Assembly (NCBI RefSeq): GCF_001941625.1
Contig: NZ_CP016076.1
Location: 3,038,001-3,102,000, forward strand
Length of the DNA: 64,000 nucleotides
Source of the DNA: Actinoalloteichus fjordicus
Lineage (GTDB): Bacteria > Actinomycetota > Actinomycetes > Mycobacteriales > Pseudonocardiaceae
Direction of reading: 5' to 3'
How positions within the stretch are numbered: position 1 is the first letter of the stretch; every line of letters begins with the position of its first letter. The position numbers and the translations under genes were made by a program. Shown here in pieces: positions 1 through 64,000 of this stretch. A model generated the notes under the pieces. It had not been told where the DNA came from and did not search any database. It was given only the letters and a program-made list of their open reading frames with translations.

Positions 1-45
1 GGCTCATCGATCACCTCTGTTCCCTTCGTCCTGTGCGGACGAGGC

Positions 46-261
46 TCAGCCCAGATGGTCGAACCTGCCAGCCTTGATGCTGGTGATCCAGTCGCTGACC
101 TCGGTGCCGCTGAAGCAGATGACTCCGCCAGCGGGGTTCTTGCTGTCGCGGAGGGCGATACTCCCGTCCGGGAACGCCGCCACCTCGATGCAGTTTCCGT
201 TGCCGGGCCCGCCGCCGCCGGAGAAACTGCTCTTGCGCCAGTGAGCGCCCTCGATGTCCAT
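46..261 (-). CDS. DUF397 domain small protein
   Basis: This is a 71-residue protein of the DUF397 family, small acidic proteins found beside XRE/DUF5753 regulators throughout actinomycetes. The hallmark blocks WRKSSFS, NCIEVA and ALRDSK are all present, followed by a short C-terminal stretch (SDWITSIKAGRFD). An ATG at 261 lies 7 bp after the stop of the upstream regulator and has a GAGG-like ribosome site overlapping that stop, so I prefer it to a TTG at 297 inside the regulator. The two genes are probably co-transcribed and translationally coupled. In characterised relatives the pair behaves as a toxin/antitoxin-like or developmental regulatory module; the exact role here is unknown. Confidence 0.9.
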   Translation of the reverse strand: MDIEGAHWRKSSFSGGGGPGNGNCIEVAAFPDGSIALRDSKNPAGGVICFSGTEVSDWITSIKAGRFDHLG

Positions 262-268
262 GTCGACC

Positions 269-1159
269 TCATTCGTCTCGCTCGACGTTCGTCGCAACTG
301 TGTTGATCAATGATACTGATTCGCTCTGCGTCAAAGCCTGCTCGGAGAGAGCACCGAAGCGCAAGGTGTACGTTCGCACATGGTCGCGATCTTCGAAGTA
401 CACGGCGCGTCCAGGCGCGTCGGCGTAGCCGACGTCGGGGATCGGGTCCGGGAGCGTGAGGATGGAGAACGGGCCTTCCAATGCAGGGCTTGCACCCACG
501 GACTTCGGGAGTACCTGAATGGTGATATTGGGTGCCTCGCAGGCCTCGGCGATCTGTCGCAGTTGACGTTGCATTACCCGACGGCCACCGACCGGACGTT
601 CTAGAAGTCCTGCATCGAGGATCGCGTGCAGACGGGGTGGCTTGGTGCGGCTCAGGATCTGTTGGCGCGTGATACGGGCGACCACCCGACGCTCTACCTC
701 GTCTTCGCTCAATCCCGGGTCGATGCCGCTGATCAGTGCACGAGCGTAGTCGGCGGTTTGAAGGAGGCCTGGAACCAACAGCGTCTCAAACTGTCGGTGT
801 TCCAGCAGAGCGGTTTCGAGCATCAGGAAGCGATGGAAGTCCTCGGGCAGGTTCCTCTGGATGTCCACTGTCCAGCCGTGGCGCTTCGGGGTTCCTGCGA
901 GTTCGAGCAGGGACTCACGAAGTTCCCGGTCTCGCACCTGATACACATCGAGAAGCTGGTCGACCTCGCGAACTCGAACGCCTTGCTCGCGGTTCTCGAT
1001 TCGCGACAGCTTCGGGCGAGACCACTTTCCTTCGCCCTTGCGTAGCTCGGCTACGACCTGATCGTGGGTAAGTCCCGCCTGTTCCCGCAGTTGACGCAAG
1101 GCCTCGGTGAGCTGCCATCGTCGAACAGTGGTGTTGCCAGCCAGGTGGCCGTCGAACAT
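269..1159 (-). CDS. XRE-family regulator with DUF5753 (Scr1 type)
   Basis: This is a 296-residue DNA-binding protein. The N-terminal helix-turn-helix covers about residues 14-72 (LREQAGLTHDQVVAEL, then WSRPKLSRIENREQGV), and the C-terminal two thirds match the DUF5753 ligand/partner domain (LETALLEHRQFETLLVPGLLQ; then ITIQVLPKSVGASPALEGPF). The ATG has a strong GAGGAG ribosome site. It is the first gene of a two-gene unit with the DUF397 gene. A near-perfect 22-bp palindrome about 55 bp upstream is the likely autoregulatory operator and also faces the divergent gene at 1299. The family assignment is firm; the regulated process cannot be told from the sequence. Confidence 0.93.
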   Translation of the reverse strand: MFDGHLAGNTTVRRWQLTEALRQLREQAGLTHDQVVAELRKGEGKWSRPKLSRIENREQGVRVREVDQLLDVYQVRDRELRESLLELAGTPKRHGWTVDIQRNLPEDFHRFLMLETALLEHRQFETLLVPGLLQTADYARALISGIDPGLSEDEVERRVVARITRQQILSRTKPPRLHAILDAGLLERPVGGRRVMQRQLRQIAEACEAPNITIQVLPKSVGASPALEGPFSILTLPDPIPDVGYADAPGRAVYFEDRDHVRTYTLRFGALSEQALTQSESVSLINTVATNVERDE

Positions 1160-1212
1160 GTCGATCTCCTCGGCGTGACGTCGTCATGTCTGAGCGATCC
1201 GTCTTTGGGGTG

Positions 1213-1234
1213 AAAAAGTGGACGTTCACTTTTT
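1213..1234. promoter_or_regulatory. Palindromic operator of the XRE/DUF397 unit
   Basis: The arms AAAAAGTG (1213-1220) and CACTTTTT (1227-1234) are perfect inverted repeats separated by GACGTT, whose ACGT centre extends the symmetry. It sits between the divergent starts at 1159 and 1299, and its AT-rich arms stand out sharply in this GC-rich DNA. It is the natural binding site for the XRE protein and could control both directions. The function is inferred. Confidence 0.7.
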
Positions 1235-1298
1235 AATCGGGCGGACCAGGTTCACCATTGACTGCGAAGGGTATCAGATCGAACGCGAGGAGTGATGA

Positions 1299-1640
1299 AT
1301 GTCGGCGAAGGATGTTAGTGATCTTCATGATGGTGTCGAGCCGGAGGTCGGCTCGACGTCTTCTCTTCCCGCCCCGCCGCCCCGTGCCTTCGAGGAGCGG
1401 GTCCAAGCACTCGTCGATGAGGAGGCGCCTCGGGTATTCGCGCTGGTACGGGAGTACGACGAGCGTCCCGGTGCCCATGTTCATGCCTGGGGCATGGCCT
1501 TTCCCGACCATGTCGAGATCGTCTCCACCGGCGGTGGCGTCCGGATGAGCATGGGAACGCTCGATCGCGCGTTGGCGGGTCTCCGTGTGCCGGGAGCGAT
1601 CAACCACGTCTTCTGGGCGGCCTCCGTCGCGCCGCTCTAG
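1299..1640 (+). CDS. Hypothetical protein, 113 aa
   Basis: This is a 113-residue soluble protein with no signal peptide or membrane segment and no motif I recognise. An acidic, proline-containing N-terminus (about residues 1-30) is followed by a compact alpha/beta-looking region with the sequence blocks ALVREYDERPGAHVHAWGM and RMSMGTLDRALAGL. The ATG has a good GAGGAG site. It is divergent from the XRE/DUF397 pair and shares the palindromic operator region, which suggests that it belongs to the same regulatory module, perhaps as an effector or accessory protein. A hairpin follows the stop. The gene is convincing by codon bias and ribosome site; the function is unknown. Confidence 0.75.
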   Translation: MSAKDVSDLHDGVEPEVGSTSSLPAPPPRAFEERVQALVDEEAPRVFALVREYDERPGAHVHAWGMAFPDHVEIVSTGGGVRMSMGTLDRALAGLRVPGAINHVFWAASVAPL

Positions 1641-1649
1641 TTCCTGACC

Positions 1650-1664
1650 GCCGGGAATCCCGGC
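1650..1664 (+). terminator. Hairpin after the 1299 gene
   Basis: GCCGGGA (1650-1656) and TCCCGGC (1658-1664) form a tight inverted repeat starting 10 bp after the stop codon. There is no U-tract, as is usual for actinomycete terminators. Confidence 0.5.
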
Positions 1665-1899
1665 CGATTCTCGGCTCGACCGGATGGCAGCGCAGGGCGG
1701 AGCGGCGGGCCCGCCGGTCACCCGGTGACGGCGGCCTGTCGGGGGCCGCTCCCCGCCCCAATCGGCGCACGTCCCGCCCGCCGATCCGGAGTTCACTCGA
1801 TGGGATCTTGTTCCGTGCGGGGCGCAGGCCACCCTCCATAGCCTGTGCATAGGCAGGAGCGAAGGGCCGGGCTCAATTGTTTCGAGGGGGCGCGTCACC

Positions 1900-2025
1900 G
1901 TGGCCAAGCATGAGAACAAGTCGCAGGATGACGGGCAGGGCACCTACGACCCGACCGCCACGAAGTCGGCCGAGGAGTCCGGCGGCGGGAAGCACGATCG
2001 GGACGACAAGGGCCATGAAGGCTAA
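1900..2025 (+). CDS. Candidate RiPP precursor peptide, 41 aa
   Basis: A GTG-initiated reading frame encodes 41 residues, with a strong AGGGGG ribosome site 10 nt before the start. The peptide is extremely hydrophilic: Lys, Asp, Glu, His, Gly and Ser dominate and there is no hydrophobic stretch. Notable blocks are KSQDDGQGTYDPTA in the first half and GGGKHDRDDKGHEG at the C-terminus; it contains one Asp-Gly step (Asp11-Gly12), the classical aspartimide-prone dipeptide. It ends 29 bp before a protein-isoaspartate methyltransferase homologue. Such homologues paired with a short peptide gene form the aspartimide-containing RiPP classes (imiditides, and fuscimiditide with an added ATP-grasp enzyme). 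No ATP-grasp, lanthionine or lasso enzyme is nearby. Being the substrate is an inference from gene order and composition. Confidence 0.6.
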   Translation: MAKHENKSQDDGQGTYDPTATKSAEESGGGKHDRDDKGHEG

Positions 2026-2054
2026 GGGCCGTGAAGACCAGGGACTAGAAGTAG

Positions 2055-3209
2055 ATGACGGCTGATCCCTCGGCGCCCGCGTGGCGGGCGTTGTTCGAGG
2101 AGGTGAGGAGGGCGGTGTTCATCCCGGACACCATCTGGGTCGATGTCTCGAACGAGCCGGGTTACCGCGCGGTGTCGCGCCACCGCGACCGCACGGCGTG
2201 GGAGACGGCGGTCGCCGCGAATCGGCCGGTGGTCACCCAGATCAACCTCGGCGAGCCACACCGTGCGGGCGGGGAGAACTTCCCGACGTCCTCGTCGAGC
2301 CAGCCGAGCATCGTGGCGGACATGCTCGCGGCGCTCGATCCGCAGCCTGGTGACTCGGTGTTGGAGATCGGCACCGGCACCGGTTGGAACGCGGCCCTGC
2401 TGAAGCACCGGGTCGGCCCGGCCGGACACGTCACCACGATCGAAGTCGATCCGGGACTCGCCGAGGCCGCTCGCGCGGCGCTCGACGCCTCGGGATTCAC
2501 CGCCCGCGTGGTCACTGGAGACGGTGAGGCAGGCTGTCCGGTGGCGGCTCCGTTCGATCGGGTGATCTCCACCGCCTCGGTGCGGGAGGTCGTCCCGAGG
2601 GCCTGGCTCGAGCAGTTGCGTCCCGGCGGTCGGCTGGTCACCCCGTGGAGCACCGACTACGCCACGGGCGCCCTGCTCGCCATCGACCTCGGGGCGAACG
2701 GCGTCGCGGGCGGCCGGTTCGCTACCCGGCTGTCCTTCATGCGGCTGCGGGCGCATCGGCGCGGGCTGTTCGGGTGGGAGCCGGACGAGGCCACGATCGC
2801 CCGCGCGGCGGTCCGAATCACCGAATGCCGCAACATCGACCTGGACCGGATGCTCGACCCCGCGCGAGGCAACCTGGCCATCGGCGTCCGGCTGCACGAC
2901 GTGTCCCTGGCACTCGGCCGTGACCGGCACGGCCCCGGCCACCACGTTGTCGAGCTGGACGATGCGACGACGCGCTCCTTCGCCCGCCTCGACTGGCCGA
3001 CGGCTGCCGCCGAGCCGTTCACCGTCGGCCAGTTCGGCCCACGTCGCCTCTGGGACGAGGCCGAAGACGCCTATGACTGGTGGTATGAACGCGGTCAGCC
3101 CGGCCCGGAACGGCTCGGCCTCACCATCGACCTCGCCTCCGGTCGCCAGATCGCATGGCTGGACGATCCCGACACCATCGTCCGTACCTGGTGGCTACCG
3201 AGAAGCTGA
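2055..3209 (+). CDS. Protein-isoaspartate methyltransferase homologue (RiPP-associated type)
   Basis: This is a 384-residue SAM-dependent methyltransferase of the PCMT family. SAM motif I, VLEIGTGTGWNAALL, is at about 103-117; the preceding GGENFPTSSSSQPSIVADML matches the substrate loop and Ser-rich entry of PCMT enzymes. Ordinary repair PCMTs are about 210 residues; this one adds roughly 170 C-terminal residues (including RLWDEAEDAYDWW and ASGRQIAWLDDPDTIVRTW), as in homologues that work on ribosomal peptides. It methylates Asp side chains, which then cyclise to aspartimide. It follows the 41-residue peptide gene by 29 bp and is probably co-transcribed. The methyltransferase assignment is firm; the RiPP role is inferred. 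Confidence 0.88.
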   Translation: MTADPSAPAWRALFEEVRRAVFIPDTIWVDVSNEPGYRAVSRHRDRTAWETAVAANRPVVTQINLGEPHRAGGENFPTSSSSQPSIVADMLAALDPQPGDSVLEIGTGTGWNAALLKHRVGPAGHVTTIEVDPGLAEAARAALDASGFTARVVTGDGEAGCPVAAPFDRVISTASVREVVPRAWLEQLRPGGRLVTPWSTDYATGALLAIDLGANGVAGGRFATRLSFMRLRAHRRGLFGWEPDEATIARAAVRITECRNIDLDRMLDPARGNLAIGVRLHDVSLALGRDRHGPGHHVVELDDATTRSFARLDWPTAAAEPFTVGQFGPRRLWDEAEDAYDWWYERGQPGPERLGLTIDLASGRQIAWLDDPDTIVRTWWLPRS

Positions 3210-3630
3210 CCCGATCCCGAAGGGCCGTTGACCTACTTCGGCCCGGGAACGCGGTGTCAGGCCACGCCCTTCTTGATGAGGCTGCCATTGACCGCAGGTC
3301 CGGCGGTGCGTGCGTCGGCGGGCGCGTTCGTGCCATGACGATGTCGACACCGGAGCGCTCCCCTGATAGGCGGAGCGATCCGGTGCGGTTCACTTCATGC
3401 GGTGGTTCATTCCGGGGTGCGATGCACCTGGAAGGCGGCGAAGCTCGGTGCCGGGCGCCAAGGGCGGATCGCTTCCGGTGTGTTCTCTCGTCGTCGGACG
3501 GTGATCCGCCTGTCGCTCGGCAGGCCTGCTGAGCGACGACCGGCAGCAGGCGGCGTGCCCGGCGGTGATCCGGACGAGTCATCAGATCTCAGCGGGGGCG
3601 GCGTTCTCGGGATACCGGATCGAACCTGAG
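3210..3630. other. Intergenic region, no gene seen
   Basis: This is a 421-bp space between convergent genes. A weak hairpin (GGGCCG 3222-3227 with CGGCCC 3239-3244) just after the methyltransferase stop may terminate that transcript. I see no credible coding frame. Confidence 0.4.
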
Positions 3631-4503
3631 CTACGTCGACGCCGACCGGTATGCCTGGACGGAGATCTGGACGAAGGAGCGGATCAACGGGCTCTCCCGC
3701 GCGGTCGACCAGGCGACGACGAGCGGGCTCGGAGGCATGTCGACGATCGGAGCCAGGATCAGCCCGTCGGGCAGCGCGTGCGTGATCGGCGCGATGCCGA
3801 CCGCGCCGTTCCACAGTACGGCCTGTATGCACTCGGTAACGGTGCGCACCACCGGACCTGCGGGTCGTTCGCCGACCGGCGTCGCGCCGTTCCAGTACTC
3901 GGACCAGATCGGATCCGTGCCCTCGGGCAGTTGGAACCAGCGGCGGCCTGCGAGGTCGGCCAGGCGGAGGGAGTCGCGGCCTGCGAGGGGGTCGTCCGTG
4001 CGCAGCACGGCGCCCACCTGGTCGGAGCGCAGCACACGCCTGCTGATGCCGGTGTCGTCGAAGGGCGATCGGGTGAGTGCCACGTCGACCAGCCCGTTAC
4101 GCAGTCCGGTGGTGGGGTCGGTGAAGTCCGCTTCCCGGAATCGGATCGACACCTCGGGATGGCGCAGGCGGAACGTCGCGGCCAGCCGGGGCCCGGCCTC
4201 CCCTGCGCCGTCGGAGAGCGTGCCGACGGTGAGTGTCGTGGTCTCCGCGGCGGCCGTCGCGCGGGCGCGGGCCTGCTCGACCCGTTCCAGCAGGGCAGCG
4301 GCGTCCGAGTACAGGGAGGCTCCGGCGGCGGTGAGCTCGATGCCGGTGGCCGATCGGTGCAGGAGCACCACCCCTAGATCGGCCTCCAGCTGCCTGATGG
4401 CCCGGCTCAGGGGCGGCTGCGTCATGTGCAGCCGGACTGCCGCTCGCCCGAAGTGTCGCTCCTCGGCGACGGTGACGAAGTAGCGCAGCAGCCGGAACTC
4501 CAT
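3631..4503 (-). CDS. LysR-family transcriptional regulator
   Basis: This is a 290-residue LysR regulator. The N-terminal winged helix (RYFVTVAEERHFGRAAVRL, then TQPPLSRAIRQLEADLG) is followed by the two-lobed effector-binding domain (about residues 90-290). The ATG at 4503 fits the canonical MEFRLLRYF start; the frame stays open further upstream but runs into the divergent gene's leader. It is divergent from the metallo-hydrolase at 4586, and an 82-bp space holds a perfect GATAC-N7-GTATC site of the T-N11-A type, so it very likely controls that neighbour and itself. The helix-turn-helix resembles that of the LysR protein at 59027, whose promoter carries the same half-sites. The effector is unknown. 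Confidence 0.92.
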   Translation of the reverse strand: MEFRLLRYFVTVAEERHFGRAAVRLHMTQPPLSRAIRQLEADLGVVLLHRSATGIELTAAGASLYSDAAALLERVEQARARATAAAETTTLTVGTLSDGAGEAGPRLAATFRLRHPEVSIRFREADFTDPTTGLRNGLVDVALTRSPFDDTGISRRVLRSDQVGAVLRTDDPLAGRDSLRLADLAGRRWFQLPEGTDPIWSEYWNGATPVGERPAGPVVRTVTECIQAVLWNGAVGIAPITHALPDGLILAPIVDMPPSPLVVAWSTARESPLIRSFVQISVQAYRSAST

Positions 4504-4513
4504 GACCAGCGAT

Positions 4514-4530
4514 GATACCGATCCAGTATC
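4514..4530. promoter_or_regulatory. LysR operator GATAC-N7-GTATC
   Basis: The perfect arms GATAC (4514-4518) and GTATC (4526-4530) contain the T-N11-A core typical of LysR boxes, in the gap between the divergent LysR and hydrolase genes. The same half-sites and spacing recur at 58992-59008. Confidence 0.7.
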
Positions 4531-4585
4531 GGGAGTGCGGAGACGGTGTTGGACGCGGGCCGCGCGCAGACCGGACAGTGTGAGC

Positions 4586-5479
4586 ATGCCTTCCGAACCT
4601 CTCACCCACGACCCGGTCGTCGAGATCAGCCAGGTCGAGGAACTCGCCGACGACCTGGTGGTACTCCCGAACCGAGGGGTCGAACTCGTGCCCAACATCG
4701 GTGTCATCGGCGGCGACCACTCCGTGTTGGTCGTCGAGACCGGTCTGGGGCCGCGCAACGCCGAGAAGGTCCTCGCCTTCGCCTCGGAGTACGCCAAGGG
4801 CCGCAGGCTGTACCTGACCACGACGCATTTCCACCCCGAGCACGCTTTCGGTGCGCAGGCCTTCGCAGGTGAGGCGACCTACCTCGTCAACGGCGCGCAG
4901 GCGGCGGACCTCGCCGACAAGGGGCCGGGTTATCTGGAGATGTTTCGCGGCCTCGGCGCCCAGGTGGCGCGGCAGTTGAACGGCGTCGAGCCCGCCACGC
5001 CGGACCTGGTCTACGACGACACCTATCACCTCGACCTCGGCGGCCGGGTCGTCCAGCTGCGTGCCACCGGGCGCGCCCACAGCAAGGGCGACCAGGTGGT
5101 GAGCGTCCCCGACGCTGACGTCCTGTTCACCGGCGATCTGGTCGAGACCGGCCGGTTCTCGATCTTCCCCTGGTTTCCGCCGTATGACGTCGACGTCTCG
5201 GGGCTGCGGTGGATCGAGGTGCTGCGAAGACTGATCGACACCGGCCCGCGGGTGGTGGTGCCCGGCCACGGCGATGTCTCCGGACCTCGGTTGCTGGCCG
5301 ATGTCCGGGACTATCTTGAGCTGTTGCGCGATGAGACCTGGGTACGGCGGGACTCGGCGATGTCCGAGGAGACGATCATCGCCGAAGTCGAGGCGCTGAT
5401 GACCGAACGGCATCCGGAATGGGCCGGGCAGGAATGGATCGGGAAGGGCATCGGCTGCTTCTGCACGGAGCACGCCTGA
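4586..5479 (+). CDS. MBL-fold metallo-hydrolase
   Basis: This is a 297-residue metallo-beta-lactamase-fold protein. The metal motif appears as HFHPEHAFG (about residues 86-92), that is HxHxEH, with Glu where Asp is usual; the later ligands are visible in GRAHSKGD, FTGDLVE and VVPGHGD. The ATG at 4586 is chosen because it follows the intergenic operator; longer in-frame extension would overlap it. Members include thioesterase-, lactonase- and sulfur-related hydrolases, so the substrate cannot be named. The C-terminal region ends in a distinctive IGCFCTEHA. It is divergently transcribed from a LysR gene and is the likely target of that regulator. Confidence 0.88.
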   Translation: MPSEPLTHDPVVEISQVEELADDLVVLPNRGVELVPNIGVIGGDHSVLVVETGLGPRNAEKVLAFASEYAKGRRLYLTTTHFHPEHAFGAQAFAGEATYLVNGAQAADLADKGPGYLEMFRGLGAQVARQLNGVEPATPDLVYDDTYHLDLGGRVVQLRATGRAHSKGDQVVSVPDADVLFTGDLVETGRFSIFPWFPPYDVDVSGLRWIEVLRRLIDTGPRVVVPGHGDVSGPRLLADVRDYLELLRDETWVRRDSAMSEETIIAEVEALMTERHPEWAGQEWIGKGIGCFCTEHA

Positions 5480-5570
5480 CCCGCCGGGAACGCGGCGTCG
5501 CCGCCTGCCGCCCGTCGATCCGTGGCGATCTCGTCCGTCGAGCGGCAGTCCCGTGTGATGATCACCCGCG

Positions 5571-6461
5571 ATGACCACTGACCCTCGATCCCGAGCATTG
5601 GCCTCGCTGCGCGGTCTGGCGCTCGGCGACGCTCTCGGCTCCCAGTTCTTCGTCCCCGACAATCGCACCCGACTCGACGAACGCCGCCTGCCGCCCGCGC
5701 CGTGGCAGTGGACCGACGACACCGAGATGGCCTGCTCGGTCGTCGCCGTCCTCGCCGAACACGGCCGGATCGATCAGGACGCCCTGGCGGCGAGCTTCGC
5801 CATGCACCATGACTTCGATCGCGGCTACGGGCCGTCGACCAATCGGCTGCTGCGGCTGATCAGGGAAGGCGGCTCGTGGCGCGAGCTGGTGGCCGACACC
5901 TTCGACGGCCGGGGTTCGTGGGGCAACGGCGCGGCGATGCGGATCGCGCCGTTGGGCGCCTGGTTCGCCGGTGATCCGGTGCGTGCCGCGCGGGAGGCGA
6001 CACTCTCCGCCGAGGCCACCCACGCTCACCCCGAGGGGATCGCGGGCGCGGTGGCGGTGGCCGTCGCGGCGTCCCTGCTGGCAGGCGCCGATCGGTCCGA
6101 GCCTGCGGACCTGCTTGACGCCGTGCTCGCGCTGACCCCGGCGGGCCGGGTCCACGACGGCATCGCCACGGCGCGCGAGCTGCTGCCCGTCGCCTCGGCC
6201 TCCCTCGTTGCCCGGCAGCTGGGCAACGGCTCCCGGACCAGCGCGCAGGACACCGTTCCCTTCGCACTGTGGGCGGCCCTCACCAGGCTCGACGACTTCC
6301 GCGAGGCGTTCTGGACCACCGCGAGTGTGGGCGGCGACGTCGACACGACCTGTGCGATCGTCGGCGGCATCGTCGCGGCGGGCGGGGTCGAGCCGCCGTT
6401 CGAGTGGGGCGCGCTCTGCGAGGCGCTGCCCGAGTGGAGCCTCACGCCGGGCGCGGGCTGA
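5571..6461 (+). CDS. ADP-ribosylglycohydrolase-family protein
   Basis: This is a 296-residue all-helical protein of the ARH/DraG superfamily, which removes ADP-ribose from proteins or small molecules using two Mg2+ ions. The first metal motif is WTDDTEM (about residues 47-53) and the second is GGDVDTTCAIVGGIVAA near residues 265-281; both are intact. The N-terminal GLALGDALGS is also typical. Length is normal for the family. It stands alone between the metallo-hydrolase and an alpha/beta hydrolase, and no ADP-ribosyltransferase is visible in the window, so its substrate is unknown. Confidence 0.9.
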   Translation: MTTDPRSRALASLRGLALGDALGSQFFVPDNRTRLDERRLPPAPWQWTDDTEMACSVVAVLAEHGRIDQDALAASFAMHHDFDRGYGPSTNRLLRLIREGGSWRELVADTFDGRGSWGNGAAMRIAPLGAWFAGDPVRAAREATLSAEATHAHPEGIAGAVAVAVAASLLAGADRSEPADLLDAVLALTPAGRVHDGIATARELLPVASASLVARQLGNGSRTSAQDTVPFALWAALTRLDDFREAFWTTASVGGDVDTTCAIVGGIVAAGGVEPPFEWGALCEALPEWSLTPGAG

Positions 6462-6543
6462 GTCGTCGTCGGGCGGGGCGCGGCGCCGGATCTCGCCGTT
6501 TCGCTGCCCGCGCCGGTGACCAGGACGGTGGGTGCCGAATCAC

Positions 6544-7362
6544 TTATGCCGTCGCCTCCCTCGTGGTGTCGGATGCCGTCAGCAGGCAGGCGAGTGCCTC
6601 GTGGAACTCCGCCGTCCGCTCCAGGTTCGGCAGGTGGCCCGCGCCCTCGATGACGGCGAGCGTCGAGCCGGTGATCCGCTCGTGCATCAGCTCCGCCTCG
6701 GCGACCGGGGTGAAGTCGTCCTCGGTTCCCACGACGATCAGCGTCGGCACCGAGACGCCTGCCAGCGATGCGACGTAGTCCTGTCGCCGGGCGCGGCCGC
6801 GCAGCGCGGCGGCGGCCCCCGTGGCGGGGGCGCCGCGCATCATCCGCCGGACGTGCGCGACGACCTGCGGGTCGGTGGCGACGGTGGTGGGCGCGATCAT
6901 CCGGGGGAGCAGCTCGTCGGAGTAGCCGGCCATGCCCTCCCACTCGATCCGCTCGGCGGTGTCGACGCGGGACTGTCTGCCCTCGGTGTCGTCGGCCCTG
7001 GCCGAGGCGGCCGCCAGCAGCAGTCCGCTGATCCGCTCGGGGAACAGCCGGTGGAACTCCATGACGATCTGGCCGCCCATCGACAGCCCGCCCAGCACCA
7101 CCCGCTCGACGTCGAGGTGGTCCAGTAGAGCAGCGAGGTCACGGGCGAAGACGTCCAGGGTCACCTCGCCTGCGGTGACGGCGCTCCGTCCGTAACCGCG
7201 CAGGTCGGGGACGATCACTCGGCGCCCGGCGGCGGCGAGGTGCTCGACCTGCGGGTCCCACATCGAGCCGTCGAAGGGGTGGCCGTGGACGAGCAGGACC
7301 GGCGGCCCCTCGCCGACGTCGCGGTAGGCGGTGGTGCCGTCCTCGTGCGACAGGGTGCGCAT
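6544..7362 (-). CDS. Alpha/beta-fold hydrolase
   Basis: This is a 272-residue alpha/beta hydrolase with a complete catalytic set: the oxyanion loop HGHPFDGSMW (26-35), the nucleophile elbow GGLSMGG with Ser94, an acid in VGTEDDF, and His243 in GAGHLPNLE. The start at 7362 has a strong GAAGGAGG ribosome site. It resembles the 3-oxoadipate enol-lactonase/haloperoxidase-like branch (PDLRGYGRS after the first strand pair), but no beta-ketoadipate genes are adjacent, so a specific activity should not be assigned. It is convergent with the ADP-ribosylglycohydrolase gene. Confidence 0.88.
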   Translation of the reverse strand: MRTLSHEDGTTAYRDVGEGPPVLLVHGHPFDGSMWDPQVEHLAAAGRRVIVPDLRGYGRSAVTAGEVTLDVFARDLAALLDHLDVERVVLGGLSMGGQIVMEFHRLFPERISGLLLAAASARADDTEGRQSRVDTAERIEWEGMAGYSDELLPRMIAPTTVATDPQVVAHVRRMMRGAPATGAAAALRGRARRQDYVASLAGVSVPTLIVVGTEDDFTPVAEAELMHERITGSTLAVIEGAGHLPNLERTAEFHEALACLLTASDTTREATA

Positions 7363-8039
7363 CGTGCCTCCTTCGGCGAGCGTCCGTCGGACCTCGCCGT
7401 GTCGGGTGATCGTTGTGCTTCGTGCTTCCGGGTCTGCTTGCGCCGCCGACCAGCTGGTCTGCCTACGGCGGTCCGTCGATGCGGTCTGCCGGCGCCTCGT
7501 CGACCCGATCGGACCTGACCGACCAGAGTCGGACGCCGGACCTGCCGCCGGACCTCGCGCCGCGCGGTCGGCGACGAGGGCGTCGGTCCGGTCTCCCCGC
7601 GACCGGCCTGGCGGTGGCGGCCTCGCAGGGTTCGTGCGGTGACCGGATCGGCTTCGCCGCCCCGGTCGCTTCGGGCCTGCGGGTCCGGGAGGCGTGTTCG
7701 GATGCCGTGGTCCGCAGGGCAGGCGTCGGGGAACCACCCCGAACCCGCCTGCCAGGGGCAGCACTCCGAATCAGCGGGGTTCGAATGCAGGTGAACCAGC
7801 CGGGCCTGCCTGCTGCCGCGACCCGTCGGGCTGGAGTCCCCCGACCCCGTCGGATCAGCGCACCGCCTGCCGTGGTGCGGAGCCCGTTGTCATCCGAACA
7901 TCCGCTCCGTCGTCTCGGGTTCGTCCTCGGCCGTCGAACCACCCGTGACCACGCTTTCGGCAGTCGGCCCTGCCCAGCCCTGTCAGCGAAGGCCGCCGTG
8001 CGCTCTTGACGATCCGACCTTAACGAGGGCACGATCTCA
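7363..8039. other. Intergenic region, no gene seen
   Basis: This is about 680 bp between divergent genes. Open frames exist on both strands, but they are arginine/proline-rich, lack ribosome sites and carry no family signature. Only the repeated elements at its right end are interpretable. Confidence 0.5.
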
Positions 8040-8070
8040 GTGCAATGAAAACAATGCACTCGGTGCAATG
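8040..8070. promoter_or_regulatory. Repeated operator of the MocR gene
   Basis: GTGCAATG occurs at 8040-8047 and 8063-8070 as a direct repeat 23 bp apart, with an inverted CAATGCAC between them (8052-8059). The outer pair plus inverted copy ends 17 bp before the GTG start. MocR-type regulators of known systems bind direct repeats in their own promoters, so autoregulation is likely. Confidence 0.6.
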
Positions 8071-8087
8071 TAGGGGGCTTTCGCGTC

Positions 8088-9425
8088 GTGGACGACTATC
8101 GCGCCATCGCCGACCAGCTGGCCGCCGACATCGCCTCGGGCAGGCTCCGGCCCGGTGACCGGCTGCCCGCGCAGCGCCGGTTCGCCCGCACCCACCGCGT
8201 GGCCGCCTCGACCGCCTCCCGCGTCTACGGCGAGCTGATCCGGCGGGGGCTCGCGGTGGGCGAGGTCGGCCGAGGCACCTTCGTCCGGGCAGGCCGGGGG
8301 CGCCCGCACTCGGCGCTCACCGAGCCCGCCGCGCAACGAGTCGACCTGGAGCTGAACTTCCCGATGCTGCCGGAACAGTCAGGCCTGCTCGCCGAGAGCC
8401 TCGGACCGCTGTTGCGGCCGGACGTGCTCGGCGAGGCGCTGCGGCCTGCCGTGGCCGCCGGAACCCCGGAGAGCCGGGATGCCGCCGCCACGCTGCTGTC
8501 CCGCGCGGACTGGCGTCCCGAGCCGGAGTCGATCACCTTCACCGGCGGCGGACGTCAGGCGTTGACCGCCGTCACCGCCGCCCTGGTCGGAGTCGGGGAG
8601 CGGCTGGGCGTGGAGGAGTTCACCTACCCGGTGATGAAGGCCGTGGCCGCCCGACTCGGCGTCACGCTTGTGCCGATCCCGATGGACGAGCACGGCCTGA
8701 GTCCCGCCGCCCTCGCCGAGGCCCACCGGGCGACGCCGCTAAGGGCGGTCTATCTCCAACCGACGCTGCACAACCCGCTGGGCGTCACGATGCCGGAGCG
8801 ACGCCGTGCGGAGCTGATCGAGACGACCGGGCGGCTGGGCCTGCCGGTCGTGGAGGACGTGGTCAACGGGTTCCTCCGGGAGGACCCGCTGCCGCTGGCC
8901 GCGATCGACGCGGAGCACGTCGTGCTGGTGGACAGCATGTCCAAGCGGGTGGCACCCGGCCTGACCCTGGGCTTCGTCGCGGCCCCGCCCGGGCTCGTGC
9001 CCCGAATCGCCTCGGCCGTCCGATCCGGCGGCTGGGCGGCGGCCGGATTCGCGCTGGCCTCGGCCACCAGGGTGATCACCGACGGGACGGCCGACGCCCT
9101 GGCGCGGGCCAAGCGCCACGACGCCGCCGCTCGACAGGCGATCGTGGCCGAGCGGCTCGTGGGCTTCGACGTGGCCGCCGATCCCGCCGCCTACCACTGC
9201 TGGTGGCGGCTGCCGGAGCACTGGCGGGCCGAGACCTTCGTGGCCGCCGCCGCGCGACGCGGGATCGCCGTCACCCCCGCCGCCGCCTTCGTCGTCGGGA
9301 CGGCCAGGGCACCGGGCGCCGTCCGGCTAGCGCTGGGCTCTCCGCCGCCGGAGACGCTGGCCAGGGCGCTGGACGTCCTGGCGGGACTGGCGCGCGGGAC
9401 CACCGAGGACGTCGGCGTGGAGTGA
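8088..9425 (+). CDS. MocR-type regulator (GntR HTH fused to aminotransferase domain)
   Basis: This is a 445-residue fusion. Residues 1-75 form a GntR winged helix (RPGDRLPAQRRFARTHRVAA), and the rest is a fold-type I aminotransferase domain with the PLP lysine at about position 286 in VDSMSKRVAPG. The protein presumably binds DNA and senses an amino-group metabolite through PLP. The GTG start follows an AGGGGG stretch. The promoter carries repeated GTGCAATG elements. Neighbours are a two-TM protein downstream and an intergenic gap upstream; no vitamin B6, GABA or taurine genes are adjacent, so the effector is not evident. Confidence 0.92.
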   Translation: MDDYRAIADQLAADIASGRLRPGDRLPAQRRFARTHRVAASTASRVYGELIRRGLAVGEVGRGTFVRAGRGRPHSALTEPAAQRVDLELNFPMLPEQSGLLAESLGPLLRPDVLGEALRPAVAAGTPESRDAAATLLSRADWRPEPESITFTGGGRQALTAVTAALVGVGERLGVEEFTYPVMKAVAARLGVTLVPIPMDEHGLSPAALAEAHRATPLRAVYLQPTLHNPLGVTMPERRRAELIETTGRLGLPVVEDVVNGFLREDPLPLAAIDAEHVVLVDSMSKRVAPGLTLGFVAAPPGLVPRIASAVRSGGWAAAGFALASATRVITDGTADALARAKRHDAAARQAIVAERLVGFDVAADPAAYHCWWRLPEHWRAETFVAAAARRGIAVTPAAAFVVGTARAPGAVRLALGSPPPETLARALDVLAGLARGTTEDVGVE

Positions 9426-9568
9426 CGCGATGAACCGCAGGCGGCGACGGGCGAACCGGCACGCCTCGGTGCGGCCGAAGATCGGGCTCGCCGATTCCGC
9501 TCCGGCCAGGGCGGCCGTCGCACCAGTCTGTGGGTGAACCCCGCCACTCACAGAGGACCTGGACAGCC

Positions 9569-10492
9569 ATGCGACGGTTCGGCACCTGGCTCCGGCAGAA
9601 CGCCGACGGCTTCCTTGCCCTGGTCATCGCCGGGACGATCGGCCTGCTCGGCCTGCTGGAGGTCTTCGGCCCCGATCTGCTGGGCACGGGGGAGGAGGGC
9701 GGCGAGGCCGTCGACGCGGCGATCCTGCTCGTGCTGGCGTTGCTGGCCGCGACGCTGCTGCGAGATCGCAGGCACCAGGCCAGAGCCGTGGCCGACGCGA
9801 ACGCCGTCCGGCTGGTGCACGGCTCCGACATCGCCCGATTACACGCCGACGCGCACCACGGCACAGACTTGTGGATGTTCAAGGGCGGCACCGGCTCCTA
9901 CCTGCGCGCCGTGACGATCAAGGAGTGCGTGGCCAACGCCCGCCGCGCCAAGCGTCCGATGCAGATGCAGATCGAGATCATCGATCCCACCGACGACGCG
10001 CTGTGCACCGAGTACGCGAAGTACCGATCCTCGCTCTCGCCGGGGCCCGACGGCACCGGCGAGACCTGGACGGCCGAACGGGCCCGCCGAGAGGCCTTCG
10101 CGACGGTCCTGGCGGCGTGCTGGTACCGCGAGCGCTTCACCTTCCTGCGCGTCGACCTCGCCCTGTCCGCGGTGATGACCACGTTCCGCTGGGACCTCTC
10201 CTCCCGATGGGTGATCATGACCCAGGAGGACCCGAGCGCGTTCGCCGTCCAGTTCCAGCGGGACACGCCGCACTACCGGTCCTATGACCGGGAACTCGTC
10301 GCCAGCTTCGACCAGGCGCGGCGGGTCGACGTGGCCCTGGTGCGAGATCTGCGGCTGTCGGAGGAGCCCTCGGTCGACGAGGCGCGCACGCTGTTCACCA
10401 CGTTGCAGCTCCCGCTGCCGGAGTCCTTCACCGACGACGACGTGAGCGACACCCTCAGCAGGGCACTCCAGCCCAAGAATCCCTACGGCTGA
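9569..10492 (+). CDS. Two-TM membrane protein with uncharacterised cytoplasmic domain
   Basis: This is a 307-residue protein starting at the ATG preceded by AGAGGA. Two hydrophobic segments near the N-terminus (about 13-33, GFLALVIAGTIGLLGLLEVF, and 45-62, ILLVLALLAATLL) are followed by a roughly 240-residue soluble domain. That domain has a beta-rich block (DLWMFKGGTGSYLR, then MQMQIEIIDP) and a helical C-terminal part, with the segment FQRDTPHYRSYDRELVASF. The pattern is faintly like degenerate phospholipase-D-type sensor domains, but no HKD motif is present. I do not recognise a family. The gene follows the MocR gene by 143 bp and could be its target. Confidence 0.75.
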   Translation: MRRFGTWLRQNADGFLALVIAGTIGLLGLLEVFGPDLLGTGEEGGEAVDAAILLVLALLAATLLRDRRHQARAVADANAVRLVHGSDIARLHADAHHGTDLWMFKGGTGSYLRAVTIKECVANARRAKRPMQMQIEIIDPTDDALCTEYAKYRSSLSPGPDGTGETWTAERARREAFATVLAACWYRERFTFLRVDLALSAVMTTFRWDLSSRWVIMTQEDPSAFAVQFQRDTPHYRSYDRELVASFDQARRVDVALVRDLRLSEEPSVDEARTLFTTLQLPLPESFTDDDVSDTLSRALQPKNPYG

Positions 10493-10536
10493 CGCGGGAA
10501 GGCCGGTGTCGCGGCGAGGGCAGCGTCCCGCACGGA

Positions 10537-11754
10537 CTAGCCGGTGATCAGGAGCGCGGCGACGCTCGCCGCCAGCGCGAGGACGGCGAGGACGAGGCCC
10601 GTGCGCACGAATCGGCGCAGCGGCACCACGAGCCCGTTCGCGCGGCAGGACTCCAGACACAGCAGCGTCGCCAGTGACGCCCACGGGGTGACGACGGCGC
10701 CGACGTTCGTCCCGATCAGCAGGGCCAGCAGCTGATCCCCGTTCGCAGGCGGCACGACGGCCTCTCCTGCGGCGTAGGCGGGCAGGTTGTTGATCACATT
10801 CGACAGACCGGCGCCCGTCAGCGCCGCCCGGACGGCGCCGCCGACGTCGTCGGAGGTGCCGATCAACGCCGTCATCACCTCCGCGAGGCCGTGTCGGCTC
10901 AGGGTGGGGATCACCAGGAACAGCCCGGCGACCAGGATGAGCAGCCGCCAGGGGATCAGGCTCAGCCGCAACGCCTGCCGGTCCAGCACGGCGAAGGCCG
11001 CCACCACGATCAGCGCGGCCCCGGCGGCGGCGAGGCTGATCCCCTCGTGCAGGAAGATCACGGCGCCGACGAACAGGACGCAGGCCCCCGCCGCGACCGC
11101 GCACAGACCGCGCTCCCTCGGCTGCTCCAGCCGGACCGGCGACGGCGGCAGATAGCGATCGGCGCCTCGGGCGCCCCGGCGCCAGTAGAACGCCCACAGC
11201 GCCGCCGTCGTCACCAGGATCGCCGCCAGCTGCGGCGCCCACATCCGGGCCGCGAAGTCCTCGGCGTCCAGCGCGACGCGATCGGCCGCCAACAGGTTGG
11301 TCAGGTTGGACACCGGCAGCAGCAGGCTGGCGGTGTTCGCGAGCCAGATGGTGGTCATCGCCAGCGGCAGCGCGGCGATCTTCGCCCTGGGGGCCAGTGC
11401 GAGGAACACCGGTGTGAGCAGGACGGCGGTCGTGTCGAGATTGAGGAAGACGGTCGTCACCGAGGCGAAGCCGACGCACAGTAGGAACAGTGCCGGGTAG
11501 TTCCCGCCGCCGATGATCGCGATCCGGGTGGCGATGACGTCGAAGACCCTGGCGCGCATCGCCAGTTCCGCAAGCACGATCACACTGCCGAGGAACAGCA
11601 GCAGCGGAGCGACCCTGGCGATGCTCGCCGCCGCCTCGTCGGCGGGCAACGCTCCGGTGAGCACGAAGATCACGCCGAGGAGGAGCAGACCGATCCTGAC
11701 CCGGTCGAGCGCGCTCGGCATGCGCGGAATGCGGGACAGCCGCGGGGAGACCAC
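10537..11754 (-). CDS. ArsB/NhaD-superfamily anion permease
   Basis: This is a 405-residue integral membrane transporter with about eleven hydrophobic segments. Family signatures include FLNLDTTAVLLTPVFLAL in the first half and the symmetric GLSNVINNLPAYAAGEA in the second, the two re-entrant-type motifs of the ion-transporter superfamily that includes ArsB, NhaD and SLC13 carriers. I place the start at a GTG (11754) preceded by CAGGA; an ATG at 11721 is the alternative, and the upstream open frame is arginine-rich and not credible. No arsR, arsC or other arsenic genes are adjacent, so arsenite export is not supported and the transported anion is unknown. Confidence 0.85.
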   Translation of the reverse strand: MVSPRLSRIPRMPSALDRVRIGLLLLGVIFVLTGALPADEAAASIARVAPLLLFLGSVIVLAELAMRARVFDVIATRIAIIGGGNYPALFLLCVGFASVTTVFLNLDTTAVLLTPVFLALAPRAKIAALPLAMTTIWLANTASLLLPVSNLTNLLAADRVALDAEDFAARMWAPQLAAILVTTAALWAFYWRRGARGADRYLPPSPVRLEQPRERGLCAVAAGACVLFVGAVIFLHEGISLAAAGAALIVVAAFAVLDRQALRLSLIPWRLLILVAGLFLVIPTLSRHGLAEVMTALIGTSDDVGGAVRAALTGAGLSNVINNLPAYAAGEAVVPPANGDQLLALLIGTNVGAVVTPWASLATLLCLESCRANGLVVPLRRFVRTGLVLAVLALAASVAALLITG

Positions 11755-12153
11755 GCGATCATCCTGCCCGACACGGACCGAGGTCCTTCGGCATCGACGG
11801 TCGTCGGGCCGGTGACCGGGTCGGAATCGCTCGGCGGCCGCCGAGTACTCCTCGGCGACGATCCGCGGGCCGACGTCCGGCGCGGACCCGGCCGGCCGAA
11901 AGCGGCCGGGTCGCCGGTGCTCGGCGGGCCGCCTGCGCCCGGTACCGGCCGGACGACCCGGTCGCCCGGCGCGGCTCCGGTCCGCTGAGACGACCCGTGG
12001 GCAGGCCCGGTCTACCAGTGTTCTCCTGCGGCGACGCAGCCGGCAGTGCTCGCGATCACGCGCCGCCCGCGCCGAGGACCGGCACACTCATGGCACGATC
12101 GGGGCGGCGACGGGGAGCAGCCGGACGATCCGCATCAGCAGCCCGGCGGTGAC
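11755..12153. other. Intergenic region left of the hairpin array
   Basis: The interval between the permease start and the repeat array holds only arginine-rich open frames without ribosome sites. I see no gene. Confidence 0.45.
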
Positions 12154-12320
12154 GATTCGCTCGGCGGGAGCCGGGCGGCCGCGATTTCGCCCGCCGAGAG
12201 GCGGGGGCGGTAATGATTCGCCCGGTCGGAGCCGGGCGGTGACGATTCGCCCGCCGGGAGGCGGGCGGTGATGATTCGCCCGGTCGGAGCCGGGCGGTGA
12301 CGATTCGCCCGGCCGAGTCG
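12154..12320. repeat. Tandem 29-bp hairpin repeats, about six units
   Basis: Units begin with GATTCGC at 12154, 12183 (GATTTCGC), 12215, 12244, 12273 and 12302, mostly spaced 29 bp apart. Each unit contains an inverted repeat. Units at 12215 and 12273 are identical and form CGCCCGG/CCGGGCG stems; the unit at 12244 forms CGCCCGCC/GGCGGGCG and that at 12183 CCCGCC/GGCGGG. The stem sequence changes on both arms together. The period is not a multiple of three, so it is not a coding repeat. It lies about 270 bp before the aldehyde dehydrogenase start. Confidence 0.8.
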
Positions 12321-12588
12321 GGGCACCGCCAGGCCGGCCTCGGATCACGGGCAGGCTCGCCGTCGAGAGGCCCACGTGGTCGTCGGTCGACCGCGCGTCA
12401 CGACGCGGGGGAGCCCACGACCGCCGGGCCGGGACGAGATCGTGGAGCGGACGGCCTGGCGAGGCCGACCGATCCGAGGCCGTCCTGCCGACGTCCGGTG
12501 ACGGGCGTCTGGGGCACTGACCGCGCCGAGGTCGAGACCGCCGCTCGCGGCGGCCCTCGACCCGGCCGACGCTGATCGGAGCAGCACT

Positions 12589-14025
12589 GTGACGACTCCC
12601 GCACCCACCCTGGACGGCGTCCTCGCCACGGCGGAGGGGGCAGCCAGGACTCTGGCCCTCTCCAGCCCTGTCGAGCGGGCGGACTGGCTGGCGGCCCTCG
12701 CCGACGCGCTCGACGCGGCGGGACCCGAGCTGATCGCCACCGCCCAGGCGGAGACCAGCCTGCCCACCGGGCGACTCACCGGTGAGCTGGCGCGCACCAC
12801 CTTCCAGGCCCGGCTGTTCGCCGAGCGGCTTCGCGACGGCAGCCTGCTGGAGGCGCGGATCGATCACGCCGATCCCGCGTGGCCGATGGGACCGAGGCCC
12901 GACATCCGCCGGGCGCTGCGTCCGCTGGGCGTCGTGGTCGTGTTCGCCGCGAGCAACTTCCCCTTCGCGTTCAGCGTCGCGGGCGGCGACACCGTCTCCG
13001 CGCTGGCGGCGGGCTGCCCGGTGGTGCTCAAGGCCCACCCCGGCCACCCCCGGCTCTCGCGGGAGACCGCCGCCGTCGTCGTCGCCGCGCTGGAGTCCGC
13101 AGGCGCCCCGGCAGGCGTGTTCGCGCTGATCGAGGGCTTCGAGGACGGCATCGCGGCGGTGCGGGACCCTCGGGTGTCCGCCGTCGGGTTCACCGGCTCC
13201 GTCTCGGGCGGCCGGGCGCTGTTCGACGTCGCCGTCGGGCGGCCGGTGCCCATCCCCTTCTACGGGGAGCTGGGCAGCACCAATCCGGTCTTCGTGACGC
13301 CCCGAGGCTGGCAGGACCGGGGCGCCGAGATCGTCGAGGGCTTCGCGGGCTCGGTCACCCTCGGCTCTGGCCAGTTCTGCACCAAGCCGGGCGTCGTGCT
13401 GGTGCCCGATGTGGACGCCTTCGTCGGGCTGCTGCCGGAGCTGACCGTCGGGCCGATGCTCAACGAGCGAATCCAGACCGGCTTCCTCACCGCGACGGGC
13501 GGCCTGGCCGACTGCGACGGCGTCGACACGGTTCCGACGGTCGCGGGCGCGGACAGCGCGGTCGCCCCGGTCCTGCTGCGGACGACCGCCGAACGCGTGC
13601 TCGCCGACCCCGAACTGCTCGGCATGGAGTGCTTCGGCCCGGCCGCGCTGCTGGTCTCCTACTCCTCCACCGAGGAGCTGCTGGCGGTGGCCCGGCTCGG
13701 ACACGGCCAGCTCACGGCCACCATCCAGGGCAGCGAGGCGGGCGATGACGTGGCCGCCGAGCTCGTCGAGCCGTTGTCGGACTTCGCGGGCCGCATCATC
13801 TGGAACCAGTGGCCGACCGGCGTGACGGTCAGCGACGCCCAGCACCACGGCGGCCCCTACCCGGCGTCGACCGCCCCCACGACCACCTCGGTGGGAACGG
13901 CGGCCGTCACCCGGTTCCTCCGGCCGGTCGCCTACCAGAACCTGCCCGCCGCGCTGCTGCCCGCCGCCGTCGGGGACGCGGCGGCCGAGGGCGTGCGGCA
14001 GGTGATCGACGGCAGGCAGGCCTGA
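12589..14025 (+). CDS. Aldehyde dehydrogenase, ketoglutarate-semialdehyde type
   Basis: This is a 478-residue NAD(P)+-dependent aldehyde dehydrogenase. Catalytic residues are Cys264 (GSGQFCTKPG), Glu227 (YGELGSTNP), Asn123 (AASNFPFAF) and Lys148 (VVLKAHPG). The AASNFPFAFSVAGGDT block and the absence of the usual EELGGK block place it in the branch with alpha-ketoglutaric semialdehyde dehydrogenases of the non-phosphorylative pentose, glucarate and hydroxyproline pathways. The GTG start follows GGAG. None of those pathway genes is adjacent, so the physiological substrate is uncertain. It is convergent with the MarR gene, with only 8 bp between the stops. Confidence 0.9.
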   Translation: MTTPAPTLDGVLATAEGAARTLALSSPVERADWLAALADALDAAGPELIATAQAETSLPTGRLTGELARTTFQARLFAERLRDGSLLEARIDHADPAWPMGPRPDIRRALRPLGVVVVFAASNFPFAFSVAGGDTVSALAAGCPVVLKAHPGHPRLSRETAAVVVAALESAGAPAGVFALIEGFEDGIAAVRDPRVSAVGFTGSVSGGRALFDVAVGRPVPIPFYGELGSTNPVFVTPRGWQDRGAEIVEGFAGSVTLGSGQFCTKPGVVLVPDVDAFVGLLPELTVGPMLNERIQTGFLTATGGLADCDGVDTVPTVAGADSAVAPVLLRTTAERVLADPELLGMECFGPAALLVSYSSTEELLAVARLGHGQLTATIQGSEAGDDVAAELVEPLSDFAGRIIWNQWPTGVTVSDAQHHGGPYPASTAPTTTSVGTAAVTRFLRPVAYQNLPAALLPAAVGDAAAEGVRQVIDGRQA

Positions 14026-14033
14026 GCGTCGCC

Positions 14034-14531
14034 TCAACCTGAGCGTCCGGACGCCGTGGGCGCGGCGCTGATCGAGTGTTCCAGGCGTTCGAGCATGGAC
14101 AGCAGCTCCGCCCGCTCGGCACTCGACAGCCCGGCGACGGTCTGCTCTTCGAGTTCGGCCCACACCCCGTGCAGGCGGTCGAGGAGTCCGCTGCCCGCCT
14201 CGGTCAGTTCGACCAGCATCACGCGGGCGTCCCGGCTGGAACGCGTGCGGCATACGAAGCCCGCGCGTTCCAGCCGCTGCACCGTCTTGGTGACGGTGGA
14301 CGGGTGGATGCCGAGCCTGCCGACCAGGTCCCGTTGGGAGGTCGAGCCGCTCTCGGCGAGCAGCATGAGCACGATCTCCTGGCCGGGATAGAGGCCCAGC
14401 CTGGTCAACAGCGAGCCCGCGAGCAGCTTGTGTGCGCGGGCGACTCGGACGATCGCCGAGCTGACCGGGCCCTGCTCGATGCCGAACAGCGATGCCGTGG
14501 CGGCACAGACTTCGTCGGTCTCGTCGTGCAA
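14034..14531 (-). CDS. MarR-family transcriptional regulator
   Basis: This is a 165-residue MarR protein. The winged helix lies at about 60-110 (QRDLVGRLGIHPSTVTKTV, then RLERAGFVCRTRSSRDARV), flanked by dimerisation helices. I chose a TTG start at 14531 because it is directly preceded by GGAGGAGAACGTC, an excellent ribosome site; an extended frame upstream would overlap the divergent gene. It is divergent from the small nitroreductase-like gene at 14625, with a TGGTCGACCA palindrome between them, so it probably represses that gene and itself. Confidence 0.9.
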   Translation of the reverse strand: MHDETDEVCAATASLFGIEQGPVSSAIVRVARAHKLLAGSLLTRLGLYPGQEIVLMLLAESGSTSQRDLVGRLGIHPSTVTKTVQRLERAGFVCRTRSSRDARVMLVELTEAGSGLLDRLHGVWAELEEQTVAGLSSAERAELLSMLERLEHSISAAPTASGRSG

Positions 14532-14573
14532 GACGTTCTCCTCCACCGGATCGCCTGCCGCTTTACTGCGGTG

Positions 14574-14594
14574 ATTAGTTGGTCGACCATGTAT
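14574..14594. promoter_or_regulatory. MarR operator candidate
   Basis: TGGTCGACCA (14580-14589) is a perfect 10-bp palindrome in the centre of an AT-richer stretch (ATTAGT to the left and TGTAT to the right), giving the partly symmetric TAG/GTA flanks common in MarR sites. It sits in the divergent promoter region. Confidence 0.6.
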
Positions 14595-14624
14595 TCTCGT
14601 CGAAGCCATCGAGGAGGAGAACAC

Positions 14625-15047
14625 ATGTCCAGCTTCAACGAGAATGTCATCGCCGAGTTCCGGGCGAACGAAGGCCGGGTCGGCGGACCGTTCGAGGGCG
14701 TTCCGCTGCTGTTGTTGACCACCACCGGTCGGCGCAGCGGGAAGCCTCGCACCTTGCCGCTGGGCACCATCACCGACGGTGACTCCTTCGTCATCGCCGC
14801 CTCCGACTCGGGCGGGGACAAGCACCCGCTCTGGTTAGCCAACCTGGAGGCAGACCCGCGCGCGACCATCGAGGTGGGCACCCGCACCATCGAGGTCCGC
14901 GCGCGAATCGAGGCATCCGGACCGGAGCGCGACCGGCTCTACGCGGCCCTGGTGAAGGAAATGTCCCCCTTCGCGGATTACGAGGCCAAGACCACCCGGC
15001 TGATCCCGGTCGTGGTGCTCAAGGAGACGGCCGCTGAGAACGCCTGA
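14625..15047 (+). CDS. F420H2-dependent nitroreductase/quinone reductase-family protein
   Basis: This is a 140-residue protein of the deazaflavin-dependent nitroreductase (Ddn-like) family, a split-barrel fold that binds F420. The diagnostic block LLLLTTTGRRSGKPRTLPLG is at about residues 28-47, followed by the phosphate-loop region WLANLEADPRATIEVG. Length is normal. The ATG has a very strong GAGGAGGAGA site. It is divergently paired with a MarR repressor, which suggests induction by a quinone, redox-cycling compound or drug; that role is inferred. Confidence 0.9.
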   Translation: MSSFNENVIAEFRANEGRVGGPFEGVPLLLLTTTGRRSGKPRTLPLGTITDGDSFVIAASDSGGDKHPLWLANLEADPRATIEVGTRTIEVRARIEASGPERDRLYAALVKEMSPFADYEAKTTRLIPVVVLKETAAENA

Positions 15048-15645
15048 GCCGCATGAACCTGTTGGGTTCGCGGCGGGCGGGGTGATCCGCCGATCGGCCG
15101 CGCTTGCCGTCTGCGGCCGATGTCTCTGCCACCGCGCACCGGCAGCGGACGTCCCGCACCGGATGATCGGCGACCGCCCTCCCCGGCTGCCAGGTCGCGC
15201 TCGGGTCTACGAGGTCGAGAGCGACGGGCTCCCGCAGCGGCGTCGCATCGCCGGTCACCGGTCCGGTGTCGCATGATCCGGCCGACGATCTTCAGGTCGG
15301 CGAAGTACCCGTAGGCAGGCGGACACCTCGACGCCCGCACCCCTCGACAGCTGCCCGCACGCCCCGCAGACAGACAGTCGACCCGACGCACCGCAGGCCG
15401 ACTGGCCCGAGGCTCGCAGAACCGGCGGCCCGCCCGTGATCAGCGGCACAGCGCAGGTCGAGCTGATCCCGACGAATCGGGTTGACGCCGGACGAGGCCC
15501 GCCAGAGACTCGCTTCGGGCGACGACGAGTCCCTCGGGCCTCGACCGCCGCCGTTCCCGGTCCGCGCAGGCGGGACCGTGTCGACGATCGGTTCAGCGGA
15601 CGGGCCCGCTCCGACGTTGTTCGACGAGCGGAGGGCACCTCGACG
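15048..15645. other. Intergenic region, no gene seen
   Basis: About 600 bp upstream of the MFS gene contain no convincing reading frame on either strand and no repeats that I could recognise. Confidence 0.5.
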
Positions 15646-16926
15646 ATGAGTGCGCAGGAGACACCGGGTCCACAGACGCCGGTCACGCTGCGCTCCCTCA
15701 TCCCCGCCGTCTTCCTGCCCGCTTCGCTGTACGGCGTCGGCCAGGGCGCGGCGGCCCCGCTGATCGCCATCACCGCCAGGGAGCTGGGAGCGTCCTTCTC
15801 GATCGCGGGCGTCATCGTGGCCGTGCTCAGCGTGGGCCAGGTCCTCGGCAACCTGCCCGCGGGCAGGCTGGTCGGCCTGATCGGCGAGCGCGGCGCCCTG
15901 CTGGTGGCCAGCGGGCTGGCCGTGCTCGCCGCGCTGGGCTGCGTGTTGGCGCCCAACCTGCCGACGCTGGCTGCCTCGGTGCTGGTGGCCGGCCTGGCGA
16001 ACTCGGTATGGGGCCTGGCCAGACAGACCTATCTCACCGAGGTCGTGCCGCTTCGGCTGCGGGCCAGGGCGATGTCGACCCTGGCCGGTGTGGTGCGCAT
16101 CGGGGCGTTCGTCGGGCCGCTGGTCGGGGCCGGTGCGCTCGTGCTGCTCGGCCCGCGCGGCGGCTACTGGGTCCAGGTGCTCGCGGTGCTCGTCGCCGGG
16201 ACGATCGTGCTCGCGCTGCCTGACGTCGCGCGGCGTCGCGCTCCCTCGGAGGTCCGCGCCCCGGTGGGTCCGCTGCGCATGTTCGGCCGGTACCGCAGAT
16301 TCTTCGCCACTCTCGGGGCCTCGGCCGTCCTGGTGGGGGCGATCCGCGCGTCGCGGCAGGTGGTCGTCCCGCTATGGGGGGACCATCTCGGTCTCGACCC
16401 GGCCGTCACGAGCCTGATCTACGGCGTCTCCGGCGCGCTGGACATGCTGCTGTTCTACCCGGCGGGTCGGGTGATGGACCTCCATGGTCGTCGCTTCGTC
16501 GCCGTGCCGTCCATGCTGGTCCTCGGCGTGTCGTGCCTGCTCCTGCCGCTGACCGGCGGGCCGGTGACCCTGTTGCTGGTCGCGGCGCTGATGGGCGTCG
16601 GCAACGGCATGGGCAGCGGGATCATGATGACGCTGGGCGCCGACATGGCGCCGCCCGCCGAACGACCCGCGTTCCTGGGAGCCTGGCGCCTGTGTGTGGA
16701 CGCGGGCGGCAGCGGGGGACCGCTGCTGATCGGCACGGGCGCCGCGCTCTCCCTGGGATTCGCGGTGGCCGGGATGGGCGTGGTCGGGCTGCTCGCCGCC
16801 GCAGGCCTCGGCCGCTGGATCGTCGAGCCTGATCGAGACGAACCGCAGTCCTCTTCCGACTCCGCCGCGCCGTCCGTAGTCGCGTCCCCGGCGGTGCAGA
16901 TGCCGCCCGACGTCGGCCGCTCGTGA
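15646..16926 (+). CDS. MFS transporter
   Basis: This is a 426-residue major facilitator with about twelve hydrophobic segments. The A-motif-like loop appears as GNLPAGRLVGLIGERGALL after TM2, repeated in the second half as YPAGRVMDLHGRRFVAVP. A 40-residue hydrophilic C-terminal tail is rich in Ser and Pro. The ATG at 15646 follows GGAGGG; the frame is open upstream, but that part is arginine-rich. It is probably a drug/proton antiporter by general similarity (SP-like features are absent); the substrate is unknown. It stands alone. Confidence 0.88.
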   Translation: MSAQETPGPQTPVTLRSLIPAVFLPASLYGVGQGAAAPLIAITARELGASFSIAGVIVAVLSVGQVLGNLPAGRLVGLIGERGALLVASGLAVLAALGCVLAPNLPTLAASVLVAGLANSVWGLARQTYLTEVVPLRLRARAMSTLAGVVRIGAFVGPLVGAGALVLLGPRGGYWVQVLAVLVAGTIVLALPDVARRRAPSEVRAPVGPLRMFGRYRRFFATLGASAVLVGAIRASRQVVVPLWGDHLGLDPAVTSLIYGVSGALDMLLFYPAGRVMDLHGRRFVAVPSMLVLGVSCLLLPLTGGPVTLLLVAALMGVGNGMGSGIMMTLGADMAPPAERPAFLGAWRLCVDAGGSGGPLLIGTGAALSLGFAVAGMGVVGLLAAAGLGRWIVEPDRDEPQSSSDSAAPSVVASPAVQMPPDVGRS

Positions 16927-17041
16927 GGCGGCGGCCCGGGGCGTCTCGCGCGGACGGGCTCGGTGGCCCGGCCCCCGGCTGCCCGCGCGGTGATCGCGCC
17001 CTCCCGGACGCCCGGCACCGCCGCGCGGACGGACGGCGTCG

Positions 17042-17290
17042 GTGAGCGGCGTCGAGTTCGCCATCGCCGGTCTGGCGGTCCTGCTCGGCGCCGCACTGCA
17101 GGGCACCATCGGCCTCGGGCTGGGCATGGTGTCGGGGCCGATTCTGGCGCTGCTCGATCCGACGTTGGTGCCCGGCCCGCTGTTGATGCTGGCCACGCTG
17201 CTCACGCTCACGGTCGTCCTGCGCGAGCGCGCCGCGCTGGACCTGGCGGGCACCGGCAGGCTGCATCTCCCGCCCCGCTCGAACGCCGAC
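17042..17290 (+). pseudogene. Truncated TauE/SafE (TSUP) permease
   Basis: A GTG frame encodes the first two to three membrane segments of a TSUP-family anion exporter (FAIAGLAVLLGAALQGTIG, LGMVSGPILALLDP, PGPLLMLATLLTLTVVL), ending around GTGRLH. After this point the reading frame continues as arginine/proline-rich sequence unrelated to the family and runs into the end of the phosphoesterase gene on the other strand. Family members are about 240-260 residues, so roughly 70 percent is missing. The most likely cause is a deletion joining this stub to the neighbouring gene's 3' end. Confidence 0.7.
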
Positions 17291-17313
17291 TCCGCGGACG
17301 CGCGCCGCCGCCC

Positions 17314-18210
17314 TCAGCCGCCTGCGGGCAGGATCGTGCGGAGCACGCCGCGCGGCAGGCCTCGGGGACGCCATTCGCGGGGATAGCCGAGCGACACCTC
17401 CTCGAAGCGGACTCCGTCCTGGTAGGTCGTGCGGGGGATGTGCAGATGTCCGTAGACCACCGCCGCCGCGTTGAATCGGACGTGCCAGTCGGCGGTGAGC
17501 TCGGTGCCGCACCACAGCGCGAACTCGGGATAGCGCAGGATGCGCGTCGGGTGCCGCGTCATGGGCCAGTGATTGATCAGTACGGTCGACGTGCCCTCGG
17601 GCAGCGCGGCGAGTCGCCGCTCGCTCTCGGCGACGCGGGCCCGGCCCCAGGCGTCCAGGCTCGGGTACGGGTCGGGGTGCAGCAGGTACTCGTCGGTGCA
17701 GACCACACCCGCCTCCATGGCCCGTTCCAGCGCCGCCTCCTTGGTCGTCGTGCCCGCCGGCCGGAACGTGTAGTCGTAGAGCAGGAACAGCGGCGCCACC
17801 GTGACCGGTCCGCCCGTGCCCTCCCAGACCGGGAACGGGTCCTCCGGGGTGTGCACGCCGAGGCCTCGACACACCTCCACCAGGTGCCGGTACCGTGCCT
17901 CGCCGCGCAGGGTCACCGTGTCGCCGGGCGGCGTCCACAGGTCGTGGTTGCCCGGCGTCCAGATGACCTCGGCGAACCGGTCTCGTAACAGCCGCAGCGT
18001 CCACTCGACGTCCGCGACGCTGTCGGCGACGTCGCCCGCCACGATCAGCCAGTCGTCCGGGTGGGTCGGTCGAATCGCCTCGACGATCTCGCGGTTCTCC
18101 GCGTGGGTCACGTGCAGATCGCTGGTGGCCAGCAGGCTGCCGCCCGAGGAGACCGTCATCCGGCGACGGGAGCGGTCGGGGTGGACCATGCCCGCCTGGA
18201 CCGGGCGCAT
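17314..18210 (-). CDS. Calcineurin-like metallophosphoesterase
   Basis: This is a 298-residue phosphoesterase. The dinuclear-metal motifs are in order: SDLHVTH (DxH), VAGDVAD (GD), TPGNHDLW (GNHD), NHWPMTRH and YGHLHIPRT (GHxH). The whole core is intact. I prefer the ATG at 18210, which has GAGGGC upstream; an ATG at 18159 would begin directly before the fold (MTVSSGGSLLATSDLH) but lacks a ribosome site. The conserved insert YPSLDAWGRARVAESERRL is shared with actinobacterial relatives of unknown substrate. It lies downstream of the acyl-CoA dehydrogenase gene on the same strand, 272 bp apart. Confidence 0.88.
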   Translation of the reverse strand: MRPVQAGMVHPDRSRRRMTVSSGGSLLATSDLHVTHAENREIVEAIRPTHPDDWLIVAGDVADSVADVEWTLRLLRDRFAEVIWTPGNHDLWTPPGDTVTLRGEARYRHLVEVCRGLGVHTPEDPFPVWEGTGGPVTVAPLFLLYDYTFRPAGTTTKEAALERAMEAGVVCTDEYLLHPDPYPSLDAWGRARVAESERRLAALPEGTSTVLINHWPMTRHPTRILRYPEFALWCGTELTADWHVRFNAAAVVYGHLHIPRTTYQDGVRFEEVSLGYPREWRPRGLPRGVLRTILPAGG

Positions 18211-18482
18211 TCGGCGCCCTCGCGTCGGATTCCTCGGATCATCACTGTCCACCTTCCCGGCCTGCCTGCTGGGTCTGCATGGTCGCCGAGCGAGCATGTC
18301 ACCCCGCCGCGCCGTCAGTCCACTGTGGCGGCCGTGTCGGCGGGAAACGGGGTGCTCGGCGGCCGGTGTTGGCCCGGTGGTCGTCGCGACCGGGCAGCGG
18401 GCCGGACGGACGAGACGGCGGCGGTGCGCCCGGCCTGAGCCGTGGCGCACCGAGCTTCCGGGCGGCCGGAGTAGGCGGGCGG

Positions 18483-19697
18483 TCAGTGTGCGGTGCGGGG
18501 AGCCAGTTCGCGGCGGCCCAGCGAGCGGAGATGGACCTCGTCCGGCCCGTCGGCCAGCCGCAGCGACCGGGCGATGGCCCAGAACCGGGCCAGCGGCAGG
18601 TCCTGGCTGACTCCGGCCGCGCCGTGCAGCTGCACCGCCTTGTCGAGGATCCACTCGACCGCGCGCGGCACGGCGATCTTGATCGCCTGGATCTCGGTGT
18701 GCGCGGCCCGGTTCCCGACGGTGTCCATCAGCCACGCCGCCTTCAACACCAGCAGCCGGGCCTGCTCGATCCGGACTCGCGACTCGGCGGCCCATTCCTG
18801 CACGACGCCCTGGTCGGCCAGCGGCCTGCCGAAGGCGGTCCGCGTCACGGCGCGGTCGCGGACGAGTTCCATCGCTCGTTCCGCCATGCCGATCAGCCGC
18901 ATGCAGTGGTGGATGCGACCGGGACCGAGGCGGGCCTGGGCGATGGCGAAGCCCGAACCCGGCTCGCCGAGCAGGTGGTCGACGGGCACCGCCACATCGG
19001 TGAAGGTGATCTCGGCGTGCCCGCCGTGATCGTCATCGGAATAGCCGAACTGGCTCATGCCCCGGTGGATCTCGACGCCGGGGGTGTCGGCGGGCACCAG
19101 GATCATGCTCTGGCGGTCACGCACCGGGCCGTCCTCGGCGGTGCGGCCCATCACGATCAGCAGCCTGCACTCCGGGTCCATCGCACCGGAGATGAACCAC
19201 TTGTGGCCGTTCACGACCCACTGGTCGCCGCGCCGCGTGATGCTGGTGGCGATGTTGGTCGCGTCCGAGGAGGCGACGTCGGGTTCGGTCATCGCGAAGG
19301 CCGAGCGGATCTCGCCGGCCAGCAGCGGGGCGAGCCAGCGTCGTCGCTGTTCCTCGTTCCCGGCCACGGCCAGGATCTCCATGTTCCCGGTGTCCGGCGC
19401 CGCGCAGTTCAGCGCCTCCGGCGCGAGCCGGGGACTGCGCCCGGTGATCTCTGCGAGCGGCGCGTACTGGAGGTTGGTCAGGCCCGCGCCGTGCTCGCCC
19501 GGCAGGAACAGGTTCCACAGGCCTCGCCGCCGCGCCTCGGCCCGCAGCTCCCGCAGCACCGGCGGCCGCGCCCAGATCGGGCCTCTCGCCTCGTCGGCCT
19601 GGGCCGTGGCCTGCTCCGCCGGGTAGACGAACTCGTCCATGAACGCGAGCAGCGTCGCCCGCAGCTCTTCGGTGCGATGATCGTGCGCGAAGTCCAC
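18483..19697 (-). CDS. Acyl-CoA dehydrogenase (ACAD10/11-like)
   Basis: This is a 404-residue FAD enzyme that introduces a 2,3-double bond into acyl-CoA. It has the FAD/substrate block AFAMTEPDVASSDATN, the second block VNGHKWFISGA, and the C-terminal AVQLHGAAGVSQD. The position of the usual catalytic Glu (YEGT in other ACADs) reads LADGPDEVH, with Asp, as in the ACAD10/11 subgroup. The GTG start has a CAGGAGA site. Its neighbours are an SDR and an aminoglycoside-phosphotransferase-like gene, and in eukaryotic ACAD10/11 the kinase-like and dehydrogenase domains are fused, so this gene neighbourhood suggests handling of 4-hydroxy or otherwise modified acids. Confidence 0.9.
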   Translation of the reverse strand: MDFAHDHRTEELRATLLAFMDEFVYPAEQATAQADEARGPIWARPPVLRELRAEARRRGLWNLFLPGEHGAGLTNLQYAPLAEITGRSPRLAPEALNCAAPDTGNMEILAVAGNEEQRRRWLAPLLAGEIRSAFAMTEPDVASSDATNIATSITRRGDQWVVNGHKWFISGAMDPECRLLIVMGRTAEDGPVRDRQSMILVPADTPGVEIHRGMSQFGYSDDDHGGHAEITFTDVAVPVDHLLGEPGSGFAIAQARLGPGRIHHCMRLIGMAERAMELVRDRAVTRTAFGRPLADQGVVQEWAAESRVRIEQARLLVLKAAWLMDTVGNRAAHTEIQAIKIAVPRAVEWILDKAVQLHGAAGVSQDLPLARFWAIARSLRLADGPDEVHLRSLGRRELAPRTAH

Positions 19698-19829
19698 GAT
19701 GTCTCCTGGCCTCTCGTCTCGGCGGCTGATGGATCTGGGCGGGGTTCGGTCGGGTCCGGACCGATGTCGCCCGGCCTGCGCGGATCGCGGCGGTGGCGCG
19801 GACGGTCGGGTGCGGCGGATCGGGTCGGG

Positions 19830-20609
19830 TCAGCGCAGGGTCACGCCGCCGTCGACGACGAGGGTCTGGCCGGTGATCCAGGACGACTCCTCGGCGGCGA
19901 GGAAGGCGGCGGCGTCGGCGACGTCGGCGGGCACGCCGAGCCTGCCGAGCGGATAGCCCGCCGCCACCTGCGACTCGCGGCCCTCGTACAGGGCGGCGGC
20001 GAACCTGGTCTTGACCACGGCCGGTGCCAGCGCGTTGACCCGGATCTTCGGCGCGAGCTCGACGGCGAGCTGTTCGGTGAGTCGGATCAGCGCGGCCTTG
20101 GACGCGCCGTACACGCCGATGCCGGGCGCGGGCCGCAGCCCGGACACCGAGGAGACGCAGACGATGCGCCCGCCGTGCTCGCCCAGCCAGGCGCGGTGGG
20201 CCTCCTGGACCCAGCCGAGGACCGCGAAGACGTTGACCTCGAAGGTCTTGCGCACCGCTGCCGGTTCGGCGTCCAGCAGCGGCCCGTGCACCGGATTGGT
20301 GCCCGCGTTGTTGACCAGGACGTCCAGCCTGCCGAAGGTCTCGACGGTCGTCGCGACCGCCGCAGTCCGATGCGCCGGGTCGTCGCTGCGTCCCGCCACG
20401 CCGATCGCGTGCTCCGGGCCGCCGAGGCCGGTCACCGCCTCGGCGAGCGACTCGGGATCACGACCGGTGAGGCAGACCCGCGCGCCCTCGGCGACGAGCC
20501 TGCTCGCGATCGCCCGACCGATGCCCCGGCTCGCGCCGGTGATCAGCGCGACCTGCCCGGCGAACCGCCGCGCCTTGATCGGGGTGCCGTCCATTGTCTT
20601 CGGGTCCAT
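19830..20609 (-). CDS. SDR-family oxidoreductase
   Basis: This is a 259-residue classical short-chain dehydrogenase. The cofactor loop TGASRGIGRAIA is at about residues 24-35; then NNAG, the catalytic Ser in VSSVSG, YGASK (Tyr and Lys), and the C-terminal SSWITGQTLVVDGGVTLR. An AAGGAG ribosome site precedes the ATG at 20609. It is probably a 3-hydroxyacyl-CoA or related alcohol oxidoreductase in the catabolic island, given its position between the acyl-CoA dehydrogenase and a second SDR. Confidence 0.92.
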   Translation of the reverse strand: MDPKTMDGTPIKARRFAGQVALITGASRGIGRAIASRLVAEGARVCLTGRDPESLAEAVTGLGGPEHAIGVAGRSDDPAHRTAAVATTVETFGRLDVLVNNAGTNPVHGPLLDAEPAAVRKTFEVNVFAVLGWVQEAHRAWLGEHGGRIVCVSSVSGLRPAPGIGVYGASKAALIRLTEQLAVELAPKIRVNALAPAVVKTRFAAALYEGRESQVAAGYPLGRLGVPADVADAAAFLAAEESSWITGQTLVVDGGVTLR

Positions 20610-21010
20610 TGCCGCTCCTTGACCGTCGGTGCGTTCGCTGCCGTGTCCGTCGACGCTGTCTGGCCGGTCGATGCCGTCGTGGCCACGGCGCTGCCTTCGC
20701 TGTCGACCCTGCCGGCTTCTCGACACTCTGGTGCGGTGTCTTGATCTCCCCGTGCTCGCATCGATCGCCTGCGCGGCATCGACGAGGGCCCGCGCCTGCG
20801 ACTCTCGGCCTCGGCCTCGTCGATCCGCGCGCCGCGCCATACCGCGACCCGCAGGCCGGACTCGCGTCCGATTCGGTGGCGCCTCCCTGACGCGGGCGCA
20901 GGCTTGACCACGGGCTCCCGGTCGGCGTCGGCGGATCGGGGTACCCGACCCGCGCGCGTCGTCGCGGGGCGGCCGAGAACGCTGCGGCGGCGGAGCCCTG
21001 ACACGCCCGC
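20610..21010. other. Intergenic region, no gene seen
   Basis: This is a 401-bp stretch between leftward genes. It is rich in CG-containing short repeats and offers no frame with a ribosome site or recognisable protein. Confidence 0.45.
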
Positions 21011-21813
21011 TCAGCCCTCGGCCCGGAGGGCGACCAGCCGTCGGTGGGCGCGGCGCATCGATCCCAGCCACCGTTCTCGGTCGTCGGCTCGACGGCGTTC
21101 GTACTCGGCGACCCTCGGGTGCGGCAGGATCTGGAACGCGCCGCTGCGTAGGGCCGTCACCACGTCCTCGGCGACCTGCTCGGCGGTGAGGACCTCCCCG
21201 GCGGCGAGCGTGGCGGAGTCCGGACCCGCCTCGTCGAGCATCGGAGTGCGCACGCCCTGCGGCGAGAGGCAGGAGACGGCGACGCCCTCGGCGGGGCAGG
21301 TGATCGCCAGCCATTCGGCCAGCGCCACGGTCCCGTGCTTGGTGACGCTGTAGGGCGCCGAGTCGATGTTGGTCAGCAGCCCGGCGGCCGAGGCCGTCAG
21401 GACGAGCCGCCCGCGGTCCCTGGCGACCATCCTGGGCAGCACGTGCGTGGCGGCGTGGACGTGCGCCAGCACGTGGACCTCCCACGAGGCGGCCCAGTCG
21501 GCGAGATCCCCGAGCCCGCGCCCGCGGGCGATGCCCGCGTTGGAGCACCACACGTCGATCGGGCCGATCTCGGCTTCGAGGCGTTCGACGGCCGTCCCGA
21601 CCGCGTCCCCGTCGGTGACGTCCACTCCAGTGCGACCCCGACCCCGTCGGGCAGCGTCGCGGCCACCTCGGCCGCCGAGTCACCGGCCCGGTCGGCGACC
21701 ACGACGGCGCGGGCACCCTCGGCGGCCAGCCTGCGGGCCAGGGCGGCTCCGATTCCGGATGCGCCGCCCGTGACGACCGCGATCCGATCGTCGATCGAAT
21801 AGGGAGTCGACAT
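21011..21813 (-). pseudogene. SDR-family oxidoreductase with a frameshift
   Basis: The N-terminal part (ATG 21813, [23 protein letters not shown] loop) reads in one frame to VGVALEW and then turns into unrelated sequence. The rest of a classical SDR ([30 protein letters not shown], to the stop at 21011) continues in another frame from about 21625. Restoring one G in the run around 21625-21627 would rebuild a continuous protein of about 266 residues with an expected DVTD strand. Either the gene is recently inactivated or this is a sequencing error. The flanking genes are in the catabolic island. The 204-residue second part alone lacks the cofactor loop. Confidence 0.8.
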
Positions 21814-22418
21814 CGCTGCTTCACCCTCGCCTTCCGTCCCCGCCTGCGATGCGGGCCGTCGCGTCGCCGTCGTGGGCGACTCGGTCTCGTCTGCGATCTC
21901 TCCTCGCGCGGTCACCGGGCTGGTCGCCCGTCGCGGCCGTCCGCTCGCCGGGTCGAGACGGCCTGCCACGACGCAGGCTCCTCGTCGAGACTCCGAGCCG
22001 AGCCGACGTCGCCTGTCGACGGCGCCGAACCACGTTCCCGCTCCGGCAGACCTCCTGCCGAGAGCTGATCGTCGGCTCGGATGAAAGCACGCCTCGTCGG
22101 CCGCGTCTGCCCTCGACGTGATCGTCCGCCTGCCGCGCCGGACCGTCGCCCCTGACGATGCCGAGCGATGTCGTCGCTGGTCCGCACCGTGGACGATCGA
22201 CGAGACCGACGCGCTCGGCGCCGATCGCCTCCGGTGCGACCCGGTGCACCCGCCCAGTCGGCTGCGGTCGACGCTGTGCGCCGTCCCTGCGGTCCGCTCG
22301 CCCCGTCCCCGGTCCGAAGCCGCCGTCGATCGGGCTCCGAGCCCGCCCGCCCAGGCCCGGCCGACCGGGCAGGCCGCGCGACGGGGAGCGCACGGCCGCA
22401 CCCGGTTGAGAGCCGGTG
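21814..22418. other. Intergenic region, no gene seen
   Basis: About 605 bp separate the frameshifted SDR from the kinase-like gene. Open frames here are arginine-rich and featureless. Confidence 0.45.
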
Positions 22419-23522
22419 TCAGACCTGGTCGTGCAACGCGGCGCGTCCCGCCAGTGCCAGCGGCTCGACCAGCTCGCCGATGCCGTCGAAACCGCTGCCC
22501 GCCGTCTGACCGAGCTGATGTCGATAGTGGATTCCCTCCATGATCACCGCGAGCTTGAAGAACCCGAGCCCCACGTACCAGGCGAGACCCTCGACGTCGC
22601 GACCCGACGCCGCGGCATAGCCCTCGACGAGGTCGGACTCGGTGGGGAAGCCGGGGACGGTGGCGGCGTTGACCGGTGCGTTGCCGTCCAGCGGCGCCCG
22701 CCTGCCGTAGACCAGCAGCATCCCGAGGTCGGCGAGCGGATCGCCCAGCGTGGCCATCTCCCAGTCGAGGATCGCCCGCATCCGCTTGTCCGGGCCGAAG
22801 ATCGTGTTGTCCACCCGGTAGTCGCCGTGCACGACGGTGGACGCCTGCGAACGCGGCAGCTCGCGGCCCAGCTCGGCGTGCAGGGCGTCGAGCGTGCCGG
22901 TGGGACGGCTGCGGGAGGATTCGAGCTGCGTGCGCCAGCGCCGGAGCTGGCGATCCAGGAATCCCGCAGGCCTGCCGAAGTCGCCGAGGCCGACCTGTTC
23001 TTGATCGACCGAGTGCAGCGCCACCAGCCGATCCACCAGTTCGCGGCCGATCAGCGCCGCCCCGTCCGCACCGAGGGCCCGCAGCTCGGGCACGTCCAGC
23101 GCGCCGAGGCCGTCGACGAACTCCATGACGAAGAAGGGCGCCCCGACGACGGCCTCGTCCCGGCACAGCAGCAGCGCGTCGGGCACCGGAACCGGCGTGG
23201 CGCGCAGCGCGCTGATCACTCGGAACTCCCGACCCATGTCGTGCGCGGTGGGCAGCACGTGCCCGAGCGGCGGCCTGCGGACCGCCCACCGGCCGCCCGC
23301 CTGGTCCGACACCTCGTAGGTGAGGTTGGACCGGCCGCCCGGCAGCAGTCGCGCCGTCAGCTCGCCCATGACACCGCCCGGCAGTTCTCGGCCGAGGTGC
23401 TCGCGCAGCCGCGCCAGGTGCAGGCCGGGCGGATCGGCCGGGTCTGTTCGCGCGGGGTGCTCGGCGGCCTCGGGATGTGCGGCCCGGCCGGCGGCGGCCT
23501 CGTCTCGCTCGTTCTCGTTCAC
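22419..23522 (-). CDS. Aminoglycoside-phosphotransferase-family (ACAD10/FadE36-like) protein
   Basis: This is a 367-residue kinase-fold protein. The ATP-binding N-lobe contains [13 protein letters not shown] and WAVRRPP; the catalytic loop is [14 protein letters not shown] and the Mg2+ motif [17 protein letters not shown]. This branch of the family usually sits beside acyl-CoA dehydrogenases and SDRs rather than with antibiotic resistance genes, and probably phosphorylates a hydroxyl of an acyl-CoA or hydroxy acid. The GTG start (23522) is weakly supported: its best ribosome site, GGGAGGG, is about 15 nt away. Drug resistance is unlikely. Confidence 0.88.
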
Positions 23523-24221
23523 CGTGTCGATGATGGTCCCTCCCCGGTCGATGGGACACCGCGTCCGTCCACGCTCGACGCTGGGCCGTCGGCCCCACGG
23601 CGTCCATGACGATCTTCCGCCCTCCGAACACTCCCCGGCCGCTTCGATCACCCGGCTCGCGCGGCGCTCTCTCGCGCGCCGGCCTCCCGCGCCTGCCGCC
23701 GGTCCTGCACCGCAGGCCCAGACGGGGCCGGGACGGCCGCCGACCAGCCGCCGGAAACCGGGCACCAGAACCAGGACCAGGACACCGTACGACGGCCCGT
23801 CGCCCGGTCTCGCGCAGGCGACGTCGAGCGTCGAGTGTCCCCGGCCGTCCGAGGCCGCCCACGTGATCCTGTGCGCTCTCACACGGCGGTCGGCTGCTTC
23901 CTGGGCGGCTGCCCCGATCTCCTCGGCCGGCCTGGAACGCCTGCGCACCCCGTGTTGTCGTGGTCACACCTTCCGCCCGACGCCGGGCGAGTCGGGGCCG
24001 CCCGCCCCGCGTGTCCGGCGCGGCGGAGCTGACAGCGGCCTGGCGAACAGGGGTCGTGGACCCGGACCCCGTGCGACCAGGGCCGGTGGACACCAAGCCC
24101 CTGACCAGCGGCCATCGGAGGTGAATGAGTGCTCACCGAAACGCTCGACGGCCCGACCCCGGCGACCTGCCGCCGTCGGCCAGGCCAGATCACCCGGGCA
24201 CACCCGACGCGAGGGAGCGAC
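23523..24221. other. Divergent intergenic region
   Basis: About 700 bp lie between the kinase-like gene and the liv ATPase. A GTG at 24129 with a good GGAGGTGA site could start the liv ATPase 31 codons earlier. Otherwise I see no gene or clear palindrome. Confidence 0.45.
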
Positions 24222-25100
24222 ATGAGCGCGACCGCCGAATCGGCGTCGAGCGGCGACGACTCGGCGCTGCTGCGCCTGCGCGATCTCGACGTCACCTACG
24301 GACGGGCCGTCCGGGCGGTCCGCGCGGTGAGCATCGAGGTGCCGCACGGCGCGGTCGTCGCCGTGCTCGGCGCCAACGGGGCGGGAAAGACGTCGCTGCT
24401 GCGGGCCGTCTCCGGCACGCTGCCGCTGCACGGCGGCACGGTGGACGGCGGGCGCATCACCGTCGAGGAGACGGCGTTGACCGGCCGCGACCCGGCGGCC
24501 GCCGTGCGAGCGGGCGTCGTGCAGGTCCCGGAGGGACGGCGGGTCTTCGCCGGACTCACCGTCGCGGAGAACCTCCGCGCGGGCACGCTCGGCCTGCGCG
24601 GTTCCGGCCGAGCGGCCCGGATCTCGACCGCCCTCGACCGGGTGTTCGCCCTGTTCCCGGTGCTGGCCGATCGACGAGGGCAGCGCGCAGGGCTGCTCTC
24701 CGGCGGCGAGCAGCAGATGCTCGCCATCGGTCGCGCACTGATGGCCGAGCCGAGGCTGCTGCTGCTCGACGAGCCGTCGCTGGGTCTGGCCCCGCGCATG
24801 GTCTCGTTGATCGCCGAGGTGATCACCGAGATCAACCGGCAGGGCGTCGGAGTGCTGCTCGTCGAGCAGAATGCCGCGACCGCCCTGCGACTGGCCCGCC
24901 ACGCCTACGTGCTGGACGTCGGGCGGGTGCGCCTGGCGGGCCCCGCCGCGCGACTGGCCGCGACCGACGAGGTGCGCAGGCTCTATCTCGGCGAGGCGCC
25001 CGAGGCGCCGGAGTCGTCCGAGGCCGCCGAGGCGGGGGACGAATCAGCGTCGCCAGCGCCAGACCGGCCGGTCCGCACCCTCCGGCGGTGGCGGCGATGA
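24222..25100 (+). CDS. livF: Branched-chain amino acid-type ABC transporter ATPase (LivF)
   Basis: This is a 292-residue ATPase: Walker A GANGAGKTS, signature LLSGGEQQML, Walker B LLLLDEPSLGLAP, and H-loop region LLVEQNA. The LivF subtype is shown by VPEGRRVFAGLTVAENL and by EQN in place of a longer H-loop. I take the ATG at 24222 (GAGGGAGCGAC site); GTG 24129 with GGAGGTGA is an alternative. The C-terminal tail after YLGEAP is an acidic extension. It overlaps livG by ATGA. With its own permease partner truncated (26032), it probably no longer works in import unless another permease supplies the channel. Confidence 0.92.
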   Translation: MSATAESASSGDDSALLRLRDLDVTYGRAVRAVRAVSIEVPHGAVVAVLGANGAGKTSLLRAVSGTLPLHGGTVDGGRITVEETALTGRDPAAAVRAGVVQVPEGRRVFAGLTVAENLRAGTLGLRGSGRAARISTALDRVFALFPVLADRRGQRAGLLSGGEQQMLAIGRALMAEPRLLLLDEPSLGLAPRMVSLIAEVITEINRQGVGVLLVEQNAATALRLARHAYVLDVGRVRLAGPAARLAATDEVRRLYLGEAPEAPESSEAAEAGDESASPAPDRPVRTLRRWRR

Positions 25101-26035
25101 ACCAGGACACGGCCGCCCCGGGGCCGACCCCGGCGTCGACCGATGCCGGGGCGGAGCGACTCGTCGCCCGCGCCGTGACGGTGCGCTTCGCGGGCCTGCT
25201 CGCCCTGGACGGCGTCGACCTCACGGTGGAGCCCGGCAGCGTGCACGCGCTGATCGGACCGAACGGCGCCGGGAAGTCCACGTTCTTCAACGTCCTGTCC
25301 GGGGTGTGCCCGCCGGACTCGGGGACGGTCCGCTTCGGCGAGAAGGAGCTGACCGGCCGCCCGCCGCACCGCATCGCCGCCCTCGGCGTCGCCCGCACCT
25401 TCCAGAACATCGTGCTGACCAGAGGCACGGTCGCCGAGAACCTCATGCTCGGCAGGCATGTCCTGACCAGGGCAGGGTTCACCGCCACCGCGCTGGGGCT
25501 GCCCGGTGTGGCCCGCGAACAGCGGATTCATCGGGAGCGGGCCAGGGAGATCGCCGACTTCGTCGACCTCGGCAGGCTGTTCCACACGCCGGTCGACCTG
25601 TTGTCCTACGGAGACCGCAAACGGGTCGAGCTGGCCAGGGCGCTGTGCATGGAGCCGAGGCTGCTGCTGCTCGACGAGCCCGTGGCGGGGATGAACACCG
25701 CGGAACGGCAGCGCATGGCCGCCACCATCGCCGAGGTGCGCGCGGCGCTGGGCCTGTCCGTTCTGGTCGTCGAGCACGACATGGGCTTGATCATGCGGAT
25801 CGCCGATGAGGTCACGGTGCTCGACTTCGGCCGTCGGATCGCCTGCGGCACTCCTCGACGCGTCCAGCGCGATCCCGAGGTGATCCGGGCCTACCTCGGC
25901 GCAGGCACCGACGCCCGCCCGGCGGCATCGGCACCGACGCCTGCCGCGCCGAGCAGGCAGGCCGAGTCCCACCCGCCCGAGCCGACGCCGGACCGGGCGC
26001 GGCCGCCCGGCACCGAGGCCGGTGAGGACCGATGA
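25097..26035 (+). CDS. livG: Branched-chain amino acid-type ABC transporter ATPase (LivG)
   Basis: This is a 312-residue ATPase: Walker A GPNGAGKST, Q-loop RTFQNIVL (typical LivG), signature LLSYGDRKRVELA, Walker B LLLLDEPVAGM, and H-loop VVEHDMGLIM. A hydrophilic C-terminal tail of about 45 residues is rich in Pro and Ala. The start overlaps livF by 4 bp (ATGA) and the stop overlaps the livH stub by 4 bp, so the original livF-livG-livH order survives. The intact gene is stranded, because livH and livJ are broken and livM is absent from the window. Confidence 0.92.
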   Translation: MNQDTAAPGPTPASTDAGAERLVARAVTVRFAGLLALDGVDLTVEPGSVHALIGPNGAGKSTFFNVLSGVCPPDSGTVRFGEKELTGRPPHRIAALGVARTFQNIVLTRGTVAENLMLGRHVLTRAGFTATALGLPGVAREQRIHRERAREIADFVDLGRLFHTPVDLLSYGDRKRVELARALCMEPRLLLLDEPVAGMNTAERQRMAATIAEVRAALGLSVLVVEHDMGLIMRIADEVTVLDFGRRIACGTPRRVQRDPEVIRAYLGAGTDARPAASAPTPAAPSRQAESHPPEPTPDRARPPGTEAGEDR

Positions 26036-26340
26036 CCACCCTGGCAGAGGTGCTGCTCACCGGGCTGTCGCTCGGCTCGGTGTATGCGCTGATCGCGGTC
26101 GGCTTCGTGGTGATCTTCCGGGCCTCGGGGGTGATGAACTTCGCCCACGGCTCGCTGCTGCTGTTCGGCGGCTACCTGACCGCCGTGCTGCACGAGCCGC
26201 TCGGCTTCCTCGGCGCGCTGGCCACGGCGGTCCTCGCCTCGGCCGCGCTGGCCGGGCTGATCGAACTGGTCTGCATGCGACGTCGACCCGCCGAGACCCA
26301 CGTGCTGGCGATCGTCACCATCGGCGTCGACATCCTGCTG
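26032..26340 (+). pseudogene. livH: livH fragment, permease N-terminus
   Basis: The first about 102 residues of a LivH permease are clear: MTTLAEVLLTGLSLGSVYAL, FRASGVMNFAHGSLLLFGGY, then ELVCMRRRPAETHVLAIVTI, ending at GVDILL. Full LivH proteins have about 290 residues and eight membrane segments; only about three are left here. After GVDILL the frame continues as unrelated residues, while a second frame 8 bp later resumes the periplasmic binding protein. It is therefore the 5' side of a deletion junction at about 26340. Confidence 0.85.
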
Positions 26341-26347
26341 CGTCGAC

Positions 26348-27109
26348 ATGATCAACGCGGTCGACTACCTGCTGCGGAGCTCGCTGGTCGCCGAGGGCGA
26401 CGCGATCGGGCACGTCTTCTTCGAGAACGAGTACGGCGAGAACGCGCTGAGCGGCTCGACCTTCGCCGCCGAACGCGAGGGACTGACGATCGTCGAGCAG
26501 CGGGTCATGCCCACCGATCAGGACATGAGCGCCCAGGTCACCGCGCTGCGCGAGGCCGGGGTGACCGCCGTGCTGTTCAGCGCCGGTCCCGCACAGACCG
26601 CCTCCTTCGTCGGCGTGGCCGCAGCGAGCGGCTGGGAGGTTCCGGTGATCGGCTCCACCCCCGCCTACGCCTCCCAGCTTCTGGAGACGGCGGCGGCGCC
26701 CGCGCTGGAGGGACTGTTCGTCATGGTCAGCGGCGCACCTGCGGCCTCCAGCGACATCCCCGGCGTCCGCGAGCTGGTCGAGTCCTACCAGTCGGCCTAT
26801 CCGGGCGAGTCCATCGACGGCGGCGTCCTCTCCGGGTACGGCGTGATGGAGTTCCTCGCCGAGGCCCTGCGCATCGCCTGCGACCAGGGCGATCTCAGCC
26901 GGGCGGGCATCATCGCCGCCCACCGGACCCAGGGACTCGTCGAAGGCGACCTGGGCATGGCCATGGACTTCTCCGACCCGAACCGCCCGCCGTCCTTCGA
27001 CTCCTACCTGCTGCGGCCCGAGGTCGGCGCCGACGGCGGGCTGGTCGAGATCGAGTCGGCGAGCCGGGCGCCCGCCGTCGACGACTACACCTTCCCGACG
27101 TCCGGCTGA
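26348..27109 (+). pseudogene. livJ: livJ fragment, binding protein C-terminal two thirds
   Basis: About 253 residues match the C-terminal part of a branched-chain amino acid-type binding protein (Peripla_BP_6): FENEYGENALSGSTFAAERE, TALREAGVTAVLFSAGPAQT, PVIGSTPAYAS, AYPGESIDG, and the end VDDYTFPTSG. The signal peptide, lipobox and first lobe (roughly the first 150 residues of about 400) are missing. A start at the ATG 26348 has no ribosome site. This is the 3' side of the same deletion, which has removed the rest of livH, all of livM and the start of livJ. CGTCGACAT occurs twice around the junction. Confidence 0.85.
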
Positions 27110-27170
27110 ACATGGGGAGGCCGGACGTGCCTCCCGCCGCGACGACCATCCGTCACGAACCGGAGTATCG

Positions 27171-28340
27171 ATGGACTTCTCGCTCACCGACGAACAGCAG
27201 GCGATCCGCGACACGGTCCGCGTGTTCATGGCCAAGGAGGTCATGCCGCTCGAACAGGAGGCACTGCGCCGCGAACGCCGTGGCCTGCCGGGGCTGGAAC
27301 GCGCCGAGCTGCGAGCGCTTCAGCTCAAGGCCAAGGAGTTCGGCTTCTGGGGCCTGTCGACGCCGGAACGCCACGGCGGCATGGACCTGCCCGCCGTCAC
27401 CCAGTCGCTGATCTGGACCGAGACCGGTCGCTCCCACGTGCCGTTCCGCTTCGGCGGCGACGCCGACAACATCCTCTATCACGGAACCGAACAGCAGCAG
27501 GCCGAATACCTGCTGCCCACGATCGCGGGCGATCGGCTCTCCTGCTTCGCGATCACCGAACCCAGCGCGGGCTCGGATGCGGCCAACATCAGGATGACCG
27601 CCCGCCGGGACGGCGACGACTGGATACTGCGCGGCGAGAAGGTCTTCATCACCGGCGGGAACGAGGCCGACTTCGCCATCGTCGTGGCCGTCACCGACCC
27701 CGACCTGGGCGCCAGGGGCGGCTCCACCGCCTTCCTCGTCGACCGCGAGATGGGCTGGCGATCGGAGTACATCGACACGATGGGCGAGGGCGGCCCCGCC
27801 GCGCTGGTCTTCGACGACGTCCGGGTGCCCGGCCGCAACGTCCTCGGCGAGATCGGCCAGGGCTTCACGCTGGGCATGCAGTGGATCGGCAAGGGCCGCT
27901 ACGCCATTCCCTCCCAGGGGATCGGCATCGCCGAGCGGGCGCTGGGCATGGCGGTGGAGTACGCCAACACCAGGGAGACGTTCGGCCGGACCATCGGTTC
28001 CAACCAGGCCGTCCAGTGGATGATCGCCGACTCCGAGGTGGAGCTGGAGGCGGCCAGGGCGCTCGTGCTGCGGGCCGCGTGGACCGTCGATCAGGGCATC
28101 GACCCCCGGCACGCCTCGGCCCAGGCCAAGCTGTTCGGCGCGGCCATGGTCAACCGGGTCGTCGACCGGGTGATGCAGATCCACGGCGGCATCGGCTACA
28201 CCCGTGAGCTGCCCATCGAGAAGTGGTACCGGCAGGTCCGGCTGTTCCGCATCTTCGAGGGCACCGACGAGATGCTGCGGCTGATCATCTCCCGCGACCT
28301 GTTGCGCGGACACACCAAGATCGGCGGCCACCTCGGCTGA
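27171..28340 (+). CDS. Acyl-CoA dehydrogenase
   Basis: This is a 389-residue FAD-dependent enzyme with CFAITEPSAGSDAANIRM, LRGEKVFITGG, FGRTIGSNQAVQWM and IHGGIGYTRELPIEKWYR. The catalytic Glu is at about 363 in FRIFEGTDEM, the classical position. The gene begins 62 bp after the livJ fragment and is followed 35 bp later by an acyl-CoA synthetase, so these two form a working unit: activation of an acid to its CoA ester and its first oxidation. The chain length or branching of the substrate cannot be read from sequence. Confidence 0.93.
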   Translation: MDFSLTDEQQAIRDTVRVFMAKEVMPLEQEALRRERRGLPGLERAELRALQLKAKEFGFWGLSTPERHGGMDLPAVTQSLIWTETGRSHVPFRFGGDADNILYHGTEQQQAEYLLPTIAGDRLSCFAITEPSAGSDAANIRMTARRDGDDWILRGEKVFITGGNEADFAIVVAVTDPDLGARGGSTAFLVDREMGWRSEYIDTMGEGGPAALVFDDVRVPGRNVLGEIGQGFTLGMQWIGKGRYAIPSQGIGIAERALGMAVEYANTRETFGRTIGSNQAVQWMIADSEVELEAARALVLRAAWTVDQGIDPRHASAQAKLFGAAMVNRVVDRVMQIHGGIGYTRELPIEKWYRQVRLFRIFEGTDEMLRLIISRDLLRGHTKIGGHLG

Positions 28341-28374
28341 GGTGACCTCTTCGTCGACGACTTCTGGAGGGTCC

Positions 28375-30021
28375 ATGTCTCTGTCGCTGGCCTGCATCCT
28401 GGCCGAGGCCGCCCGCACCCATCCCGATCGGGTGGCCGTGATCGACGACGCCGTCCGTCTCACCTACGCCGAGTTGTGGGCCGAGGTCCGTTCGCTGGCC
28501 GCCGGGCTGCGGGAACTCGGCGTCCGGCCGGGCGACCGGGTCGCGTTGATGGCGGCCAACTCGGCCGACTTCCCTCGCGCCTACTTCGCCGTGCTCACCG
28601 CCGGGGCCGTCGTCGTCCCGGTCCACCTGCTGCTCGCCCCGCAGGAGATCGCACATGTGCTGCGGGACAGCGGTTCGACACTGCTGCTCAGCGATCGGGC
28701 GCTCGCCCCGGCCGCCGTGCGCGGCGGCGCGGCCCTCGACCTGCCGGTGGTCACCGTCGGGGCCCCCGAGGGCGACGGGCCGCCGAGGCTGGAGGACGTC
28801 GCGGGGCGGGTGAGCCCACTGGCGACGCTGTGCACCCGGTCGGCCGAGGACCCGGCGGTGATCCTCTACACCAGCGGGACCACCGGGACGCCCAAGGGTG
28901 CCGTACTCAGCCAGCTCAACCTGGTCATGAACGCCACCGTCAACGCCTACGACGCCAACGACACCCGGCAGGTGGACGTCGTCATGGGCTGTCTGCCGCT
29001 CTTCCACGCCTTCGGGCAGACGGTCGCGATGAACACCGCGTTCCGGGTCGGCGCCACGCTCGTGCTGATGCGGCGCTTCGAGCCCGTCGCCGCGCTCGAA
29101 CTGATGGTGGAACACCACGTCACGATCTTCCACGGCGTGCCGACGATGTACGTCGCCTTGCTGGCGGCGGCCCGCACGCTGCCCCGCGCGGCGCTGCCGT
29201 CGCTGCGCCTGAGCGTCTCCGGCGGGGCCTCGCTGCCCTCGGCGGTGCTGGAGCAGTTCGAGCAGCGGTTCGAGACCACCGTCTACGAGGGCTACGGCCT
29301 GTCCGAGACCTCGCCGACCGCCACCACCAATCAGCCGAGGATGGGCACCCGGCCGGGCACCGTGGGCCATCCGATCTGGGGCGTGGAGGTGGAGATCGCC
29401 CGGCATGACGTGCTCGGGAGCATCGAACTGCTGCCGACGGGCGAGCTGGGGGAGATCGTGATCCGGGGGCACAACGTGTTCCTCGGCTATCACAACCGTC
29501 CCGAGGCGACGGCCGAGGCCGTCGTGGACGGCTGGTTCCGCAGCGGGGACCTGGGAACCAAGGACGCCGACGGCTTCATCACGGTGGTCGACCGGACCAA
29601 GGACGTCATCATCCGGGGCGGGTTCAACGTCTATCCCAGCGAGGTCGAGGACGCCCTCATGCGTCATCCGGGGATCAGGCAGGTGGCGGTGATCGGTCTG
29701 CCGCACCCTCGGCACGGGGAGGAGGTGTGCGCCGTCGTGGTGGCCGCCGATCCCGCCGCGCCGCCGACCGCCGCGCAGCTCGTGGAGTGGGCGACCGACC
29801 GCATCGGCAGACACAAGTACCCCCGGCTGGTCGAGCTGGTCTCCGAGCTGCCGCTCGGCCCCAGCGGCAAGGTCCTCAAGCGGGAGCTGCGCCGCCGGTA
29901 CGCCGCCGCCGAGTCCGAGTCCGGGGCGGGGGAGTCGGACTCGTCGGAGCCGGGAGCGCCGGCGGCGGGGGAGGCTGCGGCCGTCGCGTCGGGCGAGCAG
30001 ACCAGGCCCCACGGCGGCTGA
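28375..30021 (+). CDS. Acyl-CoA synthetase (AMP-forming)
   Basis: This is a 548-residue ANL-superfamily enzyme that activates a carboxylic acid to acyl-CoA. Motifs: ILYTSGTTGTPKGAVLSQ (P-loop), YGLSETSPT, GWFRSGDLGTKDADGF with the D/R hinge in VVDRTKDVIIRGGFNVYPSE, and the catalytic Lys in LGPSGKVLKRELR near the C-terminus. A hydrophilic tail of about 45 residues, rich in Glu, Ser and Ala, follows. The ATG has TGGAGGGT upstream. It follows the acyl-CoA dehydrogenase by 35 bp, the natural first two steps of a degradation route. Confidence 0.93.
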   Translation: MSLSLACILAEAARTHPDRVAVIDDAVRLTYAELWAEVRSLAAGLRELGVRPGDRVALMAANSADFPRAYFAVLTAGAVVVPVHLLLAPQEIAHVLRDSGSTLLLSDRALAPAAVRGGAALDLPVVTVGAPEGDGPPRLEDVAGRVSPLATLCTRSAEDPAVILYTSGTTGTPKGAVLSQLNLVMNATVNAYDANDTRQVDVVMGCLPLFHAFGQTVAMNTAFRVGATLVLMRRFEPVAALELMVEHHVTIFHGVPTMYVALLAAARTLPRAALPSLRLSVSGGASLPSAVLEQFEQRFETTVYEGYGLSETSPTATTNQPRMGTRPGTVGHPIWGVEVEIARHDVLGSIELLPTGELGEIVIRGHNVFLGYHNRPEATAEAVVDGWFRSGDLGTKDADGFITVVDRTKDVIIRGGFNVYPSEVEDALMRHPGIRQVAVIGLPHPRHGEEVCAVVVAADPAAPPTAAQLVEWATDRIGRHKYPRLVELVSELPLGPSGKVLKRELRRRYAAAESESGAGESDSSEPGAPAAGEAAAVASGEQTRPHGG

Positions 30022-30164
30022 TCGGCTGCTCTCGTTCCCAGGCCGATCGGCATCGCCGTCGGCGCCTGCGGGTCGGGCAGGCCGGACGCCGACCGCCCGC
30101 ACAGCGTTGCAGAACTCGGCGGGCCCCTGCGCGGGGCGCCCGCCCTCGTCACCGAGGAGGACTC

Positions 30165-31154
30165 GTGCGGGTCTGGCAGGTCCACGAACACGGCGAACCG
30201 GGTGCGGTGCTCGTCGAGGAGGACGTCGACGTCCCGGCACCCGGCCCAGGGCAGATTCGGGTGCGGGTGCTCGCCGCCGCCGTCAACTTCGCCGACGTCC
30301 TGCTCTGCCGGGGTCGGTACCAGGTGCGGCCGCCGCTGCCCTTCACCCCCGGCGTCGAGTTGTGCGGCGAGGTCGTCGCGATCGGGCCGGAGGCCTACGG
30401 GCACAGGGTGGGGGACCGGGTGATCGGCCTGTCGGTGCTGCCGCGCGGTGCCTTCGGCGAGTACACCGTGATGGCCGCCGAGGCCGCCCTGCCCGCTCCG
30501 GCGGTGCTCAGCGACGCGGAGGCCTCCGCGCTGTGCATCGGTTATCAGACCGGCTGGTTCGGTCTGCATCGGCGGGCGGCGCTGCGGGCGGGCGAGGTCC
30601 TGCTCGTCCATGCCGCCGCGGGCGGGGTCGGCAGCGCCGCCGTCCAGCTCGGCGCGGCGGCGGGCGCCACCGTCATCGGGGTCGTCGGCAGTGCCGCCAA
30701 GGCCGAGGTGGCGCGGGAGTCGGGGGCCGACATCGTCGTGGTGCGGGGCGAGGCGGACTTCGTCGACGTGGTGAAGGAGGCCACCGACGGCCGGGGCGCC
30801 GACGTGGTCTACGACCCCGTCGGCGGTGACTCCTACCAGCGCTCCACCAAGTGCATCGCCTTCGAGGGACGCATCGTCGTGGTGGGCTTCGCGGGCGGGG
30901 TGATCCCGCAGCCCGGCCTCAATCACGCGCTGGTGAAGAACTACTCGATCCTGGGCCTGCACTGGGGGCTGTACGCCCGCCGCGACCCGAACGCGGTGGC
31001 GGCGGCACATCTGGAGTTGAGTCGGATGGCGGGCGAGGGGACGGTGCGTCCGCTGGTCGCCGAGCGGGTCGGCCTGGCCGCCGTCCCCGATGCGCTCCAG
31101 CGGCTGGCCGACGGCCGCACGGTCGGCAGGCTCGTCGTCGAGCCGGGCCGCTGA
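30165..31154 (+). CDS. NADPH:quinone reductase-like (MDR) oxidoreductase
   Basis: This is a 329-residue zinc-less medium-chain dehydrogenase. GroES-like domain: PAPGPGQIRVRVLAAAVNFA, PFTPGVELCGEVVAIG; Rossmann part: LVHAAAGGVGSAAVQLGAA, then the typical GADVVYDPVGG and an END-region GRTVGRLVVEPG. No structural-zinc cysteine cluster is present. A GTG start with GAGGAGGACT precedes it. Such enzymes reduce enoyl or quinone substrates with NADPH; next to the acyl-CoA synthetase it may be an enoyl reductase or serve redox balance. A strong hairpin follows the stop. Confidence 0.9.
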   Translation: MRVWQVHEHGEPGAVLVEEDVDVPAPGPGQIRVRVLAAAVNFADVLLCRGRYQVRPPLPFTPGVELCGEVVAIGPEAYGHRVGDRVIGLSVLPRGAFGEYTVMAAEAALPAPAVLSDAEASALCIGYQTGWFGLHRRAALRAGEVLLVHAAAGGVGSAAVQLGAAAGATVIGVVGSAAKAEVARESGADIVVVRGEADFVDVVKEATDGRGADVVYDPVGGDSYQRSTKCIAFEGRIVVVGFAGGVIPQPGLNHALVKNYSILGLHWGLYARRDPNAVAAAHLELSRMAGEGTVRPLVAERVGLAAVPDALQRLADGRTVGRLVVEPGR

Positions 31155-31163
31155 GGGGGCGAG

Positions 31164-31185
31164 CGCCGGGCGGAGCTGCCCGGCG
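31164..31185 (+). terminator. Hairpin after the MDR gene
   Basis: CGCCGGGC (31164-31171) and GCCCGGCG (31178-31185) form a perfect 8-bp stem with a 6-nt loop, starting 10 bp after the stop of the 30165 gene. Confidence 0.65.
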
Positions 31186-31840
31186 GCGGTCCGGAGAAAG
31201 GGTTCCCTGCCGCCGGAGGAAGCCATGCCACGGCGACTCGGCGGCGGCCCACGTCTGCCTCCGTCCGTGTCGCGGCCCGGCAGGCGTGGCGGCAACGGGT
31301 CCGTCCACTATGGGCACGAGCCACTCGCGGGGACACCGGAGCTGAGCCTCGTCATGGGCAGTACGCGACCGACGGGGGGCGGCCTCGACGGTGGGCGCAG
31401 GCCGCGCCGACGGCGAACGGATTGCTCGTCGAGTCGCTGCGCCTGTTCCGCGCGGTCGAACGCGGCGGTGGGGCCGCCCCACGCCGCCCATCGCGTCGCC
31501 GCTGCGCACCGGCGAAGACGAGCCGTCGACCCCGCCGCCCGCGTTGCGTGAGCGACGCCGGAACCACGGCGACGAGCCCGGCCGAGGTGGCTCAGCATGG
31601 CGAACTCCCGCAGCGAGGGCCGATCCGCCGGTCGCCGCAGCCCAGCGGCTCCGGTCTGTCACGGTGCCCAGGAGCGCGGGCACTCCGATGTGAGCGGTCA
31701 CAGCGTGGCGCTTGCGCCTGCTGGAGCGGACCCGATGACGACGGAGCCCTGACCAGTGCCTTTCACCGGCCGTCACGGTTCAGGACGAGGGCGGGCCGGG
31801 GAACCGGCCGTGCCGTCGCCTCTTCCCCGGCACGTAACCC
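31186..31840. other. Intergenic region, no gene seen
   Basis: About 650 bp precede the LAL regulator. Short arginine-rich frames are present, one of them (plus strand near 31420, LVESLRLFRAVERGGGA) vaguely like a regulator relic, but nothing I would call a gene. Confidence 0.4.
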
Positions 31841-34800
31841 GTGCGTAACTTGATCAGGGTGATCGGAGTGCCTGACAGGGCGGTCGGTATCCGAGTACAC
31901 GGCCGGGCCGCCGAACGAACGGCGATCGACGAGCTGCGCAGGCAGGCGCGTGACGGGCGCGGCGGTGCGCTGCTCATCCTGGGTTCTCCGGGACTGGGCC
32001 GGACCACCCTGCTGGAGCACGGCGCCCGGTGCATCCCGGCTGCCACGGTGCTGCGCACCTGTGCGGTGGCCGCCGAGTCGAGTCTGCGACACAGCGGGCT
32101 GCACGCGCTGCTGCGTCCGGTCGCCGACCGGCTGCACGCCGTCGGTGACTCCCGGACCCGGCCGCTGCTGGCCGCCATGGACCTCGTCGACCAGGACGTC
32201 GACCCCGTGGATCACGAGGCGAGTGCCGTCGTTCCGGTCGTGGCCGCCGTCGACGCTCCCGCCCGGCGACCCCGCTCGGCGCGCTCTGCACCGTCGCCGG
32301 GACTCATGGCGCAGTCGGTCCCTACTCCCCGCGAGTCGCCCGAGACGGACGCGGGCCGCGTCGGCCGAGCACTGCTGCACGCGTTGGCAGGCCTGGCGGC
32401 CGAGGGCGGCCTGCTGTGCTGCGTCGACGACGCCGACCAGTTGGACCCGGCCTCCCGCGCGGCCCTCTCCTTCGCCGTCCGCCGACTGACGCCCGCCCAC
32501 GGGGTGACCGTGCTGCTGACGGCGCGCCAGGACGCCCGGCGATGGCCGCCGGAGATCCCGGTGCGCAGGCTCCGGCCGCTCACCGAGTCCGACGCCGCCG
32601 CGATGCTGGACGACCTCGTGGCAGGCCCGCTGCGACCGACGGTTCGTGAGCTGCTGCTGCACAGCGGCCGGGGCGTCCCCCGGCTCCTCACCGAACTGGT
32701 CGCCGGGCTCGCACCCGGCCAGCTCGCAGGCCTCGTCCCGCTGCCCCGGCACCTGCTGCCAGCGGCGTCGCTGTCGTGGCTGGTCAGGACCCGGCTGGAC
32801 GGGCTGCCCGGTGACACCCGGCTGCTGCTTCTACTCGCCGCAGTGGAATTGGAGATCGAGGGCGTCGTGGACGTCGGTGTCCTGCTGCGCGCGGCCGAGC
32901 GGGCCGGACTGCACCCGAGTTGCCTGGAACCCGCCGAGGCCGCGGGCCTGGTGCGGGTGGACGGACCCGGTCTCGGCTTCGCGGACCGACTCCTGCCCGA
33001 GGCCGTGTACCGGGGCGAGTCGCAGGCCAGACGTCGGTCGGCGCACGGGCTGCTGGCCGCCGTGGCGGACGATCCGGAGCGGTCGCTGCGCGCGCTGCGG
33101 CATCGCGCGGCCTGCGCCGTCGGCCCCGATGCCGCTCTGGCGGACGCGATCGAGGCGGCGGTCGACCGCGTCGGGTCCGACGGCGACGCCTGCACGGCTG
33201 CCGCGTCCGCCTGCTCGGACGCGTTGTCCAGGGCTGCGGAGCTGACCGGGGACCGGGATCGTCGCGGCGCCCGGCTGATCCGCGCCGCCGAGCACGCCTG
33301 GGCGGCGGGCCGGACCGACCAGGTCAGGTCGCTGCTCGCTCGATCCGGAGCCTCGACGAGGTCGGCGACGCTGCGGGGCCGGACCGAGTACCTCCGGGGG
33401 ATCGTCGAACTGCGGGACGGCATCGTCGAGGACGCGCGGGAGGCCCTGCTCCTGGCGGCGGCTCTGCTGAGCGAGTCTGCGCCCGGTCTGGCGGCCGAGG
33501 CGCTCGCGAAGACGGCGGAGGCCTGTTGGACGGCGGGTGATCGTCGCGGCCTGGCGACGGTGACGGGCGCCGTCGCGGCGTTGCGCGCCGATGCCCCGAC
33601 ACCGCCTCGGCGGGTGGACGACGCCGCCGGTCTGCTCCCCGTCTTGCGCGGTGATCACCGTGCCGCGACCGCCACCGTGCGCGAACTGCGCCGCCGGGCG
33701 GCGGGCGAGGCCGCGCCGGAGGTCCTGCTCGACATCGCGACCAGCGCCGCGATCCTCGGCGCATCGGCCCTGGCCAGGCAGGCGGGCAGCCGGGCGGTGG
33801 CGCGGGCCAGAGCGGGCGGTCGGACGGCGATCGTCCCTCGGGCCTTGGAACTGCTCGTCTACGCGGAGCTGCGCCTCGGTGAACATGCCAGGGCGGCCGA
33901 GCACGCCGTGGCGGGGCTGGCCGCCGCCCGGACAGCGGGGCAGGGCAACTGCGCACTGCATCTGCGGGCCGCGTTGGCGATGTCCGCCGCCGTCGCGGGG
34001 GACGCCGTCGCCTGCCGAGAGCACGCGGCCGCCGTCATCGCGACGGGCCGAGCCCGAGGACTCTCGTTGGCCGTGAGTCTGGCCGAATGGAGTCTCGCGC
34101 GGCTCGATCTGTCGCTGTCCCGCCCGAAGGAGGCGGCGGATCGACTGTTTCCGCTGGTACAGGGCAGATCCGGGCACAGTCATTTCGCGGTGCGGTTCCT
34201 GGCCGTGCCGTGTCTGGTGGAGGCCTCGGTCCTTGCCCGGGATCCTCGGCCCGTCGGCGGGCTGCTGCGGCGCTTCGAGCAGCGGGTCCGCGCGGTCGGG
34301 GACACGGTGGCCCTCGCGCAGGCGTTGCGCTGTCGGGCGCTGCTCGACGCGGACCCGGCCGAGGCGGACGCCCTGTTCGGCGCGGCACTGCGGCTGCACG
34401 AGGCCGTGGGAACGGAGTTCGAGTGCGCCAGGACCCGACGCCTGCACGGCGAGTTCCTCCGCAGGCGGCGACGCCCACGGGAGGCCAGGGAGCAGCTGCG
34501 CGGCGCGCTGCGGCATTTCGAGAGCTGTGGGGCCCGGATCTGGGCCGACCGGGTCCGGGACGAGCTGCGCGCGACGGGTGCGGCGACGGGCGGCCGAGGC
34601 GGACTGCTGGGCAGGCTCACCCCGCAGCAGCTCCGCATCTCCCGCCAGGTCGCGGCGGGCGCGACCAATCGCGAGGTCGCCTCGACGCTGTGCCTGAGCC
34701 CGCGCACCATCGACCACCACCTGCGCAACGTGTTCGCCGCGCTCGGGGTGCGGTCTCGCGTCGAGCTGGTGCACGTCCTGGCGGCGGAGACGGGCGACGA

Positions 34801-34957
34801 CGTGGTCGAGGTGCCTGCCCGCCAGGAGCCGCCCGGCGCGGCGGGGGTGCGGCGCCGCCGACCTCCGGGTGGGACGACCCCGCAGGAGACCACCCCGCAT
34901 GCGCCGCGAGGACCCGCCGTGTCCGGGTCGGGGCGACCAGGGGCGGGCCTGCGGTGA
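31841..34957 (+). CDS. LuxR-family LAL regulator with AAA domain
   Basis: This is a 1038-residue large ATP-binding regulator of the LuxR type. The N-terminal nucleotide-binding domain has a Walker A loop at 48-55, GSPGLGRT, with Arg54 where Lys is expected, and a Walker B-like GGLLCCVDDADQLD. A central tetratricopeptide-like helical region follows, and a LuxR helix-turn-helix is near residues 925-980 (LTPQQLRISRQVAAGATNRE, LCLSPRTIDHHLRNVFAALG). A 60-residue basic/proline tail follows. The GTG at 31841 is assumed; other GTGs follow at 31859 and 31868. Such proteins activate catabolic or antibiotic genes; position suggests control of the catabolic island. The Lys-to-Arg change could abolish ATP hydrolysis. 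Confidence 0.88.
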   Translation: MRNLIRVIGVPDRAVGIRVHGRAAERTAIDELRRQARDGRGGALLILGSPGLGRTTLLEHGARCIPAATVLRTCAVAAESSLRHSGLHALLRPVADRLHAVGDSRTRPLLAAMDLVDQDVDPVDHEASAVVPVVAAVDAPARRPRSARSAPSPGLMAQSVPTPRESPETDAGRVGRALLHALAGLAAEGGLLCCVDDADQLDPASRAALSFAVRRLTPAHGVTVLLTARQDARRWPPEIPVRRLRPLTESDAAAMLDDLVAGPLRPTVRELLLHSGRGVPRLLTELVAGLAPGQLAGLVPLPRHLLPAASLSWLVRTRLDGLPGDTRLLLLLAAVELEIEGVVDVGVLLRAAERAGLHPSCLEPAEAAGLVRVDGPGLGFADRLLPEAVYRGESQARRRSAHGLLAAVADDPERSLRALRHRAACAVGPDAALADAIEAAVDRVGSDGDACTAAASACSDALSRAAELTGDRDRRGARLIRAAEHAWAAGRTDQVRSLLARSGASTRSATLRGRTEYLRGIVELRDGIVEDAREALLLAAALLSESAPGLAAEALAKTAEACWTAGDRRGLATVTGAVAALRADAPTPPRRVDDAAGLLPVLRGDHRAATATVRELRRRAAGEAAPEVLLDIATSAAILGASALARQAGSRAVARARAGGRTAIVPRALELLVYAELRLGEHARAAEHAVAGLAAARTAGQGNCALHLRAALAMSAAVAGDAVACREHAAAVIATGRARGLSLAVSLAEWSLARLDLSLSRPKEAADRLFPLVQGRSGHSHFAVRFLAVPCLVEASVLARDPRPVGGLLRRFEQRVRAVGDTVALAQALRCRALLDADPAEADALFGAALRLHEAVGTEFECARTRRLHGEFLRRRRRPREAREQLRGALRHFESCGARIWADRVRDELRATGAATGGRGGLLGRLTPQQLRISRQVAAGATNREVASTLCLSPRTIDHHLRNVFAALGVRSRVELVHVLAAETGDDVVEVPARQEPPGAAGVRRRRPPGGTTPQETTPHAPRGPAVSGSGRPGAGLR

Positions 34958-35160
34958 GGCGGGTCGCCGCCTCGACAGGGTCGGGCGCCCCCGAGCGGCC
35001 GCCGGGCCGACCGTGCTCCGGGCGGCGTCGCGCCCCGCCGCGGGTCGAGCCTGCCTCCGCCGACGACCCGCCGCGCCCGGGGACCGATGCGGCGGAAGCG
35101 GCGGAAGTCCGCGAGTCGAGAGCCGTGAATCAGCGCCCATGTCGAGGTCGAGGGAGAGCC

Positions 35161-36525
35161 ATGGTGAGACCGATGACGGCGGGCCGCACGGGCGCCGAGT
35201 CGTCAGAGCCCGTCGGGCCGCCGATGTTCGGCGGCAGGCTGCGCCGCGTCGAGCCGCAGCACGGGTCGGCGTCCTCACGATCCGCCCGGCTGGACGCCCG
35301 GTCGCTGCCCGGCCTGCCCGAGGCCAGACCGCCCATCCGGTCCAGGGCGGACGGCACGGCGGTCGCGCTGCTGCACCGGACCGCCGCCGTGCTGCTCGGC
35401 GAACTCCCCGAGCTGACCGATCGGCTGGTGACCTCGCTGCGGGCGCAGGAGTCGGCCTACCGAGCGGCGGCGGTGGACCGTGATGAGCTGTGGCAGGAGG
35501 TGCACGAGTCCCTGGAGAACAACGTGCGTGCCCTGCTGCGGCCGAAGGAGACCAGGGAGCCCGCGCGGCGGTGCTCTTGGCGGATCGGCGCGCTGCGTGC
35601 CGAACAGGGCATTCCGCTGGACGCGCTGCTGCACGCCTTCCGGCTGGGCGGCGGCATCGTCTGGCAGGGCCTGGTGGAGACCGCGACCCGGAACGATCCC
35701 GACGACGTCCACCTGCTCGTCCACGTGGCGGCTGACGTCTGGAACTTCGTCGACGAGCACTGTGGACTGGTCGCCGAGGCCTACCGGCAGGTGGAGACCA
35801 GGCTGACCAGGCGCCGCCACGAGCGGCTGCGGGCCCTGGTGGGAGCCGTGCTCGACGGGGCTGCGCGCATCGCCGACGTCCCGGCGGTCGCCGCCGCGCT
35901 CGACCTGCCGGAACACGGCCGCTACGCGGTGGTCGTCGTGACCGGCGGCGAACGCAGCTCCTACCGGGGCTCCTTCCTACCGCCGGAGGTCGCGGGCGCG
36001 CGGATCGTCTGGCACATCGGCGCGGAGTCCGATCGGGGCATCGTGCTGCTCGGCGCCGAACGCGGCCTCGAGGAACTGGCCCGATCGCTGCGGGTTCCCG
36101 CAGGCGGGCGAGCGGGCATCAGCCCGGTGGCGGGCGGACTCGCGGCGCTGGGCTCGGCCTGTCGGCTCGCCGAGATCGCGGTGACCACCTGCACTCGGGA
36201 CGGCGAGGCGGCGCTGCTGCACGACCACCTGCCCGCCGCAATGGCCGTCTCCTGCCCGGATCTGGGCGCCGCGCTCGTCGAGCGCGCCCTCGGCCCCGTC
36301 CTCGCGCTGGACGCGCCCGACCGGGAACTGCTGCTGTCGACGGTGACCGCCTGGCTCGACAGCGACGGATCGGCGCTGCGAGCAGGCAGTCTGCTGTTCT
36401 GCCACCGCAACACCGTGCTCAACCGACTACGCCGCTTCGAGCAGCTCACCGGCCGATCGCTGAACCGGCCCCGCGACCTCGTTGAGCTGTCCCTCGCGCT
36501 GGAGGCCCGCCGAGTCTTGCCGTGA
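35161..36525 (+). CDS. PucR-type (CdaR-like) transcriptional regulator
   Basis: This is a 454-residue regulator. The N-terminal half has a RsbR/DUF-like helical region (LRAQESAYRAAAVDRDELWQ, HESLENNVRALL); the C-terminal end is a PucR helix-turn-helix (FCHRNTVLNRLRRFEQLTGR, LNRPRDLVELSLALEARRVL). The ATG at 35161 is preceded by GAGGGAGAGCC. Relatives regulate purine, sugar and fatty-acid degradation. It is convergent with the beta-oxidation operon (MaoC stop at 36624) and follows the LAL gene, so it is a candidate second regulator of the island. Confidence 0.88.
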   Translation: MVRPMTAGRTGAESSEPVGPPMFGGRLRRVEPQHGSASSRSARLDARSLPGLPEARPPIRSRADGTAVALLHRTAAVLLGELPELTDRLVTSLRAQESAYRAAAVDRDELWQEVHESLENNVRALLRPKETREPARRCSWRIGALRAEQGIPLDALLHAFRLGGGIVWQGLVETATRNDPDDVHLLVHVAADVWNFVDEHCGLVAEAYRQVETRLTRRRHERLRALVGAVLDGAARIADVPAVAAALDLPEHGRYAVVVVTGGERSSYRGSFLPPEVAGARIVWHIGAESDRGIVLLGAERGLEELARSLRVPAGGRAGISPVAGGLAALGSACRLAEIAVTTCTRDGEAALLHDHLPAAMAVSCPDLGAALVERALGPVLALDAPDRELLLSTVTAWLDSDGSALRAGSLLFCHRNTVLNRLRRFEQLTGRSLNRPRDLVELSLALEARRVLP

Positions 36526-36623
36526 GGCCCTCTCCGGCGGGCGGCGGGCGGCGGGCGGGCCGGCGTCGCGGCGGGCCGGGCCCGCACGGGCGGCCGAGGA
36601 GTGGCCGCGCCGTGCGAGCGAGA

Positions 36624-37229
36624 TCACTCGGCCGGGTACAGCCGGGAGACGGTCTGCGCGACACAGCACGGGCGCTCGGCGTCTCGCGCCGTGACGGTGA
36701 CGGTCGCGACGAGCTGGAGGGCGCCGTCTCCGAGCGGCGTCGCCTCGTCGATCCGGCTGGTGGCCCGGACCGCGCTGCCGGTGCGCAGCGGTGCCGGGAA
36801 CCGCACGCGGTTGAGTCCGTAGTTCACCCCGGTCCGCACGCCCGCCACCCGGTACAGGCCCCGGTTGAGCATCGGCAGCAGCGACAGGGTCAGGTAGCCG
36901 TGCGCGACGGTCCCGCCGAACGGGCCGTCCGCCGCCCGCTCCGGATCGGTGTGAATCCACTGTCGATCCTCGGTGGCCTCGGCGAAGGCGTCGACGCGGG
37001 CCTGCTCGATCGACTCCCACGGGCCGGGGCCGATCACGATGCCCACCGCCTCGGACAGCTCGGCGAACGAGGCGAAGACGCGCAACGGGACCGCGTCCGA
37101 GGTCGGCTCCGGAGCCGCCGACCGCGCGCCCGCCCCGACCGCCGCGTCACCCGCTCCGGCCGGGTCCTGGGAAACCGCCGCACGTGGGCCGGGAACGCGA
37201 TCGTCTTCGGCATCGCCTCGGGCGGTCAC
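36624..37229 (-). CDS. MaoC-family dehydratase (enoyl-CoA hydratase 2 type)
   Basis: This is a 201-residue hot-dog-fold hydratase. The catalytic pattern appears as EDRQWIHTDPERA (Asp and His) followed by GGTVAHGYLTLSLLP; the C-terminal half has PAPLRTGSAVRATSR and an ARDAERPCCVAQTVSRL strand. The GTG at 37229 overlaps the SDR stop as GTGA, suggesting translational coupling; that gives a 45-residue proline/alanine-rich leader. A shorter form starting at TTG 37085 (about 153 residues) would match the usual length. It probably hydrates the enoyl-CoA produced by the neighbouring acyl-CoA dehydrogenase. Confidence 0.87.
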   Translation of the reverse strand: MTARGDAEDDRVPGPRAAVSQDPAGAGDAAVGAGARSAAPEPTSDAVPLRVFASFAELSEAVGIVIGPGPWESIEQARVDAFAEATEDRQWIHTDPERAADGPFGGTVAHGYLTLSLLPMLNRGLYRVAGVRTGVNYGLNRVRFPAPLRTGSAVRATSRIDEATPLGDGALQLVATVTVTARDAERPCCVAQTVSRLYPAE

Positions 37230-37984
37230 CGCGCACCGCCGTTGACGTAGAGCGTCTGGCCGCTGACGTAGGACGCCGCGTCGGAGGCGAGGAAGGCGAT
37301 CACCTCGGCCACCTCCGTCGGTTGTCCCACCCGGCGCAGCGGGATCTGTGTCGCGGCCCGCTGCTGGTGATCGTCGGCCTCCAGCCCCACGCGCTGGGCG
37401 GTGGCCGCCGTCATCGCGGTGGCGATGTAGCCGGGTGCCACGGCGTTGACCGTCACCCCGAAGGGGCCCAGCTCGATGGCCAGCGTCGCCGTCAGGCCCT
37501 GGACGCCCGCCTTGGCCGCCGCGTAGTTGACCTGGCCTCTGGCGCCCAGCGCCGAGCGGCTGCTGAGATTGACGATGCGGCCGTATCCGGCGGCCACCAT
37601 GGGCTGCTGCGCCGCGTGGCAGCAGAGGAACATGCTGGTCAGATTGGTCGAGATGACTGCGTCCCACTCGGCGGCGGGCATCTTGAACAACAGGTTGTCC
37701 CTGGTGATCCCGGCGTTGTTGACCAGGATGTCCAGCCTGCCGAAGCGGTCGAGGACCTGGGCGGTCATCGCCGCCACGTCACGCTCCACCGCGACGTCGC
37801 AGCCGATCGCGACGGCGGTGCCGCCCGCCTCGACGATCTCCGCCGCGACGGGCCTGGCCCGGTCCTCGGTCAGGTCGACCACGGCCACCGACGCCCCGTC
37901 GGCGGCCAGCCTGCGCGCCGTGGCGGCGCCGATGCCCTGCGCGGCACCGGTGACGACGGCGATCCGTTCGGCGAATCTGCTCAC
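37226..37984 (-). CDS. 3-oxoacyl-(ACP/CoA) reductase-like SDR
   Basis: This is a 252-residue classical SDR of the FabG type: TGAAQGIGAATARRL, GCDVAVERDVAAM, NNAGITRDNL, the catalytic Ser in NLSSRSALGARGQVN, then YAAAK, and the C-terminal SGQTLYVNGG. In this operon it would oxidise the 3-hydroxyacyl-CoA made by MaoC to the 3-oxoacyl-CoA for thiolase, opposite to its biosynthetic cousins. The GTG start has GAGAGGG upstream. It overlaps the MaoC gene by 4 bp and lies downstream of the thiolase gene. Confidence 0.92.
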   Translation of the reverse strand: MSRFAERIAVVTGAAQGIGAATARRLAADGASVAVVDLTEDRARPVAAEIVEAGGTAVAIGCDVAVERDVAAMTAQVLDRFGRLDILVNNAGITRDNLLFKMPAAEWDAVISTNLTSMFLCCHAAQQPMVAAGYGRIVNLSSRSALGARGQVNYAAAKAGVQGLTATLAIELGPFGVTVNAVAPGYIATAMTAATAQRVGLEADDHQQRAATQIPLRRVGQPTEVAEVIAFLASDAASYVSGQTLYVNGGAR

Positions 37985-38098
37985 GGTGATCCCTCTCTCG
38001 ATGATGTGACGTCTCGGTCGTCTCTCACGGGTGTGTCGGCGGTCGGGGTGGCGTCTTCGGTGGCTCTTGATGCCATGCCGCCGCAGGCCTTTCGTTGA

Positions 38099-39286
38099 TC
38101 AATCGCGGTCGATCAGCATCGCCGTGCCCTGTCCGACGCCGACGCACAGCGTCGCCAGTCCTCGCCTCGCGCCGGTCCGCCGCATGCGGTGCAGCAGGGT
38201 GGTCAGGATTCGAGCGCCGGAACAGCCGAGGGGATGCCCGAGGGCGATGGCTCCGCCGTCGGGGTTGACCAGCTCCGCAGGCAGGTCGAGCGCATCGACG
38301 ACGGCGAGCGTCTGCGCCGCGAACGCCTCGTTGACCTCCACCGCGTCCAGGTCCGCCACGCGTCGGCCCGTCCTGGCGGTCACGGCGCGGACGGCGGGCA
38401 CCGGTCCCAGCCCCATGACGTCGGGGTGCACGCCGACGCTGGCGCCTCCCGCGTAGCGGCCGAACGGCGTGACCCCGAGATCGGCCAGCGCCGAGTCGCT
38501 CACCAGCAGCAGGCCTGCGGCGCCGTCGTTCAGCGGCGAGGAGTTGCCCGCCGTCACGGTGCCCCCGGCGCGGAACGCGGGGCGCAGGCTCGCGAGTCGC
38601 GCAGGCGAGGTGTCCTCCCGGATGCCCTCGTCGGCGTCGACGAGATCGCCGTCGGGGGTGCGGACCGGCAGCAGCTCGTCGTCGAAGCGGCCTGCTGCCC
38701 GAGCCTCGGCCGCCCGGCGATGGCTGCGCAGCGCGAAGGCGTCCTGACGCTCCCGTGAGATCGAGCACCGGGTCGCCACCTCCTCGGCCGTCTCGCCCAT
38801 CGCCAGCACGCCGTGTCGCTCGCCCGCCTTCTCGTTGACCAGCCGCCAGCCCAGCCTGGTGTCGGCCAGTTCCATCGTGTGAGGCAGACCGTCGGCGGGA
38901 CGCGGTAGCACGAACGGGGCTCGACTCATGGACTCCGAACCGCCCGCCAGCACGACCTCGGCCTCGCCTGCGGCGATCGCCCGAGCGCCGGTGATCACCG
39001 CCTCCAGCCCGGAGGCGCACAACCGGTTCACCGTCGCCCCCGGCACCGAGTCCGGCAGGCCCGCGAGCAGCACGGCCATCCTGGCCACGTTCCGATTGTC
39101 CTCACCGGACTGATTGGCCGCGCCCCAGTAGACGTCGTCGATCCTCGCCGGGTCCATGGCCGGCACGTCGGCGAGCAGGCCCGCGATGACCTGGGCGGCC
39201 AGATCGTCGGGTCGGACGGCGCGCAGTGCCCCGCGCAGTCGGCCGATCGGGGTGCGACGGGCGGCGACGAAGTGGACGGCACGCAT
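38099..39286 (-). CDS. Thiolase (acetyl-CoA C-acyltransferase)
   Basis: This is a 395-residue degradative thiolase that cleaves 3-oxoacyl-CoA with CoA. The active residues are all present: Cys90 in VNRLCASGLEAV, His351 in IALGHPLGCSG and Cys381 in ATLCVGVGQG. VNEAFAAQTLAV is also typical. It lies between the acyl-CoA dehydrogenase (40558) and the SDR in a leftward operon, 120 bp downstream of the former. Its closest functional grouping is with PcaF/FadA-like enzymes, but the side chain it removes is unknown. Confidence 0.94.
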   Translation of the reverse strand: MRAVHFVAARRTPIGRLRGALRAVRPDDLAAQVIAGLLADVPAMDPARIDDVYWGAANQSGEDNRNVARMAVLLAGLPDSVPGATVNRLCASGLEAVITGARAIAAGEAEVVLAGGSESMSRAPFVLPRPADGLPHTMELADTRLGWRLVNEKAGERHGVLAMGETAEEVATRCSISRERQDAFALRSHRRAAEARAAGRFDDELLPVRTPDGDLVDADEGIREDTSPARLASLRPAFRAGGTVTAGNSSPLNDGAAGLLLVSDSALADLGVTPFGRYAGGASVGVHPDVMGLGPVPAVRAVTARTGRRVADLDAVEVNEAFAAQTLAVVDALDLPAELVNPDGGAIALGHPLGCSGARILTTLLHRMRRTGARRGLATLCVGVGQGTAMLIDRD

Positions 39287-39406
39287 GGTCGGGCTCCTCG
39301 GAGGGGACGGGCGGCGGGATGGTCGGGCGGAAGGTGGGGTGCGCTCGGCGCCCGTGGGATCGGTCCGCCGCGGCAGGAACGGCGGCCCTCGGCAGGCGGC
39401 GCCGAC

Positions 39407-40558
39407 CTATCTGAAGGCGCCGATGCCGGTCAGCGCCCGGCCGATGATCAGCTGTTGGATCTCGGTGGTGCCTTCGTAGAGCGTGGTGACGCGGGCGTCC
39501 CGCAGATACTTGGCCACCGGGAACTCGTCGAGATAGCCCGCGCCGCCGAAGACCTGCACCGCGTTGTCGGCGGCGCGCACGGCGGCCTCGCTGGCGAAGA
39601 GCTTGGCCATCGAGGACTCGGTCTCGAAGGGCTGGCCACGGTCCAGGAGATCGGCCACCCGCCAGACCAGCAGGCGCGCGGCGGCGGCGTCCACGGCGAT
39701 CGAGGCGATCAGTCGTTGCACGAGCTGGTGGCCCGCGACGGGCTTGCCGAACTGCTCGCGCTCTCGGGAGTAGGCCACCGCGGCGTCGAGTGCGCCCTGC
39801 GCCACTCCGACGCACCCGGCCGCCACCGACATCCGGCCCTTGGCCAGGGCGGACATCGCGATGCCGAAGCCCCGGTCGACCTCGCCCAGCCGGGCGGAGT
39901 CGGGCAGCAGCACGTCGTCGAAGGTCAGCTCGGCGGTCGCCTGGCCGCGCAGGCCGAGTTTGCCGTGGATCTCGCGGCGGGTCAGACCGGGGGAGTCGGC
40001 GGGCACCAGGAACGCCGTGATCCCCCGAGGGCCCGGACCGCCGGTCCTGGCGAAGACCACGCAGACCTGCGCCCAGGTGCCGTTGGTGATGAACGTCTTC
40101 GCCCCGGTGAGCAGCCAGCCGTCGTCCTGCCTGCTCGCACGGGTCCGCAGCGAGCCTGCATCCGATCCGGTGTCCGGTTCGGACAGTGCGAAGCACCCCA
40201 GCGCCTCCCCGGAGCACAGCCTGGGCAGCCACCAGCGGCGCTGTGCCTCCGTGCCGTACGCCAGGATCGAGGCGGCCACCAGGCCGAGGGACACCGAGAC
40301 CACCCCGCGCACCGAGGAGTCCGCCCGTCCCAGCTCCTCCAGCACGAGGCAGTAGGACAGGTGATCTCCGCCGGAGCCGCCGTAGGACTCGGGGATGGTC
40401 ATGCCGAGGAACCCCACCTCACCGAGGCGGGGGATCAGCTCGAGGTCGATCGACTCGCGACGGTCCCAGTCGGCGGCATGCGGCACCACCTCACGGTCGA
40501 CGAAGTCGGCGGCGAGGCGGCGCAGCGCCGCCTGCTCCGATGAGAGGGTCAGGTCCAT
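39407..40558 (-). CDS. Acyl-CoA dehydrogenase
   Basis: This is a 383-residue acyl-CoA dehydrogenase, with FLGMTIPESYGGSG, CFALSEPDTGSDAGSLRT, LTGAKTFITNG, FGKPVAGHQLVQRLIAS and VFGGAGYLDEFPVAKYLRDA; the catalytic Glu is about 362 in TTLYEGTTEIQQ. The ATG has a GGAGGCG site and begins the leftward operon ACAD-thiolase-SDR-MaoC. Imperfect direct repeats occupy its leader (40571-40625), and a TetR-type inverted repeat lies between it and the divergent TetR gene. Confidence 0.94.
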   Translation of the reverse strand: MDLTLSSEQAALRRLAADFVDREVVPHAADWDRRESIDLELIPRLGEVGFLGMTIPESYGGSGGDHLSYCLVLEELGRADSSVRGVVSVSLGLVAASILAYGTEAQRRWWLPRLCSGEALGCFALSEPDTGSDAGSLRTRASRQDDGWLLTGAKTFITNGTWAQVCVVFARTGGPGPRGITAFLVPADSPGLTRREIHGKLGLRGQATAELTFDDVLLPDSARLGEVDRGFGIAMSALAKGRMSVAAGCVGVAQGALDAAVAYSREREQFGKPVAGHQLVQRLIASIAVDAAAARLLVWRVADLLDRGQPFETESSMAKLFASEAAVRAADNAVQVFGGAGYLDEFPVAKYLRDARVTTLYEGTTEIQQLIIGRALTGIGAFR

Positions 40559-40570
40559 CTCGCCTCCGTG

Positions 40571-40625
40571 CCCTGGGAATCGTGTGCCGGGAATCGTGCC
40601 CTGGGAACAGCCCCTGGAAATCGTG
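40571..40625 (-). repeat. Imperfect direct repeats in the operon leader
   Basis: Four degenerate copies occur in a row: CCCTGGGAATCGTG (40571-40584), CCGGGAATCGTG (40587-40598), CCCTGGGAACAG (40599-40610) and CCCTGGAAATCGTG (40612-40625). They lie immediately upstream of the ribosome site of the acyl-CoA dehydrogenase. Confidence 0.6.
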
Positions 40626-40632
40626 ATCCCCC

Positions 40633-40655
40633 ATAAACTAGCGCTGGAAGTTTAT
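40633..40655. promoter_or_regulatory. TetR operator candidate
   Basis: Perfect 7-bp inverted arms ATAAACT (40633-40639) and AGTTTAT (40649-40655) enclose AGCGCTGGA. The AT-rich site lies between the divergent ACAD operon and the TetR gene. Its core ACTAGCG...AGT is shared with the site at 41900. Confidence 0.72.
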
Positions 40656-40725
40656 CGGCGTCCAGGGGTGATGTGACAGAGTTCCGTGCGCGGCGGTCGT
40701 CGTCCCCGCCGCCGAGGAGGTCGGT

Positions 40726-41424
40726 ATGGCTCGGCCGCGTCAGCCCCGGCTGAGCAGGGCCCGCATCGTGGAGGCCGCCACGGTGCTGATCGACGCCGAC
40801 GGGCTCGATGCGTTCTCCACGCGACGCCTCGCCCTCGAACTGGGCGTCCGGGGGCCCTCGCTCTACAACCACTTCGCGACCAAGAACGAGATACTCGACG
40901 CCGTCGCGGACGAGATCATCGCGCAGGTCGACGTCTCCTTCTTCGCCGAACACGACTGGCGGACGGCGCTGCGCCGATGGGCGCACTCCTATCGCGACGC
41001 CCTGGCCGCGCACCCCAACATCGTGCCGGTCCTGGCACGAGGGCCGGGCAGGCGGCCCGCCGCGTTGGCGATGGCGGACGCGGTCTACGGCGGCCTGGTC
41101 GACGCGGGCTGGCCGCCCGCGCGGGCCACCCACATCGGCGCCGTGATGCGCTACGTCGTCGCGGGTTCGGCGCTGGGCTCCTTCGCCAGGGGCTTCGAGG
41201 CCGATCCCGCGCTGTACGAGGAGGAGCGGTACCCGCACCTGTCGCAGGCGCACCTGCTCGCCGATCACCAGCGCAGCGTCGACGAGGGCGCCTTCGCGCT
41301 GGGGGTCGACATGCTGCTCGCCGGGCTGAGTCAGGTCTACGCGGAGGTCGTCGGCCCGCTGCCGCCTGCGGCGGGTAGTTCGGCGACGGGCGGATCTGCG
41401 ACGACCGGACAGGCCCGGCCTTAG
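40726..41424 (+). CDS. TetR-family transcriptional regulator
   Basis: This is a 232-residue TetR regulator. The N-terminal helix-turn-helix (RIVEAATVLIDADGLDAFST, LALELGVRGPSLYNHFATKN) is followed by a TetR_C-like ligand domain with WAHSYRDALAAHPNIVPVLA and a Pro/Ala-rich tail. It is divergent from the beta-oxidation operon, and the palindrome at 40633-40655 sits between them, so it most likely represses the operon and itself. It may also act on the ALDH/ADH pair downstream, which has a similar palindrome. Confidence 0.93.
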   Translation: MARPRQPRLSRARIVEAATVLIDADGLDAFSTRRLALELGVRGPSLYNHFATKNEILDAVADEIIAQVDVSFFAEHDWRTALRRWAHSYRDALAAHPNIVPVLARGPGRRPAALAMADAVYGGLVDAGWPPARATHIGAVMRYVVAGSALGSFARGFEADPALYEEERYPHLSQAHLLADHQRSVDEGAFALGVDMLLAGLSQVYAEVVGPLPPAAGSSATGGSATTGQARP

Positions 41425-41438
41425 CCGGGGCGGGGTGT

Positions 41439-41456
41439 GCTCCCGATCGCGGGAGC
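41439..41456 (+). terminator. Hairpin after the TetR gene
   Basis: GCTCCCG (41439-41445) and CGGGAGC (41450-41456) form a perfect 7-bp stem with a 4-nt loop, 15 bp after the stop codon. Confidence 0.6.
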
Positions 41457-41899
41457 GCCGGTTCCGAGTGGCCTCCATGCCTCCCGGCGGCCGATGCGGC
41501 GGTTCGGCGCCGAGCAGCCGCCTCGACGCCGCAGGGCGCGCGTCCTCCTGGGCGGATCGTCGGTTCGACGGCCGGAGCGTCGCAGTGCCGTCCGCCGTCC
41601 GCCCGTCCCGCGGGGGTGGGCGGCCTGCTCGAGTCCGGTTCGCTCCCGTGCCTTGCCGCGTGCGGAGGTGATCACGTCGGGCAGCGTGGGTTTTCGAATC
41701 TCGCGTCGTCGGACGTCGTCGCGCCGTTGCCGACCTCGCCGCTGCCGCTGTCCTCCCGGCTCTGTCTTCGCCTTCCCCCGACTTCGTCGCCGTCGCCTCG
41801 ACGGTCGTCGTGTCGAGCCGCTCTCCCGCGCCGCCCGCCGTCGGCGCACCTCCCGGCCGCAGCCTCTATCGGCGAGGCGGTCGCGGCGCTAAGGTGAAA
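41457..41899. other. Intergenic region, no gene seen
   Basis: About 440 bp upstream of the ALDH operon hold only low-complexity arginine/serine-rich frames. The palindrome at its right end is described separately. Confidence 0.45.
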
Positions 41900-41914
41900 A
41901 CTAGCGGCGCTAGT
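41900..41914. promoter_or_regulatory. Palindrome ACTAGC-N3-GCTAGT before the ALDH/ADH pair
   Basis: Perfect 6-bp arms ACTAGC (41900-41905) and GCTAGT (41909-41914) lie 46 bp before the ATG. The sequence shares ACTAGCG and the AGT end with the centre of the TetR operator at 40633, spaced equally, so the same TetR protein may bind both. This is an inference. Confidence 0.6.
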
Positions 41915-41959
41915 CCACTTTCGTCGCTCACCCTCGGCCGTTCGACGAGCAGGGATGCC

Positions 41960-43417
41960 ATGACCAGCGCAGACGTCGCCACATCAGCCGGGGCGGCGCG
42001 AGCCGCCGACCGCAGCAGGTTCTATCTGGACGGACAGTGGACGGAGCCGCTCGGCGGGGGCGTCATCCCCGTCGAGAACCCCTACACCGAGCGGATCATC
42101 GCCACGGTGCCCGCCGGGTCCGTACGGGACGTGGACCGGGCGGTGGCCGCCGCCCGTGCCGCCGCGACGCCGTGGGCGGCCACCCCGCCCGCCGTGCGGG
42201 CCGAGCACCTCGCCCGACTGGCCGACGCGGTCGCGGCGCGGGCCGAGGACCTCGCCGCCACCATCGGCCGGGAACTCGGTGCGCCGCAGCGGGTGGCCGC
42301 CGCCGTGCATGTCGGAATGCCGCTGACGGTGTTGCGCGGCATCGCCGAGACGGCCGCCCGGCCGCCAGCGGAGGAGACCGTCGGCAACTCCCTGGTGGTC
42401 CGGGAGCCCGTCGGGGTCGTCGCCGCGATCACCCCGTGGAACTACCCGCTGCATCAGGTGGTCGCCAAGGTGGCGCCCGCGCTGGCGGCGGGCTGTCCGG
42501 TGGTCCTCAAGCCCAGCGAGGTGACCCCGCTGACGGCGTACCTCTTCTTCGACGCCGTCCACGAGGCGGGACTGCCGCCCGGCGTGCTCAACCTGGTCGT
42601 CGGCACCGGTCCGGTGGTCGGCGAGGCGCTGGCCGGGCACCGGGACGTCGACATGGTCTCCTTCACCGGCTCCACGGCCGTCGGCGCCCGGATCTCCCAC
42701 CTGGCCGCCGATCGGATCGCCCGCGTCGCCCTGGAGTTGGGGGGCAAGTCGGCCAACCTCGTCCTGGCTGACGCCGACCTGCCCGCCGCCGTCCGTGCAG
42801 GCGTCGGCAAGGCCTTCCTCAACTCCGGCCAGACCTGCACCGCGTGGAGTCGGATGCTGGTGGACCGCAGCCGGTATGCCGAGGCCGTCGAACTGGCCGA
42901 GCAGTCCGCCCGCCGCTTCACCCTCGGCGACCCCGTCGCCCCGCAGACCCGCCTCGGCCCGCTGGTCTCGGCCGCGCAGCGTGATCGGGTACTCGGCCAC
43001 GTCGACCGCGCCGTCGCCGACGGAGCCAGGCTGGTGATCGGCGGATCCGACGCCGAAGTGCCCGCGCAGGGCCATTTCGTCGCCCCCACCGTGTTCGCCG
43101 ACGTCGATCCCGACGGCGCGCTCGCTCAGGAGGAGGTCTTCGGCCCGGTCCTGGCGATCATCCCCGTCGCCGACGACGCCGAGGCCGTCGCGGTGGCCAA
43201 CAACTCGCGCTACGGCCTCGCCGGAGCGGTCTGGTCCGCCGACGCCGAACGGGCGCTGGCGGTGGCGCGGTCGCTGCGTACCGGCGCGGTCGACGTCAAC
43301 GGCGGTGCGTTCAACCCCGCCGCGCCCTTCGGCGGCTACCGCCAGTCCGGTCTCGGCAGGGAGTTGGGCGCGCACGGCATCGCGGAGTTCACCGAGGTGA
43401 AGGCGATCCAGCGATGA
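41960..43417 (+). CDS. Aldehyde dehydrogenase
   Basis: This is a 485-residue NAD+-dependent aldehyde dehydrogenase: TPWNYPLHQVVAKVAPALAA (Asn161), Lys184 in VVLKPSEVTP, SFTGSTAVG, Glu259 in LELGGKSANLVL, and the catalytic Cys293 in NSGQTCTAW. The C-terminal PFGGYRQSGLGRELG and EVKAIQR are typical. Two overlapping ATGs occur at 41955 and 41960; the second is in frame. It overlaps the alcohol dehydrogenase by 4 bp (ATGA), so the pair would turn an alcohol into an acid, the substrate for the acyl-CoA synthetase. Confidence 0.93.
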   Translation: MTSADVATSAGAARAADRSRFYLDGQWTEPLGGGVIPVENPYTERIIATVPAGSVRDVDRAVAAARAAATPWAATPPAVRAEHLARLADAVAARAEDLAATIGRELGAPQRVAAAVHVGMPLTVLRGIAETAARPPAEETVGNSLVVREPVGVVAAITPWNYPLHQVVAKVAPALAAGCPVVLKPSEVTPLTAYLFFDAVHEAGLPPGVLNLVVGTGPVVGEALAGHRDVDMVSFTGSTAVGARISHLAADRIARVALELGGKSANLVLADADLPAAVRAGVGKAFLNSGQTCTAWSRMLVDRSRYAEAVELAEQSARRFTLGDPVAPQTRLGPLVSAAQRDRVLGHVDRAVADGARLVIGGSDAEVPAQGHFVAPTVFADVDPDGALAQEEVFGPVLAIIPVADDAEAVAVANNSRYGLAGAVWSADAERALAVARSLRTGAVDVNGGAFNPAAPFGGYRQSGLGRELGAHGIAEFTEVKAIQR

Positions 43418-44511
43418 GCGGCGGACGCACCGTGTCGGCCCTGCTGGCGCGTCGTGCGGACCTGTCGCCCACTGTGGAACAGGTGCGGCTGCCCGATCCG
43501 GGACCGGGCGAGGTCCGGGTCCGGATTCGGGCCGCCGGGGTCTGCCACTCCGATCTGTCGATGATCAACGGCACGCTCGCCCCGTCCTTCCCGCTGGCAC
43601 TCGGCCACGAGGCGGCGGGCGTCGTCACCGACGTCGGGCCGGGGACCGATCGCGTCTCCGGCGGGGAGCACGTCGTGCTCAACTGGTCGCCTGCGTGCCG
43701 GACCTGCTGGCATTGTGCGGCGGGCAGGCCGTGGTTCTGTGACACCGCAGGCAGGCCGTCCTCGGCACGGGGCGCCACCGCCGACGGCGCGGCGCTGCAC
43801 GTCACGCTCGGTCTCGGCGCACTCGCCGAGGAGGTCGTGGTACCGCAGCACGCGGTCATCCCGGTGCCCGCCGAACTGCCTTTCGACCAGGCCGCGCTGC
43901 TGGGCTGCGCGGTGCTGACCGGCGTCGGCGCCGTCCGCAACACCGCGCGGGTCGCGGCGGGGGAGTCCGTCGTCGTGATCGGACTCGGCGGGGTCGGCCT
44001 GTCCGCCGTCCTGGCCGCTCGCGATGCGGGCGCGGAACAGATCCTGGCGGTCGACGTCACGGAGTCCAAGCACGCACTCGCGATCGCGGCGGGCGCGACG
44101 GACTTCCTCGTCTCCGACGGCGGGCTCGTCCGCTCGATCCGGGCCCGCACCGACGGGCGCGGCGTCGACCACGCCTTCGAGTGTGTCGGCCGGGCGACGA
44201 CCATCGAGACCGCCTGGCGCTCGGTGCGGCGCGGTGGCGGGGTGATCGTCGTCGGCATGGGCGCTCGAGACGACGTGATCAGTCTCAGCGCACTGGACGT
44301 CTTCCACTCCGGCCGGGTGCTGCGCTCCTCGGTGTACGGCGCGGCCGATCCCGACCGCGACGTGCCCGCACTGGCCCGCGACGTCCTGGCAGGCGATCTC
44401 GACGTGACTCCGCTGATCACCCACCGCATCTCCTTGGCCGAGACGCCCGCCGCCCTCGATCGACTGGCGAGGGGGGAGGGCGCCCGCTCGGTGGTGTCCT
44501 TCCCGGGCTGA
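43414..44511 (+). CDS. Zinc-dependent alcohol dehydrogenase
   Basis: This is a 365-residue MDR alcohol dehydrogenase. Catalytic zinc ligands are Cys44 (GVCHSDLSM) and His65/Glu66 (LGHEAAGVV); the structural-zinc lobe has CRTCWHCAAGRPWFC (four Cys). Rossmann loop: GLGGVGLSAVLAARDAG, followed by VDVTESK. It is of the class-III-like branch (with the nicotinoprotein/NDMA-type ADHs nearby in family terms). It overlaps the aldehyde dehydrogenase by 4 bp. Together they oxidise a primary alcohol through the aldehyde to an acid; the natural substrate is not known. Confidence 0.92.
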   Translation: MSGGRTVSALLARRADLSPTVEQVRLPDPGPGEVRVRIRAAGVCHSDLSMINGTLAPSFPLALGHEAAGVVTDVGPGTDRVSGGEHVVLNWSPACRTCWHCAAGRPWFCDTAGRPSSARGATADGAALHVTLGLGALAEEVVVPQHAVIPVPAELPFDQAALLGCAVLTGVGAVRNTARVAAGESVVVIGLGGVGLSAVLAARDAGAEQILAVDVTESKHALAIAAGATDFLVSDGGLVRSIRARTDGRGVDHAFECVGRATTIETAWRSVRRGGGVIVVGMGARDDVISLSALDVFHSGRVLRSSVYGAADPDRDVPALARDVLAGDLDVTPLITHRISLAETPAALDRLARGEGARSVVSFPG

Positions 44512-44840
44512 CCCGCCCCTCCGCAAGGTCGGTCGGGCCTCTCGTGGCGGCCCGGCGAAGCGTTACGGCGCTGTGCCGGACCCCCGTCCTGCGGCGCCGC
44601 ACCAGGCCCGCCCTGCGCATTGGCGGCCGTCGAACGGCGTGCCGAGGTCGCCGCCCCGCACCGGTTGCAGGCTGCCCGCCGCGCCGACCGACGGCGATCC
44701 CCGGCGGGCGCGGCGACGAGCCTCGAAGCCCGCTCGAGAGCGACTCGAGGACGAGTCGTGTCAGTCGATCGCGGCTTGTCCTGTCGCCCGGCGACGCGAG
44801 ACGCTCGCGCGCAGCGGTGATCAACTGTCCGATTCACCGA
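44512..44840. other. Intergenic region, no gene seen
   Basis: About 330 bp separate the alcohol dehydrogenase from the glycosyltransferase leader. No gene is apparent. Confidence 0.45.
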
Positions 44841-44843
44841 CGA

Positions 44844-44859
44844 CGTCGCTAGTCCGACG
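44844..44859. promoter_or_regulatory. Inverted repeat before the glycosyltransferase
   Basis: CGTCG (44844-44848) and CGACG (44855-44859) flank CTAGTC about 34 bp before the start. The GCTAGTCC string is shared with the right half of the ALDH palindrome. A regulatory role is only a suggestion. Confidence 0.35.
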
Positions 44860-44892
44860 AACCTGATTCGTCGGGTGAGAGGAAGGGGATCG

Positions 44893-46185
44893 ATGCGGAT
44901 ACTCCTGGTGGCCGCGCCCGGCGTCGGGCACCTGCTGCCCGCCGTGCCGACGATGTGGGCGGCGCGTGCCGCAGGCCACGAGATCCTGGTGGCGACCACC
45001 GGGCCGAGCCTGGACATGGCGGTCCGCTCCGGCTTACCCGCCGTCGACGTCTCGCCAGACGGCAGCGCCACCGCCGGCTACCATCAACTGGCGCCCCGCG
45101 CCCTCGCCCGCCGCACGGCAGGCGAACACGCCACCGAGGGCGATCCCGCCGCACAGTGGCAGGGGATGACCGCCGCGTTCGGAAGTTCCTGGTCGGCGGT
45201 CCGAGACCACCGACCCGCCGAGGACGCCGACTTCCTGGCCTCGTTGTTCGCCGTGAGCGGCCGGATGATCGACGGGACCGTGCGCATCGCCCGTGACTGG
45301 CGAGCCGACCTCCTCGTGTTCACCTCGTTCCTCGCGGCAGGCGAGATCGCCGCGACCGCGGTCGGCATCCCCTCGGTTCTGCACGGCATGGGCCTGCCCC
45401 ATCCGCCCGCCACCGGACTGCTGGGCGTGCTCGACGACGTCGCGACCCGCCACGGCGTCGCGGACCGTCTCGAACCGCCCGCCGCCGTGGTCGACCTGTG
45501 CCCCGAGATCCTGCGCCCGCCGAGGTCGGCTCGCGGACTGCCGCTGCGCTACGTGCCCTACAACGGCGGCGCGTTGCTCAGCGACGTGGTCTGCGCGGTG
45601 CCCCGACGTCCTCGGATCTGCCTGACGATGGGCTCGGTGCTGCCGGGCGCGGGCGTGGACGAGGTGGTCCAGTCGGCGATCACGGTGGCGGCGGCCCGCG
45701 ACGCCGAGGTCGTCCTCGCCGTCGACACGCCGGACGAGACGATCCGCAGGCGACTGCCGTCGAACGTCATCGTGTCCGGCTGGGTCCCGCTCAGTTCGGT
45801 GCTGCCGCACTGCTCGGTGGTGGTCCACCACGGTGGATCGGGCACTACCTTCACCGCGTTCGCCCACGGCACCCCGCAGCTCGTGCTGCCGAGAATGGCC
45901 GATCAGCCCTTGAACGCCGACGCGGTGCGGCGCAGCGGATCGGGCGTCGTGCTCGCCGAGCGGGACCTCGACGTCGCCACGCTGACCAGCAGTCTCGACC
46001 ACGTCCTGGGCTCCGCCGACATCCGGCGCAGCTGCGCGCTGGTCCGTGCCGAGATCGAGGCGATGCCCGGCCCGGAGGCACTCCTCGTCCGACTCGCCGA
46101 ACTCGGCGGTCGGCAGGCGTCGCCCCCCGCGCCGCGCGGGCAGGCGGACCCGGCCCGCTCCGCCGCACCGGGCTCCGCCGACTAG
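44893..46185 (+). CDS. Glycosyltransferase, GT-B MGT/EryCIII-like
   Basis: This is a 430-residue GT-B enzyme of the family that glycosylates natural products. The N-terminal domain starts with MRILLVAAPGVGHLLPAVP, and the C-terminal donor-binding domain has VVHHGGSGTTFTAFAHGTPQ and PRMADQPLNADAV. Its ribosome site is GGAAGGGG. No polyketide, nonribosomal peptide or deoxysugar genes are in the window, so the acceptor could be a metabolite or an exogenous antibiotic (a detoxifying role). A hairpin follows the stop. Confidence 0.9.
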   Translation: MRILLVAAPGVGHLLPAVPTMWAARAAGHEILVATTGPSLDMAVRSGLPAVDVSPDGSATAGYHQLAPRALARRTAGEHATEGDPAAQWQGMTAAFGSSWSAVRDHRPAEDADFLASLFAVSGRMIDGTVRIARDWRADLLVFTSFLAAGEIAATAVGIPSVLHGMGLPHPPATGLLGVLDDVATRHGVADRLEPPAAVVDLCPEILRPPRSARGLPLRYVPYNGGALLSDVVCAVPRRPRICLTMGSVLPGAGVDEVVQSAITVAAARDAEVVLAVDTPDETIRRRLPSNVIVSGWVPLSSVLPHCSVVVHHGGSGTTFTAFAHGTPQLVLPRMADQPLNADAVRRSGSGVVLAERDLDVATLTSSLDHVLGSADIRRSCALVRAEIEAMPGPEALLVRLAELGGRQASPPAPRGQADPARSAAPGSAD

Positions 46186-46193
46186 CGCGGTGC

Positions 46194-46212
46194 GGCGGCG
46201 CGGCCTGCCGCC
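46194..46212 (+). terminator. Hairpin after the glycosyltransferase
   Basis: GGCGGC (46194-46199) and GCCGCC (46207-46212) form a 6-bp stem with a 7-nt loop, about 9 bp after the stop. Confidence 0.45.
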
Positions 46213-46289
46213 GACAGGACCGCTGGTGAATCGCCCCCGTCTGTGCGGCCAGGGTCGGCGAGATCACCCCCGGCCGGAAGGCCACCAGA

Positions 46290-46414
46290 CACCGCAGCCT
46301 GCCCGGTGCGGCGGTGGCCAGACCCAGCGCGGCGTAGACGACGAGCCCGATGCCGATCACGTCGGCGCGCAGGAGCTCGCGCGCGTTGTTGATGAGACAG
46401 CCCAGTCCGGCGTC
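46290..46414 (-). pseudogene. Relic of an SsuC/TauC-type ABC permease
   Basis: A stretch of about 42 codons reads DAGLGCLINNARELLRADVI, then GIGLVVYAALGLATAAPGRL, with no open gene around it. This matches the C-terminal cytoplasmic-loop and last membrane segment of sulfonate/nitrate/taurine-type ABC permeases (GLGYxIxNARExLxxDxVxxGxxxYAxLGxxAD). The rest of the permease and its partners are absent. It lies between the glycosyltransferase and the mtnD terminator and marks a lost sulfur- or nitrogen-source importer. Confidence 0.65.
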
Positions 46415-46456
46415 GCGTTGACCTGTTCACCGACGCCCCGGCCACGAGGCACTAGA

Positions 46457-46484
46457 GGCCGCGCGGGAACGCTCCCGCGCGGCC
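46457..46484 (-). terminator. Terminator of the mtn genes
   Basis: A perfect 12-bp stem, GGCCGCGCGGGA (46457-46468) with TCCCGCGCGGCC (46473-46484) and a 4-nt loop, begins about 35 bp after the mtnD stop. It would also stop transcripts from the left. Confidence 0.75.
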
Positions 46485-46518
46485 GGAGAGAGAACAGCTG
46501 AACCGTCGTGCCCCGGGG

Positions 46519-47097
46519 TCAGCCCCGCCCGGCGGCCAGCTCGTCGAAGCTGGGGAAGCGGTGTGCGATGGAGTCCTCGATGAAGTCGCCCACCCAGCCC
46601 TCCTCGTCGTGGAAGAACCGCACCGACACGTAGTCCGGCCGGGAGCCCATGTCGAACCAGTGCGTGGTGTTCGCGGGCACGCTCAGCAGATCGCCCGCCT
46701 CGCACAGCACCGCGTGCACCTTGCCGTCGACGTGCAGGTAGAACACCCCGGAACCCCTGGCGAAGAAGCGGTCCTCGTCGTCGTCATGGGTGTGCTCGGA
46801 CAGGAAGCGCTTCCGGGCGGATGCCGCCTTCTCCTGCCACTCCGCGTCATCGCTCGGCGTCATGTGCAGCGCGTCGACCAGCACATAACCCTGTTCGTCG
46901 ATCACCTTGTCGACGCGCTCCCGATAGGCGGTGAGCACCTCCTCGGAGGTGGGCTCGGCGGGCAGGTCCGTCACCACGGGCCACTGCTCGAAGCGGACCT
47001 TCAGCTCGGCGAGGACCGCGCTGATCTCCTGGGGGTCCTCCGTGCGTCGCAGCACCGAGGTCGGATCGTCCTCGGGCCAGACCGTCAACAACGTCAT
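46519..47097 (-). CDS. mtnD: Acireductone dioxygenase
   Basis: This is a 192-residue cupin that oxidises acireductone with O2 to formate and 4-methylthio-2-oxobutyrate (with Fe2+) or to methylthiopropionate, formate and CO (with Ni2+). The metal ligands are in EHTHDDDEDRFF (His102, His104, Glu108) and His146 in TTHWFDMG. It is the last step of the methionine salvage pathway before the transamination. The ATG overlaps the mtnB stop by 1 bp (TGATG), so translation is coupled. Length is normal; no residue is missing. It ends the leftward operon and is followed by a strong terminator. Confidence 0.95.
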   Translation of the reverse strand: MTLLTVWPEDDPTSVLRRTEDPQEISAVLAELKVRFEQWPVVTDLPAEPTSEEVLTAYRERVDKVIDEQGYVLVDALHMTPSDDAEWQEKAASARKRFLSEHTHDDDEDRFFARGSGVFYLHVDGKVHAVLCEAGDLLSVPANTTHWFDMGSRPDYVSVRFFHDEEGWVGDFIEDSIAHRFPSFDELAAGRG

Positions 47098-47774
47098 CAC
47101 GTCCACCTGCCTCTCGCCGTGTGCTCCCCGGCGTCGGCCCTGGTCTCCAGGGTGAACCGGAGCAGCCACTCCAGGCACTCCGCGCGATTCCGCGCCGAAT
47201 GCAGGTCCTCTCCCCACACATACAGGCCGTGCCGAGCCACGATCAATGCCGGGGTCGCCGGATCGAACCCCGCCTCGAAGGCGTCGCCGAGGACGGTCAT
47301 GTCCTGGCTGTTGGCCACCACCGGCACCGTCACCACGTCGTCGTGCGCGGCACGGCCGAAGCCCTTGAGCATCTCCAGGTCGCGCAGCTCCACACCTGCG
47401 GGCCACCGCTCGGCCGCGACCACCGGGGCGAGCACATGGACGTGCACGACGGCGCCCGCCCCGGCGACGGCGGCGATCCTGGCATGCAGCCCGGCCTCCG
47501 CCGACGGCCTGCGGGCAGGCTCGGGGCCGCCGGGCACCGCCTCGCCCGACCCGTCGACGACGACGAAGTCCCGCGAGGTCAGCTCGTCCTTGTCCAGCCC
47601 GCTGGCGGTCACGGCCAGCCGCAGCGGATCGTGGTTCAACGTCACCGACAGGTTCCCAGAGGTGCCGCGCATCCAGCCCATCCGCGTGTAGCGGGCGGCC
47701 TCCTGCGCCAGCGCCCGGCCCGCCTGGTCGAGCTGCGTCGCACTGGGCGTGAACGTCGTAGGGGAGTCGGTCAT
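47097..47774 (-). CDS. mtnB: Methylthioribulose-1-phosphate dehydratase
   Basis: This is a 225-residue class II aldolase/adducin-fold zinc enzyme which dehydrates 5-methylthioribulose-1-phosphate to 2,3-diketo-5-methylthiopentyl-1-phosphate. Recognisable are RGTSGNLSVTLN, the zinc ligands His111 and His113 (HVHVLAP), and ARHGLYVWGEDLHSARNRAE (third His). It overlaps mtnC by 4 bp and mtnD by 1 bp. Together with mtnA, mtnC and mtnD it makes the central part of methionine salvage. Length is typical. Confidence 0.95.
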   Translation of the reverse strand: MTDSPTTFTPSATQLDQAGRALAQEAARYTRMGWMRGTSGNLSVTLNHDPLRLAVTASGLDKDELTSRDFVVVDGSGEAVPGGPEPARRPSAEAGLHARIAAVAGAGAVVHVHVLAPVVAAERWPAGVELRDLEMLKGFGRAAHDDVVTVPVVANSQDMTVLGDAFEAGFDPATPALIVARHGLYVWGEDLHSARNRAECLEWLLRFTLETRADAGEHTARGRWT

Positions 47775-48508
47775 CGCGAATCGTCCTTTGCGGCCGCCAC
47801 GATCTCCACCTCGTCGAAGGACGCGATCGCCCGGTGCGGCCCGAAATCGGCCTCGGCGAAGGGCTCGCCCGACCTCGCCAGCCCGACGGTCTGCCAGCCC
47901 GCCTCGGCGGCGGCGTCGAGTTCGGCGGGCACGTCGGAGAGGAACACGATCTCGCCCGCAGGCGGATCGCCGAGGCCGGCCGCGATGGCCCGGTAGGACG
48001 GCGCCTCCCGCTTGGGCCCGGCGTTGACCGTGTCGAAGTGGTGGCGGAACAGGCCGGTGACGTCGCCTTCGTTGCTGTGGGAGAAGGAGGCGATCTGGCC
48101 TGCGACCGAGCCGGAGGAGAACACCGCCAAGTCCAGCCCGCCGTCCCGCCAGCGCCGCAGCGCCGGGAACGCGTCCGGGAAGTACTGCGAGATCAGCTCG
48201 CGTCGCGCGTAGCCCTCCTGCCAGATCAGGCCCTGGAGGCTCTTGAGCGGGGCGGCCTTGCGGTCGGCGTCCATCCAGGAGTGCAGCACCGCGACGATCT
48301 CGGCGGTGCCCGCGTCGGCGGGCAGTCCCGCCTCTGCCCTGGTCGCCTCGACGGCCGCGCGTACCTGCTCGTCCTCGGGGTGGGCGTCGATCCAGGGCCC
48401 GAGCCTCGGCCGCGCGTAGTCGTAGAGCACCACGTGCACCTGGCTCGTCGGGGTCAGGGTCCCCTCGATGTCGACCACGACCCAGCGGGCCGTCAGACTG
48501 CCGGTCAT
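47771..48508 (-). CDS. mtnC: Acireductone synthase (enolase-phosphatase)
   Basis: This is a 245-residue HAD-superfamily bifunctional enzyme: it enolises the diketo phosphate and then removes the phosphate to give acireductone. The nucleophile motif is VVVDIEGTLTP (Asp13, Glu15), with SSGSVAGQ (motif II), and FLSDVPAELDAA (motif IV). The family-typical GYARRELISQYFPD cap is present. It overlaps mtnB by 4 bp and mtnA by 4 bp. There is no sign of truncation. Confidence 0.95.
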   Translation of the reverse strand: MTGSLTARWVVVDIEGTLTPTSQVHVVLYDYARPRLGPWIDAHPEDEQVRAAVEATRAEAGLPADAGTAEIVAVLHSWMDADRKAAPLKSLQGLIWQEGYARRELISQYFPDAFPALRRWRDGGLDLAVFSSGSVAGQIASFSHSNEGDVTGLFRHHFDTVNAGPKREAPSYRAIAAGLGDPPAGEIVFLSDVPAELDAAAEAGWQTVGLARSGEPFAEADFGPHRAIASFDEVEIVAAAKDDSR

Positions 48509-49671
48509 GACGTCGTGTCCTCTCTGTTGCGGTGATAGTCGGCCAGCAGGCCGGGGTCCAGGGCGCCCCGATCGGTGACGACCCTGGTGACGAACCTCGG
48601 CGGGGTGACGTCGAACGCCGGGTAGTGCCCCCGCACCCGCAGACTCGCGGTGCGGCGTCCCAGCGTGTGCAGCACCTCGTCGCCGTCGCGGTACTCGATC
48701 GGGACGTCGGCGGCGGTGCGGGCGCCCGCGTCGGGCGTCTGCACCTGCGCGTAGAAGGGCACGTCGAAGGCGTGCGCGGCCACGGCGAGACCGAGGGTCC
48801 CGACCTTGTTGACCACGTGTCCGTCCATCGTGACCCGGTCCGCCGCCGTCACCAGCGCGGACACCAGCCCCTCCGCCAGGATCGAGGCGCCCATCCCGTC
48901 CGTGACGAGGGTGACGTCCACGCCCATCTCGGCCAGCGTCTCGGCGGTGAGCCGGGCGCCCTGGAGATACGGCCGCGTCTCGGTGCAGAAGAAGCGCAGT
49001 GTCCGACCGCGCCGCGCGGCGGCGGCGACCGTCTCCACCAGGTAGAGGTCGGCCCAGCAGTGGGTCAGCACCGTCGCGCCGTCGGGCAGCAGGGCCGCGG
49101 TGTGCTCGCCCAGCGCTCGGCTGCGGGATCGATAGTCCTCGTCACCGGCTCGCGCGCCGCGCAGGGCGGCCTCGACGAGGGCGTCCCCGGTGGGGAAGCC
49201 CGCAGGCGGCCGCGCCGCGTCGACACCTGCGGGGTCCGAGTCGGGTGTTCCCGGCTCCGACAGCTCGGCGAACACCGAGGCGACCGCCTTGCGCAGCGCG
49301 TCGTTGGTGGGACGGCTGGCGATCAGCGCCCGGCCTGCGGCGACCAGTCGGGAGTGGGCGGCGGGCGCGTCCAGATCGCGGGCCTGCCTGGCGGCCAGCA
49401 CCATCGCCCACAGTGCGGCGAAGTACGGCCCGGAGGACTGGGTGACCATGTCCTTGATGGCAGTCGCGACGTCCTCGGCAGTGCGGCAGTGCACCCACTG
49501 CCGCTCGAACGGGAAGACCCGCCGGTCCAGGATGTGCACCCCGTCGTCCGCCAGCCGCACGCTGTGCGCCAGGACCGGGCCCGGCGCCTCGGCCGGGGCG
49601 ATCGGGGCCTGCGGATCGGGCCCGCCGCTCGCCGCCCGCGTGGTCGCGGTGGGCTGCTCCGCCGCCGTCAT
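48505..49671 (-). CDS. mtnA: Methylthioribose-1-phosphate isomerase homologue, divergent
   Basis: This is a 388-residue eIF2B/MtnA-family protein placed first in the mtnA-C-B-D unit. The catalytic Cys is visible in ATVLTHCWADL (Cys205). The second catalytic residue, Asp240 in Bacillus subtilis MtnA (motif NGDVANK), lies 80 residues after the Cys; here the equivalent position, in MDGHVVNKVGTLGLAV, is His285. The C-terminal YPAFDVTPPRFVTRV matches the family. It should convert methylthioribose-1-phosphate to methylthioribulose-1-phosphate, but with this substitution the mechanism or substrate may differ. A 45-residue N-terminal extension precedes the core, with a GAGGAC site just before the ATG. 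Confidence 0.85.
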   Translation of the reverse strand: MTAAEQPTATTRAASGGPDPQAPIAPAEAPGPVLAHSVRLADDGVHILDRRVFPFERQWVHCRTAEDVATAIKDMVTQSSGPYFAALWAMVLAARQARDLDAPAAHSRLVAAGRALIASRPTNDALRKAVASVFAELSEPGTPDSDPAGVDAARPPAGFPTGDALVEAALRGARAGDEDYRSRSRALGEHTAALLPDGATVLTHCWADLYLVETVAAAARRGRTLRFFCTETRPYLQGARLTAETLAEMGVDVTLVTDGMGASILAEGLVSALVTAADRVTMDGHVVNKVGTLGLAVAAHAFDVPFYAQVQTPDAGARTAADVPIEYRDGDEVLHTLGRRTASLRVRGHYPAFDVTPPRFVTRVVTDRGALDPGLLADYHRNREDTTS

Positions 49672-49840
49672 GTCCTCACACCCCTGTTCCCGCTCGTCGT
49701 CTCTGTCTTGTCATGCGTCGCCTGCGGTCCGGCGGCTCGCCCTGCCGCCGGACCCGGGCTCCGTGACCCGGCCGCCGGCGCCGCCGAGACGGGCAGGCCA
49801 CCGGCCCGGACTCGGCGACTGGACTCCGCACCGGAGGCCC

Positions 49841-49892
49841 CGACCGAACCCGAACCCCGCGCACACCCGAACCCGGCGAGTCCGAACCCGAA
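49841..49892. repeat. Short CCGAACCCG repeats
   Basis: The hexamer-like unit CGAACC recurs about six times between mtnA and the SfnB-like gene (for example CCGAACCCG at 49844-49852, 49868 and 49882 regions). It may be a local slippage product or a leader element. No reading frame is affected. Confidence 0.5.
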
Positions 49893-49894
49893 TC

Positions 49895-51082
49895 TCAGCT
49901 GTAGCCCGTCACCGGCGGCAGCTCGCCGGTGAGCAGATGACGGCCGATCTCGCGGGCCTTGTAGCTCACCGGGTCGTGGAGCGTCAGCGTGCGGGCGTTG
50001 CGCCAGTAGCGGTCCAGCCCGTGGCGGGCGCCGGTGGCCCGTGCTCCGGTCAGCTCGAAGATCCTGGTGCCCACCTCGTTGACCACCTCGGTGCTCACGA
50101 CCTTCGCCCTGGAGATCAGCACCCCCAGCTTGCCGCGCCGCTCGGCCGTCAGCCCGGTGCCCAGCGCCTCGGCTGCCTCGAACGCGCGCGAGGCCGCGTC
50201 CACCAGCAGCGTCGCCGCCGTCAGCCGGGCGTCGAGCCTGCCGTACTCGGCGAGCACATACGGGTCGTCGGTCGCCGCCTCCACTCCCGACAGCGGCCAG
50301 GCGCGGGACTGCTCGGCCGTGTAACGGCCCGCCTCGCCGAGCGCGCCCTCGGCGATGGCGACGTGCAGTCTGCTCAGCAGCAGCTGGAAGCCCAGCGGGC
50401 TCAGCGAGTCCCGCCACGCGCGCGGCTCGTCCGGGGCGGGCTGCGCCCCCAGCACGTCGCCCTCGGGCACGAACGCATCAGTGAACTCGACGCCGCCGCT
50501 GGCCGACAGCCGTTGTCCGAGGTTGTCCCAGTCGCCCAGATAGCGGATTCCCGCCGCCGAGGCGTCCAGGGTGAAGGCGATCTTGCGGCCGGTGTCGGCC
50601 TCGGTGCCGCTGGCGATCAGCCGGTCGGCGACGCTGGCCCCGGTGGCGAAGAACTTCCGTCCGCTGACGGCCAGCCCGCCCGGCACCGCCCGGGCGACCA
50701 GCGCCGCGTCCCGAGGGTTGCTGACCCCGGCCCAGAACCAGCCGCCCTCGACCGTGGCGCGCTCCAGCCGGGCCTGCTGCTCCGGCACGTCGAACAGGCG
50801 GGTCCGCCAGAGCTGGAAGTAGTGATAGCCCAGCAGATGACCGATCGAGGCGTCCGCCGCCCCCACCGTGGCGATCACCCGGTGCGCGGTGGGCCAGTCG
50901 CCGCCCAGCCCGCCGTGCTCGACGGGCACCAGCAGCCGCAGCAGGCCGGACTCGCGCAGCAGTGCCACCTCTGCGACCGGCTCGGCGCCCCGGCGTTCCC
51001 GCTCGACGGCGTCGGCGCGCAGCCGCGCGGCCACCTCCTCGGCGATGTGCAGCACGCTCGGCTGTTCGATCGGCGTGCTCAT
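49895..51082 (-). CDS. SfnB/DszC-like flavin-dependent oxidoreductase
   Basis: This is a 395-residue member of the acyl-CoA dehydrogenase fold that works as an FMNH2-dependent monooxygenase (SfnB, DszC, SoxC group) on organosulfur compounds. N-terminal helices (AARLRADAVERERRGAEPVA, LRESGLLRLLVPVEHGGLGG), VSGRKFFATGASVADRL, and the C-terminal ELTGARATGARHGLDRYWRN are typical; the catalytic Glu of acyl-CoA dehydrogenases is absent. It overlaps the phosphorylase stop by 4 bp (ATGA) and so is part of the transporter operon. Its presence among methylthio-nucleoside genes suggests oxidation of a sulfur by-product, for example methanethiol, sulfide or a sulfone. This is an inference. Confidence 0.85.
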   Translation of the reverse strand: MSTPIEQPSVLHIAEEVAARLRADAVERERRGAEPVAEVALLRESGLLRLLVPVEHGGLGGDWPTAHRVIATVGAADASIGHLLGYHYFQLWRTRLFDVPEQQARLERATVEGGWFWAGVSNPRDAALVARAVPGGLAVSGRKFFATGASVADRLIASGTEADTGRKIAFTLDASAAGIRYLGDWDNLGQRLSASGGVEFTDAFVPEGDVLGAQPAPDEPRAWRDSLSPLGFQLLLSRLHVAIAEGALGEAGRYTAEQSRAWPLSGVEAATDDPYVLAEYGRLDARLTAATLLVDAASRAFEAAEALGTGLTAERRGKLGVLISRAKVVSTEVVNEVGTRIFELTGARATGARHGLDRYWRNARTLTLHDPVSYKAREIGRHLLTGELPPVTGYS

Positions 51083-51861
51083 ACTCGTTCTCCGCTCTCG
51101 GCCAAGGCGATCAGCGCGTCCAACACGACGTCGGCGCTGCGCCGTACCGCGTCCACGACGACCTGTCGGTGCGGCGCGTAGGTGGTGGCGTCCACGTCGT
51201 CGTCCCCTGCATAGCCGTCCACGACCAGTGCGCCACCCGCGCGCAGCCCGCGCAGGCTCGCGAACACGTACAGCGCCGACAACTCCATCTCGATGGCCGC
51301 CACCCCGGCCGCCGTGTACTCCCGCACCGGCAGGGTCAGCACCGCCGGGCTGAACGCCGCCCTGGTCCACACGACGCCGCGCCGATGCGTGACGCCGTGC
51401 GTGCGTGCCGCCGCCGTCAGCGCCAGCGTCGCCTCCGGCGTCGCGAAGGCCGGGTACTCCGGATGGACGAGCTGCTGGGAGACGCCGTCGTCGCGCACCG
51501 CGGCCTCGGCGATCACCAGGTCACCGTCGCCGATGTCGCGACGCAGCGATCCGGCCGTGCCGAAGCGCAGGAACGTGTGCACGCCCGCCTCGGCGAGTTC
51601 CGCGAACAGGCACACGGCGCCGGGTCCGCCGACGCCGTGCGAGGACACCACCAGCTCGACACCCCGCCAGGTGCCCGCATACGTCCGGTACTCGCGATTC
51701 TCGCCGATCAGCCTCCCCTCGGTGAGCCGGGCCGCGACGGCGTCGGCACGCGCGGGGTCGCCGACGACCAGGGCCAGGCCGGGCAGGCCGCGTCGGGGGA
51801 TCTTCGTCACGGGCAGCACGTCGGCCGTGCCCTCGGCCTGCGAGTCGGGGGAGTCGGTCAT
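51079..51861 (-). CDS. Nucleoside phosphorylase (PNP/UDP family), putative MTA phosphorylase
   Basis: This is a 260-residue NP-1 family enzyme: LALVVGDPARADAVA (phosphate loop), RFGTAGSLRRDIGDGDLVIA, and IEMELSALYVFASLRG (ribose-binding Met-Glu), followed by LVVDG. It cleaves a nucleoside with phosphate to base and ribose-1-phosphate. In this operon, between a nucleoside importer and the mtn genes, the logical substrate is 5'-methylthioadenosine, giving adenine and methylthioribose-1-phosphate, the MtnA substrate; a canonical mtnP or mtnN/mtnK pair is not seen. The base and sugar preference cannot be decided by eye. It overlaps both neighbours by 4 bp. Confidence 0.85.
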   Translation of the reverse strand: MTDSPDSQAEGTADVLPVTKIPRRGLPGLALVVGDPARADAVAARLTEGRLIGENREYRTYAGTWRGVELVVSSHGVGGPGAVCLFAELAEAGVHTFLRFGTAGSLRRDIGDGDLVIAEAAVRDDGVSQQLVHPEYPAFATPEATLALTAAARTHGVTHRRGVVWTRAAFSPAVLTLPVREYTAAGVAAIEMELSALYVFASLRGLRAGGALVVDGYAGDDDVDATTYAPHRQVVVDAVRRSADVVLDALIALAESGERV

Positions 51862-52772
51862 CGAGTGAGGGTCCCTTTCGCCTCGTCCCGTCGCCGGATG
51901 CGACGGCTGGAGAGGAACAGTGCCACGAGGGTCACCACGTACGGCGCGGCGTCCGCCGCCTGCTGCGGAAGGCCCACGGCCTGGAGCCGGAAGCCGAACG
52001 CCTCGGCGAGACCGAACAGCAGTGCCGCCAGGAACACGCCGATCGGTGCCGCCAGACCCAGCATGACGGCGACCACCGCGATCCAGCCACGTCCCGCCGT
52101 CATGTTCTCGGCGAACAAGGTCACATTGCCCAACGCGAGCTGGGCGCCGCCGAGCCCGCACAGCGCGCCGCCCACGACGATCGCGCCGTAACGGTGTCGG
52201 GTGACGCTCACGCCCAGGTTCGTCGCCGCCTCGGGGTTCTCGCCGACGCCGCGCAGCCGCAGGCCCCACGGATGCCGGTAGAGCAGCACCGCGAGCCCCG
52301 CCACCGCCAGCCAGGAGAGATAGAGCAGCGGGGAATGGCCCGACAGCACCGGGCCGAGCACGGGGACGTCGGCCAGCAGCGGGATGTCGACCCGCCCCAG
52401 GCCCTGCAACGCGGGGTCGCTGAAACTGCCCTGCGTGCCGAACACCGTGCGCAGCAGGAAGGCCGTCAACCCCACCGCCAGCATGTTCATCGCCACCGAC
52501 AGCACGATCGGATCGGCGCCCAGCGTCACGTGGCCGACCGCCAGGATCAGCGAGAACGCCGCCGAGGCCGCCATCGCCGCGAGCACGCCCACCCAGGCGC
52601 TGCCGCTGAACCAGCTGCCCGCCACGCCCGCGAAGCAGCCGACGAGCATGGTGCCCTCCAACGAGATGTTGAAGACCCCCGCCCGTTGACACAGCGCCCC
52701 GGCCAGGGCGGCGAACAGGATCGGGGTGAGGGCCCGCAGCGCGGCGGCGAACAGTGCCGGATCGATCGTCAT
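51858..52772 (-). CDS. BMP-type nucleoside ABC transporter permease 2
   Basis: This is a 304-residue integral membrane protein of the LivH/NupQ-type permease family, with about eight hydrophobic segments. Blocks: CQRAGVFNISLEGTMLVGCF, GADPIVLSVAMNMLAVGLTA, RLRGVGENPEAATNLGVSV (the coupling-loop signature) and PYVVTLVALFLSSRR. It pairs with the 341-residue permease that ends 4 bp inside it. It belongs to the importer whose binding protein is at 55373-56407. Confidence 0.92.
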   Translation of the reverse strand: MTIDPALFAAALRALTPILFAALAGALCQRAGVFNISLEGTMLVGCFAGVAGSWFSGSAWVGVLAAMAASAAFSLILAVGHVTLGADPIVLSVAMNMLAVGLTAFLLRTVFGTQGSFSDPALQGLGRVDIPLLADVPVLGPVLSGHSPLLYLSWLAVAGLAVLLYRHPWGLRLRGVGENPEAATNLGVSVTRHRYGAIVVGGALCGLGGAQLALGNVTLFAENMTAGRGWIAVVAVMLGLAAPIGVFLAALLFGLAEAFGFRLQAVGLPQQAADAAPYVVTLVALFLSSRRIRRRDEAKGTLTR

Positions 52773-53794
52773 CGGGACCCTCCCCGGCGGCGCAGCAGAC
52801 CGGTGGACGCCGCGAGGAACACGATGATCACCGCTTGCAGGATCGCCGTCAGCTCACGCGGTGTCTGCGTGACCCGCTCCATGTCGAAGCCGCCGTTGGT
52901 CAACGCGGCGAAGAAGAACGCGGCCAGTGCGGTGCCGACCGGGCTCGCCCCGGCCAGCAGCGCGGCCATCAGCCCGATCCAGGTGTACTGCGGCGAGATC
53001 AACGCACCGTCGATGAAGCGGAACGGGAAGCCCAGCACCATGATCGCGCCCACCAGGCCAGCCATACCGCCGGAGGCCGCCAGCAGCCGGAGAGTCAGCG
53101 CGGGCCGGTCGATGCCCGCATAGGCGGCGAACCGGGGACCGGCTCCGGTCATCCGCACCTCGTAGCCCGCCGGGGTCCGCGCGTCGACGACCAGGAACAC
53201 CACCACGACCGCCAGGACGGCGAACAGCCCGATGGTGACCTCACCGAGGCCGATCCCGGGCAGCGCCACCCCCTCGGGGAGCCGCCTGCTCTGCGGGAGA
53301 CTGGAACCGGGGTCGGCGAGCGGGAACCGCACCAGGTACGAGGCGAGCGACATCGCCGGGTAGCTCAGCAGCAGCGAGCTGACCAGCAACGGGACGCCCA
53401 GCGATGTCTCGCACAGGGCGGCGAGCGCCGCGTACGACGCCCCCGCCAGCACGCCGCCTGCCACCGCGAGCAGCACCGTGAACCCGGCGGGCAGCGGACT
53501 GTGCAGGCCGATGATCACCGCCGTGATCGCGCCGAGGACGAGTTGACCCTCGCCGCCGAGGTTCACCATCCCGGCCCGCAGCGGGATCGCCAGGGCTATC
53601 GCCATGCCCAGCACCGGCACCAGATACGCCAGCGTGCCGGGAAAGCCGTCGGGGCCGAACGCGCCCACCACCAGCGCCTGATACGCCCGCAGCGGGTCGG
53701 CCCCGGTGGCGGCGAGCAGCACCGTGGCGACGACGAACGCCGCGCCGAGCGCGATCAGCACCGCGCCCCGGCGCCCACGCAGTACGTCGGTCAT
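52769..53794 (-). CDS. BMP-type nucleoside ABC transporter permease 1
   Basis: This is a 341-residue permease with about nine hydrophobic segments. Typical are AIALAIPLRAGMVNLGGEGQ, GVPLLVSSLLLSYPAMSLAS (selectivity region of NupP-type permeases), and RMTGAGPRFAAYAGID (coupling loop), and the C-terminal QTPRELTAILQAVIIVFLAA. Its start overlaps the ATPase stop by 4 bp. It forms the translocation channel together with the permease at 51858. Confidence 0.92.
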   Translation of the reverse strand: MTDVLRGRRGAVLIALGAAFVVATVLLAATGADPLRAYQALVVGAFGPDGFPGTLAYLVPVLGMAIALAIPLRAGMVNLGGEGQLVLGAITAVIIGLHSPLPAGFTVLLAVAGGVLAGASYAALAALCETSLGVPLLVSSLLLSYPAMSLASYLVRFPLADPGSSLPQSRRLPEGVALPGIGLGEVTIGLFAVLAVVVVFLVVDARTPAGYEVRMTGAGPRFAAYAGIDRPALTLRLLAASGGMAGLVGAIMVLGFPFRFIDGALISPQYTWIGLMAALLAGASPVGTALAAFFFAALTNGGFDMERVTQTPRELTAILQAVIIVFLAASTGLLRRRGGSR

Positions 53795-55365
53795 GAGTCA
53801 CCCGCCATCGCCAGTCCGAGCCGTTCCTCGGTCGCCTCGTCCCGCCACAGCTCGGCGACCAGCCGACCCTCGTAACACACCAGGACGCGGTCGGACAGCC
53901 CGCGGATCTCGCTCAGCTCCGCCGAGACGAGCAGCACCGCATGCCCGGCGTCCCGGCAGGCGATCAGCTCCGCGTGCACGGCCTGCACTGCTGCGATGTC
54001 CACGCCCCGGGTGGGCTGCTCGACCACCAGCAGCGGAGCCTTGCGGGTGATCTCCCGGCCCAACAGCGCCTTCTGCTGATTGCCGCCGGACAGCGAGCGG
54101 ATCGGCGAGCGCGTGTCGCCCGCCCGCACGCCGAAACGCTCGATGATCGCCCTGGCATGGGCGTGCATCGCGGCCGGGCGCAGGAGCCCGCCCCGCGAGC
54201 GCAGGCTGCCTCGCTGGAAGCCGGCCGCGAGATTCTCGGCGATGGACGCGCCGGGCGCGGAGCCCACCGCGCCCCGGTCCTCGGGCAGGTAGGCCAGGCC
54301 TGCCCGCCGTCGGGCCGCGATCCGCAGCCGGGTGACGTCGGCGTCCAGCACCCGGACCTCGCCGCCGGAGGCGGTGCGCAGTCCGACGATCGCCTCGATC
54401 AGCTCGCTCTGGCCGTTGCCCGCCACCCCGGCGATGCCGACGATCTCGCCCGCTCGCACGGTGAAGGAGGCCGAGTCCACCAGCGGTCGGCCGCCCCGCC
54501 TGGCCACCGTCAGCTCCCGCACCGCAAGTACCGGCCTGCCGGGGGAGCCGGGGGGATGCACGATGTCCAGCTCGACGTCGCGGCCGGTCATCGCCGAGGC
54601 CAGGCTCGCCGCGCTCGCCTCGGCGGTGGGGATCACCTGGGCGACCCGGCCGTCCCGCAGCACCGTCACCCGCCTGCTGACCGCGAGCACCTCGCCCAGC
54701 TTGTGCGTCACCAGGATGACGCTGCGTCCTTGCGCAGCCAGGCCGCGCAGCACGTCGAAGAGCCGGTCCACCTCGTCCGGGGTGAGCACGGCGGTCGGCT
54801 CGTCGAGGATCAACACGCGGGTGTCCCGGTACAGCAGCTTGAGGATCTCCACCCGCTGGCGCACGCCCAGCGGCAGGTCACGCACCCGGGCGTCCGGATC
54901 GACGCCGAGGCGGAACCGCTCGATCAGCTCGACGACCCTGGCGCGGGCGGCGGCGCGATCCACGAGTCCCCGCCGGACCGGCTCCTGCCCGTAGATCACG
55001 TTCTCGGTGACCGACAAGCCGGGGAAGAGCATGAAGTGCTGGTGCACCATGCCGATGCCCGCCGCGATCGCCGCAGCGGGCCCGGCGGGCTCGACTCGCT
55101 CGCCGAACAGCTCGATCTCGCCCGCGTCCGGGCGCAGCGCGCCGTAGAGGATGGACATCAGGGTCGACTTGCCCGCCCCGTTCTCGCCCATCAGCGCGTG
55201 GATCTCGCCGCGTTCGACCCGCAGGTCCACGCCGTCGTTGGCTACTACGCCGGGGAACCGTCGGGTGATTCCGCGCAGGACGACCGCGGGCGACTGCTCG
55301 TCGACACTGCTGTCGGGGGCGTCGGCGGGCCTGCCGCGCGGGTCGTCGGAGGTGCTGTCCGTCAT
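53791..55365 (-). CDS. BMP-type nucleoside ABC transporter ATPase (double-domain)
   Basis: This is a 524-residue protein with two ATPase domains. Domain 1: Walker A GENGAGKST, signature LPLGVRQRVEILK, Walker B VLILDEPTAVL, H-loop VTHKL. Domain 2: degenerate Walker A GVAGNGQSELI, intact LSGGNQQKALLG, and VVEQPTRGVD as Walker B. The degenerate second loop is normal for this sugar/nucleoside subfamily (RbsA, NupO). Its start is 7 bp after the binding-protein stop, and its stop overlaps the permease start by 4 bp. The whole transporter is compactly arranged. Confidence 0.92.
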   Translation of the reverse strand: MTDSTSDDPRGRPADAPDSSVDEQSPAVVLRGITRRFPGVVANDGVDLRVERGEIHALMGENGAGKSTLMSILYGALRPDAGEIELFGERVEPAGPAAAIAAGIGMVHQHFMLFPGLSVTENVIYGQEPVRRGLVDRAAARARVVELIERFRLGVDPDARVRDLPLGVRQRVEILKLLYRDTRVLILDEPTAVLTPDEVDRLFDVLRGLAAQGRSVILVTHKLGEVLAVSRRVTVLRDGRVAQVIPTAEASAASLASAMTGRDVELDIVHPPGSPGRPVLAVRELTVARRGGRPLVDSASFTVRAGEIVGIAGVAGNGQSELIEAIVGLRTASGGEVRVLDADVTRLRIAARRRAGLAYLPEDRGAVGSAPGASIAENLAAGFQRGSLRSRGGLLRPAAMHAHARAIIERFGVRAGDTRSPIRSLSGGNQQKALLGREITRKAPLLVVEQPTRGVDIAAVQAVHAELIACRDAGHAVLLVSAELSEIRGLSDRVLVCYEGRLVAELWRDEATEERLGLAMAGDS

Positions 55366-55372
55366 CAGGTGG

Positions 55373-56407
55373 TCACGAGCCCGCCGGGTCGACGACGGTG
55401 ATGTCGCCCGCGACGATCCGATCGCGCAGGGCGGCGACCTCCTCGATGACCTCGGGGTGCTCGGCGATGGTGCACTGCGACTCGCTCGCGTCATCGAGCA
55501 GCCCGCTCAACGACAGGCCGTCCTCGGCGAGGCCGTAAGAGCGGTCATCGCCGGGCGCACCGCCCAGGATCGCGTCGATGCCGTCGGCGATGACCACGTC
55601 GGTGCGCTTGACCACGTTGTCCACCACCTGGCCCGGGCTGGCCGGGCACTGGTTGGAGTCGACGCCGAAGGCGAAGAACCCGCCCTCCTCCGCCGCCTCG
55701 AAGACGCCGAGGTTGCCCGCCGCCGAGGCCGCGCCCATCACGTGGTCCACACCGCTGCCTGCCAGCGTGCCCGCCAACTCCTTGGCGCGGGCCGGGTCGT
55801 TGAACGGGTTCTGACCGCCGATGAAGAGCTGGGTGAACTCGACGTCCGGGTTGGTCTGTGCGGCGCCCTCGCCGAAGGGGTCGGAGAAGCGGTGGAACTG
55901 CGGGGAGTCCAGCACGACCACGGCGCCGACGTGGTCGGTCTCGGTGAGCAGGCCCGCCTGGGCGCCCGCGAGGTAGCTGGCCTCGTGCTCGCGGAAGGTC
56001 GCGCAGGTGACGTTCGGGAAGCTCTCCTCGGTGCAGGAGTCGATGAACAGGAACTGCTGTTCGGGGTTGCGCTCGGCCTCCTGGGCGAGGACGTCGGCGA
56101 AGTTGAAGCCCACCGCCACGACCACGTCGGGCGCCTCCCGGACGGCCGCGGCCATGTTCTGCTGGATCGAGGCGGGGTCGCTGCTCTCGTAGACGCTGGA
56201 GGTCCCGCCGTGCTCCTCGGCGGCGTTCTCGACGCCCTCCACGGAGAGCCGGAGGAAGTCGTTCACGCCGATCGGGTTGGGGGTCACCAGCACGAAGGAC
56301 GGTCCGTCGGCCCCGTCGCCTCCGGTCTCGTTCGACGAGGCGTTGCAGCTCATGGCGGCCACGGCGGTGAGCGAGAGCACGGCGGCATATCGGAGGGAGC
56401 GCGGCAT
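55373..56407 (-). CDS. BMP-family nucleoside-binding lipoprotein
   Basis: This is a 344-residue secreted lipoprotein. The signal peptide (MPRSLRYAAVLSLTAVAAMS) ends in a lipobox with Cys21; a Gly/Asp-rich linker precedes a BMP-family periplasmic-binding fold (SFVLVTPNPIGVNDFLRLSV, VVVAVGFNFADVLAQEAERN, EASYLAGAQAGLLTETDHVG, VMGAASAAGNLGVFEAAEEG, FAFGVDSNQCPASPGQVV). Such proteins bind purine or other nucleosides. The ATG has an AAGGACC site. It starts the leftward transporter operon; two 20-bp direct repeats lie upstream. The ligand might be methylthioadenosine by context. Confidence 0.92.
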   Translation of the reverse strand: MPRSLRYAAVLSLTAVAAMSCNASSNETGGDGADGPSFVLVTPNPIGVNDFLRLSVEGVENAAEEHGGTSSVYESSDPASIQQNMAAAVREAPDVVVAVGFNFADVLAQEAERNPEQQFLFIDSCTEESFPNVTCATFREHEASYLAGAQAGLLTETDHVGAVVVLDSPQFHRFSDPFGEGAAQTNPDVEFTQLFIGGQNPFNDPARAKELAGTLAGSGVDHVMGAASAAGNLGVFEAAEEGGFFAFGVDSNQCPASPGQVVDNVVKRTDVVIADGIDAILGGAPGDDRSYGLAEDGLSLSGLLDDASESQCTIAEHPEVIEEVAALRDRIVAGDITVVDPAGS

Positions 56408-56498
56408 GACGGTCCTTCGAGGCTCGAACACGGTGGGTGACACCAAGGCTGCGCGACGCGGCCTGGCCTCACCCGAACGGTCCAGTGGATGGTATGCG

Positions 56499-56561
56499 GA
56501 TAGCCACGATATGAGAACTCGACACCGATCTTCACCGCTGTGATCCCAGTATATGAAACTT
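56499..56561. promoter_or_regulatory. Direct repeats upstream of the transporter operon
   Basis: Two related elements, GATAGCCACGATATGAGAAC (from 56499) and GATCCCAGTATATGAAACTT (from 56542), are spaced 42-43 bp, close to four helical turns. Both contain ATATGA followed by AACT. They precede the binding-protein start by about 90-150 bp and are likely sites of a regulator. No known sulfur riboswitch is visible in the leader. Confidence 0.5.
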
Positions 56562-56780
56562 CTCCAGCTTCCTCGCGTGGTCGGATGCGCTCCCGAGCGC
56601 AGACGATCCGAGGTCACCGCGACCGCTGACCAGCTCCCCGCAGGCCGGGACGACCCTGCGCCCGGTCGTCCCGTCGTGCGGGACCGCCGTGACCGACCGC
56701 CTGACCGACAGGCCGCGCCCCAGGCCGCCGCCGCTGCCCCGCCGTGGCCCGGCCGCCCGCTGCCGCCCGCCGCAGGCCAC
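56562..56780. other. Intergenic region, no gene seen
   Basis: This space contains no convincing gene; it lies between the transporter promoter and the terminator of the hypothetical gene at 56830. Confidence 0.4.
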
Positions 56781-56813
56781 GGCGGGCCGGTTCCGATCGT
56801 GGCCCGGCCCGCC
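56781..56813 (-). terminator. Hairpin after the 56830 gene
   Basis: GGCGGGCCGG (56781-56790) and CCGGCCCGCC (56804-56813) form a perfect 10-bp stem with a 13-nt loop, 17 bp after the stop of the leftward gene. Confidence 0.6.
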
Positions 56814-56829
56814 GAGGCGACCGTCGCGC

Positions 56830-57570
56830 TCAGCCTCCTGCGGGCACCGCCTCCGCCACCAGGATGTCCTCGCCCTCGCCCAGGTCGTAGACCGCGATCT
56901 GATTCCGCTGTGCGCCGACCCGCAGCGACTCCTCGCGATCGGTGTAGCGCTCGGAGACCCCGATCACCAGCTCCTCGGTGTCCGGGTTGATCCAGCCCCC
57001 CAGGTAGGAGCCGGTTCGCTCGGCGAAGAACTCGCGGTTGGTCAGCAGGAACTCGTCGACCTCCGCCTCCAGCGCGTCGGTGTCGGCGAGCAGTGTCCCC
57101 GCCAGCGTGAGGCCGGGCGCGTCGTCGAAGGACACCATGTAGCCGTCGGTCGGCACGTCGCCGCGCACGCCGATGCTGAAGCCGGTGTCGCCCGCCGCCG
57201 CGTCGAGGGCCGCGCGGCGGGCCTCGTGGTACTCCGGGTCGCAGATCGCGGCGAGGAACTCGTCGGCGGGATCGAGTTCGGCGGTGCAGGACACCTCGGC
57301 CGAGTCGGCTTCGTCGTCCGCCGCCGTGTCGGCCTCGACGGTCGTCTCGATCGCTGCGGTGCCGTCGCCCGAGGCACTGTCGGTGTCGTTCTCAGGACCG
57401 CCGAGCAGCGGCCAGGCGACGAACCCGATCAGCGCGAGCACCACCAGCACGGCCGCGCCCACGCCCCACCGCCACGCGCCGCCTGCGGCCGCACTGCTCG
57501 GCCGGGCGTCGTCCTGCCCGGCTCGCGTGCCGCCCGCGTCGCCGTCCGGGTCTCGGTCCGTCGTACTCAT
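56830..57570 (-). CDS. Membrane-anchored hypothetical protein
   Basis: This is a 246-residue protein. A hydrophilic cytoplasmic N-terminus of about 35 residues is followed by one membrane segment (about 36-57, GVGAAVLVVLALIGFVAWPL), an acidic linker (residues about 60-90, many Asp, Ala and Thr) and an extracellular domain with two cysteines (VSCTAEL; AAICDPEYH). The distal region SYLGGWINPDTEELVIGVSE and YTDREESLRVGAQRNQIAVY is regular and looks like a folded beta domain. I recognise no family. It is not obviously linked to its neighbours. Confidence 0.7.
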   Translation of the reverse strand: MSTTDRDPDGDAGGTRAGQDDARPSSAAAGGAWRWGVGAAVLVVLALIGFVAWPLLGGPENDTDSASGDGTAAIETTVEADTAADDEADSAEVSCTAELDPADEFLAAICDPEYHEARRAALDAAAGDTGFSIGVRGDVPTDGYMVSFDDAPGLTLAGTLLADTDALEAEVDEFLLTNREFFAERTGSYLGGWINPDTEELVIGVSERYTDREESLRVGAQRNQIAVYDLGEGEDILVAEAVPAGG

Positions 57571-58217
57571 CTGTCGTCCCTTCGGCCGGGGCAGCCCGGC
57601 ATGCCGTTCGTATCCGGGCAGATCACACCCGGATGGGCGCCCCGGCTGCCACCCGTTCGGGGGTATCGGCCGATTTCTCCCGCAGGGTGGGACATAGCGG
57701 GTCGGGTCGGCCTGCCGGGTCCGGCTTGGCGGAACACCGGTGCCGGGTCGCGCGCCGCATCCCGGTCGTCGTCCGCGACCCTGCCTCGACGGGGACGGAG
57801 CTGGTCACCAGCGCGCTCGAGCGCGCGCCGCCGCCGTCGGCAGGTCGCAGCGGGTGCCCGACCGCGTCCAGCCGAACACCGCGCCGCAGTACCGCGTCCG
57901 CGTGCACCGCGTGATTCCGGCAGACGGCCCGCCGTCGGACGGCCGCCCCGCAGTCGGCCCGCTCGGCAGACCCGAGCGGGCCGGCGACGGCGCCCGGCTT
58001 CGGCTGCCCCCGGTGCTGCGCGACCACGCGCGGCTGCCTGGCCGACGCCGACATCCCGCACCGACCTCCGACGCCCGGCGCCGTCGATCAGGCCCGCATG
58101 CTGTCGTCAGCGCAACGGCGGCGCCGCGCTCGAGCACGTCGATGCATCACCACTAGGCCGAGCGCCGAGTCTCGTCGTCCCGGTCCGACCGACCAGGTCG
58201 ACGAGCATCCCACCGCC
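57571..58217. other. Intergenic region, no gene seen
   Basis: About 650 bp hold arginine-rich frames only. None has a ribosome site, and no repeat or hairpin stands out. Confidence 0.45.
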
Positions 58218-58943
58218 TCACCAGGGGATGACGCCCTCATCGTCGAAGAAGCCGCCGCGCGGCCCGTCATCGGGCAGGGTGGCGAGTCGGATCGCGATCG
58301 CGGCACCCTGCTCCGGCGTCCTCGGCGAGTTGAAACCGGTGAAGTCGGTCGCGACGTAGCCGGGGCAGCAGGCGTTCACGATGACGTTCGTGTCGGCGAG
58401 TCGGCGGGCGTACTGCGCTGTGATGCTGTTGAGCATCGACTTCGACGGTGCGTACGCGGCCAGGATCGGGCCGGTCTGCAGCGTCAGCGAGCCCATGTTG
58501 CTCGACACGTTGACGATGCGCGGCGAGCCTGCGCGGCGGAGCAGCGGGAGCAGCGCGTTCGTCACCCGGATCACCCCGAGCACGTTCGTGTCGAGAACGG
58601 TGCGGACGACGTCGAGGTCGAGCGTCGTCGGGTCCTGCGCGTCGCCGTCGGTCCGGCCTCCGATGCCCGCGTTGTTGACGAGTACGTCGAGCCGTCCCGC
58701 CGTCCGCTCGACGGTCGCCGCCGCCGAGGCGACGCTCTCGTCGGAGGTGACGTCGAGGGCGACCCCGAATGCGTCGACGCCTGCGGCCCGCAGCTTCTCC
58801 ACAGCCTCCTGGCGCCTGACCTCGTCGCGCGCGCCCACCGCGACCGTGAAGCCGATCGCCCCGAGTCCTTGTGCGATGGCGAAGCCGATTCCCTTGTTCG
58901 CGCCGGTGACCAGCGCGGTCTTCGTGTCGTTCACGCGATCCAT
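58218..58943 (-). CDS. SDR-family oxidoreductase (carbonyl reductase-like)
   Basis: This is a 241-residue SDR: TGANKGIGFAIAQGL (cofactor loop with Asn-Lys-Gly, typical of carbonyl-reductase-like members), DVTSDESVASAA, NNAGIGG, catalytic Ser in NVSSNMGSL, AYAPSK (Tyr and Lys), and CCPGYVATDFTGF. The end GGFFDDEGVIPW is a family-typical C-terminus. It uses NADPH by preference, judging from the Arg-rich second strand (GARDEVRRQ). It is divergent from a LysR gene and is a likely target of it. Confidence 0.92.
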   Translation of the reverse strand: MDRVNDTKTALVTGANKGIGFAIAQGLGAIGFTVAVGARDEVRRQEAVEKLRAAGVDAFGVALDVTSDESVASAAATVERTAGRLDVLVNNAGIGGRTDGDAQDPTTLDLDVVRTVLDTNVLGVIRVTNALLPLLRRAGSPRIVNVSSNMGSLTLQTGPILAAYAPSKSMLNSITAQYARRLADTNVIVNACCPGYVATDFTGFNSPRTPEQGAAIAIRLATLPDDGPRGGFFDDEGVIPW

Positions 58944-58989
58944 GCTCGCGGAGTCGCCTGCCTGCCGTCCAAGATCGATTCGGTCAGTG

Positions 58990-59010
58990 CTGATACTCCC
59001 CGGGTATCAG
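58990..59010. promoter_or_regulatory. LysR operator CTGATAC-N7-GTATCAG
   Basis: Perfect 7-bp arms CTGATAC (58990-58996) and GTATCAG (59004-59010) contain the T-N11-A core. The inner GATAC-N7-GTATC is identical in half-sites and spacing to the operator at 4514. It lies between the SDR and LysR starts, about 17 bp before the LysR start. Confidence 0.75.
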
Positions 59011-59026
59011 CCGGTAGGCTTCGTCG

Positions 59027-59920
59027 GTGGACGATCTCGAGACCCGCGAACTCCGGTACTTCGTCGCCGTCGCCGAGGAACTGCACTTCGGCCGCGCCGC
59101 CGATCGGCTCGGGATCGCCCAGCCGCCGCTCTCGCGCGCGATCCGGCTGCTGGAGCGGCGGCTCGGTGTCCGGCTCCTCGACCGTGACCGGCGTGGCGCG
59201 GCGCTCACCGACGCAGGCCGGGTGCTGCTCCGCGAGGCCCGCGAGGCCCTCGACGCGGTCGCGGCCGCGGCGCGTCGGACCCGGCGGGCAGGCGAGCCGT
59301 CGCGGCCGCTGGTGCTCGTGACGAAGGCCGGGGCTTCGCACGAGCTGCTGCAACGACTCCTCGACGCGGTGGCGAGCGAACCCGATGCGCCACCGATCGA
59401 CGTCCTGCTGTGCGAGGTCGGCGAGCAGGCGCGGGCGCTGCGCGACGGGCGCGCCGACGTGGCGCTCATGCACCGGCCGGTCGACGACCTCGTCGGGTTC
59501 GACACCGAGGACCTCTGCGTCGAAGGCCAGATCGCGCTCCTGCCCGCGAACCATCCGCTCGCCTCCCGCGATCAGCTCACGCTGGCGGAGGTCAGCGACG
59601 TGCCGGACCTGCCGATTGCCCGATGGCCCCGGCTCGACGGGTCCTACCCGGACGGCCCTGGGCCGGAGGTGCGCACCCAGTCACAGCTCGCTCAGCTCGT
59701 GGCACTCGGCAGGACACTGCTCGTCATTCCCGCCTCCAGCCGTGCCTGGCAGTGGCCCGATCACGTGGCGGTGCCCGTCGTCGACGCGCCCCACATCACC
59801 ACGGTGATCGCCTGGCCGTCGAGCCGTCACTCACCGGCGACGGCCTCGCTCGTCCGCGCAGCGGCCGCGCTCCGCAGCACCACGCCGCCTGCGCCCGAAG
59901 GCCCTGTGCCCGAGGGCTGA
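59027..59920 (+). CDS. LysR-family transcriptional regulator
   Basis: This is a 297-residue LysR protein with the N-terminal helix-turn-helix LRYFVAVAEELHFGRAADRL and AQPPLSRAIRLLERRLGVRL and a C-terminal effector domain. Its recognition helix QPPLSRAIR is identical to that of the LysR protein at 3631, in agreement with identical half-sites in their promoters. The GTG start is taken from the family alignment. It is divergent from the SDR at 58218 and likely regulates it and itself. Confidence 0.92.
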   Translation: MDDLETRELRYFVAVAEELHFGRAADRLGIAQPPLSRAIRLLERRLGVRLLDRDRRGAALTDAGRVLLREAREALDAVAAAARRTRRAGEPSRPLVLVTKAGASHELLQRLLDAVASEPDAPPIDVLLCEVGEQARALRDGRADVALMHRPVDDLVGFDTEDLCVEGQIALLPANHPLASRDQLTLAEVSDVPDLPIARWPRLDGSYPDGPGPEVRTQSQLAQLVALGRTLLVIPASSRAWQWPDHVAVPVVDAPHITTVIAWPSSRHSPATASLVRAAAALRSTTPPAPEGPVPEG

Positions 59921-60064
59921 GCGCCTGGTGGTGGGGAGGTACGGGTCAGGATGCCTGCTCGACGGCTGCCGCAGCGGACGGCGCCATGATCCGGCGACAC
60001 GTTGGCGCTGCTCAAGCGGTGCGAGTCGGAACGCCTCGAGCGAGCCGGTCACCCGGCGCGGCCC

Positions 60065-60081
60065 GCAGGCGGTTCGCCTGC
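60065..60081 (-). terminator. Hairpin after the TetR gene
   Basis: GCAGGCG (60065-60071) and CGCCTGC (60075-60081) form a perfect 7-bp stem directly after the stop of the leftward TetR gene. It may serve the convergent LysR gene too. Confidence 0.6.
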
Positions 60082-60654
60082 TCAGGCGTCCCGCCCGAGG
60101 ACGCCGTGTTCCAAGGTCCGAATGACGGACTCGATGGCGGAGTGTCGTGACATGGCCTTCTCGCCGACGGCGTCCCACGCCGCCGAGAGCAGGTACCACA
60201 GCATGCGCCGAACCCAGTCGGTGCTGAGGGCGTCGTCGAAGTCGCCAGCGGCCCGCCCGCGTTCCAACATCCGCTCGACCGGCCCCTCGGTCGCGGCCAT
60301 CCTGGCGTAGAAGGCCTCATTGCAGTCGACGTGCAGCTCGTTGACGATGAACATGACGCGGGGTCCGATGTCGAAGTAGCCGTGCAGCAGGCGGCGCAGC
60401 GCCTCACGAGGCGTGCCGTGATCGAGTTCGGCCTCCGCGACCGCCCGGCCGAGCCGCTCGAGCAGGTCCTCCGACATCGCGACGATCAGCTCGGTGCGAT
60501 CGGTGAAGTAGCGGTGCAGGGTGCTTCGGCCGACCTCGGCCGCCTCCGCGATCTCACTCATCGATGCATACGGGCGTTCCCCCAGCAGCGTGCCTGCTGC
60601 CTCGAGGATCGCCTGCCTCGTCCTGGTGCGGAAGCCTGCCTTCACGGTGGACAC
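60082..60654 (-). CDS. TetR-family transcriptional regulator
   Basis: This is a 190-residue TetR protein: N-terminal RQAILEAAGTLLGERPYASM and AEAAEVGRSTLHRYFTDRTE (helix-turn-helix), then a ligand domain with RLLHGYFDIGPRVMFIVNEL and WVRRMLWYLLSAAWDAVG. The GTG start lies inside an inverted repeat (60643-60674), so binding there could block its own translation start region and the divergent promoter. It is divergent from the ABC exporter at 60810 and probably represses it. Confidence 0.92.
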   Translation of the reverse strand: MSTVKAGFRTRTRQAILEAAGTLLGERPYASMSEIAEAAEVGRSTLHRYFTDRTELIVAMSEDLLERLGRAVAEAELDHGTPREALRRLLHGYFDIGPRVMFIVNELHVDCNEAFYARMAATEGPVERMLERGRAAGDFDDALSTDWVRRMLWYLLSAAWDAVGEKAMSRHSAIESVIRTLEHGVLGRDA

Positions 60655-60674
60655 GGGGACATGGTCCCACCGTG
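60643..60674. promoter_or_regulatory. Inverted repeats overlapping the TetR start
   Basis: Outer arms CACGGTGG (60643-60650) and CCACCGTG (60667-60674) are perfect; a smaller GGGAC-ATG-GTCCC palindrome (60656-60668) lies inside. The GTG start at 60654 is within the repeat. It is a probable TetR operator for the divergent pair, or possibly a hairpin at the start of the mRNA. Confidence 0.55.
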
Positions 60675-60809
60675 GGCGGCTATCGTGTCAACATGACGCA
60701 GTCGTGTCTCGACGCGGCACAGCGGTGTCCCAAAATCGGGCCTTATGGGTCCATTCTGGTACCTTGAGTATTCATCGGGGAGTCGCCGGATCAATCGAGG
60801 AGCACAACC

Positions 60810-62696
60810 GTGACCGCGTCGGTCGAATCGCCCGCCCTGCGTTGGGCGAATCTGAGAGTCCTGTGGTCGTTCGTCCGGCCACATCGTCGAGTGCTGGTCT
60901 TAGGCACCGTGCTCGGCCTGGCGACCACCGGCGCCGGGCTGGCGACGCCGATGGTCACCAAGTGGCTGCTGGACGGCCTCGGCGCGCAGGCGCCCATCGG
61001 CCCCGCCGTCGGATTGCTGGCGATCCTGCTCGTCGTCGGGGCGGTCGTGGGGCTGATCCAGTGGATCCTCCTGGGCACCCTGGCCGAACGGATCGTGTTC
61101 GACGCCCGAGGCTCCATGGTGCGTCGCCTGTTCCGGACCCGGATCGGCGAGCTGTCCGGCCGGTCCAGCGGGGAGCTGGTCACGCGGGTCACCTCCGACA
61201 CGGTCCTGCTGCGGGAGGCCGCCGCCTCCAGCATCATCCAGCTCGTCAACGGCATCGTGGGACTGCTCGGTGCGCTGCTGTTGATGGCGATGCTCGACTG
61301 GGTCCTCTTCGCCACCACCATGGGCGCCCTGGCCATGGTCGGGATCGCCGTCGGCCTGCTCATGCCGAAGATCGCCGTCGCACAGCAGCAGGCCCAGGCG
61401 GCCGTCGGCAGGCTCGGCGGCGTGCTGGAGGGCGCGTTGCGTGCGTTGCGCACCGTCAAGGCGAGCCGCGCCGAGGGACGAGAGAGCGAGCGGGTCCTGC
61501 ACGAGGCCCGCGAGGCCCGCCGGGAGAGCATCCGCGCCGTGCGCATCGACGCGATCGCCTGGACCATCGCGGGAGCGGGCATTCAGATCGCGATCATGCT
61601 GATCCTCGCGGTCGGCGCCTGGCGGGTCGGCATGGGCGCGCTGGCGGTCTCGAGCCTGGTCGCCTTCCTGCTCTACGCCTTCCAGCTCATGGACCCGGTG
61701 TCGACCCTCACCACCACCTTCAGCCAACTCCAGTCCGGCATCGCCGCCGCCGCACGGATTCGGGAGATCCAGGCCCTCGAGGTGGAGGAGCCCGGGGAGA
61801 CGTCGAACGGCGCCGCCGAGGGGAGTGCCACGGGCACGGTCCCGCCAGCGCACACCGGCTCCTCGGCGGGACGTACCGACGCCGTGCTCTCGCTGCACGA
61901 CGTCACCGCCCGCTACGCACCGGGCTCCGCCCCCGCACTCACCGGGGTGAGTCTGGACATCGTCCGCACCGGGCACACCGCCGTCGTCGGCCCCTCCGGA
62001 GCGGGCAAGACCAGCATGTTCTCGCTGATCTTGAAGTTCCTCCAGCCCGAGAGCGGCGAACTCCGACTGGACGGCGTCCCCTTCGCCGAGCTGTCCGCCG
62101 ACGAGGTGCGGCGTCGCATCGTCTACGTCGAGCAGGACACCCCGCTGGTACCGGGAACCCTGCGCGAGAACGTGCTGTACACCCATCCCGACGCCGACGA
62201 CGAGGCGGTCTGGGCCGCGCTGGCCGAGGTTCGTCTGGCGGACCGGGTGCGGGCGCTGCCCGACGGACTGGACACCTCCGTCGCCGACACGACGATCTCC
62301 GGGGGCGAGCGACAGCGCATCGCCCTCGCCAGGGCCCTCGTCTCCGACCCGGAGATCCTGCTGTTGGACGAGGCCACCGCCCAGCTCGACGGACTCACCG
62401 AGGCCGCCGTGCACGAGGTCATCTCGCGGGTCGCGGCACAAGGCGCGGTGGTCACCATCGCGCACCGACTCTCCACCGTGATCGACGCCGACCGGATCAT
62501 CGTGGTGGAGGCGGGCCAGGTGCGAGCACAGGGCACCCATGCCGAGCTGCTGGTGGCCGATGAGCTGTACCGCGACCTGGTGGCGGCACTGCGGATCGCC
62601 ACCACCGTCGGGCCGCTCCTGGCGGCCGGGACGGCGCCGATCGACGACCAGGCCGTGGCGGTCCCGGCCGTCCTCCCCGGCTCCGTCGTCGGCTAG
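60810..62696 (+). CDS. ABC exporter, fused membrane and ATPase domains
   Basis: This is a 628-residue half-transporter. About six membrane segments (residues 25-310, for example VLVLGTVLGLATTGAGLATP) precede an ATPase domain with Walker A GPSGAGKTS, Q-loop VYVEQDTPLVPG, signature ISGGERQRIALA, Walker B ILLLDEATAQLD and H-loop IAHRLSTV. A linker of about 40 residues (rich in Gly, Thr and Ala) separates the parts; a hydrophobic tail follows. The GTG start follows a GAGGAGC site. Functions as a homodimer or with an unseen partner; with a divergent TetR gene it resembles a drug-inducible exporter. Confidence 0.93.
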   Translation: MTASVESPALRWANLRVLWSFVRPHRRVLVLGTVLGLATTGAGLATPMVTKWLLDGLGAQAPIGPAVGLLAILLVVGAVVGLIQWILLGTLAERIVFDARGSMVRRLFRTRIGELSGRSSGELVTRVTSDTVLLREAAASSIIQLVNGIVGLLGALLLMAMLDWVLFATTMGALAMVGIAVGLLMPKIAVAQQQAQAAVGRLGGVLEGALRALRTVKASRAEGRESERVLHEAREARRESIRAVRIDAIAWTIAGAGIQIAIMLILAVGAWRVGMGALAVSSLVAFLLYAFQLMDPVSTLTTTFSQLQSGIAAAARIREIQALEVEEPGETSNGAAEGSATGTVPPAHTGSSAGRTDAVLSLHDVTARYAPGSAPALTGVSLDIVRTGHTAVVGPSGAGKTSMFSLILKFLQPESGELRLDGVPFAELSADEVRRRIVYVEQDTPLVPGTLRENVLYTHPDADDEAVWAALAEVRLADRVRALPDGLDTSVADTTISGGERQRIALARALVSDPEILLLDEATAQLDGLTEAAVHEVISRVAAQGAVVTIAHRLSTVIDADRIIVVEAGQVRAQGTHAELLVADELYRDLVAALRIATTVGPLLAAGTAPIDDQAVAVPAVLPGSVVG

Positions 62697-62726
62697 GCCG
62701 GGCGGCGGGGTGGACCGGCCGGAGCT

Positions 62727-62766
62727 CCGGGGGCGGGCGGGAGCGGCAACTCCCGCCCGCCCCCGG
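62727..62766. terminator. Bidirectional terminator, 17-bp perfect stem
   Basis: A perfect 17-bp stem (62727-62743 with 62750-62766) encloses a 6-nt loop CGGCAA. It lies 30 bp after the exporter stop and 4 bp from the stop of the convergent monooxygenase-like gene, so it serves both strands. Confidence 0.85.
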
Positions 62767-62769
62767 CCC

Positions 62770-64000
62770 TCAGACGGACTGGCTCGCCGTCACCGAGGCC
62801 AGATAGCTCCTGGCCGTGTCGGCGTCGAAGAACCACTCCTGGAGGCTGGTCGGATCGGAGAACCCCGCGACGAACCGGGCCGCGACGGCCGGTGCCTGCG
62901 CCGCGGCGCCGAGGATCTCCGGGACGTGCTCGGGCGGGTGCAGCATGGTGTTGGTCCACGAGGTGGCGTGCCGGGCCTCGACCCAGTAGCGGTCGAAGGT
63001 CTGCTGCATCCACTCCTGGTCGAACGGCTGGTCGCCGAGTTCCACGATGCTGTCCAGGTAGGACGCCGCGCACCGGCTCGCGTTGTTCGAGCCCTGCCCG
63101 GTGATCGGATCGTTGGCCACCACCACGTCGGCCATGCCCAGCACCCGGGCGCCGCCGGGCAGCTCACCGACCGGTCTGCGGACCACCGGGGTGTAGCCGC
63201 CCGCGAGGGTGGCCCGGTCGTCGGTGAGTTCCGCCCCCGCGCACCGTGCGTACTCCCACGGCACGTACTGCCTGATCAACTCGAGCATTCGACTCAGGTG
63301 ATCCTGCGGACCCGGCCGGTCCTGCCAGCAGTCCAGCGGCCCGCCCGGAATCCCCTCGAAGAACAGGATGTCGCAGGGCCCGCTGAGAGTGAGACCGGGG
63401 ATCACGAACAGCTCGCCCACCCCCGGCATCGCGTTGAACCGCACCGCGGTCGTCTCGGGATGCTCCGGTCGAGGACCGAGACCGTGCACGTAGGCGACCG
63501 ACAGGGCACGCTGCGGGCTGGTGAACGGGGAGTGCGCGGGGTCGCGGTCGAAGAGCTGCACCAGCTCGCCCTTGCCCGCCGCGATCACCACCAGGTCGTA
63601 GAGCCGGGCCAGTGCGTCCAGATCCGAGGTCGTCACGCCGTGGAAGACGACCGTGCCGCCCCGGTCCTCGAACAGCTCCAGCCAGCCCGCCATCTTGAGC
63701 CGTTGATCCACCGACTGGGCGATTTCGCCGGTCGGCGCGACCCAGTCCAACACCCGGTCGCCTGCGGGCCCGGCCACCGACAGGCCTAGCCCGGTGATCT
63801 TCGGTGCGTCCTCCTCCCACAGGTTCAGCTCGTACTCCCGCTCCTTCTCCAAGGCCGGACCGAACATGCACTGGGTGGACATCACCCGCCCGCTCCGCAG
63901 CTCCTCCGGGGTGCGCGCCGACATGATCGTGACCGTGTACCCGTGTGCCAGCAGACTCAGGCCGAGCTGTAAACCGGCCTGGCCCGCCCCGACTATCAAC
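62770..64000 (-). CDS. Styrene monooxygenase-like FAD oxygenase, partial
   Basis: A reading frame of at least 409 codons continues to the window edge. The N-terminus shows the FAD motif VGAGQAGLQLGLSLLAHGY and the StyA-typical MSTQCMFGPALEKEREYELN, then VVIAAGKGELVQLFDRD, GMADVVVANDPITGQGSNNA (second FAD motif) and the helical C-terminus. It matches StyA-type two-component monooxygenases, which need a separate flavin reductase; none is visible. The TTG at 63999 is most likely an internal Leu of the ILIVGAG strand, so the true start lies beyond the window. Confidence 0.88.
   Translation of the reverse strand, partial: LIVGAGQAGLQLGLSLLAHGYTVTIMSARTPEELRSGRVMSTQCMFGPALEKEREYELNLWEEDAPKITGLGLSVAGPAGDRVLDWVAPTGEIAQSVDQRLKMAGWLELFEDRGGTVVFHGVTTSDLDALARLYDLVVIAAGKGELVQLFDRDPAHSPFTSPQRALSVAYVHGLGPRPEHPETTAVRFNAMPGVGELFVIPGLTLSGPCDILFFEGIPGGPLDCWQDRPGPQDHLSRMLELIRQYVPWEYARCAGAELTDDRATLAGGYTPVVRRPVGELPGGARVLGMADVVVANDPITGQGSNNASRCAASYLDSIVELGDQPFDQEWMQQTFDRYWVEARHATSWTNTMLHPPEHVPEILGAAAQAPAVAARFVAGFSDPTSLQEWFFDADTARSYLASVTASQSV

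Follow-up and report, generated by a model that had tools for sequence, protein, structure and literature searches.

A candidate two-gene imiditide locus with an acidic, proline-poor precursor peptide in Actinoalloteichus fjordicus

The window analyzed here, a stretch of 64,000 nucleotides from a source genome assembled as a single 7.12 Mb contig, contains a 41-codon gene followed directly by a methyltransferase gene. These most likely form a two-gene imiditide (type I pamtide) operon, in which Asp11 of the encoded peptide would be methylated and thereby converted to an aspartimide; we put the probability of this reading at about 80%. With high probability, the enzyme converts a single peptide aspartate to the ring or its rearranged form. 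Imiditides were reportedly first described in 2023; the class is already known, and the locus would be a new member of it. The first-pass annotation had proposed a two-gene aspartimide RiPP system, and this proposal is supported by the conservation of the pair, by the placement of the enzyme apart from a repair methyltransferase, and by the presence in print of a class of systems described as a precursor and a PIMT homologue and nothing else (PMC13001092, PMC10787088).

A conserved pair of precursor and methyltransferase genes

The precursor gene (1900..2025, forward strand) starts with GTG, stops with TAA, and encodes the 41-residue peptide MAKHENKSQDDGQGTYDPTATKSAEESGGGKHDRDDKGHEG; a Shine-Dalgarno-like GAGGGGG (1884..1890) lies nine bases 5' of the start, and both the frame and the ribosome site originally claimed could thus be read directly. 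A profile built from ten relatives, with the window sequence excluded, was run against the window in six frames and matched the peptide at E 4e-14, as compared with 3.9 for the next segment. Codon differences among the precursors amount to 0.27, 0.28, and 0.47 per codon at positions 1, 2, and 3 (28 pairs from 8 genes), and dN is lower than dS in all 25 pairs with computable dS, by a tiny margin in a few, dS being saturated in three of the 28. The 41-codon frame is a real gene and not a chance reading frame. Other open reading frames over 1900-2025, on both strands, were considered as the conserved element and rejected, as the profile matches only the segment with the 41-codon frame. The peptide is rich in glycine (17.1%) and aspartate (14.6%), contains 2.4% proline, and has a net charge of −4; precursors of the same clade average 2.9% proline and are all net negative, from −1 to −6 (n = 11; K + R counted against D + E). 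Acidic and basic residues are conserved at both ends of the precursor (alignment A1).

The second gene (2055..3209, forward strand) begins with an ATG 29 bp beyond the precursor stop, the spacing that had been claimed for it, and encodes a PAMT-type O-methyltransferase of 384 aa. It is identified as a PIMT homologue by matches to TIGR04188 (274.5 bits over residues 7-361, a full-length match that falls below the family cut-off of 380) and PF01135 (100.9 bits), the latter marking the catalytic core at residues 79-200 (2289..2654), and by an AlphaFold2 model (pLDDT 89.6) whose best PDB match is 1dl5, aligned over model residues 3-371. With its core extending to about residue 200, the protein has the length of at least 300 aa and the C-terminal extension of more than 100 aa expected of imiditide (type I pamtide) PIMT homologues; its enlargement relative to repair enzymes of about 210 aa, noted in the first-pass annotation, holds against E. 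coli Pcm (208 aa) as a yardstick. The WXXXGXP motif reported for imiditide PIMTs (PMC13001092) occurs in the C-terminal domain as WYERGQP (residues 343-349; 3081..3101). In a tree of 40 rows, the window enzyme groups with PAMTs whose genes come after precursors like its own, while E. coli Pcm, the single repair enzyme included, lies outside on a long branch; clustering with repair PCMTs, which had been named as grounds for abandoning the proposal, is thus not seen with respect to this one repair enzyme. The enzyme is a member of the PIMT group associated with RiPPs. The source genome has 12 TIGR04188-type methyltransferases (e.g., L090-L101), two in the pamtide clade and ten in another, graspetide-like clade; the second pamtide-clade enzyme (G000:C1:4344435) is accompanied by the precursor MGKKDSDRDGQGDAQPEKWENWGSKDDQNKHESDDK, and at least four of the ten graspetide-like paralogues directly follow an ATP-grasp maturase.

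The two genes were found together whether the search started from the peptide or from the enzyme. Querying 100 genomes (its own included) with the single peptide sequence identified three other places at E ≤1e-5 (G038, G002, and G012), each directly 5' of a homologue of the window enzyme. The closest methyltransferases in 390 genomes occupy 16 places at E ≤1e-92, and the precursor directly 5' is intact in 13 of these and broken or partial in three (G216 copy 1, G002, and G276 C2). A reverse search of 386 genomes of the family with a profile of 11 precursors returned 22 rows, corresponding to 21 places; a PAMT lies just 3' in 17 of the 18 places at E ≤1e-5, of which 11 had supplied the profile, three were known from the enzyme search, and four were new. 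Among the new places the PAMT is present in three (G275, G405, and G176), G405 combining an intact precursor with a PAMT that ends prematurely near residue 238; in G426 the precursor is cut off midway and a PAMT is absent within 1.5 kb. Three places matched more weakly. One (G273) has an intact Asn-Gly precursor and a broken PAMT in a draft genome, where an assembly fault is possible; the other two (G144 and G243; E ~0.01, PAMT absent within 1.5 kb) were rejected as precursors and taken as chance. A class-wide search of 394 genomes at E 0.001 matched only the source genome and G545, in which a PAMT is again directly 3' of the precursor. A lack of conservation of the 41-codon frame beside the methyltransferase had also been proposed as a refutation; the frame is instead found there in other genera. 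Both genes are real, and their adjacency and order are conserved.

In 21 of the 33 pairs examined, the enzyme gene has a possible start that overlaps the precursor stop or directly adjoins it (from four bases before the stop end to directly at it), with true start/stop overlaps such as GTGA or TAGTG in 18 of the 21. This arrangement suggests translational coupling of precursor and PAMT genes, though the window pair, with its 29 bp gap, is not among the overlapping cases.

Broken copies are frequent (L051/L062, L039, L044, L073, L114, L117, and L113), with frameshifted or partial precursors and missing or truncated methyltransferases; the pair may often be gained and lost, and some of the broken copies are possibly assembly faults. 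One genome of the same family (G216) carries two precursor-PAMT copies that seem to correspond to those of Amycolatopsis rubida, which suggests that this family is most likely Pseudonocardiaceae. Window-type precursors also stand beside distant PAMTs in L112 (G275) and L115 (G176), at 38.6% and 39.6% identity, respectively, and both of these enzymes fall outside the window enzyme clade in the tree, a hint that precursor types and enzyme clades are occasionally swapped.

The candidate modification site and its alternatives

The Asp11-Gly12 step singled out in the first-pass annotation is present (1930..1935) and is the best-conserved possible target. Of 14 intact window-type precursors, 13 have Asp at position 11 and one (G012) has Asn; Gly12 is invariant, and no column other than position 11 could give a succinimide in all 14. 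This count leaves out precursors with a frameshift or only partial length (G216 copy 1, G002, G003, G276 C2, and G426), treats G273 and G545 as displayed but uncounted, and includes G405 despite its shortened PAMT. Proline has no amide NH for ring closure. Asp17 was rejected as a target, being replaced by T, E, or Q in three of the 14 and followed by Pro in four. In characterized systems, Gly follows the modified Asp in four graspimiditides (PMC13001092) and in FcaA (PMC10787088). These observations make Asp11 the likely target.

It is unlikely, by comparison, that the methyltransferase modifies Asp36 or another C-terminal Asp and uses the DG step as a binding motif. Asp36 is Asp in all 14 intact precursors, above the 13 of 14 for Asp11, and NmaA remains a substrate when its first 20 residues are removed, so that its target does not lie near the N-terminus (PMC13001092). 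However, Asp36 is followed by Pro in one of the 14, leaving no amide NH there to close a ring, and by Lys or Arg in 11, whereas Gly12 is invariant; a charged neighbor also departs from the Gly that follows the modified Asp in the graspimiditides and FcaA. Considerably less probable is a role for the peptide as a cofactor or regulator of the methyltransferase, whether activator or decoy, with another protein as the true substrate. The peptide has no obvious division into leader and core, the neighbors scanned (~16 kb upstream to 11754) included no dedicated protease or peptide exporter, and an FHA-domain protein has been suggested as the substrate of some PAMTs (PMC10787088); yet all 14 precursors retain a succinimide-competent D/N-G, for which a mere cofactor would have no use, and homologous pairs are reported to modify their peptides (PMC10787088). 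Least credible of all is a diverged repair PIMT that serves damaged proteins generally and adjoins an unrelated small charged peptide, for although the core is clearly PIMT-like and Thermotoga maritima PIMT likewise has the C-terminal domain, both the sequence of the peptide and its place beside the enzyme are maintained across genera, and the repair-type E. coli Pcm lies outside on a long branch.

Under the preferred reading, a two-gene operon with Asp11 as the target, the peptide would be translated first, and the methyltransferase would use S-adenosylmethionine to methylate the Asp11 side chain. The Gly12 amide would then attack the ester, methanol would leave, and the resulting aspartimide would hydrolyze to isoaspartate or aspartate, mostly isoaspartate by analogy with SpaM, FcaM, and NmaM, the relatives for which PAMT chemistry has been reported (PMC10787088, PMC13001092). 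The linear peptide is probably anchored to the C-terminal domain of the enzyme by its own charged N-terminus (AKHEN) and by its C-terminal GGGKHxxDD. The latter corresponds to the segment GGGKHDRDD (residues 28-36; 1981..2007), in which G30 and H32 are conserved at 90% or more and D36 is invariant (alignment A1); its proposed function as a recognition clamp draws on SpaA, in which changing the conserved C-terminal region to Ala was deleterious (PMC10787088). Co-transcription, chemistry, target residue, and recognition segments are thus what we infer from conservation and from these relatives. Charge pairing was considered as a basis for recognition, prompted by a review that links imiditide recognition to opposite charges (PMC13001092), and was rejected: net charges of the enzyme C-terminal domain and of the precursor do not correlate (rho −0.02, n = 27 pairs).

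Asn replaces the target Asp in G012 (L012), where the enzyme is intact, and in G273 (L117), a draft genome in which the enzyme is broken. Asn-Gly can reach a succinimide without an enzyme. The variants would fit a role centered on the product, though two cases prove nothing. The G545 precursor has DG, then a proline run, then GGGRHERDDEG, and appears to link the window type to the proline-rich type; together they suggest a common plan of charged N-terminus, DG[Q/H], variable linker, and GGG[K/R]HxxDD. A profile of the sister, KW-type precursors alone did not match the window peptide; what links the two groups is therefore their shared position, DG[Q/H], the two ends, and the enzyme tree, and not a profile match.

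More tentatively, and on balance doubtfully, the window type may represent an acidic, proline-poor imiditide branch centered on the host's family, in which selection keeps the succinimide-forming dipeptide and not Asp itself. If so, the isoaspartyl or aspartimide product, and not the methyl ester, would be the functional form, and such peptides would act inside or on the cell by means other than cationic membrane binding. The subgroup offers a small, clean test set, as its peptides are short and hydrophilic, have one conserved DG, and come with natural Asn variants and natural broken copies. Such a set can reveal if it is the succinimide or isoaspartate product that matters, and how linear acidic peptides are recognized by a PAMT.

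Genomic neighborhood

Genes around the locus were predicted with a rough GC3 rule. No ATP-grasp, LanB/C/M, or lasso gene was identified with Pfam and NCBIfam among the predicted genes from ~16 kb 5' of the precursor to window position 11754, which agrees, over this interval, with the earlier statement that ATP-grasp, LanM, and lasso cyclase genes are absent nearby. The 3' neighbors are a LysR regulator, a metallo-beta-lactamase-fold protein, an ADP-ribosylglycohydrolase, and an alpha/beta hydrolase, followed by a GntR/aminotransferase regulator and a CitMHS/ArsB-like membrane protein.

On the 5' side, a DUF5753 XRE regulator and a DUF397 protein (46-1159, reverse strand) lie 0.7 kb from the precursor; beyond them are HTH-cupin and TetR regulators, an F420-type reductase, and genes resembling a sugar or sugar-acid uptake and breakdown set. 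When 22 related stretches of 12 to 19 kb were compared, again with rough GC3 gene calls, other families recurred in at most four, except for XRE with DUF5753 (10 of 22) and DUF397. Within the source genome, 7 of the 12 PAMT genes have a DUF5753 gene no more than 10 kb away, as against 1.3 expected under random placement, with no clear excess at 2 kb (1/12) or 5 kb (2/12). Co-occurrence with DUF5753-type regulators has been reported for graspetide groups 11 and 13 (PMC13097080). A 113-aa protein encoded between regulator and precursor (1299-1640, forward strand) has no Pfam or NCBIfam match and two further copies in the source genome; all three copies lie within ~1 kb of a DUF5753 gene, and the protein is therefore probably part of the regulator module rather than of the peptide operon.

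Comparison with known systems

The structural match 1dl5, the Thermotoga maritima PIMT, is named a repair-type PIMT and likewise carries the C-terminal domain; it has 21% identity to the window enzyme and is not known to have a precursor peptide. The graspetide methyltransferases of TIGR04188 (group 13, fuscimiditide) share protein family and domain layout. However, characterized members act on cross-linked peptides (PMC13001092), whereas the window locus has no ATP-grasp maturase among the scanned neighbors, and the ten TIGR04188 paralogues of the source genome form a clade separate from the window enzyme. Type II pamtides, or cysimiditides (FcaA-FcaM), have the same two-gene layout with a PAMT but differ in the peptide: that of the window is free of cysteine and so lacks the CXXCXGXG zinc motif, two copies of which flank the Asp in type II precursors.

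Imiditides (pamtides) are described as a RiPP class in which the PAMT reaction is the sole known modification (PMC13001092), and the type I systems (NmaA-NmaM, SpaA-SpaM) are the closest in kind. The window peptide departs from them in its proline content (2.4% against a published type I mean of 16.8%, which is not strictly defining; PMC10787088), in its net charge (−4, where the review describes strong positive charges; PMC13001092), and in the position of its conserved DG at residues 11-12, the NmaA target being further from the N-terminus (PMC13001092). Type I precursors are on average rich in Gly, Pro, and Asp; the window peptide agrees with this in glycine (17.1%) and aspartate (14.6%) but not in proline. 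The window type is possibly a distinct subgroup, set apart by these published descriptions and averages for type I precursors. Titles and abstract openings of the papers retrieved on imiditides, pamtides, and aspartimide methyltransferases do not describe it, and the locus may already be present in published supplementary precursor lists. With type I pamtides it shares two genes, a charged precursor of ~45 aa, a PIMT homologue whose C-terminal domain carries WXXXGXP, a locus free of other detected RiPP enzymes (~16 kb upstream to 11754), a conserved Asp next to Gly, and conserved charged residues at both ends of the precursor.
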